Shown here: positions 1 to 64,000 of the stretch, one piece after another | Numbering within the stretch: position 1 is the first letter of the stretch | Layout: every line of letters begins with the position of its first letter | DNA from: Oscillospiraceae bacterium | Lineage (GTDB): Bacteria; Bacillota; Clostridia; Oscillospirales; Ruminococcaceae | Assembly (NCBI GenBank): GCA_017427265.1 | Contig: JAFRTG010000021.1 | Coordinates: 124,001-188,000 of the forward strand | DNA: 64,000 nucleotides | Reading direction: 5' to 3' | Position numbers and translations under genes: made by a program | Notes under the pieces: model-generated | Told to the model about the DNA's origin: nothing | Seen by the model: the letters and a program-made list of their open reading frames with translations, nothing else | The model's database searches: none

Positions 1-131
1 GATGCGGCTTCAATACACCGCAAGCGATTTTCAAATGGATGCGCGGCGACGCAATGCCCTCGATCGACAACATGGTGATTCTTGCACATCTGCTGGATGT
101 GACCATTGACAAGATCATCATTCTCAATTAA
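1..131 (+). CDS. XRE-family regulator, C-terminal part (cut by window edge)
   Basis: An open frame enters from the left edge (codons from base 3) and stops with TAA at 129-131. The 43 residues seen include QAIFKWMRGDAMPSIDNMV followed by a leucine-rich helix ending in DKIIILN. This is the recognition-helix and last-helix pattern of Cro/C1 (XRE) helix-turn-helix proteins, where a conserved tryptophan precedes the residues that touch DNA. The N-terminus lies outside the window, so length and partners are unknown. A GC-rich hairpin at 138-155 follows the stop and could act as its terminator, although no T-run follows it on this strand. Confidence 0.7.
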   Translation, partial: CGFNTPQAIFKWMRGDAMPSIDNMVILAHLLDVTIDKIIILN

Positions 132-160
132 AATGCTCCGCCCGATTTCGGGCGGCAGAA

Positions 161-185
161 TTCCGCTTCGTCTAACGGCAGGACA
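161..185 (+). pseudogene. tRNA-Gln 5' fragment
   Basis: These 25 bases match the first 25 bases of the intact tRNA-Gln at 429-453 with one difference (C for T at the sixth base). The match covers the 5' acceptor strand and the D arm, then stops abruptly where a GGCAGTGCC repeat (186-222) begins. No anticodon arm follows. It looks like the remnant of a second tRNA-Gln copy broken by an insertion or recombination event. Confidence 0.65.
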
Positions 186-222
186 GCGGGCAGTGCCCGC
201 CTCCATTGATCTAAAGCCTGCC
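186..222 (+). repeat. GGCAGTGCC intergenic repeat, copy 1
   Basis: A short palindrome (GCGGGCAGTGCCCGC) is followed by CTCCATTGATCTAAAG and a second GC-rich stretch. The same order of blocks occurs at 19412-19450 and 29730-29766. This copy abuts the broken tRNA-Gln fragment. Confidence 0.6.
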
Positions 223-253
223 GAAAGATTCTGTTGCTTTGAAAATAAAATAT

Positions 254-329
254 GCCTCTGTAGCTCAGTCGGTAGAGCGCTGGTCTGAAGAACCGGTTGT
301 CGCAAGTTCGATTCTTGCCGGAGGCACCA
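254..329 (+). tRNA. tRNA-Phe (GAA)
   Basis: The 76 bases fold as a complete cloverleaf. The acceptor GCCTCTG pairs with CGGAGGC, the anticodon stem CTGGT/ACCGG holds the loop CTGAAGA with anticodon GAA, and the T arm is GCAAG-TTCGATT-CTTGC. Discriminator A326 is followed by an encoded CCA at 327-329. A palindrome (GCAGGC/GCCTGC, 330-344) follows immediately. Confidence 0.95.
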
Positions 330-428
330 GCAGGCAGTGCCTGCATCCAGAATAATGCTCATGAAGTATTATTTCTGTATCATCATTGTTGGATAATTGA
401 AAATGATTGTTTCACCAATACATGATGC

Positions 429-499
429 TTCCGTTTCGTCTAACGGCAGGACACCGGTCTTTGAAGCCGGGAATGGAAGTTCGAGTCTTCCAGCGGAAA
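429..499 (+). tRNA. tRNA-Gln (TTG)
   Basis: The 71 bases fold as a cloverleaf. The acceptor TTCCGTT pairs with AGCGGAA, the anticodon stem CCGGT/GCCGG carries the loop CTTTGAA with anticodon TTG, and the T arm is GGAAG-TTCGAGT-CTTCC. The CCA end is not encoded; TCC follows the discriminator A499. The D arm and acceptor 5' strand are duplicated at 161-185. Confidence 0.92.
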
Positions 500-533
500 T
501 CCGGCGGCAGCTGAAAAAGCATGACCCGTGCTT

Positions 534-1508
534 TTATTTTACAAGTGTGCTGCCGTCATAAAAATCCAGTATACGGTGGAGCATCAGGTTTCGCAGGAAA
601 GAAAGACGCGCTTCATCTTTGCGTTCCGGTTTTGCCATATAATACAGGTAATGTTCCAGCAGATTAAACAAGTCAAATGTTCTGCCTTCAATTTTGAATT
701 GCGTGAACCCCATCGGGACATATTTGTTCCAGATTTCATCCGGCGTAATATGATTTTTCAGTTTGGTAATGTCAAACAAAGTGCGGGTTTCACAGTTACA
801 GGAAAAGACCGGAGCAAATTCCGGATGCTTCCGCATAAAATCACGCGAATGATATGCCGTATTCGGGAAACGCTTATAATGGTTTGCGACAGCAATCTGC
901 TCCAGGCCGATTTCCTGATAATGCATGGATCGGTTCGGACAGTTGGGGTTGCAGCAGGGATTGACCAGGATTTCACACTTTTCCTTGTGCGGAATCTTTT
1001 CCAGGATATCCGTCTCGTGATTCAGATCATAATCCAGCACGATGATGTGGTAATCCTTTTCAAATTCCGAATAAAGCTGCTCTGCGTCTGTGATGCGCTT
1101 GCAGGTGGAGCTTGTCAGTTTGTAGTTCGGATAATTTTTGCGGATATAATCCTCCAGCAGCGGAGAGAATACAATACATTCATTCAAACCGTTATCTGCC
1201 GCCCGCATAATCATATTGCAGAAGGGATCACTGAGGTGCTTTTCTTCCAGCATCGGATTGGTAAAGGTGAAGCGCAGCGGAATGCCCTTGTCCTGATATG
1301 CTCTGATGACACCGCGGATAAAATTTTTGTCATAGGTTCCGTACTGCAGTCTGCCGCCGTTCCAGATGCTCGGCGGAAAAGCGCCGTAGACAGATGCGAT
1401 TTCTACGCCGTCACGGAATAATTCAGGGCTGCTTTCCAGCATGGAGATGAATAACAGATTAAATCTTGCAAGTCTTGCAAAATCCGGAAGATGAAATCGG
1501 ACTTTCAT
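534..1508 (-). CDS. Uncharacterised protein with Cys cluster, U32-peptidase-like
   Basis: A soluble 324-residue protein with no signal peptide or membrane segment. Around residues 190-200 it carries a cysteine cluster (NPCCNPNCPNRSMHY), and it has a further CNC pair near residue 240. Overall it recalls the TIM-barrel, metal-binding U32 peptidase and UbiU/UbiV-like proteins, but I cannot name a substrate. The start is placed at the ATG at 1508 because GAGGAGG lies 5 bases upstream; an in-frame GTG at 1523 overlaps that ribosome site and is rejected. It is transcribed alone from a consensus promoter at 1551-1579. Confidence 0.6.
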   Translation of the reverse strand: MKVRFHLPDFARLARFNLLFISMLESSPELFRDGVEIASVYGAFPPSIWNGGRLQYGTYDKNFIRGVIRAYQDKGIPLRFTFTNPMLEEKHLSDPFCNMIMRAADNGLNECIVFSPLLEDYIRKNYPNYKLTSSTCKRITDAEQLYSEFEKDYHIIVLDYDLNHETDILEKIPHKEKCEILVNPCCNPNCPNRSMHYQEIGLEQIAVANHYKRFPNTAYHSRDFMRKHPEFAPVFSCNCETRTLFDITKLKNHITPDEIWNKYVPMGFTQFKIEGRTFDLFNLLEHYLYYMAKPERKDEARLSFLRNLMLHRILDFYDGSTLVK

Positions 1509-1550
1509 ATGGTTCCTCCTCACGGTTGTTTTGGATTGTCAGATGTTTAT

Positions 1551-1579
1551 ATTGTATCCGAAATGAGGGATTCTGTCAA
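1551..1579 (-). promoter_or_regulatory. Sigma-A promoter for the 534-1508 gene
   Basis: Read on the minus strand: TTGACA, 17-base spacer, TACAAT, about 40 bases upstream of the ATG at 1508. Confidence 0.8.
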
Positions 1580-1654
1580 GAAAAAAACGAAATTTATCCG
1601 GATGCAGAACGCGCCGCATCTGATATACAAATAAGCATGTGACATCATATACTT

Positions 1655-3181
1655 TTACAGCATCACCGTCCGCGTGGCGATTTGTTCCCGGAAGCGGACA
1701 TCATGCTCAACGAACAGCATGGTCGGCTGATATTTCAGCAAGAGCTGCTCAATCTGCATCCGCGAAAAAACGTCGATGTAATTCAGCGGCTCGTCCCAGA
1801 GGAACAAATGCGCAGGCGTCAGCAGTCCGGCAGCAAGCAGGATTTTCTTTTTCTGTCCTTCGGAGCAGGTTTCCATCGGACGGAAAAGCTGCTCGCGGGA
1901 GAAATCAAGCTGGCGCAGAAGCGTACAGAACAGGCTGCGGTCGAGCTGCCGTTCCTCGCAGAAATCAAACACCGCGCCGCGCAGCCCGGCGGTTTCCTGC
2001 GGTACCGCGGAAATTTTCAGGCCGGACGCGGTTTCAATCAGGCCGGATGCCTGCAGCGTATCGCAGGGTGCAAAGCAGCCGGTTTGTGCCATAATCAGAC
2101 GCAGCAGCGTTGATTTTCCGCAGCCGTTAGCACCGTGCAGCGCAATGCGTTCCCCCTGCCGTATCTGCAGATTCAGTCCGGAGATCACCGGTTCCGGCGC
2201 GTCTGCATACTGCAGCGTGCAGTCCCGCAGCTCAATCAGAAGCTGCCTGTGATGCCGGAGCGGATTCATTTTCAGCTCCGCCGTCTCATCAATATCCTGC
2301 AGCAAACCTTCCTGTTCTTCCAGCTCCCGCCCGATCCGCTTTTCGATCTGCCTGACGCGGCTCTGCATCTTTTTGGTTTTCGCGCCGATGTACGACCGGG
2401 TATTGATCATGCGGTCGGGCTCCTTCACCGGTTCAAAGCCGATCTTGGTGCGCTCATTGCGGTCTGCCCAGTCGGATGCCCGCCGCGCCGCCTGCTTCAG
2501 CTTGCGGATCTCCCTGCGGTGCTTTTCGTTTTCGGCCTCCGCAAAGCGGTCTGCCCGCTGCTTGTTTTCCCACCAGACCGAAAAATTGCCGTTCTGCACG
2601 GAAATCGTTTTGCGGTTCAGCACCAGAACATGATCCGTGCAGGCGTCCAGCAGATCGCGGTCATGAGAAACCAGAATAAAGCCTTTTTTCGATGCGAGAT
2701 ACGCCCGGACAGCCGCCCGCGCTTCCGCATCAAGATGATTGGTCGGCTCGTCAATCAGCAGAAAATCGGTTTCTCCGGAAAACAGAATTGCAAGCAGAAT
2801 TTTTGTACGCTCACCGGGACTCAGCATCCCGAATGGGCGGTAAAGCAGATCAGCCTGCTCCTGCAGCTGTTCCAGCTCGCAGATGATGCGCCACTGCTCA
2901 CAGCCGGGACGGAGCGTCTCGGCAAAATCTGCTGCCTGCTGCTGCATCTGTGCGTCTGTCAGCGCATACGGAAAATACGCAAAACGCACTGAGCTGCTGA
3001 TGGTTCCCTGATAGGGAAGGGCGCCGGTCAACAGCCGCAGAAGCGTTGTTTTGCCCTTGCCGTTTCTGCCGATCAGGCCGAGCTTCCAGTTCGTATCCAG
3101 TGAAAATGAAGCGTGATCGAAAATGCAGTCAAAGCTGCCGTCATAATAAAATGTCAGATCTCTGACGCTGATCTGTGACAT
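1655..3181 (-). CDS. ABC-F ATPase, Lsa-type ribosome protection factor
   Basis: The 508-residue protein has two ABC ATPase domains and no membrane segment, the mark of ABC-F proteins acting on the ribosome. Domain 1 has Walker A GRNGKGKT (about residues 39-46) and IDEPTNHLD. Domain 2 has Walker A GANGCGKS and WDEPLNYIDVF, and the protein ends in an EHDVRF motif. A basic, coiled linker (about residues 190-290) joins them. DTNWKLGLIGRNGKGKTTLL and the WDEPLNY variant match the Lsa/Vga-like resistance group, which displaces lincosamides, streptogramin A and pleuromutilins. ATG 3181 is preferred because AGGAGG sits 7 bases upstream; ATG 3187 is too close to it. The attenuator leader upstream supports drug-inducible expression. 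Resistance itself is inferred. Confidence 0.85.
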   Translation of the reverse strand: MSQISVRDLTFYYDGSFDCIFDHASFSLDTNWKLGLIGRNGKGKTTLLRLLTGALPYQGTISSSVRFAYFPYALTDAQMQQQAADFAETLRPGCEQWRIICELEQLQEQADLLYRPFGMLSPGERTKILLAILFSGETDFLLIDEPTNHLDAEARAAVRAYLASKKGFILVSHDRDLLDACTDHVLVLNRKTISVQNGNFSVWWENKQRADRFAEAENEKHRREIRKLKQAARRASDWADRNERTKIGFEPVKEPDRMINTRSYIGAKTKKMQSRVRQIEKRIGRELEEQEGLLQDIDETAELKMNPLRHHRQLLIELRDCTLQYADAPEPVISGLNLQIRQGERIALHGANGCGKSTLLRLIMAQTGCFAPCDTLQASGLIETASGLKISAVPQETAGLRGAVFDFCEERQLDRSLFCTLLRQLDFSREQLFRPMETCSEGQKKKILLAAGLLTPAHLFLWDEPLNYIDVFSRMQIEQLLLKYQPTMLFVEHDVRFREQIATRTVML

Positions 3182-3212
3182 ATACATTCCTCCTTTGCTG
3201 TCCGGCTCTGCA

Positions 3213-3248
3213 TAAAAAAACAGAGCCGCTTGTTGCCAAACAGCTCTG
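3213..3248 (-). terminator. Attenuator terminator in the ABC-F leader
   Basis: On the minus strand a stem closed by CAGAGC/GCTCTG (3221-3248) is followed by seven T residues. Its loop side holds TTTGGCAAC, which is the exact complement of GTTGCCAAA at 3340-3348, so the upstream segment can compete with terminator formation. Confidence 0.75.
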
Positions 3249-3410
3249 TTATGCTCATAACCCGCCGGACAGAGAACACCTGTCCCTGCCGCAAATTTCG
3301 TATATGCACAAAAAAGAGGTTATGAAAACATAATCCACTTTTGGCAACATGACAAAACCGTGCACGCGGTCTGCGCACACCGATCTGATATTCATGCAAT
3401 CAAAAGCAGA

Positions 3411-3422
3411 TTATCTCTTCAT
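3411..3422 (-). CDS. Three-codon leader ORF (MKR)
   Basis: On the minus strand ATG AAG AGA TAA lies about 30 bases after the promoter -10 and just after a purine-rich GAGAGGTGAGAGG that can serve as a ribosome site. It lies upstream of the antiterminator segment at 3340-3348. Ribosome stalling on a very short leader ORF is an established way to induce ABC-F and other ribosome-drug resistance genes. That this ORF is the sensor is inferred from position only. Confidence 0.45.
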   Translation of the reverse strand: MKR

Positions 3423-3450
3423 CCTCTCACCTCTCTCAGTTGATATTTAT

Positions 3451-3479
3451 ATCATAGCACATTTTTCCGGAAAAGTCAA
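3451..3479 (-). promoter_or_regulatory. Sigma-A promoter for the ABC-F leader
   Basis: Minus strand TTGACT, 17-base spacer ending in TGC, TATGAT. Confidence 0.8.
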
Positions 3480-3531
3480 CTCTGTTTTTTGCAAGCTGTA
3501 ATCTGTTTGCGGAAACAGCCGGAAATGCAAT

Positions 3532-3557
3532 CAGGCAGACTGCACATGCAGCCTGCC
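3532..3557 (-). terminator. Hairpin after the glycosylation operon
   Basis: An inverted repeat CAGGCAGGCTGCA/TGCAGtCTGCCTG lies 10 bases after the GtrA stop on the minus strand. Only a weak T-rich tract follows, so termination is plausible but not certain. Confidence 0.5.
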
Positions 3558-3566
3558 TGAACGGTT

Positions 3567-4037
3567 TTATTGACGGTAAACCCATTTTTTATTGATCAGA
3601 TAATTGACCGGTGTTGTGACCAGAATCTGAATCAGCGGTGCAATCAGCTCTGAGATTTTCAGAACGTCAACCATGAGGTACAGCATTGCATTCCCCAGCA
3701 GGAAGGTAAAACCGTATGAAGCATAAGTTTTGACGATTGTTTTTGTTTTCTCATCCTTCTGCTGAAAAACAAAGTTGCTGTTCCAGAAATAGGAATTCAG
3801 CACGCTCAGCACAAAACCGACACTGTATCCGAGCAGATAGAGCTTTCGGTTCATCAGAACAATCAGATAATAACAGGCGAGTGAAACGACAGCGCTCAAT
3901 GCACCGACCAGACAGAAATCTGCAAATTTTACGATCTTTTCCGCGGTTTCATCGCTCAGCTTATCCCGCAGGATTGCCTTCAGTACAGCCCGCACGATCT
4001 TCTCATACAGCTTCCATAACGAGGACAAAAAACGCAT
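3567..4037 (-). CDS. GtrA-family membrane protein
   Basis: A 156-residue protein with four hydrophobic segments after an amphipathic N-terminus (about residues 36-58, 63-83, 101-122 and 127-146). It carries NSYFWNSNFVFQ and a C-terminal NKKWVYRQ, both typical of GtrA/DPMS family proteins. These are thought to flip or present polyprenyl-linked sugars for cell-surface glycosylation. It is the last gene of an operon and starts 3 bases after the stop of the family 2 glycosyltransferase, its usual partner. The sugar is unknown. Confidence 0.8.
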   Translation of the reverse strand: MRFLSSLWKLYEKIVRAVLKAILRDKLSDETAEKIVKFADFCLVGALSAVVSLACYYLIVLMNRKLYLLGYSVGFVLSVLNSYFWNSNFVFQQKDEKTKTIVKTYASYGFTFLLGNAMLYLMVDVLKISELIAPLIQILVTTPVNYLINKKWVYRQ

Positions 4038-4040
4038 ATT

Positions 4041-4742
4041 TCACCCCTTGTATGTCATCCGCATACGGATCAGACGGAACAGCGTTTTCAGATAGCTGAT
4101 GATAAAGGGCAGCAGCTGCCGTTTGGATTCGCCGAAAAGGCGCTTGTTGAATACAATCGGAATCTCCTCGATCCGGAGATTCTTTTTCTTCAGCTTCAGT
4201 TTCAGCAGAACCTCTTCCAGCACATCATAATTCCGGCAGTCCAGCGAAACCTTTTTCAGCTGGTCGGTTCTGTAAAGCCGGTAATTGGTTGAGATATCCC
4301 TTGCTTTGATGCCGAGTGCAATGCGAAAGACAAAATTCAGCGTTTTCGACATCAGAACCGAAATAAAGGCATCGTTATTTTTTCCGCCTTTCGCGTATCT
4401 CGAACCGATGACCACATCCACGCCGGGGGTCATTTTACGGAAGATATCCGGAAAATATTTCGGATCATGCGAACCGTCACTGTCCAGAATCAGGAATTTG
4501 TCACAGCTTGCTTCCTTGATTCCTTTCTGAAACGCGCCGCCGAAGCCGGGGAGCTCCTGATTGAAATATTTTACGCCAAACTGCCTGCACACCTCTTCTG
4601 TATTATCAAGCGGTTCTGCGGTATCAATCACAAGCACTTCATATTCTTCGCCGATCTTTTTCAGCTGTTCGATGACAGCGGGCAGCATGACCTTCAGATT
4701 CTCGGCCTCTTTGTATGCAAGCAAAACTGCACTGACTGACAT
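4041..4742 (-). CDS. Family 2 glycosyltransferase, polyprenyl-phosphate type
   Basis: The 233-residue cytoplasmic enzyme begins with the GT-A fold strand SVSAVLLAYKEAENL and has the DSDGSHDP motif (about residues 87-94) that binds metal and nucleotide sugar. It resembles DPM1-like dolichol or undecaprenyl-phosphate sugar synthases, which charge a lipid carrier with one sugar. The C-terminus is basic and lacks the extra membrane helices of ArnC/GtrB-type enzymes. The GtrA protein that follows could supply these. It lies 15 bases after the large membrane transferase. Confidence 0.82.
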   Translation of the reverse strand: MSVSAVLLAYKEAENLKVMLPAVIEQLKKIGEEYEVLVIDTAEPLDNTEEVCRQFGVKYFNQELPGFGGAFQKGIKEASCDKFLILDSDGSHDPKYFPDIFRKMTPGVDVVIGSRYAKGGKNNDAFISVLMSKTLNFVFRIALGIKARDISTNYRLYRTDQLKKVSLDCRNYDVLEEVLLKLKLKKKNLRIEEIPIVFNKRLFGESKRQLLPFIISYLKTLFRLIRMRMTYKG

Positions 4743-4757
4743 AATATCACCTACTCT

Positions 4758-6557
4758 TTATTTTTTCGGGGGAACAAAACGGTAAGCCGCAATCCGGTTG
4801 AAATGCGATGTTTCTTCTGTACAGTATTCCGCAGTATATCCGGAAAGCTCTTCAAAATAGGAGACGATCTCCTTTCTCGACCAGTGTTCACCGCTTTCTT
4901 CAAATGCTACCATGGAAAAGAAATCGCTCGGATCATAGGTCTCATAAAAATCGTCCGGCAGGAGCGAGGAAGTGTCAAACACCAGAATGAACGGCTCATT
5001 TCTCTCAAAAATCTTCTGATATTCTGCTTCATGCTCCGGGGTTCTGTAGTAGTCAGACAGCATATATGTTTCATACACATCCGATGCCTGCTCCATCATC
5101 TGGCAGTAAATCGGCATATAAATGGCACCCAGAGGAAGCAGAATGCAGTTTTGTCCTGCTGTATATTCAGAGATCCGGCCGTTATCCGGTGCAGCCGAAA
5201 TCACATACTGCGGATCGCATCTGACATTCTGGAAAACAAGTATGCCGCAGGCGAGCACTGCTGCTCCGATTCTGCAGAACACAGCCCGGAAACGGCGGCA
5301 GCATCCGTGATACAGCATTCTGACAATGCTCACGCCAATGATTAGGACGAACGGGAGGACATGGTACAGATACCGGATGCTGTCCAGACCGAAATCATCA
5401 TACAGAAATTTGGATGAAACCATCACATGAAAGGCCGCACAGGAAATCAGCAGAATCCCGATCTCCGGCCGGAACGCCCAACCTGATTTCTTTCCGTTTT
5501 CTGCATCCTTTCCGGAAGCCTTCCGTTTCCGGAACCATGCAAGAATATTCTTCCGGAAAAGGAACAGCAGCGGCAAAAAGAGCGGTACAATAAACATTAC
5601 CGTAATCCGGACATAGAACATCGCACTCACTGCATCGGCGATCTCAATGCCGGTCAGCGACCTCAGTGCATCCGAAAGGAGCTGCGGGATCTGCTGCCAG
5701 ATATCCGGCTCCTTGGAGTAATGGAATCTGCTGTGAAACAGGTGATCGAATGTCTGCGGAAATGCCGCAAAAGAAAGGCCGATTCCAAGCAGCGCGGACA
5801 GTCCGCTGCCGAAGAGCATCTTCCACTTTTTGCCGGCAAGAAGAACCAGACATGAAAGTGCAGTCACGAAAAATGCGAACGGCAGAAAGAGATGCTGTGT
5901 CATCGCGCCGCCGAAAGCTGTGAGCGCAATGAGCAGCGCATCTCCGGGCTGAAACTTCTCTTTCTCAAAAAGCCGGAACAGTCCCAGAACATAAGCCATT
6001 GTAAAGGCTGCAAGCATTGCATACATGCGCAAAAAGAGAAAGAGTCCCTGCCCTGCGAGCGTAAAGCCCCAGAATATGCAGGTCATCAGGGCGAGCTTTT
6101 TTGACCGGAAGATCTGAATGCACAGCAGATAAAAGCAGATCTGGAATGCAGCAAAGCAAATCAGATTCACGGAAAACGCATACCACCACGAGAATTTCCC
6201 GCAGAACACCGATGAGATTGTATGGATGATTGCATAATGCAGCGGCGGATTGGTATCCATCGCCTGATTGTACCAGACGGAATCGTACCGGAATTTCGTT
6301 TCCTCATTCGTCCGGATATAATCATAGAAATCCTTTCCGGTTAGCCAGACGTCATAATTATCCGGCACCTGAATGTCACTGCCGTACAAATAAGGATGCC
6401 GGAAGCTGTTGGAAAGTCCGTAGGTAAAGAATTCGTCCTCATGGTATCCTGTTTTTTTGAACAGAAATACACATATCAGAAATACGATCTGCAAAAGCAG
6501 TACAAGCCAAAACAGCTTTGACCATAAATCTTTTTCAGCAGTCTGTTTTTTTTCCAT
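4758..6557 (-). CDS. Polytopic membrane glycosyltransferase (GT-C type)
   Basis: A protein of 599 residues with about eight to ten hydrophobic segments from residue 16 to about 440 and a soluble C-terminal region of about 130 residues. The first extracytoplasmic loop has YHEDEFFTYGLSN, the acidic motif expected in GT39/ArnT-like enzymes that take sugar from a polyprenyl phosphate donor. ATG 6557 is chosen because GAGAGGG precedes it by 5 bases; an upstream in-frame ATG at 6626 lies within the promoter. With the two downstream genes it forms a charge-present-transfer pathway for surface glycosylation. Acceptor unknown. Confidence 0.75.
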   Translation of the reverse strand: MEKKQTAEKDLWSKLFWLVLLLQIVFLICVFLFKKTGYHEDEFFTYGLSNSFRHPYLYGSDIQVPDNYDVWLTGKDFYDYIRTNEETKFRYDSVWYNQAMDTNPPLHYAIIHTISSVFCGKFSWWYAFSVNLICFAAFQICFYLLCIQIFRSKKLALMTCIFWGFTLAGQGLFLFLRMYAMLAAFTMAYVLGLFRLFEKEKFQPGDALLIALTAFGGAMTQHLFLPFAFFVTALSCLVLLAGKKWKMLFGSGLSALLGIGLSFAAFPQTFDHLFHSRFHYSKEPDIWQQIPQLLSDALRSLTGIEIADAVSAMFYVRITVMFIVPLFLPLLFLFRKNILAWFRKRKASGKDAENGKKSGWAFRPEIGILLISCAAFHVMVSSKFLYDDFGLDSIRYLYHVLPFVLIIGVSIVRMLYHGCCRRFRAVFCRIGAAVLACGILVFQNVRCDPQYVISAAPDNGRISEYTAGQNCILLPLGAIYMPIYCQMMEQASDVYETYMLSDYYRTPEHEAEYQKIFERNEPFILVFDTSSLLPDDFYETYDPSDFFSMVAFEESGEHWSRKEIVSYFEELSGYTAEYCTEETSHFNRIAAYRFVPPKK

Positions 6558-6627
6558 ATTTTCCCTCTCAGTGCAGTGCGCCCGGCACTGCAGAATCATC
6601 GCTGTACATTGGTACAGTCTTATCAAA

Positions 6628-6656
6628 AGTATAGCATATTTCCGTTAAAAAGTCAA
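6628..6656 (-). promoter_or_regulatory. Sigma-A promoter of the glycosylation operon
   Basis: Minus strand TTGACT, 17 bases ending TATGC, TATACT. The transcribed leader then carries two palindromes (CTGTAC/GTACAG and TGCAGTGC/GCACTGCA at 6572-6592) before the start codon. Confidence 0.8.
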
Positions 6657-6711
6657 TGTTCTAAGTTTTTTTCAAAGATTGCTTTCCGGGCGGCTTTTTT
6701 CTGTTTACCCG

Positions 6712-6740
6712 TTGCATTCCGGCGGGCAGTATGCTATAAT
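6712..6740 (+). promoter_or_regulatory. Sigma-A promoter of the MutS-like gene
   Basis: TTGCAT, 17 bases ending TATGC, TATAAT. It diverges from the glycosylation-operon promoter. Confidence 0.75.
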
Positions 6741-6805
6741 GAAACTGCAATTCCTGTTCAGATAATCCCTGCGCCGAAGCAATCTTTCAGAAAGGAACTG
6801 ATACA

Positions 6806-8479
6806 ATGAACGCTGTATCCCAACCGCTGCCGGAAACGATCAGCCTTCTGTATCCGGACAGCCCGGACAGCTGCTTCCCGGTCAGCAGCATGACGGCCAA
6901 TGATCTTGACATCTCCTTCCTCGCGGAAAACGTCACCGAAAACACGACGGAGAAAGCCGCGGTCAGCAAAATCCTCATGCAGATGCCGAAGGAGCCGCAC
7001 TGCATCAAATACCGCAGAGCTGTATATACCGAGCTGCAAAACGATCCGGCGCTCTGCAAAGAATTGTTTGAGATTTGCGATTCGCTGCGGTTTTCGTTCA
7101 CCGACCGCCCGATCGGAATCGGCGGACAGTCCACGATCTGGGAGCTGATTCAGCGCTTCCGGTCGCTGGAGCACTATATCCGTTCCGTGACAAAGCTGCG
7201 CGACCTGTTTGAAGGCTGCAGCTTTCAGTCCGAAGGCATGAAGCGCCTGGCCGCATATATCCGGTCAATCAGTCAGGACAGCGGCTATGATGAGCTCCTG
7301 AAAGATATTGCGGTACTGGACGATGATGTCTACAGCATTCACAGCATTACGCTCGGCGTCAATCTCAATGCGGATTATTATCCGGCGGAGGTCGGCATTG
7401 TTTCGCTGAACAGATGGTTCTATGACGAACAAACCGCGCTGCAGAACTTTATGGCATTTCACCGGAAGGATCATGTCTCGGACACCGACCTGCATCCCTT
7501 TTCCATGGAGAAGCATTCTGACGGTTGGGACTGGTTTGAGAAGCACTGCTACGGCATCCAGACGCCGCACCGCGCGAACGATACCGTGCTGATGAACAAT
7601 CTGACATCCATCATTGAACGGATGCTGCCCTCGCTGACGGCCAAGCTCAAAAAGGTGCTGGACAAATATGTGCAGATCAGCGGCAGGACGCTTGCCGGTC
7701 TTGCAGATGAGCTGCTGTTTTATCTGCGGTTTATCCGCTTTGAGCAGAAGCTCCGGGAAAACGGATTCCCGTGCTGCAGCGGCGAGGCTTCATCGGATGA
7801 CACCGTCCTCAGGGATTTTTACAATATCAAGCTCGCCGTGCTTTCCATGCAGGGGAAGCTCGGAGAAACCGTGGTACGCAATGATATCACATTTACCAGA
7901 GAGCAGACGGTTCAGATTCTGACCGGACCGAACCGCGGCGGAAAAACCATTCTGACGCAGGGGATCGGGCTTGCATTCCTGCTGTACCAGAGCGGCGTAT
8001 TTGTGCCTGCCGCATCTGCAAAGATCCGCTGCTGCGACGGCATCTATACGCATTTTCCGGTCGAGGAGGAGCGTACTGTCTCGCTCGGCCGGCTCGGAGA
8101 GGAGGCCGAACGCTGCCGAAAGATCTGTCAGACGGCCACCGCCGACAGCCTGCTGCTGTTCAATGAATCCTTTGCGACAACCAGTCATACGGAATCACTT
8201 TATATTGCAGAGGATGTGCTGAAATATCTCTGCTGTCTCGGCGCGCGTACCTGCTTCAATACGCATATGCATGAGCTGGGGGAGCACTGCGAAAATCTTT
8301 CCGCATCGGAATCCGCAGTCTGCGGAGCGGTCAGCATCGTCATGGAAAACGGTGCAGACAACAAATATAAAATCAGCCGCAGAAAGCCGGACGGCAAAAG
8401 CTATGCACATGTGATTGCGCAGCAATACGGCATTACCTTTGAGCAGCTCAGCGGAATGCACGGTATGTGCGCGGAATAA
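6806..8479 (+). CDS. MutS-family ATPase without mismatch-recognition domain
   Basis: The 557-residue protein has a helical lever/clamp-like region (about residues 50-350) and a C-terminal MutS domain V. Walker A is GPNRGGKTILTQ (about residues 374-385); the Walker B region reads LLLFNESFATTS (about 451-462), and a final THMHEL follows. The N-terminal mismatch-binding domain of MutS and the Smr nuclease of MutS2 are both absent. The Walker B aspartate is replaced by asparagine (NES rather than DE), and GGKT replaces GGKS. ATG 6806 has AAAGGAA 8-10 bases upstream. The role is unknown; a DNA-structure-dependent ATPase is the safest reading. An esterase gene follows after 13 bases. Confidence 0.75.
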   Translation: MNAVSQPLPETISLLYPDSPDSCFPVSSMTANDLDISFLAENVTENTTEKAAVSKILMQMPKEPHCIKYRRAVYTELQNDPALCKELFEICDSLRFSFTDRPIGIGGQSTIWELIQRFRSLEHYIRSVTKLRDLFEGCSFQSEGMKRLAAYIRSISQDSGYDELLKDIAVLDDDVYSIHSITLGVNLNADYYPAEVGIVSLNRWFYDEQTALQNFMAFHRKDHVSDTDLHPFSMEKHSDGWDWFEKHCYGIQTPHRANDTVLMNNLTSIIERMLPSLTAKLKKVLDKYVQISGRTLAGLADELLFYLRFIRFEQKLRENGFPCCSGEASSDDTVLRDFYNIKLAVLSMQGKLGETVVRNDITFTREQTVQILTGPNRGGKTILTQGIGLAFLLYQSGVFVPAASAKIRCCDGIYTHFPVEEERTVSLGRLGEEAERCRKICQTATADSLLLFNESFATTSHTESLYIAEDVLKYLCCLGARTCFNTHMHELGEHCENLSASESAVCGAVSIVMENGADNKYKISRRKPDGKSYAHVIAQQYGITFEQLSGMHGMCAE

Positions 8480-8492
8480 AGGGGGAGGGCAG

Positions 8493-9407
8493 ATGTCATT
8501 TCAGACGCTTCTGTTCCGTCTGATGTGCAGCCGGAGCGATAAAAAACGAGACAAGGGACTGACCGATCCGCCGGAGGTCGCACACAATGACAATATTTGC
8601 TACGGAACAGACAGAAAATGGCAGATTCTTGATGTCTACCGTCCGAAGAATGCGGAAGGAAAACTGCCGGTTCTCGTCAGCTTTCACGGCGGCGGATGGG
8701 TCTACGGAACGAAGGAAATCTACCGTTATTATTGTATGGAGCTTGCAAAGCAGGGCTTTGCCGTTGTCAATTTCACTTACCGGCTCGCACCGGAAAACCG
8801 GTTCCCGGCGGGGCTTGAAGATCTCAGCGCGGTGTTCGCATTTGTGCTCCGGCATGCCGCAGAATACGGGTTTGATACCGGAAAAATTTACGGCATCGGA
8901 GATTCCTCCGGCGCAATGGGCATGGCGATTTATGCCTGCGCACTGACAAATCCTGCCTTTGCAGCGCAGTTCCCGGTCAGAATGCCGGAAGGACTTGTTC
9001 TGCGCGGTCTTGGACTGAACTGCGGCATGTTCGATACGGAAGGCATGCGTGAGATTCTGCGTGACTTGCTGCCGAAGGGCCGTGAAGAGGAAACGCTCCG
9101 GCTGCTGAGCAGTCATTCCCATGCGGCAAAACAGTTTCCGCCGAGCTTTCTGATGAGCGCGGAGGGCGATTTCAACAAGGAGCCGACACTGGCCTTCGGC
9201 AAAGTGCTGGAACAGCTCGGCGTACACTGCTGCACCAAAATTTACGGTGATGCACAGAATCCGCTCGGCCATGTGTTTCACTGCGATGTCCGGAGTGCAG
9301 ACGGCCGGCAGGCCAACAGGGATGAGCTGGACTTTTTCAGGTCACTGAAGGATACAATCAATGGGGATATAAGACATGAAAGAGGAAAAAACGACGAATT
9401 TATGTGA
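8493..9407 (+). CDS. Alpha/beta-hydrolase esterase (HSL/acetyl-esterase type)
   Basis: A 304-residue soluble enzyme. It has the oxyanion-hole motif HGGGW (about residues 66-70), the nucleophile elbow GDSSGA (about 137-142) and a late PLGHVFH segment supplying the catalytic histidine. This set defines hormone-sensitive-lipase-like carboxylesterases that deacylate small esters, in gut bacteria often acetylated sugars. ATG 8493 follows GGGGGAGGG by 4 bases; an earlier in-frame ATG lies inside the MutS-like gene and lacks a ribosome site. It is co-transcribed with that gene, and its 3' end overlaps the next gene by 32 bases. Confidence 0.82.
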   Translation: MSFQTLLFRLMCSRSDKKRDKGLTDPPEVAHNDNICYGTDRKWQILDVYRPKNAEGKLPVLVSFHGGGWVYGTKEIYRYYCMELAKQGFAVVNFTYRLAPENRFPAGLEDLSAVFAFVLRHAAEYGFDTGKIYGIGDSSGAMGMAIYACALTNPAFAAQFPVRMPEGLVLRGLGLNCGMFDTEGMREILRDLLPKGREEETLRLLSSHSHAAKQFPPSFLMSAEGDFNKEPTLAFGKVLEQLGVHCCTKIYGDAQNPLGHVFHCDVRSADGRQANRDELDFFRSLKDTINGDIRHERGKNDEFM

Positions 9408-9873
9408 ACATTGTGAATACGGCAATCGGTATATTGATCTTGGAAAATGTCCCGAATGTGATACCGGACGAATTGTCGGAGACTTGCATACAAGAGCGAT
9501 CTTTTGTTCCAATCTTCATAGAATCACAGCAGTTGCAGTTGATTTTTGCGGGAAACAAAACTGTATGACAGGAGAACTCGTATTTAGAAATTATGAGATC
9601 ACAATTACTTCAAAGCTGTCACGGGAACAACTGATTGCTGTCGGAAAAATCGTTGAAAAAACGCCTGTACAAATATATAAAGCTATAGAGACAGATAACT
9701 CATTTTGTGACAACGCAGACTTTTATCAGATGCTTGCATTGGGAAAATACCTGTATGAACACAGTATTTCTTTTCAGACTGTTCCGGAAATACCGATACT
9801 GTACGGTTTTATGGAATGTTTTCCGAATTTAGCGAAGGATTATTCATGGGTGTTGGAAATGAATCAAGAATAA
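9376..9873 (+). CDS. Hypothetical protein with N-terminal zinc ribbon
   Basis: A 165-residue soluble protein. The N-terminal 30 residues hold CEHC and CPEC, a four-cysteine zinc-ribbon pattern. The middle (LSREQLIAVGKIV and what follows, about residues 75-100) looks like a small helical segment reminiscent of the L7/L12 C-terminal fold, as seen in other small bacterial proteins. I do not recognise the family. It overlaps the esterase gene by 32 bases, is clearly more AT-rich than its neighbours, and ends just before the dispersed hairpin repeat at 9877. These points suggest recent acquisition. Confidence 0.55.
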   Translation: MKEEKTTNLCEHCEYGNRYIDLGKCPECDTGRIVGDLHTRAIFCSNLHRITAVAVDFCGKQNCMTGELVFRNYEITITSKLSREQLIAVGKIVEKTPVQIYKAIETDNSFCDNADFYQMLALGKYLYEHSISFQTVPEIPILYGFMECFPNLAKDYSWVLEMNQE

Positions 9874-9876
9874 AAA

Positions 9877-9911
9877 GAGCTGTCCGATTCGTCAAATGAA
9901 TCAGACAGCTC
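9877..9911. terminator. Hairpin repeat, copy 1 (bidirectional terminator)
   Basis: GAGCTGTC-c-GATTC / GAATC-a-GACAGCTC forms a 13-bp stem with one mismatch, flanked by T-rich tracts on both strands. The stem and about 20 bases of 3' flank recur at 26800-26833. Confidence 0.75.
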
Positions 9912-10320
9912 TTATCTTTTCATATGCTTCTATTATAACATGGTTTACGGATAAATGTAAGCGTTGAATTCAAATCTATTAGACTATAATTCCGAATATA
10001 TGGTTCTTTCTCTAATAATATGCTATTAAAATTGCGGTTTATTGTGTCTTTCTCGTCTACACTGATAATCCAGCAAATACGAAGAAAACAACTAATTGAA
10101 AGAAGCGGCTATTTCGTCAGCGGAGGCATTCTCCTGCCCCGTAGTTGACCAAAAGTTGCCCACAATATGACAAGATAAGCGAGTATATCAAAAGAGCAGC
10201 AGTATTGTTTCAAATTCAACACTGCTGCTTTTCAATCAAAAAGCACAAACGCAATTATGTTAAAACAAGAAACAAGTTATATTAGGCACCACAAGAAACT
10301 GCACTTTTCACGAATTCCTA
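9912..10320 (+). other. Intergenic region at the left end of the integrated element
   Basis: No convincing gene is seen. A 42-codon ORF (10020-10148) ending SGYFVSGGILLPRS may be a gene remnant; it lacks a clear ribosome site. Its stop falls in a GTTGACCAAA motif (10145-10154) that recurs near the right end of the element. A terminator follows at 10195. Confidence 0.4.
10195..10233 (+). terminator. Intrinsic terminator
   Basis: AGCAGCAGT/ACTGCTGCT stem followed by TTTT. It insulates the helicase operon promoter at 10321 from upstream transcription. Confidence 0.7.
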
Positions 10321-10349
10321 TTGAAATTCAATATGAAATGTGTTATAAT
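10321..10349 (+). promoter_or_regulatory. Sigma-A promoter of the exonuclease-helicase operon
   Basis: TTGAAA, 17-base spacer, TATAAT. About 35 bases of leader precede the first ATG. Confidence 0.75.
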
Positions 10350-10383
10350 ATACTATAAGCAAATTGTTCATAGGAGGCGCGGA

Positions 10384-10971
10384 ATGATGACTGAACTTGA
10401 TATCATGCAGCGGGCAAAACAATACATTGATGCACTTGCAAACGGATACGACCCGCTTTCCGGACAGCCTGTCCGCGATGACGATGTTGTCAATCAGGTG
10501 CGGATCTCGCGCTGCCTGTTTTATGTTTCCGGTGTCCTGCAAAAGGTGATTGATAACGGCGGAGAAATCAAAAAGGTTAAACTGCCGCGAGCAAAGAAGG
10601 CATTGTTTTCCGTAACTGCTGAACAAATATCACAGATTCATCCATATTCATCAGAGGTCTCGGCAACAAGAGTTGCTGCAATTCTGAATAGCTTGATTGA
10701 TACTGATAAAATGCAGAAGCTGAAAACAACAGATATTACCGGATGGCTACTCTCCATTGGAATGCTGCAAGACATTGAGACTTCAACCGGAAGAAAGCGG
10801 AAAATTCCGACATCGAATGGCGAAATGCTAGGCATGAAAGAAGCGTCATTTGTCAATGAGCAAGGCATCCCGACACAGTATACTGTGTATGATAAAAACG
10901 CGCAGCAGTTTATTCTTGACAACATAGAAGCAATTATTGCATACATTCGTGAAAGTGAAGAAACAAAATGA
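10384..10971 (+). CDS. Uncharacterised small partner of the exonuclease-helicase fusion
   Basis: A 195-residue soluble protein. The N-terminal half (LANGYDPLSGQPVRDDDV, RISRCLFYVSGVL) is helical. The C-terminal half (LLSIGMLQDIETSTGRKRK, then LGM and a QQFILDNI helix) looks like a winged-helix or antirepressor-type DNA-contact module, judged by pattern only. TAGGAGG lies 7 bases before ATG 10384. Its stop overlaps the start of the 1591-residue helicase (ATGA), so the two are translationally coupled and probably act together. I recall similar small proteins beside RecQ-like helicases in Firmicutes, but no function is known to me. Confidence 0.65.
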   Translation: MMTELDIMQRAKQYIDALANGYDPLSGQPVRDDDVVNQVRISRCLFYVSGVLQKVIDNGGEIKKVKLPRAKKALFSVTAEQISQIHPYSSEVSATRVAAILNSLIDTDKMQKLKTTDITGWLLSIGMLQDIETSTGRKRKIPTSNGEMLGMKEASFVNEQGIPTQYTVYDKNAQQFILDNIEAIIAYIRESEETK

Positions 10972-13900
10972 AACCAATTCTATTCTTTGACGCAGAAATC
11001 AACCCGGAAAACGGGCAGATACTGGACATCGGCGCAGTCGGTTCGGACGGGCGTCAGTTTCATGCTGCCTCTGTGGGCGAGTTTTCTTCATTTGTCAAGG
11101 AATACGAATGGTTCGGCGGTCACAATATCCTCAGCTTTGATCTGAAATATCTGGAAGCGGCGATGCCGCAGGGCGATTCGGTGCAGTACATCGACACGCT
11201 CTGCCTGTCGCCGCTTTTGTTTCCCGCAAAGCCCTATCACCGGCTGCTGAAAGATGATAAATTACAGACAGATTCACTCAGCAATCCGCTTGACGATGCC
11301 GTAAAATCATGGGAGCTGTTCTGTGATGAGGTTGCGGCATTTGAATCGCTGGACAATACACTGAAACAAATATGGTATCTTCTGTTGCATGATTTGCCGG
11401 AATTTTCGGGCTTATTTGCATATCTCGATTATACTGCGGATCACGATGCCGCAGACCTGATACAATCCTATTTCAGCGGAAAAATCTGTGCCAATGCGCC
11501 GCTGCCGTTTATGGTTATGAATCACCCGCGGGAGCTTGCCTATTGCCTTGCGCTGATCTCTGCGGATGACCGCCATTCGATCACGCCGCCGTGGGTGCAG
11601 ATGAATTATCCGCTGGTGGACAACTATATGCGTATCCTGCGGAATCACCCGTGCGAACAGGGCTGCCCGTACTGCGCGCAAAAGCTGGATGTCCGCACCA
11701 AGCTGACAGAGATTTTCGGGTATCCGGAATTCCGAACCTATGAGGGCGAGCCCTTGCAGGAACGCGCCGCAGATGCTGCGGTACATAACAAATCGCTGCT
11801 TGCGATCTTTCCGACCGGCGGCGGAAAATCTATCACATTTCAGCTTCCGGCGCTTATGGCAGGCGAAAACGCCAAAGGTCTGACCGTTGTCATTTCGCCG
11901 CTGCAATCGCTGATGAAGGATCAAGTGGATAATCTTGCAGAACGCGGTATCGCCGATGCCGTGACGATCAACGGTCTGCTGAGTGCAGTCGAGCGTACAG
12001 AAGCTATCGAGCGCGTTTTGAGCGGCATCGCATCCATCCTCTATATCTCGCCGGAATCGCTGCGTTCCCGCACGATTGAAAAGCTGCTTCTATCGCGCAA
12101 TGTCGTGCGGTTTGTCATTGATGAAGCACACTGCTTTTCTGCGTGGGGACAGGATTTCCGCGTGGATTATCTCTATATCGGCGACTTCATCCGGCAATTA
12201 CAGGAGAAGAAAAACATCAGCTATTCCATTCCGGTTTCCTGCTTTACGGCAACTGCAAAGCAAAAGGTCATTGAGGACATCCGCGACTATTTCAAGCTGA
12301 AGCTGGGTCTGGATTTAGAACTGTATGCGACCTCTGCCGCACGCAGCAATCTGCGCTATGAGGTGCTGTATCAGGCGGATGACGGCGAGAAATACGATAC
12401 CCTGCGCAGACTGATCGAGCAGAAAAACTGCCCGACGATCATCTATGTCTCCCGCACAAAGCGCACGGTGCAGATCGTGCAGAAGCTGACCGATGACGGC
12501 TATTCCGCAAGACCGTTCCACGGAAAAATGGACAGCAGCGAAAAAGTCGAGAATCAGGAAGCGTTTATCGCCGGAACGGTACAGATCATTGTTGCGACCT
12601 CTGCATTCGGCATGGGCGTGGACAAAAAGGATGTCGGGCTGGTCATTCACTATGACATCTCCGATTCGCTGGAAAACTATGTGCAGGAGGCGGGCAGAGC
12701 CGGACGGGATCCGATGCTCAACGCGGACTGCTATGTGCTGTTCAATGAATCCGACCTTGACAAGCATTTCATCCGGCTGAACCAGACAAAGCTCAGTCAA
12801 AGCGAGATTCAGCAGGTATGGCGTGCCGTCAAAAAGATGGCAGGAAGCCGTGAATCATTCAGCCGTTCCGCACTGGAAATTGCGCGGGAAGCCGGCTGGA
12901 GCGAAAGCGGTCCGGAAGTGGAAACACGAGTCAAAACAGCAATCGCCGCGCTGGAAAATGCCGGATACATCGAACGCGGACAGAACATTCCCCATGTGTA
13001 CGCGACAAGTATTATGGTGAAAACGATGCAGGAAGCATCCGAGCGCATTCGCACATCCGACCTGTTTGATGAACGCACAGAGCAGAATGCAATCCGCATT
13101 GTCAAAAGTCTGATTTCGGAGAAAAACACAAGTCGCCGTGCAGATGACGCCGAAAGCCGCATTGATTATCTGGCAGATACGCTTTCCATGTCAAAGGAAG
13201 ATGTGATCGAAGCGGTCAATTTGATGCGGCAGGAAAAGCTTCTTGCCGATGCGCAGGATATGAGCGCTTATATCAAAAAGGCGGATTCTGAAAACAAATC
13301 TATGCAGGTGTTAATGCGCTTTATGCAGCTCGAACAACTGCTGCTGAATATCCTGACCGACGAACCGCAGACCGTGAATCTGAAAGAGATCAATGAGCAG
13401 GCAGAGCAGCAGAACATCAAGGGTACATCGGTCAAATCGCTGAACACGATTCTGCTGTACTGGACGATCAAAGGCTATATACAGAAAACCTATTCCCGCA
13501 CGGAAAAAGCGCGGGAGATCATCCCGAAGATTGATATTGTAAAGCTGACAGATTTGTATATCAGCCGCATTGCATTGGCGCGGTTCATTGTCGGATTTCT
13601 GTATGACAGAGCTGCGAACGAGCCTGCAAATCCGAAAGGCGAAATACAGGTTGCATTCTCGGAATTGGAGTTGCTGGAAGCCTACAATGCACAACTCACA
13701 ACCGTTACGCCGATTACCGCAGAAGCCGTCCGGGATGCGCTGCTGTATCTTTCAAAAATCGAAGCGCTGACGCTCGAAGGCGGCTTTCTGGTGCTGTATC
13801 AGACAATGCACATCCGCCGTCTGGAAATGGACAACCGTATTCAGTATAAGCAGGAGGACTATAAACAGCTCAACGAATTTTATAAGCAGAAAATCCAGAT

Positions 13901-15743
13901 GATCCACATTGTCGGCGAATATGCAAACATGATGGTGCGCGACTACAACGAGGCATTGCAGTTCGTCAGCGACTATTTCCAGATGGATTACAAGGCTTTT
14001 CTTGCAAAGTATTTCAAGGGCAACCGTCTGGGCGAGATCAACCGCAATATTACGCCTCAGAAATACAATGAACTCATGGGCAAGCTCTCCGACCGGCAGC
14101 GCGAGATCATCGACGATGAATCATCGCAGTATATTGTTGTGGCGGCAGGTCCGGGCAGCGGCAAAACGATGCTGCTGGTGCATAAGCTGGCGGCGCTGGT
14201 GATGCTGGATGATGTAAAATACGAACAGCTTCTGATGCTGACATTTTCCCGTGCAGCAGCAACGGAATTCAAGTCGCGCCTGCTGGCTCTGATCGGCAAT
14301 GCTGCAAAATTTATCGAGATCAAGACATTTCATTCCTATTGCTTTGACCTGCTTGGCAAAATCGGCTCACTGGAACAGTCGGAGAATATCGTGCCGCGTG
14401 CCGTGGAGATGATTCGTGCCGGAGAGGTCGAGCAGATTCGCGTCACAAAGACGATCGTTGTCATTGACGAGGCGCAGGATATGGATGCAAATGAATTTGA
14501 CCTGATTCGTGCGCTGATGGAATGCAATGCGAATATGCGTGTGATCGCGGTCGGCGACGACGACCAGAATATCTATGCGTTTCGCGGCTCTGATTCAAAA
14601 TACATGCGTTCGTTTATCACGGAGCACGGCGCAAAGCAGTATGATTTGCCTGATAATTACCGCAGTACATCAGAAATTGTTGCGCTTGCAAACCGTTTTG
14701 CTGAAACAATCAAAGGACGGCTGAAATCTGAGCCAATCAAAGCGGTACGGACGGATGCGGGCATTGTTCGGCTCATCCGGCACAAAAGCTCGAATCTGGA
14801 ATATCCGATTGTGCAGAATCTCATCAGCAACCGCACACCGGGCAAAACGATCTGTGTGCTGACATGGACAAATGACGAGGCACTGCGCGTGAACGGATTG
14901 TTGCGGCAGATGCAGATTCCGTCAAAGCTGATTCAGAGCAACGACGGCTTTTCGCTCTATGATCTCGCGGAGCTGCGGATGTTTTTGAAACTGACCGGCA
15001 AAGAGAATCACCCGATTATCTCCGATGAGCAGTGGGAACAGGCAATCACTGATCTGAAACGGATATACAGCAGCAGCCAGTGCCTGACGCTCGTGCTGAA
15101 TCTGCTTGACCGGTTTTCATCGGTCAATGAAAAGAAATACCGCTCCGATCTGGAGAGCTTTATCCGGGAATCGCAGATGTCAGATTTTGCATTTCCGGAT
15201 GACGATGAAATCATTGTATCGACAATACACAAGGCAAAGGGGCATGAATTCGACTGCGTGTATCTGCTGCTGAATCATGTGGATATTTCCGACAATGAAC
15301 GGAATCGGGCGCTGTATGTCGGCATGACCAGAGCAAAAACGGAGCTGTATCTGCATTACAACAATCATGCGTTTGACCGGTTTTCAGAGCAGATTATTGA
15401 CGATACCGTGCTGTATCCCGAGCCGAATCAGATTATGCTTCAGCTCACGCACCGCGATGTTGTGCTGAGCTTCTTTATGGATAAAAAAGCTGCTATCCTA
15501 AATCTGCGCAGCGGTGATACATTGACGCTGAAAGGCAAATGCCTGTATGCACAGATCGGCGGGAAAACGATACGGGCTGCGATTCTGTCAAAAGCCGCCC
15601 AGGATACGCTGAACCGGCTGTATGCAAAAGGGTATCGTGTGCAGTCGGCGCGGATTCGGTTTGTTGTCGCGTGGCGGAATCAGGATGAAACGGATGACAA
15701 GGAATATGCAATCATTCTGCCGGATGTGTTCCTTGAAAAATGA
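10968..15743 (+). CDS. DEDD exonuclease-RecQ-UvrD fusion helicase
   Basis: This 1591-residue protein joins three nucleic-acid enzymes. Residues 1-150 look like a DnaQ/DEDD 3'-5' exonuclease: FFDAE (DxE), HNILSFDLKYL, then SNPLDDA. A CEQGCPYC zinc cluster lies near 225-235. The SF2 RecQ core follows: PTGGGKS (about 282), VIDEAHCFSAWG (about 383), TATAKQK and QEAGRAGRD (about 572). A winged-helix-like region spans about 620-700. The C-terminal third is a UvrD/Rep SF1 helicase: GPGSGKT (about 1061), VIDEAQD (about 1164), GDDDQNIYAFRG (about 1195), STIHKAKGHEFD (about 1417) and MTRAK (about 1454). An approximately 80-residue tail has no family I recognise. All motor motifs look intact. It overlaps its small partner by ATGA. 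Confidence 0.88.
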   Translation: MKPILFFDAEINPENGQILDIGAVGSDGRQFHAASVGEFSSFVKEYEWFGGHNILSFDLKYLEAAMPQGDSVQYIDTLCLSPLLFPAKPYHRLLKDDKLQTDSLSNPLDDAVKSWELFCDEVAAFESLDNTLKQIWYLLLHDLPEFSGLFAYLDYTADHDAADLIQSYFSGKICANAPLPFMVMNHPRELAYCLALISADDRHSITPPWVQMNYPLVDNYMRILRNHPCEQGCPYCAQKLDVRTKLTEIFGYPEFRTYEGEPLQERAADAAVHNKSLLAIFPTGGGKSITFQLPALMAGENAKGLTVVISPLQSLMKDQVDNLAERGIADAVTINGLLSAVERTEAIERVLSGIASILYISPESLRSRTIEKLLLSRNVVRFVIDEAHCFSAWGQDFRVDYLYIGDFIRQLQEKKNISYSIPVSCFTATAKQKVIEDIRDYFKLKLGLDLELYATSAARSNLRYEVLYQADDGEKYDTLRRLIEQKNCPTIIYVSRTKRTVQIVQKLTDDGYSARPFHGKMDSSEKVENQEAFIAGTVQIIVATSAFGMGVDKKDVGLVIHYDISDSLENYVQEAGRAGRDPMLNADCYVLFNESDLDKHFIRLNQTKLSQSEIQQVWRAVKKMAGSRESFSRSALEIAREAGWSESGPEVETRVKTAIAALENAGYIERGQNIPHVYATSIMVKTMQEASERIRTSDLFDERTEQNAIRIVKSLISEKNTSRRADDAESRIDYLADTLSMSKEDVIEAVNLMRQEKLLADAQDMSAYIKKADSENKSMQVLMRFMQLEQLLLNILTDEPQTVNLKEINEQAEQQNIKGTSVKSLNTILLYWTIKGYIQKTYSRTEKAREIIPKIDIVKLTDLYISRIALARFIVGFLYDRAANEPANPKGEIQVAFSELELLEAYNAQLTTVTPITAEAVRDALLYLSKIEALTLEGGFLVLYQTMHIRRLEMDNRIQYKQEDYKQLNEFYKQKIQMIHIVGEYANMMVRDYNEALQFVSDYFQMDYKAFLAKYFKGNRLGEINRNITPQKYNELMGKLSDRQREIIDDESSQYIVVAAGPGSGKTMLLVHKLAALVMLDDVKYEQLLMLTFSRAAATEFKSRLLALIGNAAKFIEIKTFHSYCFDLLGKIGSLEQSENIVPRAVEMIRAGEVEQIRVTKTIVVIDEAQDMDANEFDLIRALMECNANMRVIAVGDDDQNIYAFRGSDSKYMRSFITEHGAKQYDLPDNYRSTSEIVALANRFAETIKGRLKSEPIKAVRTDAGIVRLIRHKSSNLEYPIVQNLISNRTPGKTICVLTWTNDEALRVNGLLRQMQIPSKLIQSNDGFSLYDLAELRMFLKLTGKENHPIISDEQWEQAITDLKRIYSSSQCLTLVLNLLDRFSSVNEKKYRSDLESFIRESQMSDFAFPDDDEIIVSTIHKAKGHEFDCVYLLLNHVDISDNERNRALYVGMTRAKTELYLHYNNHAFDRFSEQIIDDTVLYPEPNQIMLQLTHRDVVLSFFMDKKAAILNLRSGDTLTLKGKCLYAQIGGKTIRAAILSKAAQDTLNRLYAKGYRVQSARIRFVVAWRNQDETDDKEYAIILPDVFLEK

Positions 15744-15762
15744 ACATTATTGTATTATTAAA

Positions 15763-15800
15763 CCCTGCTTGCTGAGCAATCAGCGGGCAGGGCTTTTTTT
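15763..15800 (+). terminator. Terminator of the exonuclease-helicase operon
   Basis: CCCTGC...GCAGGG stem with inner GCTGA/TCAGC pairing, followed by seven T, 20 bases after the stop codon. Confidence 0.85.
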
Positions 15801-16223
15801 GCACCTGATTATGTCAGAAAATACTGATATACAATATGAGCAAGTCATATCCTTTTTCATAGAGTCTCATTGTGCATTCATACAAACTTTCCGCAAGCAT
15901 GAAAAAAACAGCCGTTTTGTGAGGATATAAGTGAGAGTGCCGCACAGATTGCTCAATCCGAGGCAGTGACATCAAGCGCGGATTATGCAATCCTACAAAC
16001 CTGTTCCCGAAAATGGAAAAAAGTGCCGTTTTATGTGATACCTCATGAGGGAATCCTCCGGTATCAGCTTGGGAGCATATGACAGCGCAATGCACAAAAC
16101 GATGCCGGCCGTTTTGTGCAGTCAGACAAAGTTTCGAAAAAAGACTATTATTTTTCCGCGATTCTGTAGGGCTGTATGAGAGGCAGTTCTCTCAAAAAAT
16201 CAAAAATCAAGGAGGTCACAAAA
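15801..16223 (+). other. Non-coding region with repeated GCCGTTTTRTG motifs
   Basis: No gene is seen. A degenerate unit of about 49 bases occurs twice (15873-15921 and 15986-16035), each running from TGCAnTCnTACAAAC to GCCGTTTTRTG. A third motif copy at 16108-16118 forms the right arm of an 11-bp inverted repeat (16091-16101 with 16110-16120). Such repeats beside an excisionase gene suit binding sites for Xis, a replication protein or a relaxosome protein. Confidence 0.5.
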
Positions 16224-16511
16224 ATGAAAAGAAACCAACATGAGGTCATTGACCGCATCCTCGATCTGCTGACTGAACTCGTCGATGATACGCCTGCCGA
16301 GAAGCAGACCGAAACCAAGCCCATGGAAATGCTCACGATCAAGGAATGCACCAAAGCAGTCAGGGGTGTTTCCGAGCATACCATCCGCAAACTGGTCGCA
16401 CAGGGGCGTGTCCGCTATATCCGTACCGGCGAGGGCAAACGCGGCAAAATCCTCATCAGTAAACAGTCGCTGCTCGACTATCTGTGCGGAGCAGATAATC
16501 GCAGCAAATGA
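16224..16511 (+). CDS. Excisionase-like helix-turn-helix protein
   Basis: A 95-residue protein. The C-terminal 55 residues (MLTIKECTKAVRGVSEHTIR, then LVAQGRVRYIRTGEGKRGK and ISKQSLLDYL) form the MerR-like HTH_17 domain found in excisionases of integrative elements, with a wing that contacts DNA. The N-terminal 35 residues are helical. AAGGAGG lies 8 bases before ATG 16224. It sits upstream of the relaxase and integrase genes of the same element. It could equally be a small regulator of mobilization. Confidence 0.7.
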   Translation: MKRNQHEVIDRILDLLTELVDDTPAEKQTETKPMEMLTIKECTKAVRGVSEHTIRKLVAQGRVRYIRTGEGKRGKILISKQSLLDYLCGADNRSK

Positions 16512-16716
16512 AGGTGGCTTCATTTGCTGCTGTCACGGGCGCAAGCCCGAAATTGAGGGAGTGCAGAGGGAACGGCTGCCCCACGGACTATTTGCCTGCA
16601 AATAGTCCTAGTGGGTTACAACTAATCCGCTGATTAGTCCGGTATCCGTACACCTCCGGAAACGCTTGCCCGACAGAAAAAACCATACCCCTCAAAAAAG
16701 AAAGGAGCCGGTACAT
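16512..16716 (+). other. Candidate origin of transfer (oriT)
   Basis: The 205 bases before the MobV relaxase hold a long interrupted palindrome. CCCAC (16580-16584) and GTGGG (16611-16615) enclose perfect 10-base arms GGACTATTTG and CAAATAGTCC around CCTG. A second palindrome ACTAATC/GATTAGT follows at 16621-16638. MobV relaxases normally act on hairpin-bearing oriT sites directly upstream of their own gene. The nick position is not assigned. Confidence 0.5.
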
Positions 16717-17943
16717 ATGAGCTTTGCGATCATCCGCAATGAAAACCATAAGATCGGTAATGTGCCATTGTCGGAACGGCATAATGAACGCCGAAACAAA
16801 CATTACAGCAATGAAGACATTGACCTTTCACGCTCGGAGCAGAATTATCATCTGAAAAAGCCGGAGGGCAGTTATCTTGACACCTTCTATGCAATCCGTG
16901 AAAAGGAACACCTCAAAGGAAATCTGCGTGTGAACGGGAGCAAGCAAAGCACGATCCTTTGTGAATTTGTCATGACCTCGGACAAAGCCTATTTTGACCG
17001 CATCGGTCCGGAACGGACGAGACAATTCTTTGAAACCGCATACCGTTTCGCCTGTATGAAGGCGGGCGGGGAACAGTATATCGTGTCTGCCGCAGTTCAC
17101 ATGGACGAGACCACGCCGCATATGCACCTGATGTTTATTCCGGTTGTGCAGGGGAAAGACCGGAAGGGGCAACCCTGCAAACGCATCAACTGCTCCGAGT
17201 TCTGGAAGGGACGCGACAGCTATTCCCGTTTGCAGGATGAGTATCACGAATGGATGACCTCACACGGCTTTGACCTGGAACGCGGCACAAAGGGCAGTAC
17301 CGCCGAGCATCTTTCCACGGAGGAATATAAACTGAAAAAGGTACAGGAGCAGATTGCAGAAGCGACAGGACATATTTCGGAAATAGACCATATTTCAGAA
17401 ATCAGGTCAAAGCAGCTTCCGGCAAATACATCACTTCTCAAGACATCTGATCTTGAAACACTGACTGCCGCGGCGAAAGGATATGCAGCGGTAAAGAAAT
17501 CGGAGAGTGAGATGCAGGCGCTGAAAACGGAGGTATCTACGCTTCGCAGCGAGAATGAATCGTTGAAAAATGAGAATGCTGCGCTATCTGCTAAATATCA
17601 GGAGCTTGACTATCAGTTCGGGGAATTCTATGATAGCGTTGCAGACGAAGTCGCATTGCAGCGGGAGAATGAGCGATTACGACACGAGGTACAGACTATC
17701 GGCAATCAGTATCATGATGTATGTCATGATCTGGAATTGGTAACAGTGGAGCGGGATACCCTGACACAAGCCGTTCAGGAACAATCTATGCAAATTCGTA
17801 CACTTACAGAAAAGCTGACCGCGCTGCAAAGGCTGCATCAGGCATTGACGGACAAATTCAACCGTGCGATGCGCTTCATTGAACAGATGAAGCTGAAAGA
17901 GAAACTGGAGGCGTTTTTGCGTCCGCATCAGCCAAAAAGATAA
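16717..17943 (+). CDS. MobV/Pre-family relaxase
   Basis: A 408-residue protein. The N-terminal 200 residues are a Mob_Pre relaxase. It begins with the conserved SFAIIRNENHK, has the paired-histidine metal motif HMDETTPHMHL (about residues 128-138), and the basic lead-in RHNERRNKHYSNEDID. From about residue 205 it is a long coiled coil rich in E, K, L and Q, typical of MobV C-termini that mediate dimerisation. The enzyme should nick oriT and stay bound to the 5' end during transfer using another element's conjugation machinery. GAAAGGAG lies about 10 bases upstream of ATG 16717. Confidence 0.88.
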   Translation: MSFAIIRNENHKIGNVPLSERHNERRNKHYSNEDIDLSRSEQNYHLKKPEGSYLDTFYAIREKEHLKGNLRVNGSKQSTILCEFVMTSDKAYFDRIGPERTRQFFETAYRFACMKAGGEQYIVSAAVHMDETTPHMHLMFIPVVQGKDRKGQPCKRINCSEFWKGRDSYSRLQDEYHEWMTSHGFDLERGTKGSTAEHLSTEEYKLKKVQEQIAEATGHISEIDHISEIRSKQLPANTSLLKTSDLETLTAAAKGYAAVKKSESEMQALKTEVSTLRSENESLKNENAALSAKYQELDYQFGEFYDSVADEVALQRENERLRHEVQTIGNQYHDVCHDLELVTVERDTLTQAVQEQSMQIRTLTEKLTALQRLHQALTDKFNRAMRFIEQMKLKEKLEAFLRPHQPKR

Positions 17944-17946
17944 TTC

Positions 17947-17975
17947 TTGACTTTAAAGCGTGATTATGGTATAAT
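17947..17975 (+). promoter_or_regulatory. Sigma-A promoter of the integrase
   Basis: TTGACT, 17-base spacer, TATAAT, starting 3 bases after the relaxase stop. It is one of the strongest promoter matches in the window, so the integrase has its own promoter. Confidence 0.85.
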
Positions 17976-18011
17976 GACAGTGATATATTCGCTGTCGGAA
18001 ACGGAGGTATT

Positions 18012-18062
18012 ATGAAACAGACAGTGAAAGCCGTCAATACAAGAAAGGCGGCGGTCAAATGA
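18012..18062 (+). CDS. 16-residue leader peptide of the integrase
   Basis: A tiny ORF (MKQTVKAVNTRKAAVK) has a GGAGGT ribosome site 3-4 bases upstream of ATG 18012. Its TGA overlaps the integrase ATG (ATGA at 18059-18062). The peptide is basic. The likely purpose is translational coupling of the integrase, whose own start has only a weak ribosome site. It is too short for family assignment. Confidence 0.5.
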   Translation: MKQTVKAVNTRKAAVK

Positions 18063-19252
18063 ATATTCAGGAACGAAGAAACAAGGACGGCAAGATTACA
18101 TCTTACCGCATCCGTGTGTTCGACCATCGAGACACGCAGACCTATAGGCAGGTTTTCAGAACACTATCAATCAAGTACGATTCTTCCAAGTCGGAAGCAT
18201 GGAACAGGAAGAACGCCGAAAAGCAGGGCATGATCTTTGAAAAGCAGATCGAGGAGCATACGATCAGCGATTCTCACATCACCTTTGACAGCTATTGCGA
18301 TTATGCAATCGGGATGAAGGAACAGGCAGGGCTTTCACCCTCGACGATTTATAGTTATTCCGGATACCGAAAGCAAATTGCACCTTACATCGGACATATC
18401 CAGTTGAAGCAGCTTACCCCCGCGGCGATTAACAAGGCTTACTCGGATATGCTCGGCACGGGCGTATCCAAGGCGACGGTGTATCAGTATCACTTGTTCA
18501 TCCATTCGATGCTTGCAATGGCATTCAAAGAAAACCTGATTCCACGCAACTACGCCAGTGCAGCGATGCCGCCGAAACGCGATGTGAAAGAGGTGCAGGC
18601 GCTCAACGCGGACGAGATCAACGCATTTTTCACGGCTCTGTATGGTGACAGTAAGCATTATATGTATCAGGTGCTTTTCAGCGTGATGCTTGCAACGGGC
18701 TGCCGAATCGGTGAAATCTGTGCGCTGACATGGGACAACATCGACTTTGAGACGAATCGCATTCACATTTGCCGACACTTTGTTTCTGTAAAATCTGGCA
18801 CACAGATTGTTGAGGGATGCAAGACCAATGCCGGTGATCGCTGGCTAGCGCTTGATGACGGCATCATGGAAATGCTCAGGGAATACCGTGCGTTCTATCT
18901 CAAGAAAGCTGAGAGCTTCGGTAGTAAGTGGGATTATGAAGCTAATGCTGTGTTCTATGCTGAGAAGCGATATGGCGGCTGTATCAATCCAGACACGGTA
19001 AGGGCATTTCTGCAATGTTTCACAAGGCAGCACGGTCTGCCTCGGATTCACCCGCATATGTTCCGTCACACTTCAGTCAGCCTCCAGCTGCAGGCTGGCA
19101 TCAGTATAGCAGATGCTGCCAAGCGAGCAGGACACGCCAGACCAGATGTCACCCTGCGAATCTACTCCCACGCGCTGAAAAAGAACGATCTGCACTGCTG
19201 CGAGGCAGTCACGAAGGTCATGCCGAAAATGCCCAAGCGGGAAGCCGGTTGA
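18059..19252 (+). CDS. int: Tyrosine recombinase (integrase)
   Basis: A 397-residue phage-type integrase. It has an N-terminal arm-binding domain (about 1-65), a SAM-like core-binding domain (about 75-165) and a C-terminal catalytic domain. The catalytic residues are visible: arginine in TGCRIGE (about 221), HMFRH (about 340-344), the later GHARPD histidine and the nucleophile tyrosine in RIYSH (about 375). It should insert and excise the element with the Xis-like protein at 16224. Translation is coupled to the leader peptide by ATGA overlap. GTTGACC motifs just downstream (19309-19341) may be arm sites. Confidence 0.9.
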   Translation: MNIQERRNKDGKITSYRIRVFDHRDTQTYRQVFRTLSIKYDSSKSEAWNRKNAEKQGMIFEKQIEEHTISDSHITFDSYCDYAIGMKEQAGLSPSTIYSYSGYRKQIAPYIGHIQLKQLTPAAINKAYSDMLGTGVSKATVYQYHLFIHSMLAMAFKENLIPRNYASAAMPPKRDVKEVQALNADEINAFFTALYGDSKHYMYQVLFSVMLATGCRIGEICALTWDNIDFETNRIHICRHFVSVKSGTQIVEGCKTNAGDRWLALDDGIMEMLREYRAFYLKKAESFGSKWDYEANAVFYAEKRYGGCINPDTVRAFLQCFTRQHGLPRIHPHMFRHTSVSLQLQAGISIADAAKRAGHARPDVTLRIYSHALKKNDLHCCEAVTKVMPKMPKREAG

Positions 19253-19411
19253 AAAGCCACAACAAGCTGCAATAATTCTATCTTCCTGCATCGTACAGTA
19301 GCGTAAAAGTTGACCGATTGTTGACCAAAGTACATAGTTGACCGTTGAAATCGCCTGAAAACAGCGTGTTTTCGCGGGAAGGGTTGCAAATTACGGCTTT
19401 ATATGCTATAA

Positions 19412-19450
19412 GGCGGCAGTGCCGCCCTCCATTGATCTAAAGTTCACCGG
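19412..19450 (+). repeat. GGCAGTGCC intergenic repeat, copy 2
   Basis: GGCGGCAGTGCCGCC palindrome, then CTCCATTGATCTAAAG and TTCACCGG. Nearly identical to 29730-29766 and related to 186-222. Confidence 0.7.
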
Positions 19451-19490
19451 CTGCTCAAATCACCCCAAGACAAGCGGATATATCAAAAAC

Positions 19491-19520
19491 AAACCCCATC
19501 GGCAGTGCGATGGGGTTTGT
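19491..19520 (-). terminator. Terminator of the 20890-19652 gene
   Basis: AAACCCCATCG/CGATGGGGTTT hairpin; on the minus strand the second arm runs into TTTGTTTTT. It lies about 130 bases after the zinc-ribbon membrane protein. Confidence 0.7.
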
Positions 19521-19651
19521 GGCTGTATTTTTGGATGGAGCAGTCATCACCGATACCGTTTCACTTACTTGACCGTCAGTGCTTCCGCGGCGGCGGTTCG
19601 GATTCTTCGGTCATGTATATTACCTCGGCGAAGCAGGATTTTCCTTCCTGT

Positions 19652-20890
19652 TTATTTTTGCGGTTGACCGCCTTGCTGCTTGGGCTTGCGCTCTGTGCGG
19701 ACAAAGTGATCCCGTGAATACACAAGGCGTACCTGCTTGTCCATGTAGTCATTCGCCTGTGATGCGCTGTGGACAGGGCGCATACTGCCCTTGCCTGCAA
19801 AGAATACGATCAGTCCGATAATCAAAGCAGCAATCAGTGCGACCGGAATGCTTTTCAGCAGCAGCCAGAGAAGCACACCGGCGATGACGGCCGCAATGCC
19901 GGTCACGATGCCGAGCTTTCCGTAATCGACCGGGAGATCGCCGGTGAATTTACCGGTCTGACCGTTCATCGCAAAGCTCCACTGTTTGCCGTTCCAGTTC
20001 GTTGTCAGATACCAGATCGGCAGCATTGCGTACTTTTTCTTCGTGTAGTTGACAACGAAGTTCCCGCGTTTTTCGTGGACTTCGTTATGCTTGACGGTTT
20101 CCTGTGTCTTTTGCTTTGCCGTCGAGATGACGCGCTTTTCTGCACGTTCCAGATCGTCGTCGCCCTCTACGTCGAATTTCTCTGCCAGAAAGCCGGGCAG
20201 ATACATCATATTGAACTCCTTGAGCTCATCAAATTTGAACGGCTCAACAGAATCCATGATCGCATCGGGCATCCGCTTGGATGCATCCGCAGGAACATTC
20301 TCGAATGCAATGGTTCCGCGGCGCTCCGCACGGTAAATGCGGCGGACAGTCTCAGTCGGCGTATCCTCCTTATCGGCAGCCTCATATTCCGCATCAATCG
20401 TTACAGCACCGTCAAAAAGCCAGAACGGCACATACACGCCCTGAATCTCCTCGACCTGATTGCCGCTCAGAAATGCTTTCGGCAGCAGCTTTTTCTTCTC
20501 GTAATATTCCTTGTATTTTTCCATTGCCTGCTGCTTGGAAAACGCAAACGGAATCACGAAATCCGGCTTTGCCGCACCGCTGAACTGCGCTTCTATGACG
20601 GTCGTATTGCCGCAGTACGGGCAGCGCGTTGCACCGGTATTCTCGTCGGTGAGAATCTCCGCACCGCAGGTATTGCAGGAAAATGCTTTCATATCGTCGG
20701 CGGCATTGCCCCAGTCGCTTCCGGATTGCTTCGCCGCTTCCTGCGATTCCTGTTCTTTGAAAAACGCCGCGCATTCCTCCTGCGTGAAAACGGATTCGCA
20801 GAACATGCATTTCAGCTTGCCGACGCCCGGATCGAATTCCATCGTGCCGCCGCAGTTCGGGCAGTTCATCTGCGTTGAATTCTGTGCCAT
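19652..20890 (-). CDS. Zinc-ribbon membrane protein
   Basis: A protein of 412 residues. Two zinc ribbons lie at the N-terminus: CPNCGG with CMFC (about residues 9-33) and CNTC with CPYC (about 70-95). A soluble middle region follows. Two adjacent transmembrane helices lie at about residues 320-365 (GIVTGIAAVIAGVLLWLLL and IPVALIAALIIGLIVFF). The C-terminal tail is basic and glutamine-rich. Proteins of this build are common in Firmicutes and are often mislabelled as PriA-like helicases, but no helicase motif is present. ATG 20890 is preferred over an in-frame TTG at 20896, which sits too close to GGAG. It lies 74 bases after the lipoprotein gene. Confidence 0.7.
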   Translation of the reverse strand: MAQNSTQMNCPNCGGTMEFDPGVGKLKCMFCESVFTQEECAAFFKEQESQEAAKQSGSDWGNAADDMKAFSCNTCGAEILTDENTGATRCPYCGNTTVIEAQFSGAAKPDFVIPFAFSKQQAMEKYKEYYEKKKLLPKAFLSGNQVEEIQGVYVPFWLFDGAVTIDAEYEAADKEDTPTETVRRIYRAERRGTIAFENVPADASKRMPDAIMDSVEPFKFDELKEFNMMYLPGFLAEKFDVEGDDDLERAEKRVISTAKQKTQETVKHNEVHEKRGNFVVNYTKKKYAMLPIWYLTTNWNGKQWSFAMNGQTGKFTGDLPVDYGKLGIVTGIAAVIAGVLLWLLLKSIPVALIAALIIGLIVFFAGKGSMRPVHSASQANDYMDKQVRLVYSRDHFVRTERKPKQQGGQPQK

Positions 20891-20918
20891 GCTCAAACAC
20901 TCCTTCCTGTCGCGCTGC

Positions 20919-20949
20919 GGATTCCTGTTTCCGGCGGAATCCGCAGCGA
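20919..20949. repeat. Inverted repeat between two minus-strand genes
   Basis: GCTGCGGATTC/GGAATCCGCAGC with a short loop sits between the lipoprotein stop and the zinc-ribbon gene start. There is no T-run. It may be a weak terminator or a processing hairpin. Confidence 0.5.
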
Positions 20950-20964
20950 ATTTATGATTCCGGA

Positions 20965-22227
20965 TTATTCTGCGGTATCTGCTTCGCCTTCCGATGTTTC
21001 TTCTACTGCTTCTTCACCGTTGTGATAAACGACCTGCTTGAAGTATTCCTCGGCATAGCCGTCAAACATCGCATTCAGTTCTGCGTTGGTTTCGTCATCG
21101 CCGTACTTCTCTCTGAATTTGTCGTAGGTAAAATCGCCGCTGCCGCCCATGAAGATATTGAACGTCATGTTGATTTCATCTTCGCCGTCCATTTCATAGA
21201 TTACGGTGTACTCGGATTTCAGCACACTTGTGGTCATGATTGCGCCGACATCAATATCATTCATAGCGCTTTTACCGTCAATGGTGATGAATCTGTGCTT
21301 ATCCGGATCGCCCTGACGGCTGGTGACATACTTCGGGACGTTCTGACCGTCGTCCATGATCTTGAAGGAATCGCCGTTTTCATTGGTGAAGGCAATCGTC
21401 GCACGCGGTGCGCCGTTCTTGACAGACCAGTAGGTTTCGCACTCCTTGCCTGCGATCGTAACCTTTGCAGGAATTGTATAGAGACCGGTGCCGGTCGGGA
21501 AATCGCCCTTTGCATCGTTCAGGTTGTTTGTGTCAAGGACTTCGATGTTCATGGTTTCGAGCATGGTTTTTGTCAGTGCCTTGTAATCATCCATGGGCAT
21601 CCAGTCGCCGTAAGCATACATATCAACTTCCACGGAGATCTTGCCGTCCAGATAGGAATCATTCTCCGAATAAAGCTCATAGTGGCATTGGGTCTTGTCC
21701 TCAATCTCATTGTGCCAGTAGCCTTCATATTGGCTGCCCTCAACGTGCGTATAGCGCTTGTTGGAAAGCTGATCGGCGTCGTTGGCGATCGCCTTGATGC
21801 GGACCGTGTACTTGACGCAGTCCGAGAGCTTCGATTTTTCATCTGAGTAGTAGTTGACTGCAAATTCCGTGCGTCCGTATTTTTCAACGCCTTTATTCGG
21901 CTTGATCTCGCTGCCGACAAATCTGCCGTCATTGAGTGCTGCAAACGACACCTTGACGCCCAGATAATCGCTGACCAGATCGACCGTTTCATAGCCTTCC
22001 GGAACGACAGGTGCGGGCGGCTCGGTCTCGGCCGGTTCAGTTTCCGCCACAGAGCTCTCCGCAGCGCTGTCCGGCGCGCTTGTTTCGTCAGCAGCAGAGC
22101 TTTCGTCAGCAGCGCTTTCAGCGGCGGGACTGTTGTCGGCAGGGCTGCCGGTTTCGCCGCAGGCTGTCATGCCGGCTGCCAACGTCAGGGCAAACAGTAC
22201 GGCGAGTGCTTTTCTCATGTTCTTCAT
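20965..22227 (-). CDS. Secreted lipoprotein of unknown function
   Basis: The 420-residue protein starts with a lipoprotein signal peptide whose lipobox LAAGMTAC ends at the lipidated Cys (about residue 23). Next comes a spacer of about 50 residues rich in S, A, E, D and P, presumably crossing the wall. The rest (about 75-400) is a soluble, tyrosine-rich domain without motifs I can name, and the end is strongly acidic. TTGGAGG lies about 10 bases upstream of the start. A TATAAT box near 22280 (minus strand) may be the promoter, with a poor -35. It precedes the zinc-ribbon membrane protein and may share its transcript. Confidence 0.7.
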   Translation of the reverse strand: MKNMRKALAVLFALTLAAGMTACGETGSPADNSPAAESAADESSAADETSAPDSAAESSVAETEPAETEPPAPVVPEGYETVDLVSDYLGVKVSFAALNDGRFVGSEIKPNKGVEKYGRTEFAVNYYSDEKSKLSDCVKYTVRIKAIANDADQLSNKRYTHVEGSQYEGYWHNEIEDKTQCHYELYSENDSYLDGKISVEVDMYAYGDWMPMDDYKALTKTMLETMNIEVLDTNNLNDAKGDFPTGTGLYTIPAKVTIAGKECETYWSVKNGAPRATIAFTNENGDSFKIMDDGQNVPKYVTSRQGDPDKHRFITIDGKSAMNDIDVGAIMTTSVLKSEYTVIYEMDGEDEINMTFNIFMGGSGDFTYDKFREKYGDDETNAELNAMFDGYAEEYFKQVVYHNGEEAVEETSEGEADTAE

Positions 22228-22375
22228 ATGCTTTATACCTCCAAATTGCAGAACGGTGTTTTGCTGATGATAGGATTATATCATATCTGAGAAAAATACA
22301 CATCGTACAAAAGGGAATCCTCATATTATAAAATCGCAAACGAAATGGGCGCAGATTTGTTTGTGACGCACAAAA

Positions 22376-22403
22376 ATCCGGCAGAACAAATGCTCCGCCG
22401 GAT
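22376..22403 (-). terminator. Terminator of the sensor/regulator operon
   Basis: ATCCGGC/GCCGGAT hairpin directly after the LuxR-family regulator stop, with TTTTTG on the minus strand and a T-rich tract on the plus strand. Confidence 0.75.
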
Positions 22404-22407
22404 GCTT

Positions 22408-23043
22408 TTATTCGTCCTGATCGTTGATGACAAGCCCGCCGCCGCGCGCTCTGACTGCAAGCTGCAAACGGCTCTTGAAGCCGGTTTTGTTCAGCATGTC
22501 CGTGATATGCTGCTTGACGCTGCGTTCCGAGATGCCGAGTTCTGCCGCGATTTCCGCATTGGTCGAGCCGCCGACCAGTCCGCGCAGCACGTCCAGCTCG
22601 CGTTCCGTCAGGCTGGTGCTGACCGTATTTCCGAGCCAGACCTCCGGCATCTGTGAGGGATACACCGATTCCCCGCGCATGGTTCTGTCCATGACATCCA
22701 GCAGCGGCGCTTCCTGAATTTCCTTATGCCAGAAGCTCTCGATCCCGGCTTCCTTTGCACGCCGGATGAACGAGCTTTCCGGCATGGATGTGACAAGCAG
22801 GATCTTCGTTTCCGGGCTGAATGATTTGATGCACTGTGCAGCCTCAATGCCGTCGGCACCGCTGCCCATGACTACATCCATGAGAACCAGATCGACCGGA
22901 TGTGTCCGGCAGAATGAGACAGCATTATCGGCGTTTTCGGCGGTTCCGGCAAGGCTGTAGCGATCGCCGGCGCTTTTCAGCATTTCCTCGAACATCTGCC
23001 GGATCATGCGGTAATCGTCTGCAATCAATACCTGATATGTCAT
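22408..23043 (-). CDS. NarL/LuxR-family response regulator
   Basis: A 211-residue two-domain regulator. The receiver (about 1-125) has the acidic pocket IADDYR and the phospho-acceptor in LVLMDVVMG (about residue 55). A LuxR helix-turn-helix follows (SLTERELDVLRGLVGGSTN, then AAELGISERSVKQHI, about 148-185). It should bind DNA once phosphorylated by the histidine kinase encoded two genes upstream (23700-24968). It begins 6 bases after the zinc-ribbon gene and ends the operon. Target genes are unknown; the lipoprotein unit downstream is one possibility. Confidence 0.85.
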   Translation of the reverse strand: MTYQVLIADDYRMIRQMFEEMLKSAGDRYSLAGTAENADNAVSFCRTHPVDLVLMDVVMGSGADGIEAAQCIKSFSPETKILLVTSMPESSFIRRAKEAGIESFWHKEIQEAPLLDVMDRTMRGESVYPSQMPEVWLGNTVSTSLTERELDVLRGLVGGSTNAEIAAELGISERSVKQHITDMLNKTGFKSRLQLAVRARGGGLVINDQDE

Positions 23044-23049
23044 GGTTGT

Positions 23050-23703
23050 TTACTCCTTTGCCGGTGTGCCGCACGACGGGCAGAATTTACTTGTGAGATT
23101 CTTTGCACCGCAGTTCGGACAGTCCCACACCTGCGGCGGCGCCGGATATCCGCATTCCGGACAGAATTTTGTATGCAGTCCCGTCTGACCGCAGCCGCAG
23201 TCCCATGTTTCGCGGTCAATGCGGACGGATTTCTGCACCGGCTTCGGCGGTGCAGGCGGGTTATACATTCCCATGAAACCGGAAGGCTGCGGCGCGTTCA
23301 TGCCCATGAAAGCGGGATTCGGTGTAATTGTCGGGCAAGCAACGGCGCCCATCATCTGCGGCTCCCGGAACATCTCCTCCAGCATCCGTTGATAATCCTT
23401 TGCGTCCTCCCATGCAGTCAGCATCAGCTGTTCCAGTTCCGTTCGCGGCAATGTGTATTTCGTTCCGTCCTTCAGCATAAGAGTATTCCGGTAGGGCCCT
23501 GAATCGGGCTGCGGCCTGTCACCGAGCAGCTTCAGGAGCGCGTTCAGCAGTTCGTCTGCAGCGGCTTCCTCCATGACGATTGTCTCACTTTCTGTATCCG
23601 CCATGCGTCTGCAAATGGTACGATCCTGTAAAATCAGCCACTCAGCCGGTTTGCCTTCTGCTGCATCCGTTTGCAGCATGACAGAATGAATCTGATCCTT
23701 CAC
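23050..23703 (-). CDS. Double zinc-ribbon protein in a two-component operon
   Basis: A 217-residue soluble protein. The C-terminus has a double zinc ribbon: CGCG with CPEC, then CPNC with CPSC (about residues 170-212). The N-terminal 110 residues form a small alpha/beta domain (EWLILQDRTICRRMADTES and onward). A proline- and methionine-rich linker (about 130-160) separates the two. It overlaps the histidine-kinase gene by 4 bases (ATGA) and lies 6 bases from the response regulator, so it is probably an accessory of that signalling system. I know no function for the family. Confidence 0.65.
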   Translation of the reverse strand: MKDQIHSVMLQTDAAEGKPAEWLILQDRTICRRMADTESETIVMEEAAADELLNALLKLLGDRPQPDSGPYRNTLMLKDGTKYTLPRTELEQLMLTAWEDAKDYQRMLEEMFREPQMMGAVACPTITPNPAFMGMNAPQPSGFMGMYNPPAPPKPVQKSVRIDRETWDCGCGQTGLHTKFCPECGYPAPPQVWDCPNCGAKNLTSKFCPSCGTPAKE

Positions 23704-24968
23704 AATATATCCTCCTTTTCATGCTTCGGCAGCTTGAGAATTAACTCAAATGCAGGCAGCGAGCGGATTTTCATGCCGCCGCCGATGCGCTCGGTCATTC
23801 TGCGCAGATTGGAAAGGCCGCCGGATTCCGTTACACCGTTCTGCGGCGGTCTGCCGTCATTGGTAAAATAAAGGGAATAATAATTCGGCTGCTCCTCAAC
23901 GCGGATTTCGGCGCGTTTGCCGTCGGCGTGGCGCATCACATTGGTTGTGTGTACCGCGATCGCCGCATCAATCACCGGAATCAGATATTCCTCCTCCGGC
24001 AGACTGCCGATGATCTCCAGCCGGATTCCGAGCAGTTCTGCCTGTCGGATGCTGACCAGATACGGCTTCTGCCATGTTTCGCGTTCCTCGTGCAGCAGCA
24101 GACCGAAGCTCTTTTTCCACTGTGCGAGCATTTCTTCCGCATCGACCTCTGCCGGCTTCTGCAAATACCGCCTGCCCAGCAGCAGTGTCTGTCCAAGCTG
24201 ATCGTGGATGCGCGTCTTGATGTTCAGCACTTCCTTTTCCATAATCACATAGCGGAGCGTGGAATTGAGTGCCTTGAGACGGGCATTGATCTGCCGGATT
24301 GTCTTTTGCTTTTCTTCCAGATTCTTTGTCATGCCGTAAAGCTCTGTAATGTCAGAGGCAATCAGTTCATGCACCGGTTCGCCGTGTGCGGTAATGACAT
24401 TGTGCGTAAAGCTGTATGCGGTGCCGTCCGGCAGGGAGACGATCGGCTGTTCACCGCCGGAAATGCTGCACGAATACCTGCTTTCTGTCAGATTCCGGAA
24501 AAAGTCCTCCGCATTGGTCAGATGTTCGCCGGTCATCGAGAAAAACAGGCTGTCCATTTTATAATTTATCATTTTGGGCATTCCGCCGGGCAGATAAAAG
24601 CAGAGACCTGCGGGGAGCGTATCAAAGCCTTCCTTGAACGACATGGCCGAAAGCTGTGTGCGGCTTTTCCGCAGGATGAAGCGGAACGTCAAAATCAGCA
24701 AAAGAATCTGCACCGCAAATCCGCCGGTCAGGACGTAAAGCGGCATCCCGAATCTTTGCAGCCGCACGGCATCATACCAGCCAAATGAAATTACCACGGC
24801 AGCCGCAGCGGCGAAGCTCTCCTTCCTGCAAATCCGGAGTTCAAGCAGCCGGATCAGACAACGGCACCAGAGCAGTACCGGAATCAGGGCACAGAACATC
24901 AGCACTCCGTCGGAAAAGGTCAGCTGTGCATAAAAGTCAGCACATGCAAAATCAGGCACGGGACACAC
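23700..24968 (-). CDS. Membrane sensor histidine kinase (NarX/HisKA_3 type)
   Basis: A 422-residue protein with three hydrophobic segments in the first 105 residues. A PAS-like region (about 115-215) and a coiled helix follow. The dimerisation/phospho-acceptor helix TRIHDQLGQTLL has its histidine at about residue 255. The ATPase domain has an NVMRHADG N-box and GGLSNLRR near the end. H-box and regulator type match the NarL-like response regulator in the same operon. Its start lies inside the 3' end of the upstream sensor gene (17-base overlap). Confidence 0.8.
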   Translation of the reverse strand: MCPVPDFACADFYAQLTFSDGVLMFCALIPVLLWCRCLIRLLELRICRKESFAAAAAVVISFGWYDAVRLQRFGMPLYVLTGGFAVQILLLILTFRFILRKSRTQLSAMSFKEGFDTLPAGLCFYLPGGMPKMINYKMDSLFFSMTGEHLTNAEDFFRNLTESRYSCSISGGEQPIVSLPDGTAYSFTHNVITAHGEPVHELIASDITELYGMTKNLEEKQKTIRQINARLKALNSTLRYVIMEKEVLNIKTRIHDQLGQTLLLGRRYLQKPAEVDAEEMLAQWKKSFGLLLHEERETWQKPYLVSIRQAELLGIRLEIIGSLPEEEYLIPVIDAAIAVHTTNVMRHADGKRAEIRVEEQPNYYSLYFTNDGRPPQNGVTESGGLSNLRRMTERIGGGMKIRSLPAFELILKLPKHEKEDIL

Positions 24969-26547
24969 CTCCGATCCGAAGCTGATAACCGCTGTCGGTG
25001 CTGCTCTCTGTCAGATTCAGACCTGCTGTTTGCAGCAGTTGAAGGAATGCGTCAGAAGGTGAAGTGTCTGTTTCAAGCAGCAGCACGGTATCGGCATCCG
25101 GTGCGACCGATGCACAGAAGGCACTGCATCTGCCGAAAACCGATTCCGCCAGTGCCTCTGTCAGATCGTAGACAGCAACAAGGAGACCGGAAGGATATTC
25201 CCGTACACCGCCGTTTTGCAGCATACAGTCAACACCGGAAAGCCGCAGGGCATCCAGTGTTTCACGGATTGCAAGCATCAGTTCATCTGTTGAAAGGTTC
25301 CGGTTCGCATCGGCAAGCAGCATCAGATTTGCAGAGCGCTTGATATAGGTGCCGAGCAGCAGATTCTTCGGCAGATTTGCCGTGAATGCATCCGTATCTG
25401 TATAGGATTCTGCAATCTCCGCAAGCTGTTTGCGGCTATGCAGTGCGATGCGGTCATAGAGCCGGTTCTGCGTTTCATACTGTGTGCGTTCCGCCGCAAT
25501 GCGGTTTTCCTCCTCAATCAGATCGTTTTCTTCTTCGAGACTTGCATTCGCTTCTGCCAGTTTCTCCCGCATCTGCCGGATGGTATGCACGTCCTCTGTC
25601 CAGGTGATGCTGCCGCTGGAAAGCGGTTTCGTCTGCGTGACGGTATCCGCCGGATCGGCACTGCTCTGCACCTGCACGGATGCATACCACATGGAATCGT
25701 GCGCATCTTTCAGCACAGCGCTGATATGCGATTCGACAAACAGCTCCCGGTAGCCTGTGTTGGACGGCAGCAGTCCGATCAGAATACAACCCTCCCAGAT
25801 GCCGATGCAGCAAAGCGCATAGAACTCCTGTATATAGAATGCTTTGACGCCGAACAGCTTTGGGGAGCCGCCAATCAGATTATACAGCACAAGCAGCAGC
25901 AACGGGACAGCACACGGCACATACCAGAGCCTGCGTGCCTGTGACAGACGGCAGTTGCGGCTCAGAACGGCCACAACGCCGACCGAAAGGATCACCGACA
26001 TTGCAAACAGCACATAATACAGCCAGCCGTTGCTGTATTCCTCGTAAGTGAGTCTGGATTCTGAATAGCTGATAAAGTGAAGCAGCCAGCCGTGCAGATC
26101 ATTTGTCAGCACACCGGCAGCAATCAGGATGCTCAAAACCCATGCAGCTCTGAGACTGACCGTCTGAACGCGGCTTTTCACCGGTGACAGATACAGCGCC
26201 GCGTGATATGAAAGCAGCGGCACGGCAATAAACGGAATATAGTACAGATACCAGAGCAGCCGGTCGGAAACCGCTGTCTGGAAATACTCCCAACGGGCAA
26301 TGCGGATCACAAACAGCGAAAACAAAAAATACGAAACAGCAACCAGACAGCGCCGCGTCTGTGGATGAATGATGCGGCTGTGCAGCGTTCTTCCCCAGAC
26401 AAGCATCATAACAGCGAGCGTAACTGTCGGAATATCATGGAGATACGGCAGCTTTTGATTGAGTTGTGCCGGAAACAGCATATTCAGCAGAGCGACTGCC
26501 GGAAATATTGCAAAATACAGTAAAAAAAGCTTTTTTGTGCGTGTCAT
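24952..26547 (-). CDS. Seven/eight-helix sensor protein lacking a kinase domain
   Basis: A 531-residue protein. The first 275 residues hold seven or eight membrane helices, resembling the 7TM N-terminal region of some histidine kinases. A coiled coil rich in E, N and R (about 320-385) follows, then a domain of about 150 residues (LGTYIKRSANLMLLADANRN and onward). The position is where a dimerisation/ATPase pair would be, but no H-box, N-box or G-box is clear. It may be a degenerate kinase that pairs with the kinase encoded next. ATG 26547 has AAGGAGGG about 10 bases upstream. First gene of the operon. Confidence 0.65.
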   Translation of the reverse strand: MTRTKKLFLLYFAIFPAVALLNMLFPAQLNQKLPYLHDIPTVTLAVMMLVWGRTLHSRIIHPQTRRCLVAVSYFLFSLFVIRIARWEYFQTAVSDRLLWYLYYIPFIAVPLLSYHAALYLSPVKSRVQTVSLRAAWVLSILIAAGVLTNDLHGWLLHFISYSESRLTYEEYSNGWLYYVLFAMSVILSVGVVAVLSRNCRLSQARRLWYVPCAVPLLLLVLYNLIGGSPKLFGVKAFYIQEFYALCCIGIWEGCILIGLLPSNTGYRELFVESHISAVLKDAHDSMWYASVQVQSSADPADTVTQTKPLSSGSITWTEDVHTIRQMREKLAEANASLEEENDLIEEENRIAAERTQYETQNRLYDRIALHSRKQLAEIAESYTDTDAFTANLPKNLLLGTYIKRSANLMLLADANRNLSTDELMLAIRETLDALRLSGVDCMLQNGGVREYPSGLLVAVYDLTEALAESVFGRCSAFCASVAPDADTVLLLETDTSPSDAFLQLLQTAGLNLTESSTDSGYQLRIGGVSRA

Positions 26548-26577
26548 AGCAATCCGCCCTCCTTCGACAGCGTTTTC

Positions 26578-26606
26578 AATATAACATAATGTTCTGCTTT
26601 TGTCAA
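26578..26606 (-). promoter_or_regulatory. Sigma-A promoter of the sensor operon
   Basis: Minus strand TTGACA, 17-base spacer, TATATT, about 30 bases before ATG 26547. Confidence 0.8.
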
Positions 26607-26799
26607 GCATAACCGCTGTGCCGGTTGCTGCATTCTGTTATTGATAATATCCGGCACAGCTTTCTTTTCCCGAAGAACGGAATCAGCTTTGTGCGGAGGA
26701 TATGCTCCTTGGTGCGCCATGTGTTATCTTTGTCTGACAAAGAGAGGAAACAGCAGCTTAAAGAGATTGAGAAAAACTTGAGAGTAAATAAAACAAAAA
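26607..26799. other. Intergenic region, no gene called
   Basis: An AT-rich stretch. A plus-strand frame (SLSDKERKQQLKEIEKNL in part) looks like the tail of a degraded gene, but no start with a ribosome site is seen and it runs into the hairpin repeat. Confidence 0.3.
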
Positions 26800-26833
26800 G
26801 AGCTGTCCGATTCGTATTTGAATCAGACAGCTC
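26800..26833 (-). terminator. Hairpin repeat, copy 2 (guaA terminator)
   Basis: Stem GAGCTGTC..GATTC/GAATC..GACAGCTC. On the minus strand it is followed by TTTTTG and lies about 90 bases after the guaA stop. The stem and 3' flank are nearly identical to 9877-9935. Confidence 0.75.
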
Positions 26834-26920
26834 TTATCTTTTCATATGCTGCTGTTGCCGCGATAACAGCTTGACAGCAGCGAAAACAACGTATTTACGC
26901 TGCTTACGAGCGAGTTCGCA

Positions 26921-28474
26921 TTACTCCCACTCCACTGTTCCGGGCGGCTTGGAGGTGATATCATACACCACGCGGTTGACATGCTCCACTTCATTGCAGA
27001 GGCGGTTGGAGACGCGCGCAAGGACGTCATAGGGAATGCGCGCCCAGTCGGCAGTCATGAAGTCATCTGTCGTAATTGCACGAATGGCAATCAGATAATC
27101 ATATGTGCGGTGATCGCCCATGACGCCGACGGTCCGGACATCGGGCAGAACCGCAAAGAACTGCTTCAGTTCGCTTTCGATGCCGCTTTTCCGGATCTCA
27201 TCGCGGAATACTGCATCTGCTTCCTGCAGCACATGTACCTTTTCCGCAGTGATTTCGCCGATGATGCGCACGCCGAGACCGGGGCCGGGGAACGGCTGAC
27301 GCCAGACCAGATCATGCGGGATGCCGAGCTTTTCACCGACCTTCCGCACCTCGTCCTTGAACAGGTCGCGGAGCGGCTCGATGGTACCTGCAAACCGGAT
27401 GTCGTCCGGCATTTTGACCATATTGTGATGCGTTTTAATCACAGCGGTGCTGCCGCTGCCGGATTCCATGCCCTTGCCGCTCTCGATGCGGTCGGGATAG
27501 ATTGTGCCCTGTGCGAAGAAGCCGTCCGCACCGGTTTCGCGGATTTTGTTCCAGAAAACATTATAGAACTCTGTGCCGATGATTTTCCGTTTCTGCTCCG
27601 GATCGGTCACGCCCTTGAGCTTTTCCAGAAAATGCTGCTGACAGTTCACGCGGACAAAGGTCATATCGAACAGCTTGGTGAAGGTTTGCTCGACGAAATC
27701 GCCCTCATCCTTCCGCATCAGACCCTGATCGACAAACACGCAGATCAGCTGTTTGCCGACGGCTCTGCTGAGAAGCGCAGCGGCGACAGACGAATCTACG
27801 CCGCCCGAAAGACCGAGCACGACCTTTTTGTCGCCGATCTGTGCGCGCAGCTTTTCAACGGTATTGTCGATGAAGTCATCCATGACCCAGTCGCCGGTAA
27901 ATCCGCAGACACGATAGAGGAAATTATGCAGCAATTCCTTGCCGAAAACGCTGTGCGTGACTTCGGGGTGGAACTGCACGGCGTAGAACTTCTTTTCCGG
28001 GCACTCAAACGCTGCACAGGGACAGTCCGCAGATTTTGCTGTCACGCGGAAGCCTTCCGGCAGGCGGCTGACAAAATCCGTGTGGCTCATCCAGACGGTG
28101 CTCTCTGCGGGGATATCCTGAAACAGCAGGCTGTCTCCGGTCTGGCTGATCTCGATTTTGCCGTATTCGGATTTTTCGCAGCTTTCGACGGTTCCGCCGA
28201 GCGTATAGGCCATCAGCTGACAGCCGTAGCAGATGCCGAGGGTCGGGATTCCGAGGTCAAAGTATTCCTTTGCGATATGCGGAGATGCGCTGTCATACAC
28301 ACTGTTGGGGCCGCCGGTGAAAATAATGCCGGTCGGATTCAGAGCCTTGATTTCTTCCAGCGGCGTATCGAACCGCTTGATCTCACAGTACACGCCGCAT
28401 TCACGGACGCGCCTTGCGATCAGCTGGTTATACTGTCCGCCGAAATCGAGCACAATGCAGAGCTGATTTGCCAT
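26921..28474 (-). CDS. guaA: GMP synthase (glutamine-hydrolysing)
   Basis: At 517 residues this is the standard length. It converts XMP to GMP using glutamine and ATP. The N-terminal class I amidotransferase has ILDFGGQYNQLI-like LDFGGQYNQLIARR, the nucleophile cysteine in GICYGCQLM (about residue 80) and FHPEV histidine. The ATP-pyrophosphatase domain has LSGGVDSSVAA (about 235-245), and the dimerisation domain ends in KPPGTVEWE. ATG 28474 has AAGGAGG 6-7 bases upstream; an in-frame start farther upstream is rejected because it lies before the promoter. Monocistronic, with its own promoter and hairpin terminator. Confidence 0.97.
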   Translation of the reverse strand: MANQLCIVLDFGGQYNQLIARRVRECGVYCEIKRFDTPLEEIKALNPTGIIFTGGPNSVYDSASPHIAKEYFDLGIPTLGICYGCQLMAYTLGGTVESCEKSEYGKIEISQTGDSLLFQDIPAESTVWMSHTDFVSRLPEGFRVTAKSADCPCAAFECPEKKFYAVQFHPEVTHSVFGKELLHNFLYRVCGFTGDWVMDDFIDNTVEKLRAQIGDKKVVLGLSGGVDSSVAAALLSRAVGKQLICVFVDQGLMRKDEGDFVEQTFTKLFDMTFVRVNCQQHFLEKLKGVTDPEQKRKIIGTEFYNVFWNKIRETGADGFFAQGTIYPDRIESGKGMESGSGSTAVIKTHHNMVKMPDDIRFAGTIEPLRDLFKDEVRKVGEKLGIPHDLVWRQPFPGPGLGVRIIGEITAEKVHVLQEADAVFRDEIRKSGIESELKQFFAVLPDVRTVGVMGDHRTYDYLIAIRAITTDDFMTADWARIPYDVLARVSNRLCNEVEHVNRVVYDITSKPPGTVEWE

Positions 28475-28499
28475 GCCGTTCCTCCTTTTTGGAAAGCAG

Positions 28500-28522
28500 A
28501 ATGCCGCAGAAATTGCGGCATT
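28500..28522. repeat. Hairpin in the guaA leader
   Basis: AATGCCGCA/TGCGGCATT palindrome between promoter and start codon. There is no T-run and no purine-riboswitch core, so its role is unclear. Confidence 0.6.
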
Positions 28523-28540
28523 GGATGGATTCACAATGTA

Positions 28541-28569
28541 ATTATAGCATGTTTCGGGTCGAATTGCAA
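28541..28569 (-). promoter_or_regulatory. Sigma-A promoter of guaA
   Basis: Minus strand TTGCAA, 17-base spacer ending in TGC, TATAAT; about 65 bases before ATG 28474. Confidence 0.8.
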
Positions 28570-28737
28570 GGGAGACGCTCAAAAACGGAAAACGAAATTC
28601 TTTGCCTTCCCGCAGATATTTCCGGATAAACTGTACATTCCGGTGCCGCACAGTTTAATTTTTTACGGATTGTGATGAAAAAATCTTGCTTTTTCTTTTT
28701 TATTGTTTTCTTTCAGGTTATTTTAAAGTTACCGCGG

Positions 28738-28875
28738 TATACTGTAGACAGTGAAGCGAGGGGATCGCTTCCAAGTTGATTTCAACCCCCATTTTTTCCC
28801 AATTTCTATTTCCCTATTTCCCAGATGAATTCATTTCCATTCAGCCACGGACTGCATTTGCAGTCCCTTTTTTTT
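28738..28875 (+). ncRNA. Candidate small RNA with C-rich unpaired region
   Basis: A TATACT box (28738-28743) is followed by about 130 bases without a gene that end in an intrinsic terminator on the same strand (GGACTGC-ATTT-GCAGTCC then eight T, 28849-28875). The 5' part folds as GAAGCGA/TCGCTTC. The middle is a pyrimidine-rich, apparently unpaired stretch with CCCCC and three TTTCCC-type motifs (28786-28822), complementary to GGGAAA and GGGGG ribosome-site cores. C-rich single strands of this kind are how RsaE-class Firmicutes sRNAs bind mRNAs. The -35 is poor, so the promoter is the weak point. Confidence 0.5.
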
Positions 28876-28884
28876 GCACAGAAA

Positions 28885-28907
28885 ATCCCCTGCACAGCGC
28901 AGGGGAT
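28885..28907 (-). terminator. Terminator of the MinD-like ATPase gene
   Basis: ATCCCCTGC/GCAGGGGAT hairpin, followed by TTTTC on the minus strand, just after the stop at 28914. Confidence 0.75.
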
Positions 28908-28913
28908 GCATTC

Positions 28914-29612
28914 TTATTCCACGGCCTCTGATTTCGGCAGCCACGGCAGCCGGACGACCACAGGCACCTGCATCACATCATCTGCGGGGATTTCCGCGGG
29001 CGGTGTGACAAAATCCGGTACAGTCACGCAGGCGACCGGCAGACCCATCTGCTCCGCGAGGGCACGGCAGGCCGGCAGGCTTTCCGAGATCATCTCCGCA
29101 GTCGTTTCCATACCGAGGTTCGTGTTGTTGACCAGATGCGTCAGCTTCATTCTGCTTGCGCGCTCAATGCCGCGCAGATATTGCTCCGCCTCGTCAGCGG
29201 TGCGCGTCAGATAGCGCCGGAACGAGACCACGCCCAGCATATCCAGCTCATCGGTTTCCGCATAGCTGTTCAGCACATGCGCGTAACGGCCGAGCGCAAC
29301 GGCACCGTCCTCGTCGCCGCCGACGTCAATAATCAGGTACCCTTCACCGGCAGCAAGGCCGCCGAGATCAAACTGAATGCTCGGAATATCGACATTCGTA
29401 TTGGCATAATCCGGTGCACGCAGCGTGATGCCGCGCTTGGCAAAGGCTTCCTTAAAGTCAGCGGTACGGAAATAGGGGTTCACAAGGTCAAAATCCACAA
29501 CGGTGACCTTTTCCCCCTTTGCGGCCAGCTGCAGCGCAAGCGCAGTCGAAAAGTTGGTCTTTCCGGAGCCGAAATGTCCGGTCACAACGATGATCTTTTT
29601 AGGCTGATACAT
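28914..29612 (-). CDS. MinD/CobQ-like P-loop ATPase
   Basis: A 232-residue soluble protein. The deviant Walker A near the N-terminus reads GHFGSGKTNFS (about residues 12-22), followed by VVDFDLVNPYFRT and LIIDVGGDEDGAVALGR. This is the SIMIBI-class (MinD/ParA/CobQ) ATPase pattern. No membrane-targeting helix of MinD and no amidotransferase domain are present. Similar small ATPases in Clostridia accompany metal-cluster or ferredoxin oxidoreductase genes, but none lies here. It is alone on its transcript, with a perfect promoter at 29689-29717. Function not assigned. Confidence 0.7.
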   Translation of the reverse strand: MYQPKKIIVVTGHFGSGKTNFSTALALQLAAKGEKVTVVDFDLVNPYFRTADFKEAFAKRGITLRAPDYANTNVDIPSIQFDLGGLAAGEGYLIIDVGGDEDGAVALGRYAHVLNSYAETDELDMLGVVSFRRYLTRTADEAEQYLRGIERASRMKLTHLVNNTNLGMETTAEMISESLPACRALAEQMGLPVACVTVPDFVTPPAEIPADDVMQVPVVVRLPWLPKSEAVE

Positions 29613-29688
29613 GCAATACTCCTTTGGCAGTCACAACGATAATGAAAGCCCGTCCCGCGGAATCGGAACGAGCGCATCTTCCTGTACT

Positions 29689-29717
29689 ATTATATCGGAT
29701 TCCGCAGGATTTGTCAA
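29689..29717 (-). promoter_or_regulatory. Sigma-A promoter of the MinD-like gene
   Basis: Minus strand TTGACA, 17-base spacer, TATAAT: a perfect consensus. Confidence 0.88.
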
Positions 29718-29729
29718 GCTGTTTTGCAC

Positions 29730-29766
29730 CGGCAGTGCCGCCCTCCATTGATCGAAAGTTCACCGG
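29730..29766 (+). repeat. GGCAGTGCC intergenic repeat, copy 3
   Basis: CCGGCAGTGCCGCCCTCC, then ATTGATCGAAAGTTCACCGG. It differs from copy 2 at only a few positions and lies just upstream of the MinD-like gene promoter. Confidence 0.7.
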
Positions 29767-29891
29767 CAGCAAACCCCTTATCAGAAAGATTCCATGCATC
29801 CCGCTTGCTTTTTATATTATAATATGCTATAATATCAAAAAGAATAACGGCCGGATTCCGGCTCAGTACCGAAAATGAAATGAGGACCATC

Positions 29892-30089
29892 ATGATGAAT
29901 CAGAATAATCCTTCTGCCCAGCCTGCCGTAATCAACTGTATCCGCTGCGGCGTCCCGATGAAGCGCGTCCGCGTGGAGGACTGGTATCCCACGAATATTC
30001 TGCTCAAGCAGCTGCAGAAAATCGTGGATGGCGCAAATGTCCGCATCTATCACTGCAAGCAGTGCGGAAAGGTTGAGTTTTTCCGTTGA
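29892..30089 (+). CDS. Small zinc-ribbon protein
   Basis: A 65-residue protein. Two CxxC pairs (CIRCGVPMKR near residue 15, CKQCGKVEFFR at the end) are separated by a helix, forming a rubredoxin-like zinc ribbon. GAGG lies 6 bases before ATG 29892; a further ATG at 29880 overlaps that site. Its stop overlaps the TTG start of the hydrolase gene (TTGA), so the two are coupled. Such small proteins usually bind zinc with a structural role. No function is assigned. Confidence 0.6.
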   Translation: MMNQNNPSAQPAVINCIRCGVPMKRVRVEDWYPTNILLKQLQKIVDGANVRIYHCKQCGKVEFFR

Positions 30090-30886
30090 ACGGGCAGTAT
30101 CACCACATTTTCCGGGATCCGCCCGGCGCCGATACCGTTGTGCTCCTGCTGCACGGCATCCTGAGTGCCCCGCAGTATTTCCGGTTTCTGCTCGATGATA
30201 TCCCGCAGCAGTACGCGGTTTCCGGCATTCTGCTGGACGGTCACGGCGCTCCTGCAAAAGCAATTTCCGGGACGAATATGCAGATCTGGAAAGCGCAGGT
30301 GCACGGGCAGTTCCGGCGGCTTTCCGCACAGTACAGGCACATCATCGTTGCAGCGCATTCAATGGGTACGCTGTTTGCCCTGCAGCTTGCGGCTGAACAT
30401 CCGAAGCAAATCCGCGCGATGCTTTTGCTCGGCGTTCCGCTCGCTGTGCATCTGACGCCGTTCGGAGCGCTTTGCAGTGCTGCGGTCGGCTCCGGTTATC
30501 ATCCTGCGCCGAACAGATTTCCGCGTGCCTATGCCATGCAGCAGGCCTGCAGTATCCTTCCGGATTATCGCTTATGGCGGTATCTTCCGTGGATTCCGCG
30601 TTATCTGGAACTGTTTGCGGAGATATCCCGCACCAAAAATATTCTGCACCGGGTTGCCGTTCCGTGCGCCGTTTTTCAGTCGGCACACGATGAGCTTGTC
30701 TCCGTGCGGGCGCTGCCGCAGCTGGCGGCACATCCTTCCTTCCGGCTGCGTGTTCTGCGTGAATCCTCACATTTTTATTATACCACCGCAGACGAAGCAC
30801 GGATTCGCGGCGCCTGGCGGAAGATGCTCCGCTGCAATCAGCACCTCAGAGGAAAAACCTCTGGAATAAATGAAAAAGGAGTGTAA
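30086..30886 (+). CDS. Alpha/beta hydrolase
   Basis: The protein has 266 residues and no signal peptide. LLLHGILSAPQYFRF provides the oxyanion region, AAHSMGTLFALQ (about residues 90-101) is the nucleophile elbow with serine in HSMG, and ESSHFYYTTADE supplies the late histidine. The fold is close to monoacylglycerol-lipase or serine aminopeptidase-like enzymes; the substrate cannot be told. The TTG start is supported by the TTGA overlap with the zinc-ribbon gene. Five bases follow before the superoxide reductase start. Confidence 0.75.
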   Translation: MNGQYHHIFRDPPGADTVVLLLHGILSAPQYFRFLLDDIPQQYAVSGILLDGHGAPAKAISGTNMQIWKAQVHGQFRRLSAQYRHIIVAAHSMGTLFALQLAAEHPKQIRAMLLLGVPLAVHLTPFGALCSAAVGSGYHPAPNRFPRAYAMQQACSILPDYRLWRYLPWIPRYLELFAEISRTKNILHRVAVPCAVFQSAHDELVSVRALPQLAAHPSFRLRVLRESSHFYYTTADEARIRGAWRKMLRCNQHLRGKTSGINEKGV

Positions 30887-30890
30887 TGCC

Positions 30891-31229
30891 ATGAAATTCT
30901 ATCAGAACAAGGAAACCGGTGAAATCGTGACAGAAGCTGCAGAAGGGCTGGAAGAGATCATCCCGAACACGGTCGATGCAGCGAAGGAAAAGCATGTCCC
31001 TGTCATTTCCCGCGACGGACAAACCGTTACCGTCACAGTCGGTGAAACCGCACACCCGATGCTTGACAATCACTATATCGGCTGGATTCTGCTGGAAACC
31101 GGAAACGGCGTGGAGCGCAAGGAACTGCATCCCGGTGAGGAACCGGTTGCGCAGTTCTTCGCATCGGAGGATGATGAGATCACTGCAGCCTATGCCTACT
31201 GCAACTTGCACGGTCTCTGGAAAGCATAA
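30891..31229 (+). CDS. Superoxide reductase (desulfoferrodoxin catalytic domain)
   Basis: A 112-residue protein that reduces superoxide to peroxide in anaerobes. The mononuclear iron ligands are visible: His in EKHVPVI, AHPM and DNHYI, and Cys plus His in YAYCNLHGLWK at the C-terminus. The Fe(Cys)4 desulforedoxin domain that often precedes it is absent, so it is of the neelaredoxin-like type. AAAGGAG lies 11 bases before ATG 30891; an in-frame ATG at 30870 is rejected because it precedes this site. It ends a three-gene run with the zinc ribbon and hydrolase. Confidence 0.88.
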   Translation: MKFYQNKETGEIVTEAAEGLEEIIPNTVDAAKEKHVPVISRDGQTVTVTVGETAHPMLDNHYIGWILLETGNGVERKELHPGEEPVAQFFASEDDEITAAYAYCNLHGLWKA

Positions 31230-31278
31230 CAGAAGCATCACCCCCGCATTGAATCAAAATGCGGCTCTCTGCGAAAAA

Positions 31279-31313
31279 TGCCCTGCAGCCTTTACAGACT
31301 GCGGGGCATCTCT
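31279..31313 (+). terminator. Hairpin after the superoxide reductase gene
   Basis: ATGCCCTGCAG/CTGCGGGGCAT stem with a TCTATT tail, 50 bases after the stop. A smaller CCGCATT/AATGCGG hairpin precedes it. Confidence 0.55.
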
Positions 31314-31314
31314 A

Positions 31315-31343
31315 TTGAAAAAAAAGAGCGGGTATGATATAAT
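31315..31343 (+). promoter_or_regulatory. Sigma-A promoter of the 31511 membrane-protein gene
   Basis: TTGAAA, 17-base spacer, TATAAT. The 168-base leader holds a GCTGCGC/GCGCGGC hairpin (31388-31406) followed by a T-rich tract, which could attenuate transcription. Confidence 0.65.
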
Positions 31344-31510
31344 AAAAAAAGAAGCACGGCTTGTTCTGTGCAGCCCGCTGATTGGAACGGCTGCGCAATC
31401 GGCGCGGCAGCTTTCTTTTTCAGATCGCGCTGCTTATTTCAGCAGCAGGTCTGTTTGAGCATCACAGCATAAGAAATGGCATCCGAAACGCTGAAAACGG
31501 GGTGAAAACA

Positions 31511-31963
31511 ATGACCAAAAGTATTCTGTTCTGGACAATTATCGTATGTGCGGTGTTCCTGACGGTGCGCTGGATTCTGTCCGCATGCGGTCTGCAATTC
31601 CGCATATGGATTCGTGAACCGGTCACATTGCTGATTGCTGCGGGATTGGCGGCAGGCCTGCTGCAGCGGATTCTGAGCATTTCAGGCAAGAAGATAAAAA
31701 TTGTCCTGATTGTGCTGTGGGCGGCGGCGCTGATCGGATGCTGCGTCTACGGATTCTTTATTTTTGCGCTGACCCACCGGTCTGAGGTTTCAAGCAACAC
31801 CGATTATAACGGCACGCGCTGCGTTGTCGAGCATGAGCCGGTGATGTGGGAAAGCCGCAGACGGTATTATGCCTATCGCGGCTGGTTTGTCCGCGGAAAA
31901 TATCTGCTGCACAAGGAAGGCTATGCGTGCGGAACCGGCGAGCCGGAAGAAGGTGAGGAATGA
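31511..31963 (+). CDS. Small membrane protein of unknown function
   Basis: A 150-residue protein with three hydrophobic segments (about residues 5-24, 34-52 and 62-84), followed by an extracytoplasmic tail of about 65 residues rich in R and Y (WESRRRYYAYRGWFVRGKYL). The start is ATG 31511 after GGGGTG; upstream in-frame sequence lies in the leader. I recognise no family. It is alone between its own promoter and the MFS gene. Confidence 0.55.
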   Translation: MTKSILFWTIIVCAVFLTVRWILSACGLQFRIWIREPVTLLIAAGLAAGLLQRILSISGKKIKIVLIVLWAAALIGCCVYGFFIFALTHRSEVSSNTDYNGTRCVVEHEPVMWESRRRYYAYRGWFVRGKYLLHKEGYACGTGEPEEGEE

Positions 31964-32084
31964 AAGCCGCATGATACCGGCTCATGAAGCACGGAACAGA
32001 ATCGGCAGCGCTCTTTTCCGGAGAATGAATCTGCACCAAAAAGCGGGATCTTTAATGAGCCCCGCTGCACAATCCGGCAAATGC

Positions 32085-32114
32085 TTGATTTTTTACCTGA
32101 AGTTGTGATATAAT
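32085..32114 (+). promoter_or_regulatory. Sigma-A promoter of the MFS transporter
   Basis: TTGATT, 18-base spacer, TATAAT. It is preceded by an AGCGGG/CCCGCT hairpin (32043-32065). Confidence 0.7.
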
Positions 32115-32171
32115 GGGAGCACAGTCGGGGCCTCTGACAGTAAAATGAATTGCATGAAGGGGATAGGTGCA

Positions 32172-33515
32172 ATGGATTCAAAACTGAAGTTGAATGTCGG
32201 GCAGACGGTTCGCGTGGGATTTGCATTTTTCGCAATCCTGGCATTCTGGCAGATGTACAATAATATCATTCCGCTGATTCTGACCAAGACGTTTCATATG
32301 GACAAGAGTCTTTCCGGTATCATCATGGCGGCAGATAATGTTCTGGCATTGTTTTTGCTGCCGCTGTTCGGCGGAATATCGGATCGCTGCAAAGCGAAGA
32401 TGGGAAAGCGCAAACCGTTTATTCTGGGCGGAAGTGTGGCTGCCGTCTTTCTGATGCTGCTGATTCCGTTTCTGGACAATGCATATTTTCAGAATCCGAG
32501 GTCGGGCATCAGAATTCTGTTTGTCTGTGTGCTCGGCTGTATTCTGGTCGCAATGGGAACCTACCGGAGTCCGGCGGTCGCTCTGATGCCGGATGTGACA
32601 CCGAAGCCGCTGCGCAGCAGAGCGAATGCGGTGATCAATCTGATGGGTGCACTCGGCGGCATCATCTATCTGATTGTAGCAAAGATCATGTACCCGTCCT
32701 CGCGGACGCAGGATGCAGAGCATGTTGATTATCTGCCGCTGGTTCTGGTCATGGCGGGCATTATGATTCTTTCGCTGATTGTGGTGATGTTCTTTGTCAA
32801 TGAGGTGAAGTGGAATGCGCAGATGCTTGATTATGAGCGTGCGCATCCGGAAGAAAACCTTGCGGAAAAGACTGACGGTCAGAAGGAACAGCTCCCGAAG
32901 GATGTGAAAAGAAGTCTGCTCTTTCTGCTGATATCCGTTGCACTTTGGTATATGGGATACAATGCGATGGAAACCTGGTTCACGACCTATGCGGATGCCA
33001 TGTGGAACATCGGGATCGGTGATGCGTCTTTTTCCCTTACGATTGTAACCGCGGGCGCGATTCTGTTTTTCATTCCGTCCGGTATTGCGGCGAGCAAAAT
33101 CGGCCGCAAAAAAACCATTCTGAGCGGTATTCTTTTGCTGTCCGTTTGTTTTTTCGGCGTGTTTGCGTATACCTGTGTGCGCCGTGAATTTCACACGCTG
33201 CTTTATATTCCGTTCTTTCTGGTGGGCGTGGCGTGGGCACTCATCAACGTCAATTCCCTGCCGATGGTGCTGGAAATGTGCAAGGGCTCCGAGGTCGGAC
33301 GCTTTACCGGTTTTTATTATTCCTTCAGTATGACAGCGCAGATCGTGACGCCGGTCTGTGCCGGTGCCCTGCTGGAGCATGTCGGTTATATGACGCTGTT
33401 TCCGTATTGTGCGGCTTTTGTCCTGCTGGCGTTTGTGACGATGCTCTTTGTGCGGCACGGGGATACGAAGGCTGTGGCAAGGCGCGGACTTGAGGCGTTT
33501 GAAGATATGGACTGA
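32172..33515 (+). CDS. MFS transporter, probably sugar/cation type
   Basis: A 447-residue protein with twelve predicted membrane helices. Between helices 2 and 3 it has GGISDRCKAKMGKRKPFILGG, the signature loop of GPH/SLC45-like sugar transporters (first 20 residues quoted as GGISDRCKAKMGKRKPFI). A central cytoplasmic loop (about residues 215-250) is highly charged. SLC45 and GPH members move di- or oligosaccharides with a cation, which fits a plant-polysaccharide degrader; substrate unproven. ATG 32172 follows AAGGGGATAGG. A nitrilase gene follows after 59 bases. Confidence 0.78.
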   Translation: MDSKLKLNVGQTVRVGFAFFAILAFWQMYNNIIPLILTKTFHMDKSLSGIIMAADNVLALFLLPLFGGISDRCKAKMGKRKPFILGGSVAAVFLMLLIPFLDNAYFQNPRSGIRILFVCVLGCILVAMGTYRSPAVALMPDVTPKPLRSRANAVINLMGALGGIIYLIVAKIMYPSSRTQDAEHVDYLPLVLVMAGIMILSLIVVMFFVNEVKWNAQMLDYERAHPEENLAEKTDGQKEQLPKDVKRSLLFLLISVALWYMGYNAMETWFTTYADAMWNIGIGDASFSLTIVTAGAILFFIPSGIAASKIGRKKTILSGILLLSVCFFGVFAYTCVRREFHTLLYIPFFLVGVAWALINVNSLPMVLEMCKGSEVGRFTGFYYSFSMTAQIVTPVCAGALLEHVGYMTLFPYCAAFVLLAFVTMLFVRHGDTKAVARRGLEAFEDMD

Positions 33516-33574
33516 AACCGGATGCCGGCAGCATCGCGGCAAAATACATTTTACAGAAACTGGAGAATCATACT

Positions 33575-34351
33575 ATGAAAACAGCATTGTGTCAGTTTGA
33601 AATTGCATTTGAGGAAAAGGAACGGAATCTGCAAAGGGCAGAGCAGATAATTGCTGCTGCTGCGGCGGAGCAGGCCAAAATCATCTTCTTTCCGGAGATG
33701 TCCTTCACAGGTTTTTCGATGCATGTTTCCGTGACCGGCGAATCGGACGGCGAGACGGTCCGGCGTATGCAGCAATGCGCGCAGGATCATCAGATTGCGA
33801 TCGGCTTCGGATGGGTCCGGAAAAAAGGGGAGAAGGGCGAGAATCACTATACCGTTGTGGATGAAACCGGCGCGGTTCTGGCTGATTATGTCAAGATTCA
33901 TCCGTTCTCCTACAGCGGCGAGGACAACTATTTTGAAGCCGGCTGCAAAACTGTGACGTTTTCGTATTCCGGCCTCCGGTTCGGCCTGTTCATCTGCTAT
34001 GACCTGCGCTTTCCGGAGATTTTCCGCGCAGTCTCAGCAGAGGCCGATGCGCTGGTCGTTGCAGCAAACTGGCCGGAACGGCGCGCCGCGCACTGGAACA
34101 AACTGCTGGAAGCCCGTGCGCTCGAAAATCAGAGCTGGGTGCTCGGCATCAACTGCGTCGGCGACCAGCAGGGTCTGCATTATAACGGCAGCAGCAGAGC
34201 CGTCAGCCCGGAGGGCGAGACCGTTGATTTTCTGGTTGACAGAGAAGGTCTTATTTTCTGTGAGATTCAGGATGAAGCAGCGCAGTTCCGGCGCAGCTTT
34301 CCGGCTTTGCAGGATCGCAGAAATGCGCTTTATAAAGAACTGCTCGGATGA
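33575..34351 (+). CDS. Carbon-nitrogen hydrolase (omega-amidase type)
   Basis: A 258-residue enzyme of the nitrilase superfamily. The catalytic triad is visible: Glu in FFPEMSFTGF (about residue 42), Lys in YVKIHPFSY (about 108) and Cys in FICYDLRFPE (about 144). The size and the CYDLRFPE elbow match YafV/omega-amidases, which hydrolyse alpha-ketoglutaramate-like amides in methionine salvage or nitrogen metabolism. CTGGAG lies 9 bases upstream. It may be read through from the MFS promoter and is followed by a strong terminator. Confidence 0.82.
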   Translation: MKTALCQFEIAFEEKERNLQRAEQIIAAAAAEQAKIIFFPEMSFTGFSMHVSVTGESDGETVRRMQQCAQDHQIAIGFGWVRKKGEKGENHYTVVDETGAVLADYVKIHPFSYSGEDNYFEAGCKTVTFSYSGLRFGLFICYDLRFPEIFRAVSAEADALVVAANWPERRAAHWNKLLEARALENQSWVLGINCVGDQQGLHYNGSSRAVSPEGETVDFLVDREGLIFCEIQDEAAQFRRSFPALQDRRNALYKELLG

Positions 34352-34368
34352 TTTTTGCAGGAAAAGAA

Positions 34369-34411
34369 CAGTGCCGCCTGAACGGTTCAGACGGCACTGC
34401 TTTTTTGTCAT
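34369..34411 (+). terminator. Terminator after the nitrilase gene
   Basis: CAGTGCCG...CGGCACTG stem with inner pairing, then six T. Confidence 0.88.
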
Positions 34412-34471
34412 ATGGAACCGTGTCTGCGGGGATTGACAGCGGAAAATGACAGTGTATTTTTTGTAAATATC

Positions 34472-34500
34472 TTGACACGCCTGATGGATTCCGTTATAAT
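34472..34500 (+). promoter_or_regulatory. Sigma-A promoter of the LPXTG protein
   Basis: TTGACA, 17-base spacer, TATAAT: perfect consensus, 55 bases before ATG. Confidence 0.88.
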
Positions 34501-34554
34501 AGAAATTGATGGGATATATCCGAAATCCGCATCCCAGAATAAGGAGGTTTTTTC

Positions 34555-36327
34555 ATGAAACAATCGCGTAACCGAATCCTGAGTGTTTTTGCAGCTGCAG
34601 CACTGGCGTCCTGTGCGCTGCCGGCTGCTGCTGTGACCGCCGGTGCAGCAGATACGACCGCGGATGCTGCGCTGACTGCAGCAGTCACGACCACAGTAAC
34701 AACTGCAGCCGCAGAACCGGAAGAGACATTTGATTTTGAGTTCTCAGTCAATGCGGACGAAACAGGTGTGACGATCACAAAGTATACCGGCTCTGACACA
34801 GAAGTTGATATTCCGGAGAAGTTCGGTGACATACCGGTAACCGAAATCGGCAGCTGGGCATTTTTTGACTGCAAGACGGTCACAAGCGTCAGGCTGCCGG
34901 CCGGTCTCAGCAGCATCGGCAGCAGTGCGTTCAACGGCTGCATCGGGCTGACCGGCATCACCCTGCCCGAGCATCTTACCGTCATCGACGACAGCGCATT
35001 TGTCGGCTGTACTGCGCTGACTGCGGTGACGCTTCCGGACGGCACGGAGAAAATCGGAACACACGCTTTTTCCGGCTGCACTGCACTGGCAGAAATTGCG
35101 ATTCCGGCAAGTGTGAAGCGCATCGGCGGTGACGCATTCCGTGACACAGCGTGGATTGCAGCACAGCAGGAGATCAATCCGCTTGTTGCAGTCAACGGCA
35201 TTCTGATTGACGGCACGGCTGCTTCCGGCGATGTGACCGTTCCGGACGGCGTGACAAGCATCGGTGATATGGCATTTTCCAACTGCCGTGCCATGACTGG
35301 CATTACCATTCCGGACAGTGTCACGAGCATCGGTGAGAGCGCGTTCTACGGCTGCAGCGGACTGACCGGCATCACAATCCCGGACAGCGTGACGAGCATC
35401 GGTTATCAGGCATTCGGCAGCTGCAGCGGACTGACCCGGCTGACCATTCCGGACAGTGTATCCGAAATCGGCGGCAGTGCATTCTTCGGCTGTGAAAAGC
35501 TGAATACAGTTGTTCTGCCGAACGGTCTGACGACAATCACCGGAACGATGTTTACATCCTGTCCGGCACTGGCCGATGTGACGATTCCGGATACCGTGAA
35601 AACCATTGAGGCACGCGCATTTCTTGGCTGTTCCGCGCTGGAGCAGATTGTCATTCCGGAGGGCGTTGAGAGCATCGGCTTCCAGGCATTTGCGATGTGC
35701 GGCAATCTGAATCTGGTGAAAATCCCGGCGAGCATCACGAGCATCGGACCGAGTGCGTTCGGCGGCTGTCCGCAGCTGATTTTCTGCGGTGTTGCGGGTT
35801 CCTATGCGGAGACCTATGCACAGCAGAACGGCATTCTGTTTGAACCGGCTGACGAGGTCGTTACGACTGTTGACACGACTGCTGCCGCAACTACCACAAC
35901 GACAACTACAACGACAACCGTCATCACGACTGCGGAAGAACCGGTGCAGACCACTGCGGAACCGGAGACAACCGCAGAGAATTCCAAGAAGTATTTTGCC
36001 CCGGTCAGCAAGCTGGGCGGCATGGCCGTGAAGGACTATGAATCCAAGACCGGTACGGCGCCGGCCTCCTCTGAAACGAAGGAGAATGCAGACGGCACTG
36101 TGACCATCGTGCTCTCTGATGCGGAGGGCAAGGTGCTCGATACCTATACGATCGACCCCGTGACCGGCAACGGAACGGACAGCAAGGGCGGCAAGGTTGA
36201 GCTGCCGCAGACCGGCAGCAATTCCGTGAAAACCGTTGCTGCTGCTGCCTCTGCGCTCGGCATGATGCTGCTCGGTGCTGCTGCGGTTGCAGGCTCCGGC
36301 GTATTCCGCAGAAAGGAAGAGGAATAA
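34555..36327 (+). CDS. Wall-anchored BspA-type leucine-rich-repeat protein
   Basis: A 590-residue surface protein. It has a signal peptide (cleavage near AVTAGAA, residue about 31), and about a dozen LRR_5 repeats from residue 85 to 420 built on the unit IPDSVTSIGxxAFxGCxxLT. A threonine-rich linker (about 440-475) follows, then a folded region near 480-545. The sortase signal at the C-terminus is LPQTG (about 549-553), a hydrophobic helix and RRKEEE. BspA-type repeats mediate adhesion to host or plant surfaces. AAGGAGG lies 8-9 bases upstream of the start. No sortase gene is in the window. The gene is alone on its transcript. Confidence 0.88.
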   Translation: MKQSRNRILSVFAAAALASCALPAAAVTAGAADTTADAALTAAVTTTVTTAAAEPEETFDFEFSVNADETGVTITKYTGSDTEVDIPEKFGDIPVTEIGSWAFFDCKTVTSVRLPAGLSSIGSSAFNGCIGLTGITLPEHLTVIDDSAFVGCTALTAVTLPDGTEKIGTHAFSGCTALAEIAIPASVKRIGGDAFRDTAWIAAQQEINPLVAVNGILIDGTAASGDVTVPDGVTSIGDMAFSNCRAMTGITIPDSVTSIGESAFYGCSGLTGITIPDSVTSIGYQAFGSCSGLTRLTIPDSVSEIGGSAFFGCEKLNTVVLPNGLTTITGTMFTSCPALADVTIPDTVKTIEARAFLGCSALEQIVIPEGVESIGFQAFAMCGNLNLVKIPASITSIGPSAFGGCPQLIFCGVAGSYAETYAQQNGILFEPADEVVTTVDTTAAATTTTTTTTTTVITTAEEPVQTTAEPETTAENSKKYFAPVSKLGGMAVKDYESKTGTAPASSETKENADGTVTIVLSDAEGKVLDTYTIDPVTGNGTDSKGGKVELPQTGSNSVKTVAAAASALGMMLLGAAAVAGSGVFRRKEEE

Positions 36328-36370
36328 TTTCCGCTTCTGAGAGAAATCCGCCTGATCTATAAGCTGAAAA

Positions 36371-36402
36371 GGTATCTCTCGGATCATCCACCGGAGATAC
36401 CC
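36371..36402. repeat. Inverted-repeat element related to 55200-55400 and 59134-59206
   Basis: GGTATCTCtCGG and CCGGAGATACC form an imperfect hairpin followed by CCCTGATCGAAAGACTGA. The CGGAGATACC block with CTGAT..A.AGACTGA is shared with 59171-59198, and both lie directly before an intrinsic terminator. Confidence 0.55.
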
Positions 36403-36418
36403 CCTGATCGAAAGACTG

Positions 36419-36452
36419 AGCCGCCATATCTGTCCGGATATGGCGGCTTTTT
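36419..36452 (+). terminator. Terminator of the LPXTG gene
   Basis: CCGCCATATC/GATATGGCGG stem followed by CTTTTTG. Confidence 0.85.
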
Positions 36453-36465
36453 GTGCGTTTTCTGC

Positions 36466-36495
36466 TTGATTTCCGACCGGATTCTGTGCTATAAT
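36466..36495 (+). promoter_or_regulatory. Sigma-A-like promoter of the first ECF operon
   Basis: TTGATT, 18-base spacer ending TGC, TATAAT. It could give basal expression alongside the ECF-type site at 36551. Confidence 0.6.
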
Positions 36496-36550
36496 GATGC
36501 TGATCCGGAGGACTTTTTCAGCTTCCCCCAAAAAAATTTTTTTCAAAAAA

Positions 36551-36587
36551 AGATTTTGCATGTAACCGAATGCAGGGATCGTCCGTC
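36551..36587 (+). promoter_or_regulatory. Putative ECF promoter (autoregulation)
   Basis: AGATTTT, then TGTAACC at 36561 and CGTC starting 19 bases after the TGTAAC. The TGTAAC-to-CG and AGATTTT-to-TGTAAC spacings are the same upstream of the second ECF gene (47824-47859). A GTAAC-like -35 with a CGTC -10 is typical of ECF sigma factors. Confidence 0.5.
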
Positions 36588-36612
36588 CCAGTGTACGAGG
36601 AGGTGAGATACC

Positions 36613-37179
36613 TTGGAACAACAAAATGAAGCTGCAATTCTCGCGCTGCTGCAGAAGCGGGATGAATCTGCACTGGAACAGATCCGTGACGAATACGGAA
36701 AGCTGTGCGGAAAACTCGCGCAGGACATTCTTGGCTGCAGAGAAGATTCTGAGGAATGTGTCAATGATATGCTGATGAAGGTCTGGCAGACGATTCCGCC
36801 GGGGCGGCCGGAAAGTCTGAAAGCGTATCTCATCACGCTGACCCGTCATCTGGCGGTTGACAGATATCGTGCACAGACCGCGAAAAAGCGCGGCGGTACG
36901 CAGTTTGGCGGCGTACTGGAGGAATTGCAGGATACACTGGCCTCAGATGAGGATGTCAGCGCTGCCGTTGAAAAGCGTGAGATGACGCTCGCTATTGAGC
37001 GCTTTCTGGATACGCTTTCGCCGCAGGCGCGCAAAGTCTTTATGCGGCGGTATTATATGGCAGACTCCGTCCGCGGCATCGCGGATGCATACGGAATGGG
37101 CGTCAGTGCGGTGAAGATTTCACTGATGCGGACGCGAAGCAAGCTGAAGCAGTATTTGAAAGAGGAGGGGTTCCTTTGA
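36613..37179 (+). CDS. ECF RNA polymerase sigma factor
   Basis: A 188-residue sigma-70 family protein. Region 2 (DILGCREDSEECVNDMLMKV, then WQTIPPGRPESLKAYLITLT) binds the -10 and core; region 4 (DTLSPQARKVFMRRYYM, then the helix-turn-helix GIADAYGMGVSAVKISLMR) binds the -35. The start is TTG 36613, with AGGAGGTGAG 5-6 bases upstream and no alternative ATG in a suitable place. It overlaps the anti-sigma gene by TTGA, the classic coupled arrangement. A likely ECF promoter upstream suggests autoregulation. It probably controls surface or polysaccharide-degradation genes, given its partner. Confidence 0.85.
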   Translation: MEQQNEAAILALLQKRDESALEQIRDEYGKLCGKLAQDILGCREDSEECVNDMLMKVWQTIPPGRPESLKAYLITLTRHLAVDRYRAQTAKKRGGTQFGGVLEELQDTLASDEDVSAAVEKREMTLAIERFLDTLSPQARKVFMRRYYMADSVRGIADAYGMGVSAVKISLMRTRSKLKQYLKEEGFL

Positions 37180-38336
37180 AGCCGATCGAATTTATGGACG
37201 CTCTCAGCGATGTGAAAGAGGACTATGTCCGGGAGATGCTTGACGGCAGCGAGGTACTGCCGGGGCACGGAAAAGTCAAGGGGGCATTGAATATGCAGTT
37301 ACCAGTTCAGACAGGAACAAAATCAATCAGTGTAAACACGTCCGGAACGGATAAGCCGTTCGGCGGCAAGCTGCGCTATGTTGCAGTGCTTGCGAGTGCT
37401 GCGGCTTGTCTCGCAGGTGTTGTCGGGATCATGAATATGCGTCCGGGCAACAGCGAGAACATGGTCGCTGAATCGCTGGAAGAAGAAATCCGGATCGCAG
37501 AGTGCACAACCGTAACCGGTCAGACGACCGATGCAGCCGAAGAAGGCACCGCGACAACCTGCACGAGCGTGAAGGAATATGTCGTTACGGTGATCGGAAC
37601 CGGCACGGTAATTCAGACAACAGCGACAGGCGAAAGCGGGACGACACAGCAGACGGAAGCCGTCACAACGGCAAAACAGCCGGTTGTGACAACGATGTAT
37701 ACAACGGAGCTTGCAGAGCAAACAACATCTTCGTACTGCACCTATGTCGTTGATCCGTATGAGCAGTCCGAGCTGCTCGGTGATGTGGATGCAGACGGTG
37801 ACATCACGTTGGTCGATTATCTGCTTGCAGCCCGCGAATGGGTCACGAGCGGGGCTTACCATACAATTGATGAGCTTGAGGTTGACCGAGCAGATGTCGT
37901 CCGCCTCAGAAAGATTGTCAGAGGAAGCAACGGAAGACTGGAGTCGGAGCCGCGTATTGACGAGTTCGATGCGAATGCAATCAGAGATGTTGCGCTGATC
38001 CGTGCATATCTCGGCGGTACAGATGTGAAATGCGAGGACTATGTCGCCATTTCCGAGAGCGGAGATTATCTCTCCAAGTACGGCATTCCGGAATATGAAG
38101 ATGCGCTTTACAAGCTGTGCTTCGGAACAGATGAAAAGATCTCCCTGTTCCCCGGCTGGGGACGCTGCCGTCCGCTGCGCGGAGAGCAGATCCCGAAGGA
38201 GCTGCGTGATTTCTTCGAGGACCTCTATTCGTATGTGCCGGATGATCCCATGATTCACTGCAATGTCTGGGACTGGTCAGATGAAGAATTCAATGCAAAG
38301 CTCGCGGAGCTGCGCACGATTCTTGCGAAAAACTGA
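37176..38336 (+). CDS. Membrane anti-sigma factor with dockerin-like domain
   Basis: A 386-residue single-pass protein coupled to the ECF gene. The cytoplasmic N-terminus (about 1-60) should bind sigma. A transmembrane helix follows (LRYVAVLASAAACLAGVVGI, about residues 66-85). Outside lie a threonine-rich linker (about 105-190), then a dockerin-like calcium site LLGDVDADGDITLVDYLL (about 203-220). A degenerate second repeat (DEFDANAIRDVALIRAYLGG, about 262-281) and an acidic, tryptophan-containing end follow. In Clostridium thermocellum, RsgI anti-sigma proteins carry outer carbohydrate-binding modules to sense substrate. Here a dockerin-like module takes that place, which is inferred to sense or join the cellulosome. 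TTG start has GAGGAGGGG upstream. Confidence 0.7.
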   Translation: MKPIEFMDALSDVKEDYVREMLDGSEVLPGHGKVKGALNMQLPVQTGTKSISVNTSGTDKPFGGKLRYVAVLASAAACLAGVVGIMNMRPGNSENMVAESLEEEIRIAECTTVTGQTTDAAEEGTATTCTSVKEYVVTVIGTGTVIQTTATGESGTTQQTEAVTTAKQPVVTTMYTTELAEQTTSSYCTYVVDPYEQSELLGDVDADGDITLVDYLLAAREWVTSGAYHTIDELEVDRADVVRLRKIVRGSNGRLESEPRIDEFDANAIRDVALIRAYLGGTDVKCEDYVAISESGDYLSKYGIPEYEDALYKLCFGTDEKISLFPGWGRCRPLRGEQIPKELRDFFEDLYSYVPDDPMIHCNVWDWSDEEFNAKLAELRTILAKN

Positions 38337-38355
38337 ATCATACACAAAGCGAATT

Positions 38356-38393
38356 CCGCCGCCTGTTTCTGAATACAGGCGGCGGGATTTTTG
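38356..38393 (+). terminator. Terminator of the first ECF operon
   Basis: CCGCCGCCTGT/ACAGGCGGCGG stem followed by ATTTTTG. It lies between this operon and the convergent trp operon. Confidence 0.88.
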
Positions 38394-38416
38394 TCTCATT
38401 GCGGAATTTCAAAGTA

Positions 38417-39193
38417 TCACACACCGGTGCAGGCGCGCTTCATCTCCGTGACAAATGCCGCGACCTCCGGTGCTGCTTCGCGTCCGTGTTTGCCGATCCG
38501 CTTGACGATTGCGGAACCGACAATTACGCCGTCGGACAGACCTGCCATTTCTGCAGCCTGCTCCGGATTGGAAATGCCGAATCCGACTGCAACCGGAATC
38601 TGCGTGTGCTTGCGGATTTCGGTGACAATCGTGCTCAGATTGTGATTGAGCTCCGCACGCTCGCCCGTTACGCCGAGGCTCGAAACGAGATACAGAAAGC
38701 CCTCTGCGTCCGCAGCAATCTCTGCAATCCGGTTCTGGGAGGTCGGTGCAATCAGCGAAATAAAGTCAATGCCGCGCTGCCGGAAAGCAGGCGCAAATTC
38801 TTCCTTTTCCTCATGCGGCACATCCGGCAGAATCAGGCCGTCAATGCCGACCTCTGCGCACATCTCTGCAAAACGCTCGATGCCGTAGGAGAACACAACA
38901 TTTGCATAGGTCATGAATACGAGCGGAACTGTAACGTCTTTCCGCAGTACGCGGACAAAATCAAAGATCTTATCCGTCGTGACGCCGCCGGACAGTGCGC
39001 GGATATTGGCACCCTGAATGACCGGACCTTCTGCGGTCGGATCGGAAAACGGAATGCCCAGTTCAATCAGATCTGCACCGGCCTCTGCCATTGCACGGAC
39101 GATCTTTCCGGTCGTCTCCAGATCGGGGTCGCCGCAGGTAATGAACGGAATGAACGCCTTTCCGCTGCTGAATGCTTCCTGAATCTTACTCAT
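38417..39193 (-). CDS. trpA: Tryptophan synthase alpha chain
   Basis: A 258-residue TIM barrel that cleaves indole-3-glycerol phosphate to indole. Visible signatures are [19 protein letters not shown] with the catalytic Glu (about 49) and Asp (about 60), and [13 protein letters not shown] with a phosphate loop. ATG 39193 follows GGGGAGG; the upstream in-frame start is rejected because it lies inside trpB without a ribosome site. It overlaps trpB by 8 bases and is the last gene of the trp operon. Confidence 0.97.
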
Positions 39194-40376
39194 GAATATC
39201 CTCCCCTCTGTACCGTGCGATTGCTGCACAGTCCTTGTCACCTCTGCCGGAAACCGTCACAACGATGATCTTGTCCTTGTCCATTTGCGGTGCAATTTTC
39301 ATTGCATGTGCAATGGCATGTGCAGATTCGATTGCCGGAATGATGCCCTCCGTGCGGGAGAGATATTCAAACGCATTGACCGCTTCCTCATCCGTGACAG
39401 GCACGTATTCTGCGCGGCCGATATCGTGAAGATGTGCGTGCTCCGGTCCGATGCCGGGGTAATCCAGACCTGCGGAGATCGAATAAACCGGCGCGATCTG
39501 GCCGTATTCGTCCTGGCAGAAATAGGACTTCATGCCGTGGAAAATGCCGAGCTTTCCGGTGTTGATCGTTGCAGCGGTCTCGAAGGTATCAATGCCTCTG
39601 CCTGCCGCCTCGCAGCCGATCAGGCGCACGCCGGTATCCGGAATGAAATGATAGAACGTGCCGATTGCATTGGAGCCGCCGCCGACACATGCCATCACGA
39701 CATCAGGCAGTCTGCCTTCCTTTTCCATGATCTGCGCACGGATTTCCTTCGAGATGACCGCCTGAAAATCGCGGACGATCGTCGGGAACGGGTGCGGGCC
39801 CATCACGGAGCCGAGACAGTAATGTGTATCGTCGATGCGGTTTGTCCATTCGCGCATTGCCTCGGATACGGCATCCTTCAGCGTGGCCGTGCCGGATGTG
39901 ACCGGAATGACCTCCGAGCCGAGCAGCCGCATTCTGTACACATTGAGTGCCTGCCGCTTGGTATCCTCCTCGCCCATGAACACAACGCATTCCATGCCCA
40001 TGAGTGCCGCAGCAGTCGCGGTTGCAACGCCGTGCTGACCGGCGCCGGTCTCCGCGATGAGGCGGGTTTTGCCCATTTTCTTGGCGAGCAGCGCCTGTCC
40101 GAGCACATTGTTGATCTTGTGTGCGCCGGTGTGGTTCAGATCCTCACGCTTGAGATAGATCTTTGCGCCGCCGAGATCGCGGCTCAGCTTTTCCGCGTAG
40201 TAAAGGCGGGAGGGACGGTTTGCGTATTCATTGAACAGGGTCTCCAGCTCCGCGTTGAACTGCGGATCATTTTTATAGAAGTTATAGGCCTTTTCGAGTT
40301 CGATTACAGCGTTCATCAGGGTTTCGGGAATATACTGCCCGCCGTGAACGCCGAATCTGCCTGCCTGATTTGTCAT
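39186..40376 (-). CDS. trpB: Tryptophan synthase beta chain
   Basis: A 396-residue PLP enzyme that joins indole and serine. The PLP lysine lies in [15 protein letters not shown] (about residue 88), the phosphate-binding glycine loop in [12 protein letters not shown] (about 230-241), and ETGAGQHG is present. The length is standard for TrpB1. AGGAGG lies 7 bases before ATG. It is followed with overlap by trpA, its complex partner, and is separated from trpF by about 53 bases holding a small GC-rich hairpin. Confidence 0.97.
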
Positions 40377-40429
40377 AATGCTCCTCCTGTATATGATATT
40401 CTGTGCAGACGGCGCAGCCGCCGCACAAT

Positions 40430-41029
40430 TCAGCTTTGTCTGACTGCATCTGCAAATGCACGTATTTTCTGCGGATCCTTTTGCCCGTCCGTTTCGACGC
40501 CGCTGCTGACGTCTACGCCGGAAGGCCGTACTGTCCGGATTGCTTCCGCAACATTTTCCGGATGCAGTCCGCCGGCCAGAAAGAACGGTCTTGTAATGCC
40601 GGAAAGCAGCGACCAGTCAAAGACCTGACCGGTACCGGTGCCGGAATCCAGCAGAATCATATCCGCAGCGGAATGCTGTGCAAGCTGCACATCCTCTGCC
40701 GACCGGATGCGGAATGCCTGCAGGATCATCGCATCCGTCACCTGCCGCAGCGCCGCGATGTACTGCGCATCCTCATGTCCGTGCAGCTGCACGGCCTGAA
40801 TGGTGCCACGCTGCAGAAATGCCGTGATTGCTTCGATATTCTCATCCACAAACACGCCGGCTACCGGGATATCCGGATTCAGCGCATCGCGGATGGCCTG
40901 CGCGGTCTCCGCCGTCACCGAACGCCGGAAGCCCGCCGAGAGAATCATGCCTGCAAAATCGGGCTGCACTGCATTTGCATACTGTGCATCCTGAACGCGC
41001 ATCAGTCCGCAGATCTTCATTTTTGTCAT
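40430..41029 (-). CDS. trpF: Phosphoribosylanthranilate isomerase
   Basis: A 199-residue TIM barrel, the usual length, that converts phosphoribosylanthranilate to CdRP. The catalytic Cys is in [11 protein letters not shown] (about residue 7) and the catalytic Asp in [14 protein letters not shown] (about 126-131). The [12 protein letters not shown] and [10 protein letters not shown] loops bind phosphate. It overlaps trpC by 4 bases (ATGA), the preceding enzyme step in the operon. Confidence 0.96.
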
Positions 41030-41814
41030 GTGCGCAGTCCTTTCAGCTCACGCAGCTTTGCGGATTTGTCCGAGGCACGCATCAGCGTTTCACCGATCAG
41101 CACTGCATCTGCACCGGCCTCGCGGGCGGCCTGAATATCCGCAGCCGTCTGCATTCCGCTCTCGACGACAAACAGCGCATCCGCGGGCGCATATTTCCGC
41201 AGCGCCTGCGCATGGCCGGTATCGACCGTGAAATCCTTCAGATTGCGGTTGTTGACGCCGATGATGCGCGCACCGATTTCCGCGGCTGTTTCGATTTCGG
41301 ATTCGTCATGTGCTTCGACCAGCACCGAAAGTCCGAGCGTATCCGCAATCTGATGGTACTCCGCCAGCTGCGCTTTGTCAAGAATCGCACAGATCAGCAG
41401 AATCGCAGAGGCACCCAGTAGCTTTGCCTCATAGATCATATAGGTGTCAACCGTGAAGTCCTTGCGCAGGCACGGAATCTTCACTGCCGCTGCGATTTCC
41501 TGCAAATAGCGGTCGCTGCCGAGAAAATACTGCGGCTCTGTCAGCACGGAGATGCAGTTTGCGCCTGCTGCTTCATAATCCTTTGCGATTTGCAGATACG
41601 GGAAATCCGGTGCAATCAGTCCCTTTGAGGGCGATGCCTTTTTGCATTCGCAGATGAATGCAATATCGTCAGTTTTCAGCGCCTGCCCGAATGAGAAGCT
41701 GCCCTTCGGCATGGCTTCCGCATCGGCGCGGACGGATGTGAGCGAACGGTGCTTCCGGTTTTCGGCTGTCCGTTCCGCCGCGCACTGTGCCAGTGTATCA
41801 AGAATTGTGTTCAT
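41026..41814 (-). CDS. trpC: Indole-3-glycerol phosphate synthase
   Basis: A 262-residue TIM barrel that closes the indole ring. Key segments are IAFICECKKASPSKGLI (catalytic Lys and Glu), CLRKDFTVDTYMIYEA, VLVEAHDE and IGVNNRNL, with VVESGMQTAADI and LIGETLM at the end. ATG 41814 is used; a GTG at 41823 overlaps the trpGD stop as GTGA and could be the true coupled start, adding three residues. Neither has a strong ribosome site, which points to coupling. Confidence 0.95.
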   Translation of the reverse strand: MNTILDTLAQCAAERTAENRKHRSLTSVRADAEAMPKGSFSFGQALKTDDIAFICECKKASPSKGLIAPDFPYLQIAKDYEAAGANCISVLTEPQYFLGSDRYLQEIAAAVKIPCLRKDFTVDTYMIYEAKLLGASAILLICAILDKAQLAEYHQIADTLGLSVLVEAHDESEIETAAEIGARIIGVNNRNLKDFTVDTGHAQALRKYAPADALFVVESGMQTAADIQAAREAGADAVLIGETLMRASDKSAKLRELKGLRT

Positions 41815-41819
41815 CGCGT

Positions 41820-43520
41820 TCACCGGTTGGATGCTTCGATGAATGCTTCGAGCTGAGTAGCCGCCTTGCCGCTGTCAATCAGCTCGGCAGCGAGCTTGAC
41901 GCCCTCTGCCAGTGTATCGGCTCTGCCGGCAATATACAGTGCCGCACCTGCGTTCATCAGAACGGCATTGCGCTTCGGGCCGCATTCCTCACCGGTCAGG
42001 ATTGCGCGGGTGATTGCTGCATTTTCCTCCGGAGAGCCGCCCTGCAGATCATACTGCCTGCATCGCTCAAAGCCGAAGTCCTCCGGCGCGACTGTATAGG
42101 TCTTGGTCTGTTCGGGATCGAATTCGCAGATCAGCGTTTCTGCGCTCATCGAAATTTCATCCAGACGGTCAAGGCCGTAAACGACCATGCCGCGCTGTAC
42201 GCCGAGGCGCATCAGAACCTCTGCGATCGGATTGACCAGCGAAGCGTCATACACACCGATGACAGCGCGCTTGGCATTGGCCGGATTCGTCAGCGGTCCG
42301 AGAATGTTAAACACGGTGCGCACGCCGAGCTCCTTCCGGATGGCGCCGACATATTTCATGGAGGTGTGATAAAGCTGCGCGAACAGGAAGCACATGCCGA
42401 CCTCGCCGAGCATCGAAGCAGCCTTTTCCGGCTCCTGCTTGATGTTGACGCCGAGCGCTTCGAGGCAGTCTGCCGTGCCGCACTTGGAGGACGCTGCACG
42501 GTTGCCGTGCTTTGCGACCTTTGCGCCGCCTGCTGCTGCTACGATTGCAGACGTTGTGGAGATGTTGAAGCTGCCTGCGTTGTCGCCGCCGGTTCCGACG
42601 ATTTCGACAACATCGTAGTCATGCTCAACCTTCAGTGCGTGCTCGCGCATAGCCGCTGCACAGCCCGTGATCTCGTCAATGGTTTCCGCCTTGGTGCTCT
42701 TGGTGGAGAGCGCTGCCAGAAATGCGGCATTCTGTGTCGGAGTCGTTTCGCCGTTCATGATCTCGTTCATCACGGCATAGGCCTCGGAATAGGTCAGATC
42801 CTGTTTATCGACAATCTTTTTAATTGCATCTGCGATCATTTTGGGTTCCTCCTGTTTTTTCGTTTCTTCGGGATTCTTGTTCGGTTCCGCTTTGATTGCG
42901 GGTGCTGTATCTGCAGCCGGGCGCGCTGCGGGCGCTTCCGGCATCTGTCCGGATGTGCATTGCAGGAAATTCCGGAGCATCTGCTTGCCCTCCGGCGTCA
43001 GGATGGATTCCGGATGGAACTGCAGACCGTAGACCGGATATTCCTTATGCTGCACAGCCATAATCTCGCCGTCGTCAGCTGTTGCGGTGATCCGCAGGCA
43101 GTCCGGCATGGTCTGTGCATCGGCCGCAAGCGAATGGTATCTTGCGACGGGCGTTTTCTCCGGCAGACCTGCAAACAGCGGGCAGTCTGCTGCAAGCGTC
43201 ACGACGGACTGCTTGCCGTGCATCAGCTCTTTTGCGTGGATAATCTTTGCGCCGTATGCCGCACAGATCGCCTGCGAGCCGAGGCAGACGCCGAGTACCG
43301 GAATCTTTGCGCCGAGCTTCTGCACCGCCTCAATGATGATGCCCGCATCCTCCGGACGGCCGGGGCCGGGCGACAGGATAATATGCGACGGGTTCAGCGC
43401 CGCGATTTCTTCAACGGTCATCGCATCGTTGCGGATGACCTTGATATCCTCCGCCAGTTCTCCGAGATACTGGTAGAGGTTGTAGGAAAAGCTGTCATAA
43501 TTATCAATCAGCAGAATCAT
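41820..43520 (-). CDS. trpGD: Fused anthranilate synthase glutaminase/anthranilate phosphoribosyltransferase
   Basis: The 566-residue protein carries two steps of the pathway. Residues 1-190 are the TrpG amidotransferase, with [14 protein letters not shown], nucleophile Cys in GVCLGSQAI and the FHPESI histidine. A flexible P/A/E/K-rich linker follows (about 192-228). Residues 230-566 are TrpD, with [40 protein letters not shown] and GLDRLDE. Fusions of this order occur in E. coli and some clostridia. The TrpG part serves trpE, whose 3' end it overlaps by 17 bases. Confidence 0.96.
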
Positions 43521-44982
43521 CGTTCAGTTCCTCCGCATCCTTTAATGCACGGACAACCGCCGCCGCTTTGTTCAGGCACTCCTGATATTCCTTTTCCGGA
43601 ACGGAATCCGCGACGATTCCCGCGCCGCTCCGGATATAAACCGTATCCTTTTTGCGGTATGCAAGCCGGATTGCAATGCATGTGTCAATATCGCCCTGGA
43701 AGGACAGATAGCCGACCGCGCCGCCGTAGATGCCGCGCCGGGTGCCTTCCAGCTCACCGATCAGCTGACAAGCACGGATCTTCGGTGCGCCGGAGAGTGT
43801 TCCGGCGGGGAGCACCGCGCCGATCGCATCGAGTCCGTCGCAGTCGTCGCGGATCTCGCCGCGCACGACCGAGCCGATGTGCATGACATGCGAATAGCGC
43901 TCAATGCGGTGCAGCTGTTCGACGGCGACCGTTCCGAATTTGCTGATGCGGCCGAGATCGTTGCGGCCGAGATCGACCAGCATATTGTGCTCTGCAAGCT
44001 CCTTTTCGTCGGCGAGCAGATCGGCTTCAAGCGCCTTATCCTCAGCCTCTGTCTTGCCGCGCGGACGGGTTCCGGCCAGCGGATAGGTATGCAGGACGCC
44101 GTTTTCCAGCTTGACCAGCGTTTCCGGAGAAGCGCCGGCCGCTTCGACATCCGTGCCGGAGAAATAGAACATATACGGCGACGGATTCAGCGTGCGGAGC
44201 ATCCGGTAGGTTTGCAGCAGCGAGCCCTCAAACGGTGCGCTGAATCGGTTGGATAGCACGATCTGGAAGATGTCGCCCTCAAAAATGTGATGCTTTGCGC
44301 GCTCGACCATGCCGCAGTAGGTTTCCTTGTCAAACAGCGGGGTCAGCTCGCCGGTCATGCGGCTGCGCGGTTCTTTGCACGGTGTGCCGTTCCGGATGAG
44401 ATCGGCCATCTGCTCCAGCGCGAGAACGGCTCTGCGGTATTCCGTTTCCGGCTCGCTGAGACGCATATTCACAATGAGAATCAGCTTTTGCCGGAAGTGG
44501 TCAAAGGCAATCACCTTGTCAAACAGCATCAGGTCGAGATCGCAGAAATGGTTCTCGTCGATTGCGGCTGTGCGGACGGACGGCTCCTGATAGCCGAGAT
44601 AATCATAGGAAAAATATCCGACCAAACCGCCGGTAAAGGGCGGCAGACCCGGCAGCTTCGGGCTGCGGTATTTGGCAAGCAGTCTGCGCAGCTCTGCGTC
44701 CGGATGTGCGGTCTTGAGCTCGGCATCTCCGAGCTTCATATGTCCGTCCCGGCAGGAAACGGCGAGCTTCGGGTCATAGCCGAGGAAGGTGTATCTGCCG
44801 TGTGCGTCCGGGCCGGTCACGGATTCCAGCATAAAGCTGTGCGCGGAAACCTGCTTGAGCTTTCGCAGCACCCCGATCGGGGTGACATCGTCTGCAACGA
44901 ACTCGCAGCTGAGCGGCAGAATCTGATAATCGGTTTCCGCCGCAAACCGGCAGGCTTCTTCCTGTGAAAGAGAAATCTTCAT
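43504..44982 (-). CDS. trpE: Anthranilate synthase component I
   Basis: A 492-residue chorismate-utilising enzyme that makes anthranilate from chorismate with ammonia from TrpG. The conserved C-terminal half has [56 protein letters not shown] and [15 protein letters not shown]. The N-terminal half carries [17 protein letters not shown]; the regulatory LLES element is kept as LES, so tryptophan feedback is likely. ATG 44982 has AAAGGAGG about 10 bases upstream. It heads the operon behind a T-box leader. Confidence 0.96.
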
Positions 44983-45009
44983 TTTGTGTGCCTCCTTTTT
45001 CCGGGGGCG

Positions 45010-45312
45010 TACAAAAAAGCCCGCCCCCGACTGAACAAAAAATGTACAGTCAAGGACGAGCCTGTGTTTCACAATACTCGCGGTGCCACCTTGATTCACG
45101 GCGCGTCCCGTAACAGAATCTGCCGTGCACTTTTTGCAGGATACCAGCATATCCCTGACAACTGACGTATGTCTGCACGTCGCAGTTTTCCCGGCCTGAA
45201 CCGACCGACTGCGCCCTCAGCGGGCCATTTGCTGTCCTGTTTCCTGTCCGGCTCTCAGCCTCCCGGACTCTCTGTATGGGCATACACAGCTTTATCTCCG
45301 CTTCAACGGTTT
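45010..45312 (-). promoter_or_regulatory. Trp T-box leader
   Basis: On the minus strand the conserved T-box sequence AAGGTGGCACCGCG is at 45079-45092, in the antiterminator. It is followed by a long terminator stem ending GGGCGGGCTTTTTT (about 45013-45061). Stem I upstream contains a TGG triplet (45225-45227) placed as the specifier just before CCCGCTGAGGG, which reads tRNA-Trp. Uncharged tRNA-Trp should stabilise the antiterminator and turn on trpEGDCFBA. Confidence 0.9.
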
Positions 45313-45327
45313 GCTTTGTTACTGCAT

Positions 45328-45356
45328 ATTATACAACGGATAAATGTATTTGTCAA
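45328..45356 (-). promoter_or_regulatory. Sigma-A promoter of the trp operon
   Basis: Minus strand TTGACA, 17-base spacer, TATAAT: perfect consensus upstream of the T-box. Confidence 0.9.
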
Positions 45357-45417
45357 GCACAAAACAAAATATTTTATATTTAACACAAATAAATGCATGT
45401 AAAAAGCGCGTTTTCAG

Positions 45418-45446
45418 TTGCTTTTTCATATTCTGTATGCTATAAT
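45418..45446 (+). promoter_or_regulatory. Sigma-A promoter of the GH8 gene
   Basis: TTGCTT, 17-base spacer ending TATGC, TATAAT; 55 bases before ATG. It diverges from the trp promoter. Confidence 0.75.
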
Positions 45447-45501
45447 AGAAACAGCACTTGTTTTTCCCGGAAAATAAACTGAACAAGGATGGGGATACTT
45501 T

Positions 45502-46962
45502 ATGAAAAAACAAATGATTGCCGCACTGACCGCATTGATGCTCCTGCCCGTATCCGGTCTGCAGATGCCGGTTCAGGCACAGGAAAAAACGCCGCTCAGC
45601 GAGGAGACAATCTCTTATTATGCTGATTGGAAAGAGACCTATCTGCGTCAGAATCCATATGCTGCGGATGAAGCGCAATACTATGTTTTCTACGGCGAGG
45701 AGACCTATGAACAGGCAAAAAAGACCGTTCCTGTAACCGTATCGGAAGCGCACGGCTACGGCATGCTGATCGCTGCACTGATGGCAGATTACGACGATGA
45801 GGCAAAAGAGATCTTTGACGGCATGTACCGTTACTATCTTGCGCATCCGAGCAGCATCGGCCCGCACCTCATGGCTTGGCAGCAGAGTGACAACGGCAAG
45901 GCACTCATTGATACCAACGGCTCCGATTCCGCGACGGACGGCGATCTGGACATCGCCTACGCCTTGCTGCTTGCGGATAAAAGGTGGGGCAGCAGCGGCG
46001 AAATTAACTATAAAAAAGCGGCAGATCTTGTCATCGGCGACATCATGGAATATGAGGTGCATCACCGGATGTGGATTCTGCAGCTCGGCGACTGGGCACA
46101 TGATCCGGATGATGACAAGGCGCCGTCAAATGACGGCAGCGGCCGGACCGAACTGAAGGTGGATGATGATTACGGCCATGCAACACGCTCATCGGATTTC
46201 ATTCTGCAGTATTTTCCCGTGTTTGCGAATGTGACCGGTGATGACCGCTGGATCAATGTCTATAACATGACAAACTACATCATCCAGCAGTGCACCGATT
46301 ATACCAAATCCGGGCTGCTGCCGGATTTCTGCGTAAAGGGGCTGACCGGTGCGTGGAGCGGTGCGCCCGCGGACTTCCTTGAAAGCGAGCACGACGGGGA
46401 TTATTATTACAACGCCTGCCGGACGCCGTGGCGCATCTGCACGGATGCGCTGCTGAATCAGAATGCGCAGGCGCAGGATTATGCAAAGAAGGTCAATACC
46501 TGCATCCGGGAAGCAAGCGGCGGTGATCCGCAGAAAATCTACGCCGGCTATGACCGTGTTTCGGGAAAGCCGATCGAGAACTGGAACGACCTCTGCTTTA
46601 CGGCACCGCTGATGATTTCCGCATCTGTTGCCGGCGATACGGAATTCCACGACGCGATCCGTCAGGAGGTGCTTGACATCGGTGTGGATTCCTATTTCGG
46701 CAACACAATCGCCATGCTCTGCCTCATCACCGACGACGGCGGCTGGCTTGTGCCGGATCTGAACAAGTGTCCCGGCGATGTCGATGCAAGCAACCAGACG
46801 GATATTGCCGATCTGCAATGCATGTATAACTGGCTGATGAAGAATCCGCCGGCATTTGTGCTGAAGGATCCGGAAGCCGGAGACTTAAACGGGGACGGTG
46901 TGATTGATGCCCGTGATCTGACGCTGCTCAGACGGATTCTGCTGCAGAAGGCAGAAGCCTGA
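45502..46962 (+). CDS. Cellulosomal family 8 glycoside hydrolase with dockerin
   Basis: A 486-residue secreted enzyme. It has a signal peptide (MKKQMIAALTALMLLPVSG, cleavage near VQAQ, residue about 30). The GH8 (alpha/alpha)6 domain spans about 35-415, with VSEAHGYGM (catalytic Glu region) and the family signature ATDGDLDIAYALLLAD (about 146-161). The C-terminal dockerin (about 420-482) has two calcium repeats: a degenerate one, GDVDASNQTDIADLQ, and a canonical one, GDLNGDGVIDARDLTLLRR. GH8 enzymes cleave beta-1,4-glucan, xylan or chitosan; which one cannot be told. The dockerin should attach it to a cohesin scaffold. GGATGGGG lies about 8 bases upstream. Confidence 0.92.
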   Translation: MKKQMIAALTALMLLPVSGLQMPVQAQEKTPLSEETISYYADWKETYLRQNPYAADEAQYYVFYGEETYEQAKKTVPVTVSEAHGYGMLIAALMADYDDEAKEIFDGMYRYYLAHPSSIGPHLMAWQQSDNGKALIDTNGSDSATDGDLDIAYALLLADKRWGSSGEINYKKAADLVIGDIMEYEVHHRMWILQLGDWAHDPDDDKAPSNDGSGRTELKVDDDYGHATRSSDFILQYFPVFANVTGDDRWINVYNMTNYIIQQCTDYTKSGLLPDFCVKGLTGAWSGAPADFLESEHDGDYYYNACRTPWRICTDALLNQNAQAQDYAKKVNTCIREASGGDPQKIYAGYDRVSGKPIENWNDLCFTAPLMISASVAGDTEFHDAIRQEVLDIGVDSYFGNTIAMLCLITDDGGWLVPDLNKCPGDVDASNQTDIADLQCMYNWLMKNPPAFVLKDPEAGDLNGDGVIDARDLTLLRRILLQKAEA

Positions 46963-46963
46963 A

Positions 46964-47557
46964 TCACTTTTTCCTGAGATCCTGATACAGCAGGCCGCAT
47001 TCTGTGCAGTACCAGACCAGTCTGCCCGAACGGAACAGCGGCATTGTGACCTGCAGGTTCCATTCCGGATACTGCTTGAACAGCATCACGGTGCTGTCGT
47101 TGAGATAGGCGACAAAGGAAATGTAGTGCGATTTTGTCATCTCATGCGCAGCGGTGAGAAACAGCCCGCCGTCGGTTTCTTCGACCTGCAGCATCTCGTT
47201 TTCCGCTGCCTTACGCGGTACCTCCGCGGTCAGTCTGGCGCCGCAGCAGGTAACTGCCGCTTCTGAGGACGCTGTGATGATATTTCCGCACGCTTTGCAG
47301 ATGTAAAATTTCAGCTTTTTCATATTGCCTTTCTCGCTTTCATTTTTGTTGATTTCTCCGGAGAGCAGCACCTGCATATCCGTGCCGAACACATCGGCCA
47401 GCGCGGAAAGCAGTGCAATATCCGGACAGCCGTTGCCGCGTTCCCATTTGGATACCGCCTTGTCACTGACGCAGAGCCGCTCCGCAAGCTGCTTCTGCGT
47501 CAGATGCATTTCTGTGCGGAGCTGCTTAATCAGTTCTCCAGTTCTGACCTGATCCAT
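46964..47557 (-). CDS. XRE regulator fused to a degenerate desulfoferrodoxin-like domain
   Basis: A 197-residue protein. An XRE helix-turn-helix (MTQKQLAERLCVSDKAVSKW-like; here LTQKQLAERLCVSDKAVSKW, about 19-38) is followed by a desulforedoxin-like cysteine site KFYICKACGNII...CCG (about 82-105). The last 80 residues resemble superoxide reductase: AHEMTKSHYISFVA aligns with AHPMLDNHYIGWI and WYCTECGLLYQ with YAYCNLHGLWK of the protein at 30891. Two of the four iron-binding histidines are missing, so it is more likely a redox or metal sensor than an enzyme. It converges with the GH8 gene with one base between stops. Confidence 0.7.
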   Translation of the reverse strand: MDQVRTGELIKQLRTEMHLTQKQLAERLCVSDKAVSKWERGNGCPDIALLSALADVFGTDMQVLLSGEINKNESEKGNMKKLKFYICKACGNIITASSEAAVTCCGARLTAEVPRKAAENEMLQVEETDGGLFLTAAHEMTKSHYISFVAYLNDSTVMLFKQYPEWNLQVTMPLFRSGRLVWYCTECGLLYQDLRKK

Positions 47558-47784
47558 GATATCACCTCTGATTATATTGCAGTTTTCCGGCAGTCTCCCG
47601 CCGTATCTTCATTATATCCGAAAGCTGCCGCGCCGTCAATCCACGCTCCGTAGACTGCGGTCTTTCTGAATGGTGGGATGAGGCCGGCCGGCATCCCGCA
47701 ATGAGAACAGCCGCCTGACTTTGTATGCAAAACGGTCAGGCGGCTTTGTGTTTCCGGTATTATCACGCAGATGCCGCCTTGCAT
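47558..47784. other. Structured intergenic region
   Basis: No gene is supported. Two strong palindromes are present: GGGATG/CATCCC around GGCCGGCC (47672-47699), and GCCGCCTGAC/GTCAGGCGGC (47711-47745) followed by TTTGTGTTT. No plus-strand gene lies directly upstream, so they could belong to a small RNA or to a dispersed repeat. Confidence 0.4.
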
Positions 47785-47814
47785 TTGACAAAACAAAGCG
47801 GATTGCGTTATAAT
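47785..47814 (+). promoter_or_regulatory. Sigma-A promoter of the second ECF operon
   Basis: TTGACA, 18-base spacer, TATAAT. Confidence 0.75.
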
Positions 47815-47823
47815 AAAAAAATC

Positions 47824-47859
47824 AGATTTTTTCTGTAACGAATCAGCCGGAACGAAGTC
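47824..47859 (+). promoter_or_regulatory. Putative ECF promoter of the second ECF operon
   Basis: AGATTTT at 47824, TGTAAC at 47834, CG at 47853: the same three blocks and the same spacings as at 36551-36580. A purine-rich GAGGAGGAAA ribosome site follows. Confidence 0.45.
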
Positions 47860-47884
47860 TTATAGGCAGAGAGGAGGAAACAGC

Positions 47885-48373
47885 ATGGATGTTGAAGCGC
47901 TTTACAACCAATATTTTCATGATATTCTGCTCTTTCTGCAGTCACTTTCCGGCGATGCTTCGCTTGCCGAGGAATTGACACAGGAGACGTTTTTCAAGGC
48001 ACTGCGGTCTGTGAATCAGTTCCGCGGAGACTGCGATGTGCGCGTCTGGCTCTGTCAGATCGCAAAGAATCTCTGGCTGACCCACTGCAAGCGGCAGAAC
48101 CGCTATACGGGCGAAGAGGTGCCGGAGACACACGCAGATACGGGCGTTTCCGTGGAAGAGCATCTTGCCGATGCGGAACAGGCCATGGCAATCCACCGCA
48201 TTCTGCACGGGATGAAGGAGCCTCAGAAGGAGGTTTTCTCGCTGCGGGTGTTCGGAGAGCTTTCGTTCCGGCAGATCGGCGATTTATTCGGCAAAACGGA
48301 AAGCTGGGCGCGCGTGACGTTTCACCGCGCAAAGCTCATGATTATTGATGCGTTACAGGAGGAATCAAAATGA
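47885..48373 (+). CDS. ECF RNA polymerase sigma factor
   Basis: A 162-residue sigma factor. Region 2 includes AEELTQETFFKALRSVNQF and VRVWLCQIAKNLWL. Region 4 is MKEPQKEVFSLRVFGELSF, then the recognition helix RQIGDLFGKTESWARVTFHR (first 20 residues quoted). The SigW/SigV-type length and the coupled zinc-finger anti-sigma gene fit an envelope-stress ECF. GAGGAGG lies about 8 bases before ATG. It overlaps the anti-sigma gene by ATGA. Signal and regulon are unknown. Confidence 0.88.
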   Translation: MDVEALYNQYFHDILLFLQSLSGDASLAEELTQETFFKALRSVNQFRGDCDVRVWLCQIAKNLWLTHCKRQNRYTGEEVPETHADTGVSVEEHLADAEQAMAIHRILHGMKEPQKEVFSLRVFGELSFRQIGDLFGKTESWARVTFHRAKLMIIDALQEESK

Positions 48374-49020
48374 GTCAGAAGAAATGTGATATGATCCGCG
48401 ATCTGCTGCCGCTCTATGCGGACAGCGTGTGCAGTGAAGAGAGCCGAAAGGCTGTTACCGATCATCTTGCGGAATGTGCGGAATGCCGTGAGATGCTGAA
48501 CAAGATGAACCAGAAGGTTGCGATCTCGGCGGATACGGATATTTCCGCGCTGAAAAAGATTAAACGGCGCATCCGTCTGATTAAGGCTGCGGTCACAGCG
48601 GCTGCACTTCTGCTGCTGTGCGGCGGACTGTTCGGCGGCTATATGTGGGCGGTCACGGACTGCTCAATGGATTACGAAAAATATAACATCGCAGAGGATG
48701 TTCATGTGGAGGAGGATTCCGATGGGACGCTCTGGCTCTGTATGCAGGGCAATGCGTCGGCGCTGTCCTGCTATGTTTATCCGACCATCAGCGATACAAA
48801 CGGCGGCCATATGGGCTATCCGGATCAGCAGTTTGACAAGGAGAAAAAGGCCGGCTACGGCGTGACGCTGAGAATGTTCCGGATTGCCAAGCTGGTGCCG
48901 TGGAAGGTGAATGCATATGAGCAGCGCATTAAGATACGCAATGACCTGCAGTATGTGTTCTATTACGACGATGCAACGAACACTGAGCATGTGCTCTGGG
49001 GCGAAAAGCCGTCTGCATAA
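48370..49020 (+). CDS. Zinc-finger anti-sigma factor (zf-HC2)
   Basis: A 216-residue single-pass membrane protein. The N-terminal anti-sigma domain has the HLAECAECREML zinc motif (about residues 33-44; His-x3-Cys-x2-Cys). A transmembrane helix follows (AAVTAAALLLLCGGLFGGYM, about 74-93). The extracytoplasmic domain (about 95-216) has no family I recognise. Coupling to the sigma gene by ATGA and the domain order are standard for ECF control, in which damage to or binding at the outer domain releases sigma. Confidence 0.85.
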   Translation: MSQKKCDMIRDLLPLYADSVCSEESRKAVTDHLAECAECREMLNKMNQKVAISADTDISALKKIKRRIRLIKAAVTAAALLLLCGGLFGGYMWAVTDCSMDYEKYNIAEDVHVEEDSDGTLWLCMQGNASALSCYVYPTISDTNGGHMGYPDQQFDKEKKAGYGVTLRMFRIAKLVPWKVNAYEQRIKIRNDLQYVFYYDDATNTEHVLWGEKPSA

Positions 49021-49030
49021 CTGCATGAAA

Positions 49031-49074
49031 CCCCCGCCGTCTGTGTAATGCAGGCGGCGGGGGTTGCTTTTTTC
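49031..49074 (+). terminator. Terminator of the second ECF operon
   Basis: CCCCCGCCG...CGGCGGGGG stem followed by TTGCTTTTTT. Its T-tract overlaps the -35 of the next promoter. Confidence 0.85.
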
Positions 49075-49092
49075 ATGCAAATGTGGTATGAT
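49064..49092 (+). promoter_or_regulatory. Sigma-A promoter of the phospholipase-like gene
   Basis: TTGCTT, 17-base spacer, TATGAT, overlapping the preceding terminator. Confidence 0.6.
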
Positions 49093-49174
49093 AGAACCGT
49101 AGTAAACACGGAAAAACAGCTGCCTGAAAACAAAGGTATCGCTGTGCGGTACCGCAAAACTGGAGGCGTCTCTC

Positions 49175-50365
49175 TTGGCAAAATTTGATAAACACCGATA
49201 TCCTTCGGTGCACTGCGGCATTGTCCGTGCGGCACTGATTCTGCTGGAACAGGAAGGGCATCCGGCTGCGGGGCGCTATTCCGCAGGCGATGCGGAAGCG
49301 ATGATCGCGGAGGCTGCCGCGCCCGATCAGATCGGCGACAGACAGCAGGGGCGCGGCCTGCACTATTACTGTGCAGTCAAACCGGACGGTTCCGAGCTGC
49401 CGGTGCATCCGGCGCTGCAGTGTTACAGCAACGGCAAGGGGTCGCATTCGCCCTCGCCGCTGACCATGCTGGATGCGGAATACCGCGCCGCGCTGGCACT
49501 GTACCGCGCCGGCAAATATTACGCGGCGATGAAAAGTCTCTCCCGCGCACTGCATTTTGTTGCGGATATCTGCTGTCCGCCGCACAGCTGCGGGCTGACC
49601 TATTTTTCGCGCTACGGCACCGCACACCGTCGCTATGAGGCGCGTGCGGCAGAGGTGTTCTGGACGGATCACGGCAAGGAGCGTTCGGAATTCACCGCGG
49701 CGTCGGAATGGGCGAAAAAGACTGCGGGCACCGTGCCGTATGAACAGTATACCGATCTGCTGCGCGGCAGCGTACCGGTTTCCGGCGGTGCATGGAAGAC
49801 AAGCAGGTTCACAGATATTTGCAACGATCTTGCGAAAATCAGTGCGGCGGATCTTGGCGCAGTGCTCGGTGATGATGAGGTTGCGCGGGACCGTTCCATC
49901 GAAGAAAGACTGGTGACCTCTATTGCAAACTGTGCGGCGCTGCTTGCGGCATTTGACCGCGATGCTGCGGACAGCAGGCTGCCTGTCTGGAAGGAACGGC
50001 ATCCCTACTGGCTGAAATGCTTCGGGACGGCGTTTGTTGTCTCAAAGGAGCCGCTGTATCTGCAGTTTGAGGACGACGGCGCAGTGACGCTTTCCACGCT
50101 GGAAGGGCGTTATCTGACGGTCGGAAAGTTCGGGCGCGTGCTCCTGACCGATCAGACGACGGGGCAGGTGACGCGGTTCCGCTTCGGGCGTGAGCCGCTG
50201 CTGACGCTCTATCCGGACGGCGATCAGGATCATCTGGTCGCACAGCTCCGCGGTCAGCTGCACAATATTCACAGAATGGCGCACTTGCCGGGTTCGCTGT
50301 TTTTCTCGCAGGTCTCGTTTGTCCTGCTGAATCATCGGCCGGAAAAGGCACGTTTTATTTTCTGA
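49175..50365 (+). CDS. Zinc-dependent phospholipase C-like protein
   Basis: A 396-residue protein. The N-terminal 230 residues carry the zinc-ligand pattern of the bacterial PLC/P1-nuclease fold: an early HCG, then ALHFVADICCPPHSCG (about 125-140) and HRRYE (about 151-155). The remaining 150 residues form an all-beta region (YLTVGKFGRVLLTDQTTGQV and similar strands) that may bind lipid or sugar. No signal peptide is visible, whereas classical zinc PLCs are secreted, so location and substrate are uncertain. The TTG start has GGAGG about 8 bases upstream. A two-component system begins 12 bases downstream. Confidence 0.65.
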   Translation: MAKFDKHRYPSVHCGIVRAALILLEQEGHPAAGRYSAGDAEAMIAEAAAPDQIGDRQQGRGLHYYCAVKPDGSELPVHPALQCYSNGKGSHSPSPLTMLDAEYRAALALYRAGKYYAAMKSLSRALHFVADICCPPHSCGLTYFSRYGTAHRRYEARAAEVFWTDHGKERSEFTAASEWAKKTAGTVPYEQYTDLLRGSVPVSGGAWKTSRFTDICNDLAKISAADLGAVLGDDEVARDRSIEERLVTSIANCAALLAAFDRDAADSRLPVWKERHPYWLKCFGTAFVVSKEPLYLQFEDDGAVTLSTLEGRYLTVGKFGRVLLTDQTTGQVTRFRFGREPLLTLYPDGDQDHLVAQLRGQLHNIHRMAHLPGSLFFSQVSFVLLNHRPEKARFIF

Positions 50366-50377
50366 TTGGGTTTATCT

Positions 50378-51031
50378 ATGAAGCATATTACAATTATAGA
50401 GGATGACCGTGCGCTGAGCAGCGGCATCGTCCTTGCGCTGAAGCACGATGATTACTCGTTCAGCCAATACTATAAACTCTGCGATTTTCCGGCGGAAGAA
50501 AAGACCGATCTGATCATTCTGGACATCAATCTGCCGGACGGAAACGGCTTTGATTTTCTGCGGTCGTTCCGGCAGCGCTCCGATGTGCCGGTCATCATTC
50601 TGACTGCGAACGATCTGGAAACGGACGAGGTGACGGGGCTTGAACTCGGTGCGGATGACTATATCACAAAGCCGTTCAGCCTGATGGTGCTGCGTGCGCG
50701 GATTGCACGGATTCTGAAGCAGGGAACTGCTGCCAAGTCCGTTTATTCCGACAGCAGATACAGCTTTGATTTTGAGCGCATGGAATTCTCTGCGGACGGC
50801 GTTGCTGTGGAGCTGAGCAAGACCGAGCAAAAGCTGCTGAAGCTGCTGATCCGGCACAAGGGGCAGACGCTCACCAGAGAAGCGCTTGTGGAGCAGGTCT
50901 GGTCGGACGGCGCAGAATATGTGAACGAGAGCGCGCTTTCCGTAACGGTCAACCGGCTGCGGAACAAGCTGAATGCCGCCGACTGTATCCAGACAGTGTA
51001 CGGAATCGGCTATGCATGGAGGACAAAATAA
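50378..51031 (+). CDS. OmpR-family response regulator
   Basis: A 217-residue regulator. The receiver has ITIIEDDRAL and the phospho-acceptor in LIILDINLPDGNGF (about residue 48), with ILTAND and KPFSL. The C-terminal winged helix (about 130-217) has LSKTEQKLLKLLIRHKGQTL and TVNRLRNKL. ATG 50378 is preferred to an in-frame ATG at 50366 that abuts the previous stop; both have weak ribosome sites. It overlaps the kinase gene by one base (TAATG). Bce/Pst-like neighbours suggest control of the ABC transporter. Confidence 0.88.
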   Translation: MKHITIIEDDRALSSGIVLALKHDDYSFSQYYKLCDFPAEEKTDLIILDINLPDGNGFDFLRSFRQRSDVPVIILTANDLETDEVTGLELGADDYITKPFSLMVLRARIARILKQGTAAKSVYSDSRYSFDFERMEFSADGVAVELSKTEQKLLKLLIRHKGQTLTREALVEQVWSDGAEYVNESALSVTVNRLRNKLNAADCIQTVYGIGYAWRTK

Positions 51032-51864
51032 TGTTCGGGAACGGCGCGGTGCTGGAACGGCTTGATAAAATGCTGGAGGACGGCATCAACGGAACCTTTG
51101 AAGAATCGGATTACGATGAAACGAAGCTCTCCAAGCTGGAAACGAAATGGCTGCGGTATCTGGCGGCATCCAAAATGTCGTATCAGAAAACGGAGGAGGA
51201 GCGTCAGAAGCTGAAGGAGCTCGTTTCGGATATTTCGCATCAGACAAGAACGCCGCTTGCCAATATACTTTTATATACACAGCTGTTACAGGAACAGGCG
51301 CTGCCGGAGGAGAGCAGTCTGCTTGTTTCCGAGATCCGGCAGCAGTCCGAAAAGCTGGAATTCCTGATTCAGTCGCTTGTCAAGACCTCGCGGCTGGAAA
51401 CCGGAACCTTTCAGCTGTTTCCGGAGGAGCAGTCCGTCGCACCGCTGATCCGTGCCGTGACGGCGCAGGCAGAGGCCGCTGCAGCTCAAAAGCGCATCCG
51501 CATCACGGCGGCTCCGGCAGACTGTACGGCAAAATTCGACAGCAAATGGACGCAGGAGGCACTGTATAATATTCTCGACAATGCCGTGAAGTATTCGCCG
51601 GCGGACAGTGAGATCCGGATCGGCACAGAGCCGTTTGAGCTGTTTGTACAAATCAGCGTCTCAGACAGCGGCTGCGGCATTGCGGAGGAGGAGCTGCCGC
51701 GGATTTTCGGCCGGTTTTACCGCGGCTCGAATGTCCGGGAGCAGAGCGGTGTCGGCATCGGGCTGTATCTGTCCCGGCAGATTGCCGAAGGGCAGGGCGG
51801 ATATATTACCGCGGAATCCCGGCAGGGAACGGGCTCGGTTTTCCGGCTTTGCCTGCCGCGGTAA
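51031..51864 (+). CDS. Cytoplasmic sensor histidine kinase
   Basis: A 277-residue kinase. The phospho-acceptor helix is LVSDISHQTRTPLANILLY (about residues 71-89); the ATPase domain has the N-box YNILDNAVKYSP, VSDSGCGI and GVGIGLYLSRQI. No membrane helix is seen in the first 65 residues, so it does not sense the outside alone. ATG 51031 is chosen because GGAGG lies 8 bases upstream; an ATG at 51016 overlaps that site. BceS-like kinases take their signal from the ABC permease, and such a permease is encoded downstream. Confidence 0.85.
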   Translation: MFGNGAVLERLDKMLEDGINGTFEESDYDETKLSKLETKWLRYLAASKMSYQKTEEERQKLKELVSDISHQTRTPLANILLYTQLLQEQALPEESSLLVSEIRQQSEKLEFLIQSLVKTSRLETGTFQLFPEEQSVAPLIRAVTAQAEAAAAQKRIRITAAPADCTAKFDSKWTQEALYNILDNAVKYSPADSEIRIGTEPFELFVQISVSDSGCGIAEEELPRIFGRFYRGSNVREQSGVGIGLYLSRQIAEGQGGYITAESRQGTGSVFRLCLPR

Positions 51865-51921
51865 ATCTTTCAGAACTGTTATATTTGAGAAAGAATCTCG
51901 ATAGAATTGTTTGTTACAATA

Positions 51922-51953
51922 AATGCAGCAGAGAAAGACTGCTGCATTTTTTG
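51922..51953 (+). terminator. Terminator between the kinase and ABC genes
   Basis: AATGCAGCAG/CTGCTGCATT stem followed by TTTT, 14 bases before the ABC ATPase start. It separates or attenuates transcription between the two pairs. Confidence 0.75.
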
Positions 51954-51966
51954 TGAGGTGAGAAAC

Positions 51967-52650
51967 ATGGATGTTTTACGGACAGAGGCACTGACGAAGA
52001 TTTACGGCACGGGCGAAAACAAGGTCACTGCACTGGAAGATGCGGTTCTTCGTGTGAAGCAGGGTGAATTCGCTGCGATTGTCGGAACGTCGGGCAGCGG
52101 CAAATCGACGCTGCTGCATTTGCTGGGCGGTCTGGACCGGCCGACTTCCGGCAAGGTTTTTGTGGACGGCAAGGATATTTTTTCGCTGAAGGACGAGGCG
52201 CTGACAATCTTCCGCAGACGCAGAATCGGCTTTGTCTTTCAGTCCTTCAATCTTGTTCCCACGCTGAATGTGTACGAAAATATCGTCTTTCCGATCCGGC
52301 TGGACGGCAATGCCGTAGATGAGCGCTTTGTCGGCGAGGTCATGCAGATGCTCGGTCTGGACAAAATGAAGGAACGTCTGCCGAATCAGCTTTCCGGCGG
52401 ACAGCAGCAGCGCGTGGCGATTGCGCGGGCACTGGCCTCCAAGCCTGCAATCGTACTTGCGGATGAGCCGACGGGCAATCTGGACAGCCGCACCTCGCAG
52501 GATGTTCTGAGCCTTTTGAAGGTCACCGGACAGAAATTCAGCCAGACCATCGTCATGATTACGCACAATGAGGCAATCGCACAGATGGCTGACCGCATCA
52601 TCCGCATCGAGGACGGGCGGATTGTCAAGGGCGGTGAGCCGGATGAATAA
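51967..52650 (+). CDS. ABC transporter ATPase (MacB/BceA type)
   Basis: A 227-residue ATPase. It has Walker [12 protein letters not shown] (about 41-51), Q-loop [10 protein letters not shown], the signature [15 protein letters not shown] (about 140-154), Walker [11 protein letters not shown] and the H-loop histidine in MITHN. The NLD(S) D-loop and the length match the LolD/MacB/BceA family, which powers FtsX-like permeases. GTGAGGTGAG lies just upstream of ATG 51967, directly after an intrinsic terminator. The permease gene overlaps its 3' end by 8 bases. Confidence 0.92.
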
Positions 52651-55183
52651 GGTCAATAACCGGCGCGTGATCCGGCAGCTTGCGTTCCGCGAGCTGAAAA
52701 ACAGCCGCAGAATGAATGTCGTTGTGGTGCTTTCGATCATGCTGACATGCATTCTGTTCACGGCGCTGGCAACGGTCGGCGGCGGACTGGTCAACAGTGT
52801 TCAGCAGGAGACGATGCGGCAGGTCGGCGGTTCTTCGATGGCTGGGCTGAAATATGTGCTGCCGGAGGACTATGAAAAGGTCGCGGCGGACAGCGCCGTC
52901 CGGAATGTGAATTACCGGATTATTGTCGGGCAGCTTGTGAACGGGGAGCTGCGGGATTTCTCGGCAGAGGTCAACTGCGCGGGCAGCCCGGACGCTGCAA
53001 AGACAATGTTCAGCGCGCCGACGACCGGCAGGCTTCCGGAAGCGGAAAACGAGATTGCGGTCAGCACGATTGTGCTGGATGCGTTTGCGCTCCCGCATGA
53101 GCTTGGTGTTGTCATTCCGGCCGTGATAAATGTCGGCGATCAGGATTTCTCGCAGGATTTTATCCTCTGCGGCTTCTGGGAGGGCGAAAAAATCTCGCCC
53201 GCACAGCAGTGCTGGGTATCCAGACAGTTTGCGGACAAATATGCGCCGACGCCGTCTGAACGCTATCAGCAGTTTGAAACCATGGACATTACGGGATACT
53301 GGCAGGTGGATTTCGACTATCGGAACAGCTGGAATATTGAGGGGAAAACGGTCGCACTGCTGCAGCGGCTTTACGGCGATTCCGATGAGATTCCGGATGT
53401 GGGCGTCAACTGGGCGTTCTCGACCAGCACGGTGGACGGCGAATCTGTCGCAAGTGCCGCAATTCTGCTGCTGCTGATCTTTGCGGCCGGATATCTGATT
53501 ATCTTCAACATTTTTCATATCAACATTTCGGCCAATATCCGCAGCTACGGACTCCTGAAAACGATCGGCACGACGGCAAAGCAGATCCGGCGGATGGTTC
53601 GGACACAGGCTCTCATTTACTGCGCAGCCGGGATTCCGCCCGGACTGATCTGCGGAATTCTGACAGGACGGCTGCTGACCGGCCCGATTCTGGAGACCAC
53701 CAATATTCATCTTTCGTCGTCTGCGTCGGTCAGCGGCAGACTGATTGTGCTGATCGCGCTGTTTTCGGCGGGCTTTACGCTTGTGACGGTGCTGGTCAGC
53801 TGCCGGAAGCCTTGCAGAATCGCGGGAAGCGTCTCACCGATCGAAGCGCTCCGCTATAACGAAACTGTGATCGCGCCGAAGGCGGAAAGCAAGAAAACAG
53901 GCAGAATCAGTGAGCGTGTGCTGGCGCGGAACAATATGATGCGCAGCAAAAAGAAAACAGTCATCGTGGTGCTGTCGCTTTCGCTGAGTCTGGTATTGCT
54001 GAATCTGCTGTTTACGGCACTGCGCTGCTTTGACATGGACAGCTATATCAGCAATCTGATTGTGGGCGATTTTGTGCTGACGCACGAAGATAACTATAAT
54101 GATGCAAATGAACTGTTCAAGGTCACCGAGGACGATGTTGCATATCTGAAAAGCATGGACGGAACCGCGGAGGTCGATCCCGTTTATTTCCAGTGGGGAA
54201 CCCTCAGCATGGACGGTGAGCCGAAGCACAGACTGGAACAGTTCTGTGAAAAATACCGCGGAAGTGCACCGGATGAGGTATTTGAATTTGCTGCGAAGAA
54301 TGAGGTCGATGCTGATATCTACGGCATTCCCGACCCGCTGCTGAAAAAGATGGAGCCGGAGCAGGGGACGATCGACCTCGAAAAATGGAAAACCGGAAAT
54401 TACGCGATTGTCTGGATGCATTATGTCGGCGCGGAAACTGAGCCGGGGGAGACGGATTTTTATCTGCCGGGCGACAAGCTGACCGTGGCAGCGCTGGATG
54501 GCGGTACCAAAGAATTCGAGGTGCTGGCGGTCTGCGCGATGCCTTATCCGCTCAGCTCGCAGCGCTACAGCTATCTGGGCGGCCATGTCATCATTCCGGA
54601 ATCGGAATACTTTGCGCTGACGGATAACCGCAATGCGATGAAGGTCATGGTCAATGCAGCAGAAAACCGCTATGACGATGTGGAGAGACAGCTCCGGGTG
54701 CTGACGGACAATCCCGGCGCGCATGTGATCCTCAAGAGCAAGCAGACCTATGCCGAGGAATACGGTGCGTTTCTGAACATGCTCCGGCTTGTCGGCGGAA
54801 CGCTCTGCGGCATTCTTGCACTGATCGGCATTCTGAACTTTGTCAATGCGGTCGTGACGTCCATCATCTCCAGAAAGCGCGAATTTGCGATGATGCACGC
54901 TGTCGGCATGACGGGCAGGCAGCTGCGCGCAATGCTTTCGTGGGAAGGCGTGTGTTATGTGCTGCTGACAACAGTCTGCGCGCTGACCGTCAGCGCCCTG
55001 CTGAGCTGGTTCCTGCTCCGGCGGTTCGCGGAAGAAATGTTCTTCTTCCGGTATCATTTCACACTGCTGCCGGTGCTGCTCGGCTTGCCGGTGCTGCTGA
55101 TCTTTTCCGTCGTGATTCCGGCAGCTGCTTACCGGATCATCTGCCGGGACAGCATTGTGGACAGACTCAGAGAAAACGGCTGA
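52643..55183 (+). CDS. FtsX-family ABC transporter permease
   Basis: An 846-residue permease. One N-terminal helix (about 24-46) is followed by a large extracytoplasmic region (about 50-265). A three-helix FtsX block follows (about 275-395), then a second helix (about 445-465) with a second outer domain (about 470-700) and a final three-helix block (about 715-835). This is the doubled FtsX layout of large MacB/YknZ-like exporters, not the ten-helix BceB plan. Substrates may be peptides or lipids; with the two-component pair upstream, drug sensing or detoxification is plausible. The start is ATG 52643, inside the ATPase gene's 3' end. Confidence 0.85.
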
Positions 55184-55199
55184 CCGGACGCATATAGAT

Positions 55200-55400
55200 T
55201 TAACCGACAAAGTGGTATCTCCGATGGATTGATAATGGGGTCTCTCGCCCGCTTCGCTTTGAGTTTGCAAGCAAATTCACCCAAACCCCGCCAAAGGGTC
55301 GTAACCCTTTGGAATCCCGCTTTGATGACATATATGTTATACCAAAACGGGGTCTGGGGATATGTCCCCAGTGGGAGTTTGAGGGCAAAGCCATTTTCTG
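55200..55400 (-). repeat. Dispersed intergenic repeat element, long form
   Basis: On the minus strand this runs from CTTTGCCCTCAAA (55378-55390), through palindromes CTGGGGACAT/ATATCCCCAG and CCAAAGGGTT/ACCCTTTGG, to AATCCATCGGAGATACC (55214-55230). Both end blocks recur at 59134-59182 with only about 20 bases between them. A 67-codon frame inside it is judged not to be a gene. Confidence 0.65.
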
Positions 55401-55407
55401 CAAGCTG

Positions 55408-55446
55408 AACAGGGCGCTGATATTACAATCAGCGCCCTGTTTTTAA
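55408..55446 (+). terminator. Terminator after the ABC permease gene and repeat
   Basis: AACAGGGCGCTGAT/ATCAGCGCCCTGTT 14-bp stem followed by TTTT on the plus strand; it abuts the stop of the convergent DUF815 gene. Confidence 0.85.
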
Positions 55447-56642
55447 TCTGTCGGCGGTGCTTCGGCAAGCAGCTGTTCAATCAGCTGCTTTGCGGCTCTG
55501 GGGGAGCGGCCGCCGCTGCGGGCAGCAAATTCCTCTGCCTTCTGTGCAAGCACTTCCGCGTCAATATGCAGACCCATCTGATCTGCAAGGCAGCGGGTAA
55601 ATTCCAGATAATCCTGCTGACCCGGCTGCATGAACCCGACGCGCAGGCCGAATCTGCCGATGAGCGAATCCGTTTCCGTTCGGGTGCCGTCCGGCAGAAC
55701 CGCATCGGCCTCCGCATCCTGCCGGAACAGATACCGCCGGTTGCTTGCGGCATAGATCACCGCATTTGCCGGCCGTGCCGACACCGAACCGTCAAGCGCC
55801 GCTTTCAGGACGCTGCAGTCCGCATCGCCGGGTGCAAGGTTCAGATCGTCGATATACAGGATGAATTTCAGCGGGTTTCCGTGGATCTGCTCCACAATCT
55901 CCGGCAGCATGGAGAACTGCTCCTTGCGGATCTGGATGAGCCGGAGTCCCTGATCGAAAAACGAATTGACGATCGCCTTGACCGTTGCGGATTTTCCGGT
56001 ACCGGGATCGCCGTAAAGCAGAACATTCTGCGCAGGCTTTCCGCGGAGCAGCGTCAGGGTGTTGTCCGTGACAGCCTGCCGTTCCGCCGCATAGCCGGTC
56101 AGATCGGAAAGCTGCACCGGGTCGGGATACAGTACGGGCACAATGCGTTCATCGCGGATGACAAACATCGGGGACGGCGCAAACAGGCCGTAGCCGAATT
56201 TACCGATCTCCCGCAGTCTTGCATGATATTCCGCACCGAAATCCAGATCGGAGGTTTTCCATTCCGGCAGCACGCCGTAGTAGGAGACCTCCTTTTGCAG
56301 CTCATGCGGCCGGATGCGTGCGAGCCGCTGCAAAATGGCAAGCTCATTCTGCACGCAGGCTTCGAGCATTTCATCGACCTGCTCGCCGCGTGCGACGGCC
56401 TTCACATAGAAGTTTTCGTCCTCGCAGATCAGGCGGAAGATATACTCCGTCAGGTTGGTGCTTCTGGCATAGAGCCGTGAGATGAACTCTGTATACTGGC
56501 GCAGCTGAATCATCGGATCCATAGATTCCGTATCGAGCAAAGCGCGCAGCGGCAGAATGACCTCATGCGTCAGCAGCTTGCGAAAGACGACCAGCGAATT
56601 GAGTGAGAGGTCGATTTCCTGTAATTTTTTATTTCTTCCCAT
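55443..56642 (-). CDS. DUF815-type AAA+ ATPase
   Basis: A 399-residue protein. A helical N-terminal region of about 195 residues is followed by an AAA+ module: Walker A LLYGDPGTGKSATVKAI (about 213-229), Walker B ILYIDDLNL (about 268-276), sensor 1 AASNRR, and arginine-containing IGRFGLR. This matches the DUF815 family found in many bacteria, of unknown role. It follows ilvN after 12 bases with GGAG upstream and appears to be the third gene of the ilvBN operon, though no functional link is known. Confidence 0.8.
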   Translation of the reverse strand: MGRNKKLQEIDLSLNSLVVFRKLLTHEVILPLRALLDTESMDPMIQLRQYTEFISRLYARSTNLTEYIFRLICEDENFYVKAVARGEQVDEMLEACVQNELAILQRLARIRPHELQKEVSYYGVLPEWKTSDLDFGAEYHARLREIGKFGYGLFAPSPMFVIRDERIVPVLYPDPVQLSDLTGYAAERQAVTDNTLTLLRGKPAQNVLLYGDPGTGKSATVKAIVNSFFDQGLRLIQIRKEQFSMLPEIVEQIHGNPLKFILYIDDLNLAPGDADCSVLKAALDGSVSARPANAVIYAASNRRYLFRQDAEADAVLPDGTRTETDSLIGRFGLRVGFMQPGQQDYLEFTRCLADQMGLHIDAEVLAQKAEEFAARSGGRSPRAAKQLIEQLLAEAPPTD

Positions 56643-56654
56643 AATACGCTCCGG

Positions 56655-57161
56655 TTAGTTCATATCGGTTTTGAGGCAGTTTTCGCCGCGTTCGACGGCG
56701 ACAATGCCGGTGCGGCACATCTCCATGATGCCGTAGGGCTTCATCAGGTCGATGAAGGCGTCAATTTTGGATGTCTCGCCGGTCAGCTCACAGACCAGCG
56801 CGCTGTTGGAATAATCGACGATCTTGGAACGGAAGATCTCCACGGCAGTCATGATGTCCTGCCGGTTTTCGGCGGTATTGCGGATTTTGATAAGCAGCAG
56901 CTCGCGGATGACCGTTTCGTGCTGATCGAGCACCTCGACTTCTTTGACGTCATGCAGCTTTTCGAGCTGTGTGACGATCCGCTCCTTGATATCCTCGTCG
57001 CCGTGGAAGGCCACGGTAATGCGGGATACGCCTGCTGTTTCTGTTTCGCCGACGGTCAGGCAGTCGATGTTGAAGCCGCGGCGGGTAAACATGCCGGAAA
57101 CACGCGACAGGACGCCGGAAATATTGGCGACCAGTACGCCGATCACATATTGCTTTGCCAT
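56655..57161 (-). CDS. ilvN: Acetolactate synthase small subunit
   Basis: A 168-residue regulatory subunit. The N-terminal ACT domain begins YVIGVLVANISGVLSRVSGM and has RRGFNIDCLTVGETE, the valine-binding site. A second ferredoxin-like domain follows (RELLLIKIRNTAENRQDI and after). It confers feedback control on IlvB. ATG 57161 has GAGGTG about 7 bases upstream; a much longer upstream frame lies in antisense-like codon use inside ilvB and is rejected. It begins 10 bases after the ilvB stop. Confidence 0.95.
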   Translation of the reverse strand: MAKQYVIGVLVANISGVLSRVSGMFTRRGFNIDCLTVGETETAGVSRITVAFHGDEDIKERIVTQLEKLHDVKEVEVLDQHETVIRELLLIKIRNTAENRQDIMTAVEIFRSKIVDYSNSALVCELTGETSKIDAFIDLMKPYGIMEMCRTGIVAVERGENCLKTDMN

Positions 57162-57171
57162 GCGTTTCACC

Positions 57172-58878
57172 TCATTTGATTTCGGTAATGATATCGTCAA
57201 CGGAGCCGCCGGGCGGACGCATCGGCAGCACCGGTTCATCGGGATCCATGATGCAGTCGATGACAAACGGGCCGCTTTGTGCAGCAGCCTTCCGGAGCGC
57301 CTTCTGCAAGGTCTCGGCATCCGCGGCACGGAGTCCCTTTGCGCCGAAGGCCTCTGCGACCCTGACAAAGTCGGTTTTGCGGTTCAGCGTGGTGCCGGAA
57401 TATCGCTTGCGGAAGAACATCCGCTGCCATTGCCGCACCATGCCGAGCACACCGTTGTTCATAATGATGACTGTGATATTTGCGTGCAGGGAAACGGCCG
57501 TTGCAAGCTCTGTCAGATTCATGCCGAAGCCGCCGTCGCCGGTGAACAGAAAGACCGGTTTGCCGGTTGCCGTCCATGCACCGATTGCCGCGCCGAGGCC
57601 GTAGCCCATTGCGCCGAGACCGCCGCTTGTTAGGAATGTGCGCGGCTTTTTCAGCGGATAGCGCTGGGCGGTCCACATCTGGTGCTGACCGACATCCGTG
57701 ACAATAACCGCATCATCCGGCGCGGATGAACTGACCGCGTCAATCACGGCAAAATGCGTCAGAACAGACTGCCGGCCGGCGGAGAGATGTTCCGTCAGGA
57801 GCTGATGGGACTGTGCGGTTCTGCGGGCTTCGTCAGCCTGCATGGCTGCAATTCGTTTGCGCCACTCCGGATGCTTCGCGGGCTGAACAGCAGCAGTCAG
57901 GCGCCGGAGCGCATCCCGCAGATCGCCGCGGATTGCAAGCTGTGCGCGGATATTTTTATTGAGCTCCGCACCGTCAATATCAATGTGAAGAATATTGAAA
58001 TTCTGGGAGAAGCGTTCCTGCTGACCGGTTGCGCGGTCGCTGAACCGCACGCCGAGAGCAATCACGAGATCGGCAGCGTCCTCCGCAGCGGTTGCGGCAA
58101 AATGTCCGTGCATACCCTGCATACCGAGAAAGCCGGGATATGAGGACGGAACCGCAGAAAGCCCCATCAGGGAGCAGCCCATCGGTGTATCTGTTTTTTC
58201 AGCGAACGCAAGGAGCTCAGCCGAGGCGTTGGATGCAATGATGCCGCCGCCGAAATAAATATACGGGCGTTCCGCCGCGTCGATCAGCGCGGCAGCCCGT
58301 TGAATCCGGTGCTCTGAGGCAGCTTTGACGGGTTCTGCGGCTGCGGGTTCGCTGCATGGCGTAAAATCGCACAGTGCGGTCTGCACATCCTTGGGAATAT
58401 CGACCAGAACGGGACCCGGTCTGCCGGATTTGGCGATCCGGAAGGCTTCCCGGACGGTATCTGCCAGCTCGGAAACATCCTTGACGATAAAATTATGCTT
58501 TGTGACCGGCATACTGACGCCGACAATATCGACCTCCTGAAAGCTGTCACGGCCGATCTGGCTGCACGGAACATTTCCGGTGATTGCAACGACCGGAACC
58601 GAATCCAGATATGCAGCAGCGATGCCGGTGATGAGATTGGTTGCGCCGGGGCCGGAGGTTGCAATGACCACGCCGACTTTACCGGTCGCGCGCGCATAGC
58701 CGTCTGCAGCATGGGCGGCGCCCTGCTCATGGGCGGTCAGGATATGGCGGATCTGCTTCCGTTTCAGGTAAAGTGCATCGAACAGGTCGATGACTTGTCC
58801 GCCCGGATAGCCGAACAGCGTATCGCAGCCCTGTTCGAGCAGGGTCTCAACCACAATTTTTGCACCTGAGAGCTTCAT
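57172..58878 (-). CDS. ilvB: Acetolactate synthase large subunit
   Basis: A 568-residue thiamine-diphosphate enzyme making acetolactate or acetohydroxybutyrate from pyruvate, the first common step to valine, leucine and isoleucine. The N-terminal domain has LFGYPGGQVIDLFDAL and the catalytic Glu in ILTAHEQGAAHAADGYARA (about 48). The ThDP/Mg site is the GDGGFGMNLTELATA motif (about 437-451) with IIMNNGVLGMVRQWQ. ATG 58878 is preferred: AAGGAG is 9 bases upstream, while ATG 58887 abuts it. The leader contains an attenuator-like hairpin and a perfect promoter. Confidence 0.95.
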   Translation of the reverse strand: MKLSGAKIVVETLLEQGCDTLFGYPGGQVIDLFDALYLKRKQIRHILTAHEQGAAHAADGYARATGKVGVVIATSGPGATNLITGIAAAYLDSVPVVAITGNVPCSQIGRDSFQEVDIVGVSMPVTKHNFIVKDVSELADTVREAFRIAKSGRPGPVLVDIPKDVQTALCDFTPCSEPAAAEPVKAASEHRIQRAAALIDAAERPYIYFGGGIIASNASAELLAFAEKTDTPMGCSLMGLSAVPSSYPGFLGMQGMHGHFAATAAEDAADLVIALGVRFSDRATGQQERFSQNFNILHIDIDGAELNKNIRAQLAIRGDLRDALRRLTAAVQPAKHPEWRKRIAAMQADEARRTAQSHQLLTEHLSAGRQSVLTHFAVIDAVSSSAPDDAVIVTDVGQHQMWTAQRYPLKKPRTFLTSGGLGAMGYGLGAAIGAWTATGKPVFLFTGDGGFGMNLTELATAVSLHANITVIIMNNGVLGMVRQWQRMFFRKRYSGTTLNRKTDFVRVAEAFGAKGLRAADAETLQKALRKAAAQSGPFVIDCIMDPDEPVLPMRPPGGSVDDIITEIK

Positions 58879-58904
58879 GGCAGTCATCTCCTTTTTTGTA
58901 TTGT

Positions 58905-58960
58905 TTCTGTTGGGGAGCGGATAATAAAAAAGCCCCTTTCATGCACAAAATCTGCAGGAA
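58905..58960 (-). terminator. Attenuator-like terminator in the ilvB leader
   Basis: On the minus strand CTCTTTC..GCA/TGC..GAAAGGGG pairs and is followed by CTTTTTT, about 30 bases before ilvB. Termination ahead of the gene implies a regulated leader. No T-box sequence is seen, and no well-started leader peptide is clear. Confidence 0.6.
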
Positions 58961-59033
58961 AGAGACGAAGAATCAATGTGAATCCGCGGGTGCGGAACCG
59001 GCTTTTTTTCCCATCATCGCATTTCTGATTTTT

Positions 59034-59062
59034 ATTATAGTATGTTCCGCCGCATTTGTCAA
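59034..59062 (-). promoter_or_regulatory. Sigma-A promoter of the ilv operon
   Basis: Minus strand TTGACA, 17-base spacer, TATAAT: perfect consensus, about 155 bases before ATG. Confidence 0.88.
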
Positions 59063-59133
59063 GAGAAATCAAATAAAAATGTCGGCAGAGCCTGCAAAAT
59101 TAGGTATCGCCGCGCGATGATTCATGATGAGAG

Positions 59134-59198
59134 CTTTGCCCTCAAACGGACGTATCCGCATGATAAATCCATCGGAGATACCCCTGATTGACAGACTG
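59134..59198 (+). repeat. Dispersed intergenic repeat element, short form
   Basis: CTTTGCCCTCAAA (59134-59146) and AATCCATCGGAGATACC (59166-59182) are the two end blocks of the element at 55200-55400, here separated by about 20 bases. The tail CTGATTGACAGACTGA resembles 36404-36419. Confidence 0.65.
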
Positions 59199-59229
59199 AA
59201 AAGGCGCCGATATGAACCGGCGCCTTTTT
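59198..59229 (-). terminator. Terminator of ftsH (bidirectional)
   Basis: GGCGCCG/CGGCGCC stem with T-runs on both strands, about 70 bases after the ftsH stop. Confidence 0.8.
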
Positions 59230-59300
59230 GTTCATCTTTTGGATACATCTGCGGCAGAACGCTGAGGGGACAGTGCCCGGCATCCGCCGTCTGAGACCGC

Positions 59301-61289
59301 TTACTCCGATTCGGAGAAAATGTCATCCACCGGATTGGATTCCGCATCCGTTTCCGGTTCAGTCTGTACCGCAGCAGGCTCCTCTGCAGGCTCCTGCATC
59401 AGCGGATTTTCCTCCATCATCGGCTTTTTCGCAGCTTCCTCAGCCATACGGCTGTCAACTGTCAGCTCGCCGTTCATGATCTGCAGGAATTCCGTTTCGT
59501 TGACCTTTTCATATTCCAGCAGGAAGTTTGCAAGCGCATCAAGCTGATCGCGGTGGTCAGCCAGAATCTGCATTGCCCGTTCATAGGCATCTTCCACAAT
59601 CTTGCGAACCTCTGCGTCGATTCTTGCGGCGACCTCCTCGGAATAGTCGCGGACATGGCCGTAATCTCGGCCGATGAATACCTCATCACTGTCAGAGCCG
59701 TATGCAACCGGGCCAAGCTCATCTGAGAGACCCCAGCGCGTTACCATGTTTCTGGCGAGCTTGGTTGCACGCTCAATATCATTCGAGGCACCCGTGCAGA
59801 TATCCTCAAGTGCGGTTGCCTCACCGGCACGGCCGCCCATCATCATGACGATTGTTTCGAGCAGCTTGGTTCTGCTCATGTGATTGTCCTCGGTATCAGG
59901 CCGCGTCCATGTCATACCGGCAGCCATGCCGCGCGGAACCACGCTGACCTGCTGCACGCGGTCCTGCGTTTCCAGGTGGAACGCTGTTACGGCGTGACCG
60001 GCCTCATGGAATGCGGTAATCCGCTTATCGCGCGCCGTCGGCACATGCGACTTCTTTTCCGGACCGGAAAGCACCTTCATGGTCGCTTCCTCGATATCCG
60101 CGGCAATGATTGCTTTGCGGTCTGCTCTTGCTGCAAGGATTGCAGCCTCATTCAGCAGATTTTCCAGATCCGCACCGGTAAAGCCCTGCGTATCCTTTGC
60201 GAGTTCGTGGAAATCGACATCCGGGCCGATCGGTTTTTTGCCCTTGTGCACCTTGAGAATTTCCTCTCTGCCCTTGACGTCCGGATAATTGACCGTAATC
60301 TGACGGTCAAAGCGGCCCGGACGCAGCAGTGCAGGGTCGAGAATATCGCGGCGGTTCGTCGCTGCGATCACGATGACGCTTTCCTTATCGGTAAAGCCGT
60401 CCATTTCAACAAGCAGCTGGTTCAGGGTCTGTTCGCGCTCATCGTGGCCGCCGCCGAGACCGGAGCCTCTGTGCCGGCCGACCGCGTCGATTTCGTCGAT
60501 GAAAACGATCGAAGGTGCATGCTTTTTCGCCTGATCGAACAGATCACGCACACGGCTTGCACCGACACCGACGAACATTTCCACGAAATCCGAACCGGAG
60601 ATCGGGAAGAACGGAACGCCTGCCTCACCGGCAACAGCTCTTGCAAGCAGCGTTTTACCGGTACCGGGAGGGCCGAGCAGCAGAATGCCGCGCGGGATTC
60701 TTGCGCCGATATCCTCAAACTTCTTCGGATTCTTCAGGAAGTCAACAATCTCGGCCATTTCTGCCTTTTCCTCGTCCGCACCGGCGACATCGGCAAAGGT
60801 AGCCTTTTTCGCGGAACCGGATGCAGCCTTGATGTTGGCTCTTCCAAACGAATTGATCTTTCCGCCGCCGTTGGCCTGACGGAACATCACCACAAACAGA
60901 ACAATCGCCATCAGCATCAGCATGACGGTCGGGACAACGGTCAGCAGCCATGAGTTATCCGTGACCTTGATATAATCCTGCGCCATCTCATGACCCGGAT
61001 GCTTTTTGTTGTATTCCTCACGGTAATTTTCCGTATCCTGCAGGAACAGCGAGACATTCGGAACCTCATAGGTTTTGAATTTCTCATCATCATCCAGTTT
61101 GTACTTCAGCTCACCGCTTCCGAGATTCAGCGTATACTCCGTCACCCTATAGTCGTCGAAATATTCCAGAATGCTGGAATATTTCGGCATCTGCTGATTG
61201 CTGGCCAGGTTCGGCATCAGAACCCAGAGTGCCACAATGAAGAGCAGTGCAATGATCGCATAGGTCAGAAGTCCACGATTTTTGCCCAA
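59301..61289 (-). CDS. ftsH: ATP-dependent zinc metalloprotease FtsH
   Basis: A 662-residue membrane AAA+ protease. Two N-terminal helices (about 9-27 and 117-137) flank an outer domain. The AAA domain has [11 protein letters not shown], Walker [12 protein letters not shown] (about 206-216), Walker [10 protein letters not shown] and the [20 protein letters not shown]. The zinc site is HEAGH (about 428-432), with the third ligand Asp downstream (DICTGASND). It degrades misfolded and regulatory membrane proteins. The C-terminal tail is acidic, rich in E, P and M. The TTG start has AAGGAG about 10 bases upstream. It follows tilS closely, as in many Firmicutes. Confidence 0.96.
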
Positions 61290-61330
61290 GTAACATTCAC
61301 TCCTTTTGATTGTTTATATATGCTGTCTGT

Positions 61331-62659
61331 TCAGCCGCGCAGAATCTGAAGTGTCAGAATCCGGCGGCTGTCTGCATCGGGTTTGACGCGCGCTGCAATG
61401 CCGATCTGCTCGCAGTAAATGCAGCCCTCCGCATCGTAAAGCGCATAAAGAAGCCTGCGTTCCGGTATCGGCACCGCAGCCTGCACGCAGGTTTTCAGCG
61501 CACTGGTGAAGCTGCGTCCGGGCAGCCGGATCCGGTCGGTTCCGCGCCACTGCCGGAAATAAGGTTTCCCTTTTATTTTATCAAAATCCAAAGTAGACCG
61601 CGTGTCTGCTTTGTGATAATTCCGTGATATTGCCGCTGTATCAAGCAAAACGGCTTCACAGATCTTGTCCGGATAGAGCATGTTTCTGCCGATTTTCAGC
61701 GGGAACGCACTGTCAGAAGGCGGCATCTCCGCACGGATATACAGGATGCCCCTGTGCACCTGTGCATAAACATTCCGTGTCAGTGTGAGCTTTCCTGCTT
61801 TGTGCAGCACCAGTCCGTCGATGGCTTCGAGCATCTTCCGGTTCGGATCGACATGCACCGGGAGCCGTTCGAGCTGCCGCAGATACACGCGCATCCGCAG
61901 CGGCGCCGGATAGTCCGCAAGTCCCTGTAATCCGCCTGAAACAGCACATGCTTCGGCAGCATGTTCCGCCTGTTCACGGAGAAGCGCATCATCCGCAGCG
62001 AGTGCTTCCGCCGCTTCCGCGATATGCCGGAGCGCGGCAGGATTCTCCTGCAGGAGCAGCGGCATGATGCTGTGCCGGATCCGGTTCCGGCTGCTGTCGT
62101 CCTCTGCATTCGTGCTGTCCTCGACATAGCCCTGACCGCGTGCCTGCAGAAAGCTGAGAATCTCCGATTTATCCGCAGAAAGCAGCGGGCGGCAGATTCT
62201 CCCGTTATGCGGCAGAATTCCGCGCAGACCCTTCATGCCGCTGCCGCGAATCAGATGAAACAGCACGGTCTCGGCATTGTCACCCGCATGGTGTGCCGTT
62301 GCGATGACGCCCTCCGGCGCTGCGGAGTTCAGTGCTTCATAGCGCAGTCTGCGCGCTGCTGTTTCCAGCGAGAGCTTTTGTGCTGCCGCATAAGCGGGCA
62401 CATCCACACGGATCAGCTGAAACGGAATCCCGTACTGCCTGCAGAATGCCGCGCAGAACGCAGCATCGCGGTCGGCTTCCTCTCCGCGGATGCCGTGGTG
62501 CACATGCACCGCCCGCAGATCCAGCTGCAGCTGTTCCTGCAGCTCATGCAGACAGAGCAGCAGCGCTGTGCTGTCCGCGCCGCCTGAGAACGCAACGGTG
62601 CAGATGCCGGCAGGCGGACACCCCGCGCCGGAGAGAATCCGGCTTTTCAGCGCATCCAT
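61331..62659 (-). CDS. tilS: tRNA(Ile)-lysidine synthetase
   Basis: A 442-residue enzyme that changes C34 of tRNA-Ile(CAU) to lysidine, so it reads AUA. The N-terminal PP-loop ATP pyrophosphatase has AFSGGADSTALLLCL (about 24-38) and VHVHHGIRGEEADRDAAFC. It also has ATAHHAGDNAETVLFHLIRG and TNAEDDSSRNRIRH, which bind ATP and tRNA. The C-terminal TilS domain includes GTDRIRLPGRSFTSALK. The ATG overlaps the dnaB stop (TAATG). tilS-ftsH adjacency is a conserved Firmicutes order. Confidence 0.95.
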   Translation of the reverse strand: MDALKSRILSGAGCPPAGICTVAFSGGADSTALLLCLHELQEQLQLDLRAVHVHHGIRGEEADRDAAFCAAFCRQYGIPFQLIRVDVPAYAAAQKLSLETAARRLRYEALNSAAPEGVIATAHHAGDNAETVLFHLIRGSGMKGLRGILPHNGRICRPLLSADKSEILSFLQARGQGYVEDSTNAEDDSSRNRIRHSIMPLLLQENPAALRHIAEAAEALAADDALLREQAEHAAEACAVSGGLQGLADYPAPLRMRVYLRQLERLPVHVDPNRKMLEAIDGLVLHKAGKLTLTRNVYAQVHRGILYIRAEMPPSDSAFPLKIGRNMLYPDKICEAVLLDTAAISRNYHKADTRSTLDFDKIKGKPYFRQWRGTDRIRLPGRSFTSALKTCVQAAVPIPERRLLYALYDAEGCIYCEQIGIAARVKPDADSRRILTLQILRG

Positions 62660-64000
62660 TATTCCGGCGGAGCTTCTCCGCGTTCCGGCGCGGAAAAGCG
62701 GGTAAACTGCGCATCCCAGATCATCTTGATCGTTGCGGTTTCACCGTGACGGTTCTTTGCAACGATACATTCGGTAATGTTCGGCGCAGCGGATTTTTCC
62801 CGGTTGTAATAATAATCGTTATACAGAAACATGATGATATCCGCGTCCTGCTCGATCGAGCCGGATTCACGGAGGTCAGACATCATCGGCCGTTTATCGG
62901 TTCTGCTCTCAACGCCGCGGTTCAGCTGCGAGAGCAGCAGCACCGGTACATTGAGCTCCTTCGCCATCAGCTTTAAGTTTCGCGTGATATCCGAAATGAC
63001 CAGCACGCGGTTATCGGATTTCAGCGGTGCATCCATCAGCTGCAGGTAGTCGATGACGACCATGCCGAGATTTTTCACACGGCGCAGCTGCGCTTTCATC
63101 TGCGAGACCGTGATGCCGGTTGCTTCCGAAAGAAAAATATTCATGCCGGAGAGCACATCTGCGCTGTTTGCAATGCGTCCCCATTCCTTCGGCTCCAGAC
63201 GGCCTGTCCGCAGCTTGTGCGAATCGACCAGCGCCTCTGTGGAGAGCATACGCGAAACGAGCTGCTCCATGCTCATTTCCAGCGAGTAGATCGCAACGGT
63301 TCTGCCGGAGCGCCGCGTCACATTCGTTGCAAGATTCAGTGCAAACGAGGTCTTGCCCATACCGGGACGCGCCGCGAGAATCACAAGGTCGGAATTGTTC
63401 ATGCCGCCCGTGACGGAGTCCAGCTCCGGGAAGCCGGTTTTCGCACCGACATATTTTTCGCGGTCCGGACCGGAAATATCACCGAGATGCTTATAGGTAT
63501 CCACCATGACATCGCGGATCGGAACAAGTCCGTGCGTGTCTCTGCCCTGCCGGATATCGTAGATCCGCTGCTCGGCGGAATCCAGCAGTGTCTGCGCAGA
63601 TTCCGAACCGGTCGAAATCTCCCGCAGCAGATCGCGTGCGACCGTCGCAAGCGATCGGGCACAGTATTTTTCCGCAAGAATTCTGCAATAGCTGACGATA
63701 TTTTCAGCCGAAGGCACGCTTTCCGCCAGATTGGTCAGATAGCGCTTGCCCTCTGCCGCATTCTCAAAAATCCCGGCGCGCACAGCCTCATTCAGCACGA
63801 CGACAAGGTCCATTTCCCCTGCCTGCGTACCGGTCGTGAACATGGTCAGCATCAGCCGGAACAGCTCCCTGTGCTGCTCCACAAAAAAGGATTCCGGCCG
63901 GATATATTCCAGTGCGACCGGAAGCATTTCGGGCTCCAGCAGAATCGAGCCGAGCACAGACTGTTCTGCTTCGATGCTGTGCGGCAGCGACCGCTCGGAA
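62659..64000 (-). CDS. dnaB: Replicative DNA helicase DnaB (5' end outside window)
   Basis: Replicative hexameric helicase. The frame stays open to the right edge: residues SERSLPHSIEAEQSV (63958-63999) read straight into LGSILLEPEMLP, the usual DnaB beginning, so only about 10 residues are missing. The RecA-like core has Walker A ARPGMGKTSFALNLA, YSLEMSMEQLVSRML, VVIDYLQLMD and LSQLNRGVESRTDKRP, ending with DIIMFLYNDYYYN and a short acidic tail. The GTG at 63955-63957 is internal (Val), not a start. No intein is seen. It overlaps tilS by one base. Confidence 0.96.
   Translation of the reverse strand, partial: SERSLPHSIEAEQSVLGSILLEPEMLPVALEYIRPESFFVEQHRELFRLMLTMFTTGTQAGEMDLVVVLNEAVRAGIFENAAEGKRYLTNLAESVPSAENIVSYCRILAEKYCARSLATVARDLLREISTGSESAQTLLDSAEQRIYDIRQGRDTHGLVPIRDVMVDTYKHLGDISGPDREKYVGAKTGFPELDSVTGGMNNSDLVILAARPGMGKTSFALNLATNVTRRSGRTVAIYSLEMSMEQLVSRMLSTEALVDSHKLRTGRLEPKEWGRIANSADVLSGMNIFLSEATGITVSQMKAQLRRVKNLGMVVIDYLQLMDAPLKSDNRVLVISDITRNLKLMAKELNVPVLLLSQLNRGVESRTDKRPMMSDLRESGSIEQDADIIMFLYNDYYYNREKSAAPNITECIVAKNRHGETATIKMIWDAQFTRFSAPERGEAPPE

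Follow-up and report, generated by a model that had tools for sequence, protein, structure and literature searches.

The window analysed here (the whole 64,000-nucleotide stretch of DNA) encodes a 1591-residue protein that joins a likely DEDD exonuclease-like domain, a conserved cysteine site, a RecQ-type helicase core and a UvrD/Rep-type helicase core on one chain. Our data reveal that this protein is a real and wide-spread fusion, carried here by a mobile element, and that it is one of a wide family mostly found without the small partner that precedes it in the window. As to its function, we favour, with an even chance of being right, a mobile helicase-nuclease acting as an antiphage or anti-plasmid effector. 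The gene pair and the parts of the large protein are the following:

10384 to 10971, plus strand: small partner, 195 aa; its C-terminal part (residues about 78-183) is akin to the C-terminal extension of some RecQ helicases
10968 to 15743, plus strand: exonuclease-RecQ-UvrD fusion, 1591 aa
10968 to 11342, plus strand: putative DEDD exonuclease-like domain, residues 1-125 (D8, E10, D58, D110)
11487 to 11675, plus strand: conserved Cys site (C174, C229, C233, C236)
11691 to 12782, plus strand: RecQ-type SF2 core, residues about 242-605, with Pfam, NCBIfam and solved-structure matches
12783 to 14069, plus strand: inter-motor region, residues about 606-1034, in which no known domain was found
14070 to 15407, plus strand: compact UvrD/Rep-type SF1 core, residues about 1035-1480

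The initial annotation had described a 195-residue and a 1591-residue protein coupled by an ATGA, and both lengths, the coordinates and the overlap of the two genes at 10968-10971 are correct in the sequence. The arrangement of DEDD-like domain, four-cysteine site, RecQ and UvrD on one chain is confirmed by Pfam, NCBIfam, hhalign and an alignment of 89 full-length large-protein rows (four of them copies of other rows), on which the conservation counts given here are based.

The N-terminal domain displays the DEDD motifs D8/E10, H52-N53-D58 and D110. No Pfam model matches this part of the window's protein, and among the N-termini of 12 relatives RNase_T and DNA_pol_B_exo1 match two each, weakly (best E 0.004 and 0.002, respectively); a solved-structure search with the N-terminus gave no match (best sequence E 0.35, unrelated). 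Compared by hhalign with a profile of 18 DEDDh domains, which are RNase_T domains taken from related genomes, the N-terminus reached a probability of 95.1 in local and 95.7 in global mode (E 3.4e-8 and 3.7e-9) with motifs I, II and III in register, against at most 1.2 for eight column shuffles, 0.2 for the reversed profile and 0.1 for the small-partner profile. D8 and E10 are each kept in 85/89 rows (the remaining four are gaps), D58 in 87 (two gaps) and D110 in 88 (one gap), which means that the four acidic metal ligands are present in every ungapped row. A DEDD fold, as had been proposed for this domain, is therefore likely, because the profile match has its motifs in register and the acidic residues occur in all ungapped rows. 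The residue that distinguishes the DEDDh type is replaced: position 105, five before the last Asp and aligned to the His of RNase_T members, holds Asn in 76/89 rows and Ser in 12/89 (one gap), a change that may mean altered or weak catalysis. WRN has the DEDDy tyrosine, whereas the corresponding place in this family (position 106, four before the last Asp) holds Asn (81/89) or Asp (7/89), with one gap.

The cysteines C174, C229, C233 and C236 are all present throughout the alignment, save in L067, which has a gap at one of the four positions, and in three distant proteins from Aliarcobacter, Nostoc and Deinococcus, which keep at most one of them. Such joint retention, with a largely concerted loss in the three distant proteins, would fit a metal site, in agreement with the zinc cluster that the sequence had suggested.

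Both motors are recognised by profiles. The RecQ core is matched by Pfam DEAD (262-437) and Helicase_C (474-580) and by NCBIfam recQ_fam (277.3 bits, cut-off 219.8), and its RecQ residues K287, D385, E386 and H388 are kept in 89/89 rows. In the UvrD motor, Pfam UvrD-helicase from 1041 and UvrD_C to 1466 score over their cut-offs, and K1066, T1067, D1167, E1168, Q1200, R1232 and R1455, as expected of an SF1A helicase, are likewise kept in all 89; the Walker A lysine and the DE residues of both motors are thus kept in every row. Solved structures match the helicase parts only, namely RecQ proteins up to 1.7e-56 and UvrD/PcrA at about 1e-23. The motors had been called a complete RecQ and a complete UvrD/Rep helicase, and both descriptions need narrowing. 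'Complete RecQ' holds for the two-lobe core only, because the profiles found neither RQC nor HRDC between the motors (no Pfam match; hhalign 0.4% for 592-760 and 0.2% for 620-1030). A 95.9% hhalign match of residues 572-860 to RQC was rejected, as it took in the end of the RecQ core and was gone without the core. The SF1 core motifs of the UvrD part are present, but the motor (about 1035-1480) looks compact, because Pfam matches just the ends of the UvrD models.

As had been suspected, the pair resides on a mobile element, an integrative mobilizable element (IME) whose same ends are found in different flanks:

10018 to 19411, no strand assigned: IME, about 9.4 kb, its limits given by homology to other copies with unrelated flanks
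10018 to 10028, plus strand: left end core ATATGCTATTA, common to the left junction in L209
16176 to 16511, plus strand: excisionase-like helix-turn-helix protein (Pfam HTH_17 28.0 bits, cut-off 27; NCBIfam excise below cut-off)
16717 to 17943, plus strand: MobV-family relaxase (Pfam Mob_Pre; NCBIfam MobV 133 bits, cut-off 100)
18059 to 19252, plus strand: tyrosine integrase (Pfam Phage_integrase)
19401 to 19411, plus strand: right end core ATATGCTATAA, same or near-same at the right junctions in L208, L205, L211, L100 and L101, each with other flanks

The element thus has an integrase, a relaxase (frame open from 16666, ATG at 16717) and defined ends; transfer machinery gave no match among the nine ORFs scanned from 6806 to 19252. 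Homology to the copy in another species (G296) begins at 10015 and ends at 19423, a stop seen in two relatives; on the integrase side, three further copies end at 19411. The ends have the core ATATGCTATWA in common while the flanks differ between copies, and a relative whose large protein is 95% identical carries an element copy with the same ends in unrelated flanks. A repeat at 10142-10193 and 19452-19488 was rejected as the element ends, because the relatives' copies set these at 10015-10028 and 19401-19423; the stretch 10142-10189 recurs near the left side of the relatives' elements. The integrase has an 82% identical copy elsewhere in its own genome, and another integrase copy is adjoined by a different relaxase. 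The flank of the G296 copy was matched in the own genome only from query base 318 on, and the right flank of the window has relatives in the genus.

The fusion itself is widely distributed. A scan of species genomes found the N-terminal domain encoded in at least 573 stretches; 80 loci were fetched, 60 with a full-length frame, 13 cut by an end and 7 broken or split, and their titles name Bacillota, Bacteroidota, Deltaproteobacteria and Cloacimonadota. Within the class the N-terminal domain occurs in 18 of 291 genomes, and within the genus (30 genomes; own genome included in both counts) the large protein is whole in five (G000, G296, G292, G318, G319), divided between two contigs in G315 and present as remnants in G291 and G293. 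Among 663 matching plasmid records, 8 cover at least 80%, and ten plasmid records with relatives include Bacteroides, Aliarcobacter, Sulfitobacter, Allochromatium, Nostoc and Deinococcus. Coverage of 80% is not reached by any phage record, and the N-terminal domain was found on 6 of 2.9 million viral contigs. The tree of the large protein is largely clustered by phylum with few exceptions (Bacteroidota 4 changes, Bacillota 5, versus shuffled means of 19.3 and 18.4), which fits long residence; Deinococcus, Aliarcobacter, Nostoc, Allochromatium and L068 have long branches and an unsure placement.

The small protein of the window has no match in Pfam, NCBIfam or PADLOC, and no match to it was found in plasmids, nor any relation to the 13 RecQs of the genus. 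Its family gives only scattered single-member matches in profile scans and no match to solved structures (best E 0.94). With L089 left out of the small-protein profile, the C-terminal part matches the ends of the RecQ helicases in L089, L155 and L161 (1.3e-25, 1.1e-20 and 3.6e-11); a 99.5% match to RecQ tails was set aside as circular, because L089 sat in both profiles. In L161 such a tailed RecQ directly precedes the large gene, in L155 it follows three genes after it, and in L160 and L170 (RecQs 99% identical) a RecQ without that tail overlaps the large-gene start. A six-frame scan of 121 loci, a set that takes in duplicate records and short contigs, found 7 with a free small gene near the large gene and 2 more in which a neighbouring RecQ bears the C-terminal domain of the small protein. 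The ATGA overlap occurs in the window, G319 and G315; in G292 a 154-aa gene separates the two genes, and in G296 the small gene lies on another contig, whose end bears the large-gene start. In G318 (the L107 record), whose large protein is 94-95% identical to those of G292 and G319, the homology to the window is confined to the large gene (10967-15739). It is preceded there by a 610-aa ATPase of the PADLOC candidate family PDC-S06 (4e-123), and a ThsB-related TIR-like protein is encoded three genes upstream; homologous ATPases stand in front of the large gene in L109 and L110. The small partner is optional to the large protein. The two-gene module of the initial annotation is accordingly not borne out in the form described: most close relatives of the window retain the pair, but it is rare among the 121 loci and one relative has an ATPase in place of the small gene.

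Comparison with known systems gave partial likenesses only. At E 0.01, 67 PADLOC models match the large protein, and the 25 listed are DpdF, GajB, PsyrT, RT-helicase and C3a193 models, each matching one helicase part; no model among the matches listed spans the protein, which agrees with the earlier failure to recognise a named system. The best match, DpdF of the Dpd system (5e-94), concerns the RecQ core only, with no exonuclease or UvrD part matched and 204 bits against the NCBIfam DpdF cut-off of 550. Gabija pairs a nuclease with a UvrD-type helicase in antiphage defence, the nuclease GajA being of the OLD type. Although GajB models match the UvrD part of the large protein, Gabija has another nuclease fold, no RecQ part and two separate genes, and a scan of 9 window proteins at E 0.01 gave no GajA. 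Human WRN joins a DEDD exonuclease to a RecQ helicase, and the large protein resembles it in having an N-terminal DEDD-type domain followed by a RecQ core that matches WRN chains at E 1e-38, but it adds a UvrD motor, and no RQC or HRDC was found. Bacillus subtilis DinG likewise has a DEDD exonuclease fused to an SF2 helicase on one bacterial chain, but its helicase is XPD-like, not RecQ, and its abstract mentions no UvrD motor (PMC12525004). Full-length plasmid relatives go by the RefSeq name 'RecQ family ATP-dependent DNA helicase' (long forms), which is generic, with no function attached. The fusion is not named in the titles and abstracts among the literature matches listed, a search with subscription papers mostly outside its scope; passages of PMC6390638 deal with two ordinary RecQ genes.

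A fixed housekeeping locus, which would have spoken against a mobile defence system, was looked for among 107 loci; there is no single one and no neighbour family in more than 8 of them, but a few small sets of relatives have their locus in common (L052/L125, L053/L157, L168/L169, L061/L062). Six Desulfosporosinus loci, some with short flanks, have no common neighbour within six genes. Many loci have what we take to be ordinary chromosomal surroundings beside metabolic genes (his, trp, ispH-like), and a Desulfotignum neighbour presumably resembles SbcCD. The survey of neighbours for defence genes, proposed earlier, did find known and candidate defence systems. In L137 a complete Gabija (GajA and GajB) lies directly upstream of a large gene that is itself split in two frames. 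Elsewhere, PDC-S06 (L107), type IV (L143) and type III (L180) restriction enzymes, RT_UG5-nitrilase (L179), PDC-S41 (L178) and SoFic (L150) lie within two genes; all of these, including GajA and GajB, match PADLOC at E <1e-110.

For the count of neighbours, 20 loci (copies, window relatives, fragments) were dropped beforehand, as were 2 of 188 neighbours that are pieces of the large protein and those of <140 or >1100 aa. At PADLOC E <1e-60, a threshold picked after the lists were seen, at least 11 of 186 neighbours match versus 0 of 108 control proteins (one-sided Fisher 0.006); by locus the difference is not significant (9/81 versus 0/20, p 0.12). The control, whose best match is 7.8e-56, comes from 20 stretches of two Clostridia genomes, and its ten-gene-per-locus sampling differs from that of the neighbour set. 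The 11 comprise the eight named, a further PDC-S06, one HNH and at least one of PDC-M41B/M30B/S14; the figure is a lower bound, because the tallies give the best 25 of 130 and the best 25 of 111 families. Clustering placed HNH-type neighbours in five loci, with L142 confirmed by PADLOC (1.9e-19); the Pfam scan covered set A4 only.

In our favoured reading, an ATP-driven helicase-nuclease would attack or remodel foreign or broken DNA. Like RecQ and UvrD, both motors would translocate along single strands in the 3' to 5' direction and open a DNA end, a fork or a recombination intermediate, while the exonuclease domain might trim 3' ends; an optional front partner (a RecQ-tail-like protein, an ATPase or a whole RecQ) may tune loading or triggering. 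The even chance that we give to defence weighs the domains and motifs, the mobility, the patchy presence, the defence neighbours and the few viral carriers against the ordinary chromosomal loci, the loci common to relatives, the SbcCD-like neighbour, the small control, the split gene beside Gabija and the missing DEDDh His.

On the other hand, the protein could be an accessory DNA repair or replication-fork factor, a horizontally spread second RecQ/UvrD machine that restarts forks or processes double-strand ends and serves chromosome and plasmids alike; we consider this possible, if on balance doubtful. RecQ and UvrD are repair helicases, large plasmids of Aliarcobacter and Deinococcus carry relatives close to replication and partition genes, other relatives lie in ordinary chromosomal places, some loci are common to relatives, and the clustering by phylum would suit such a role. 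Its patchiness within the genus, the Desulfosporosinus loci without a common neighbour within six genes (some flanks being short) and the strong defence genes directly adjoining it argue otherwise. The neighbours favour defence, while the parts of the large protein would fit repair equally.

Service to the element itself, in its maintenance or in transfer by processing the single-stranded transfer form, appears improbable. As its main cargo, the element carries the large gene between its left end and the excisionase-relaxase-integrase block, and family members lie on MobV-typed plasmids in Aliarcobacter and Nostoc; yet most members sit where no such element is seen, the ATPase-partnered relative shares only the large gene with the window, and another integrase copy has a different relaxase beside it. 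We give equally little credence to an obligate two-subunit complex in which the large protein alone is inactive. The ATGA overlap in the window and two relatives would suit such a complex, as would the RecQs ending in the small-protein domain near the large gene in L155 and L161 and two unrelated adjacencies, on the same strand with a 64-bp gap in L059 and on opposite strands in L292, despite the scarcity of small genes (21 of 291 genomes of the class). However, a free small gene occurs in just 7 of the 121 loci, and a different partner accompanies a large protein that shares 94-95% identity with small-partnered ones.

Returning to the defence reading, we tentatively put forward a broader proposal, which may well not hold: a wide, unnamed defence family, in which a three-enzyme protein has been spread by mobile elements through several phyla, with exchangeable front partners (free RecQ-tail protein, whole RecQ, PDC-S06 ATPase) and a DEDD exonuclease whose catalytic His is replaced. 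The His-less DEDD site poses a direct biochemical question, namely whether the exonuclease is active. If the protein serves repair, bacteria would have in it a mobile, WRN-like enzyme for processing ends or forks. If it serves defence, a common protein that now goes under the name 'RecQ family helicase' would act as a self-contained antiviral machine uniting two motors with a nuclease, and near-identical large proteins with exchanged front partners would show the re-wiring of such systems.

Relatives of the small partner extend beyond the element that encodes the exonuclease-RecQ-UvrD fusion, both within the same genome and in RecQ helicases of other loci:

L069 (own genome, G000:C16), 9654-10247: second small-partner gene, 66% identical, without the large gene
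L089, 8103-10289: RecQ helicase with an extra C-terminal domain
L155, 11657-13906: RecQ helicase with an extra C-terminal domain
L161, 7497-9764: RecQ helicase with an extra C-terminal domain

A distantly related tyrosine recombinase (29%; G000:C16:7424-8254) is located near the L069 gene. The C-terminal domain of the three RecQ helicases, which is unnamed in Pfam, is also found as a free protein of 180-200 aa in many Clostridia genomes. The element itself varies among relatives: in three of them (L205, L207, L210) additional cargo, including function-unassigned proteins of 346-351 and 278 aa, is placed between the left end and the small gene, and two others (L211, L212) possess remnants that have lost the central part of the large gene to a deletion and retain the small gene.

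Further features of the window and of the same genome are the following:

Window 19401-19451: intergenic repeat copy at the right flank of the element, containing the GGCGGCAGTGCCGCC hairpin
Window 6806-8479: 557-aa protein outside the element, its sole match being ATPase domain V of MutS
L100, G000:C2:61260-62447: second integrase copy, 82% identical, neighbouring a relaxase-like gene unlike that of the element
L101, G000:C34:8719-9120: integrase fragment, 83%

Among loci of related genomes (L298, L299, L300, L301), the right-flank repeat recurs every 103 bases in tandem arrays, L298 having 3.0 copies and L299 3.4. In these genomes it lies near a promoter-like sequence that ends in the TATGCTAT core, which is also where the element has integrated. 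Two tRNAs were the sole Rfam family matches in window 1-30000.

The second integrase copy beside a different relaxase-like gene, together with the fragment, indicates that the integrase of the element serves more than one element. The N-terminal domain of the large protein is also present on six contigs filed as viral (L292-L297), five of which encode the full-length protein. In two of these, an upstream gene resembles a large serine recombinase, judging from its first residues, and these contigs may therefore represent mobile elements rather than phages.
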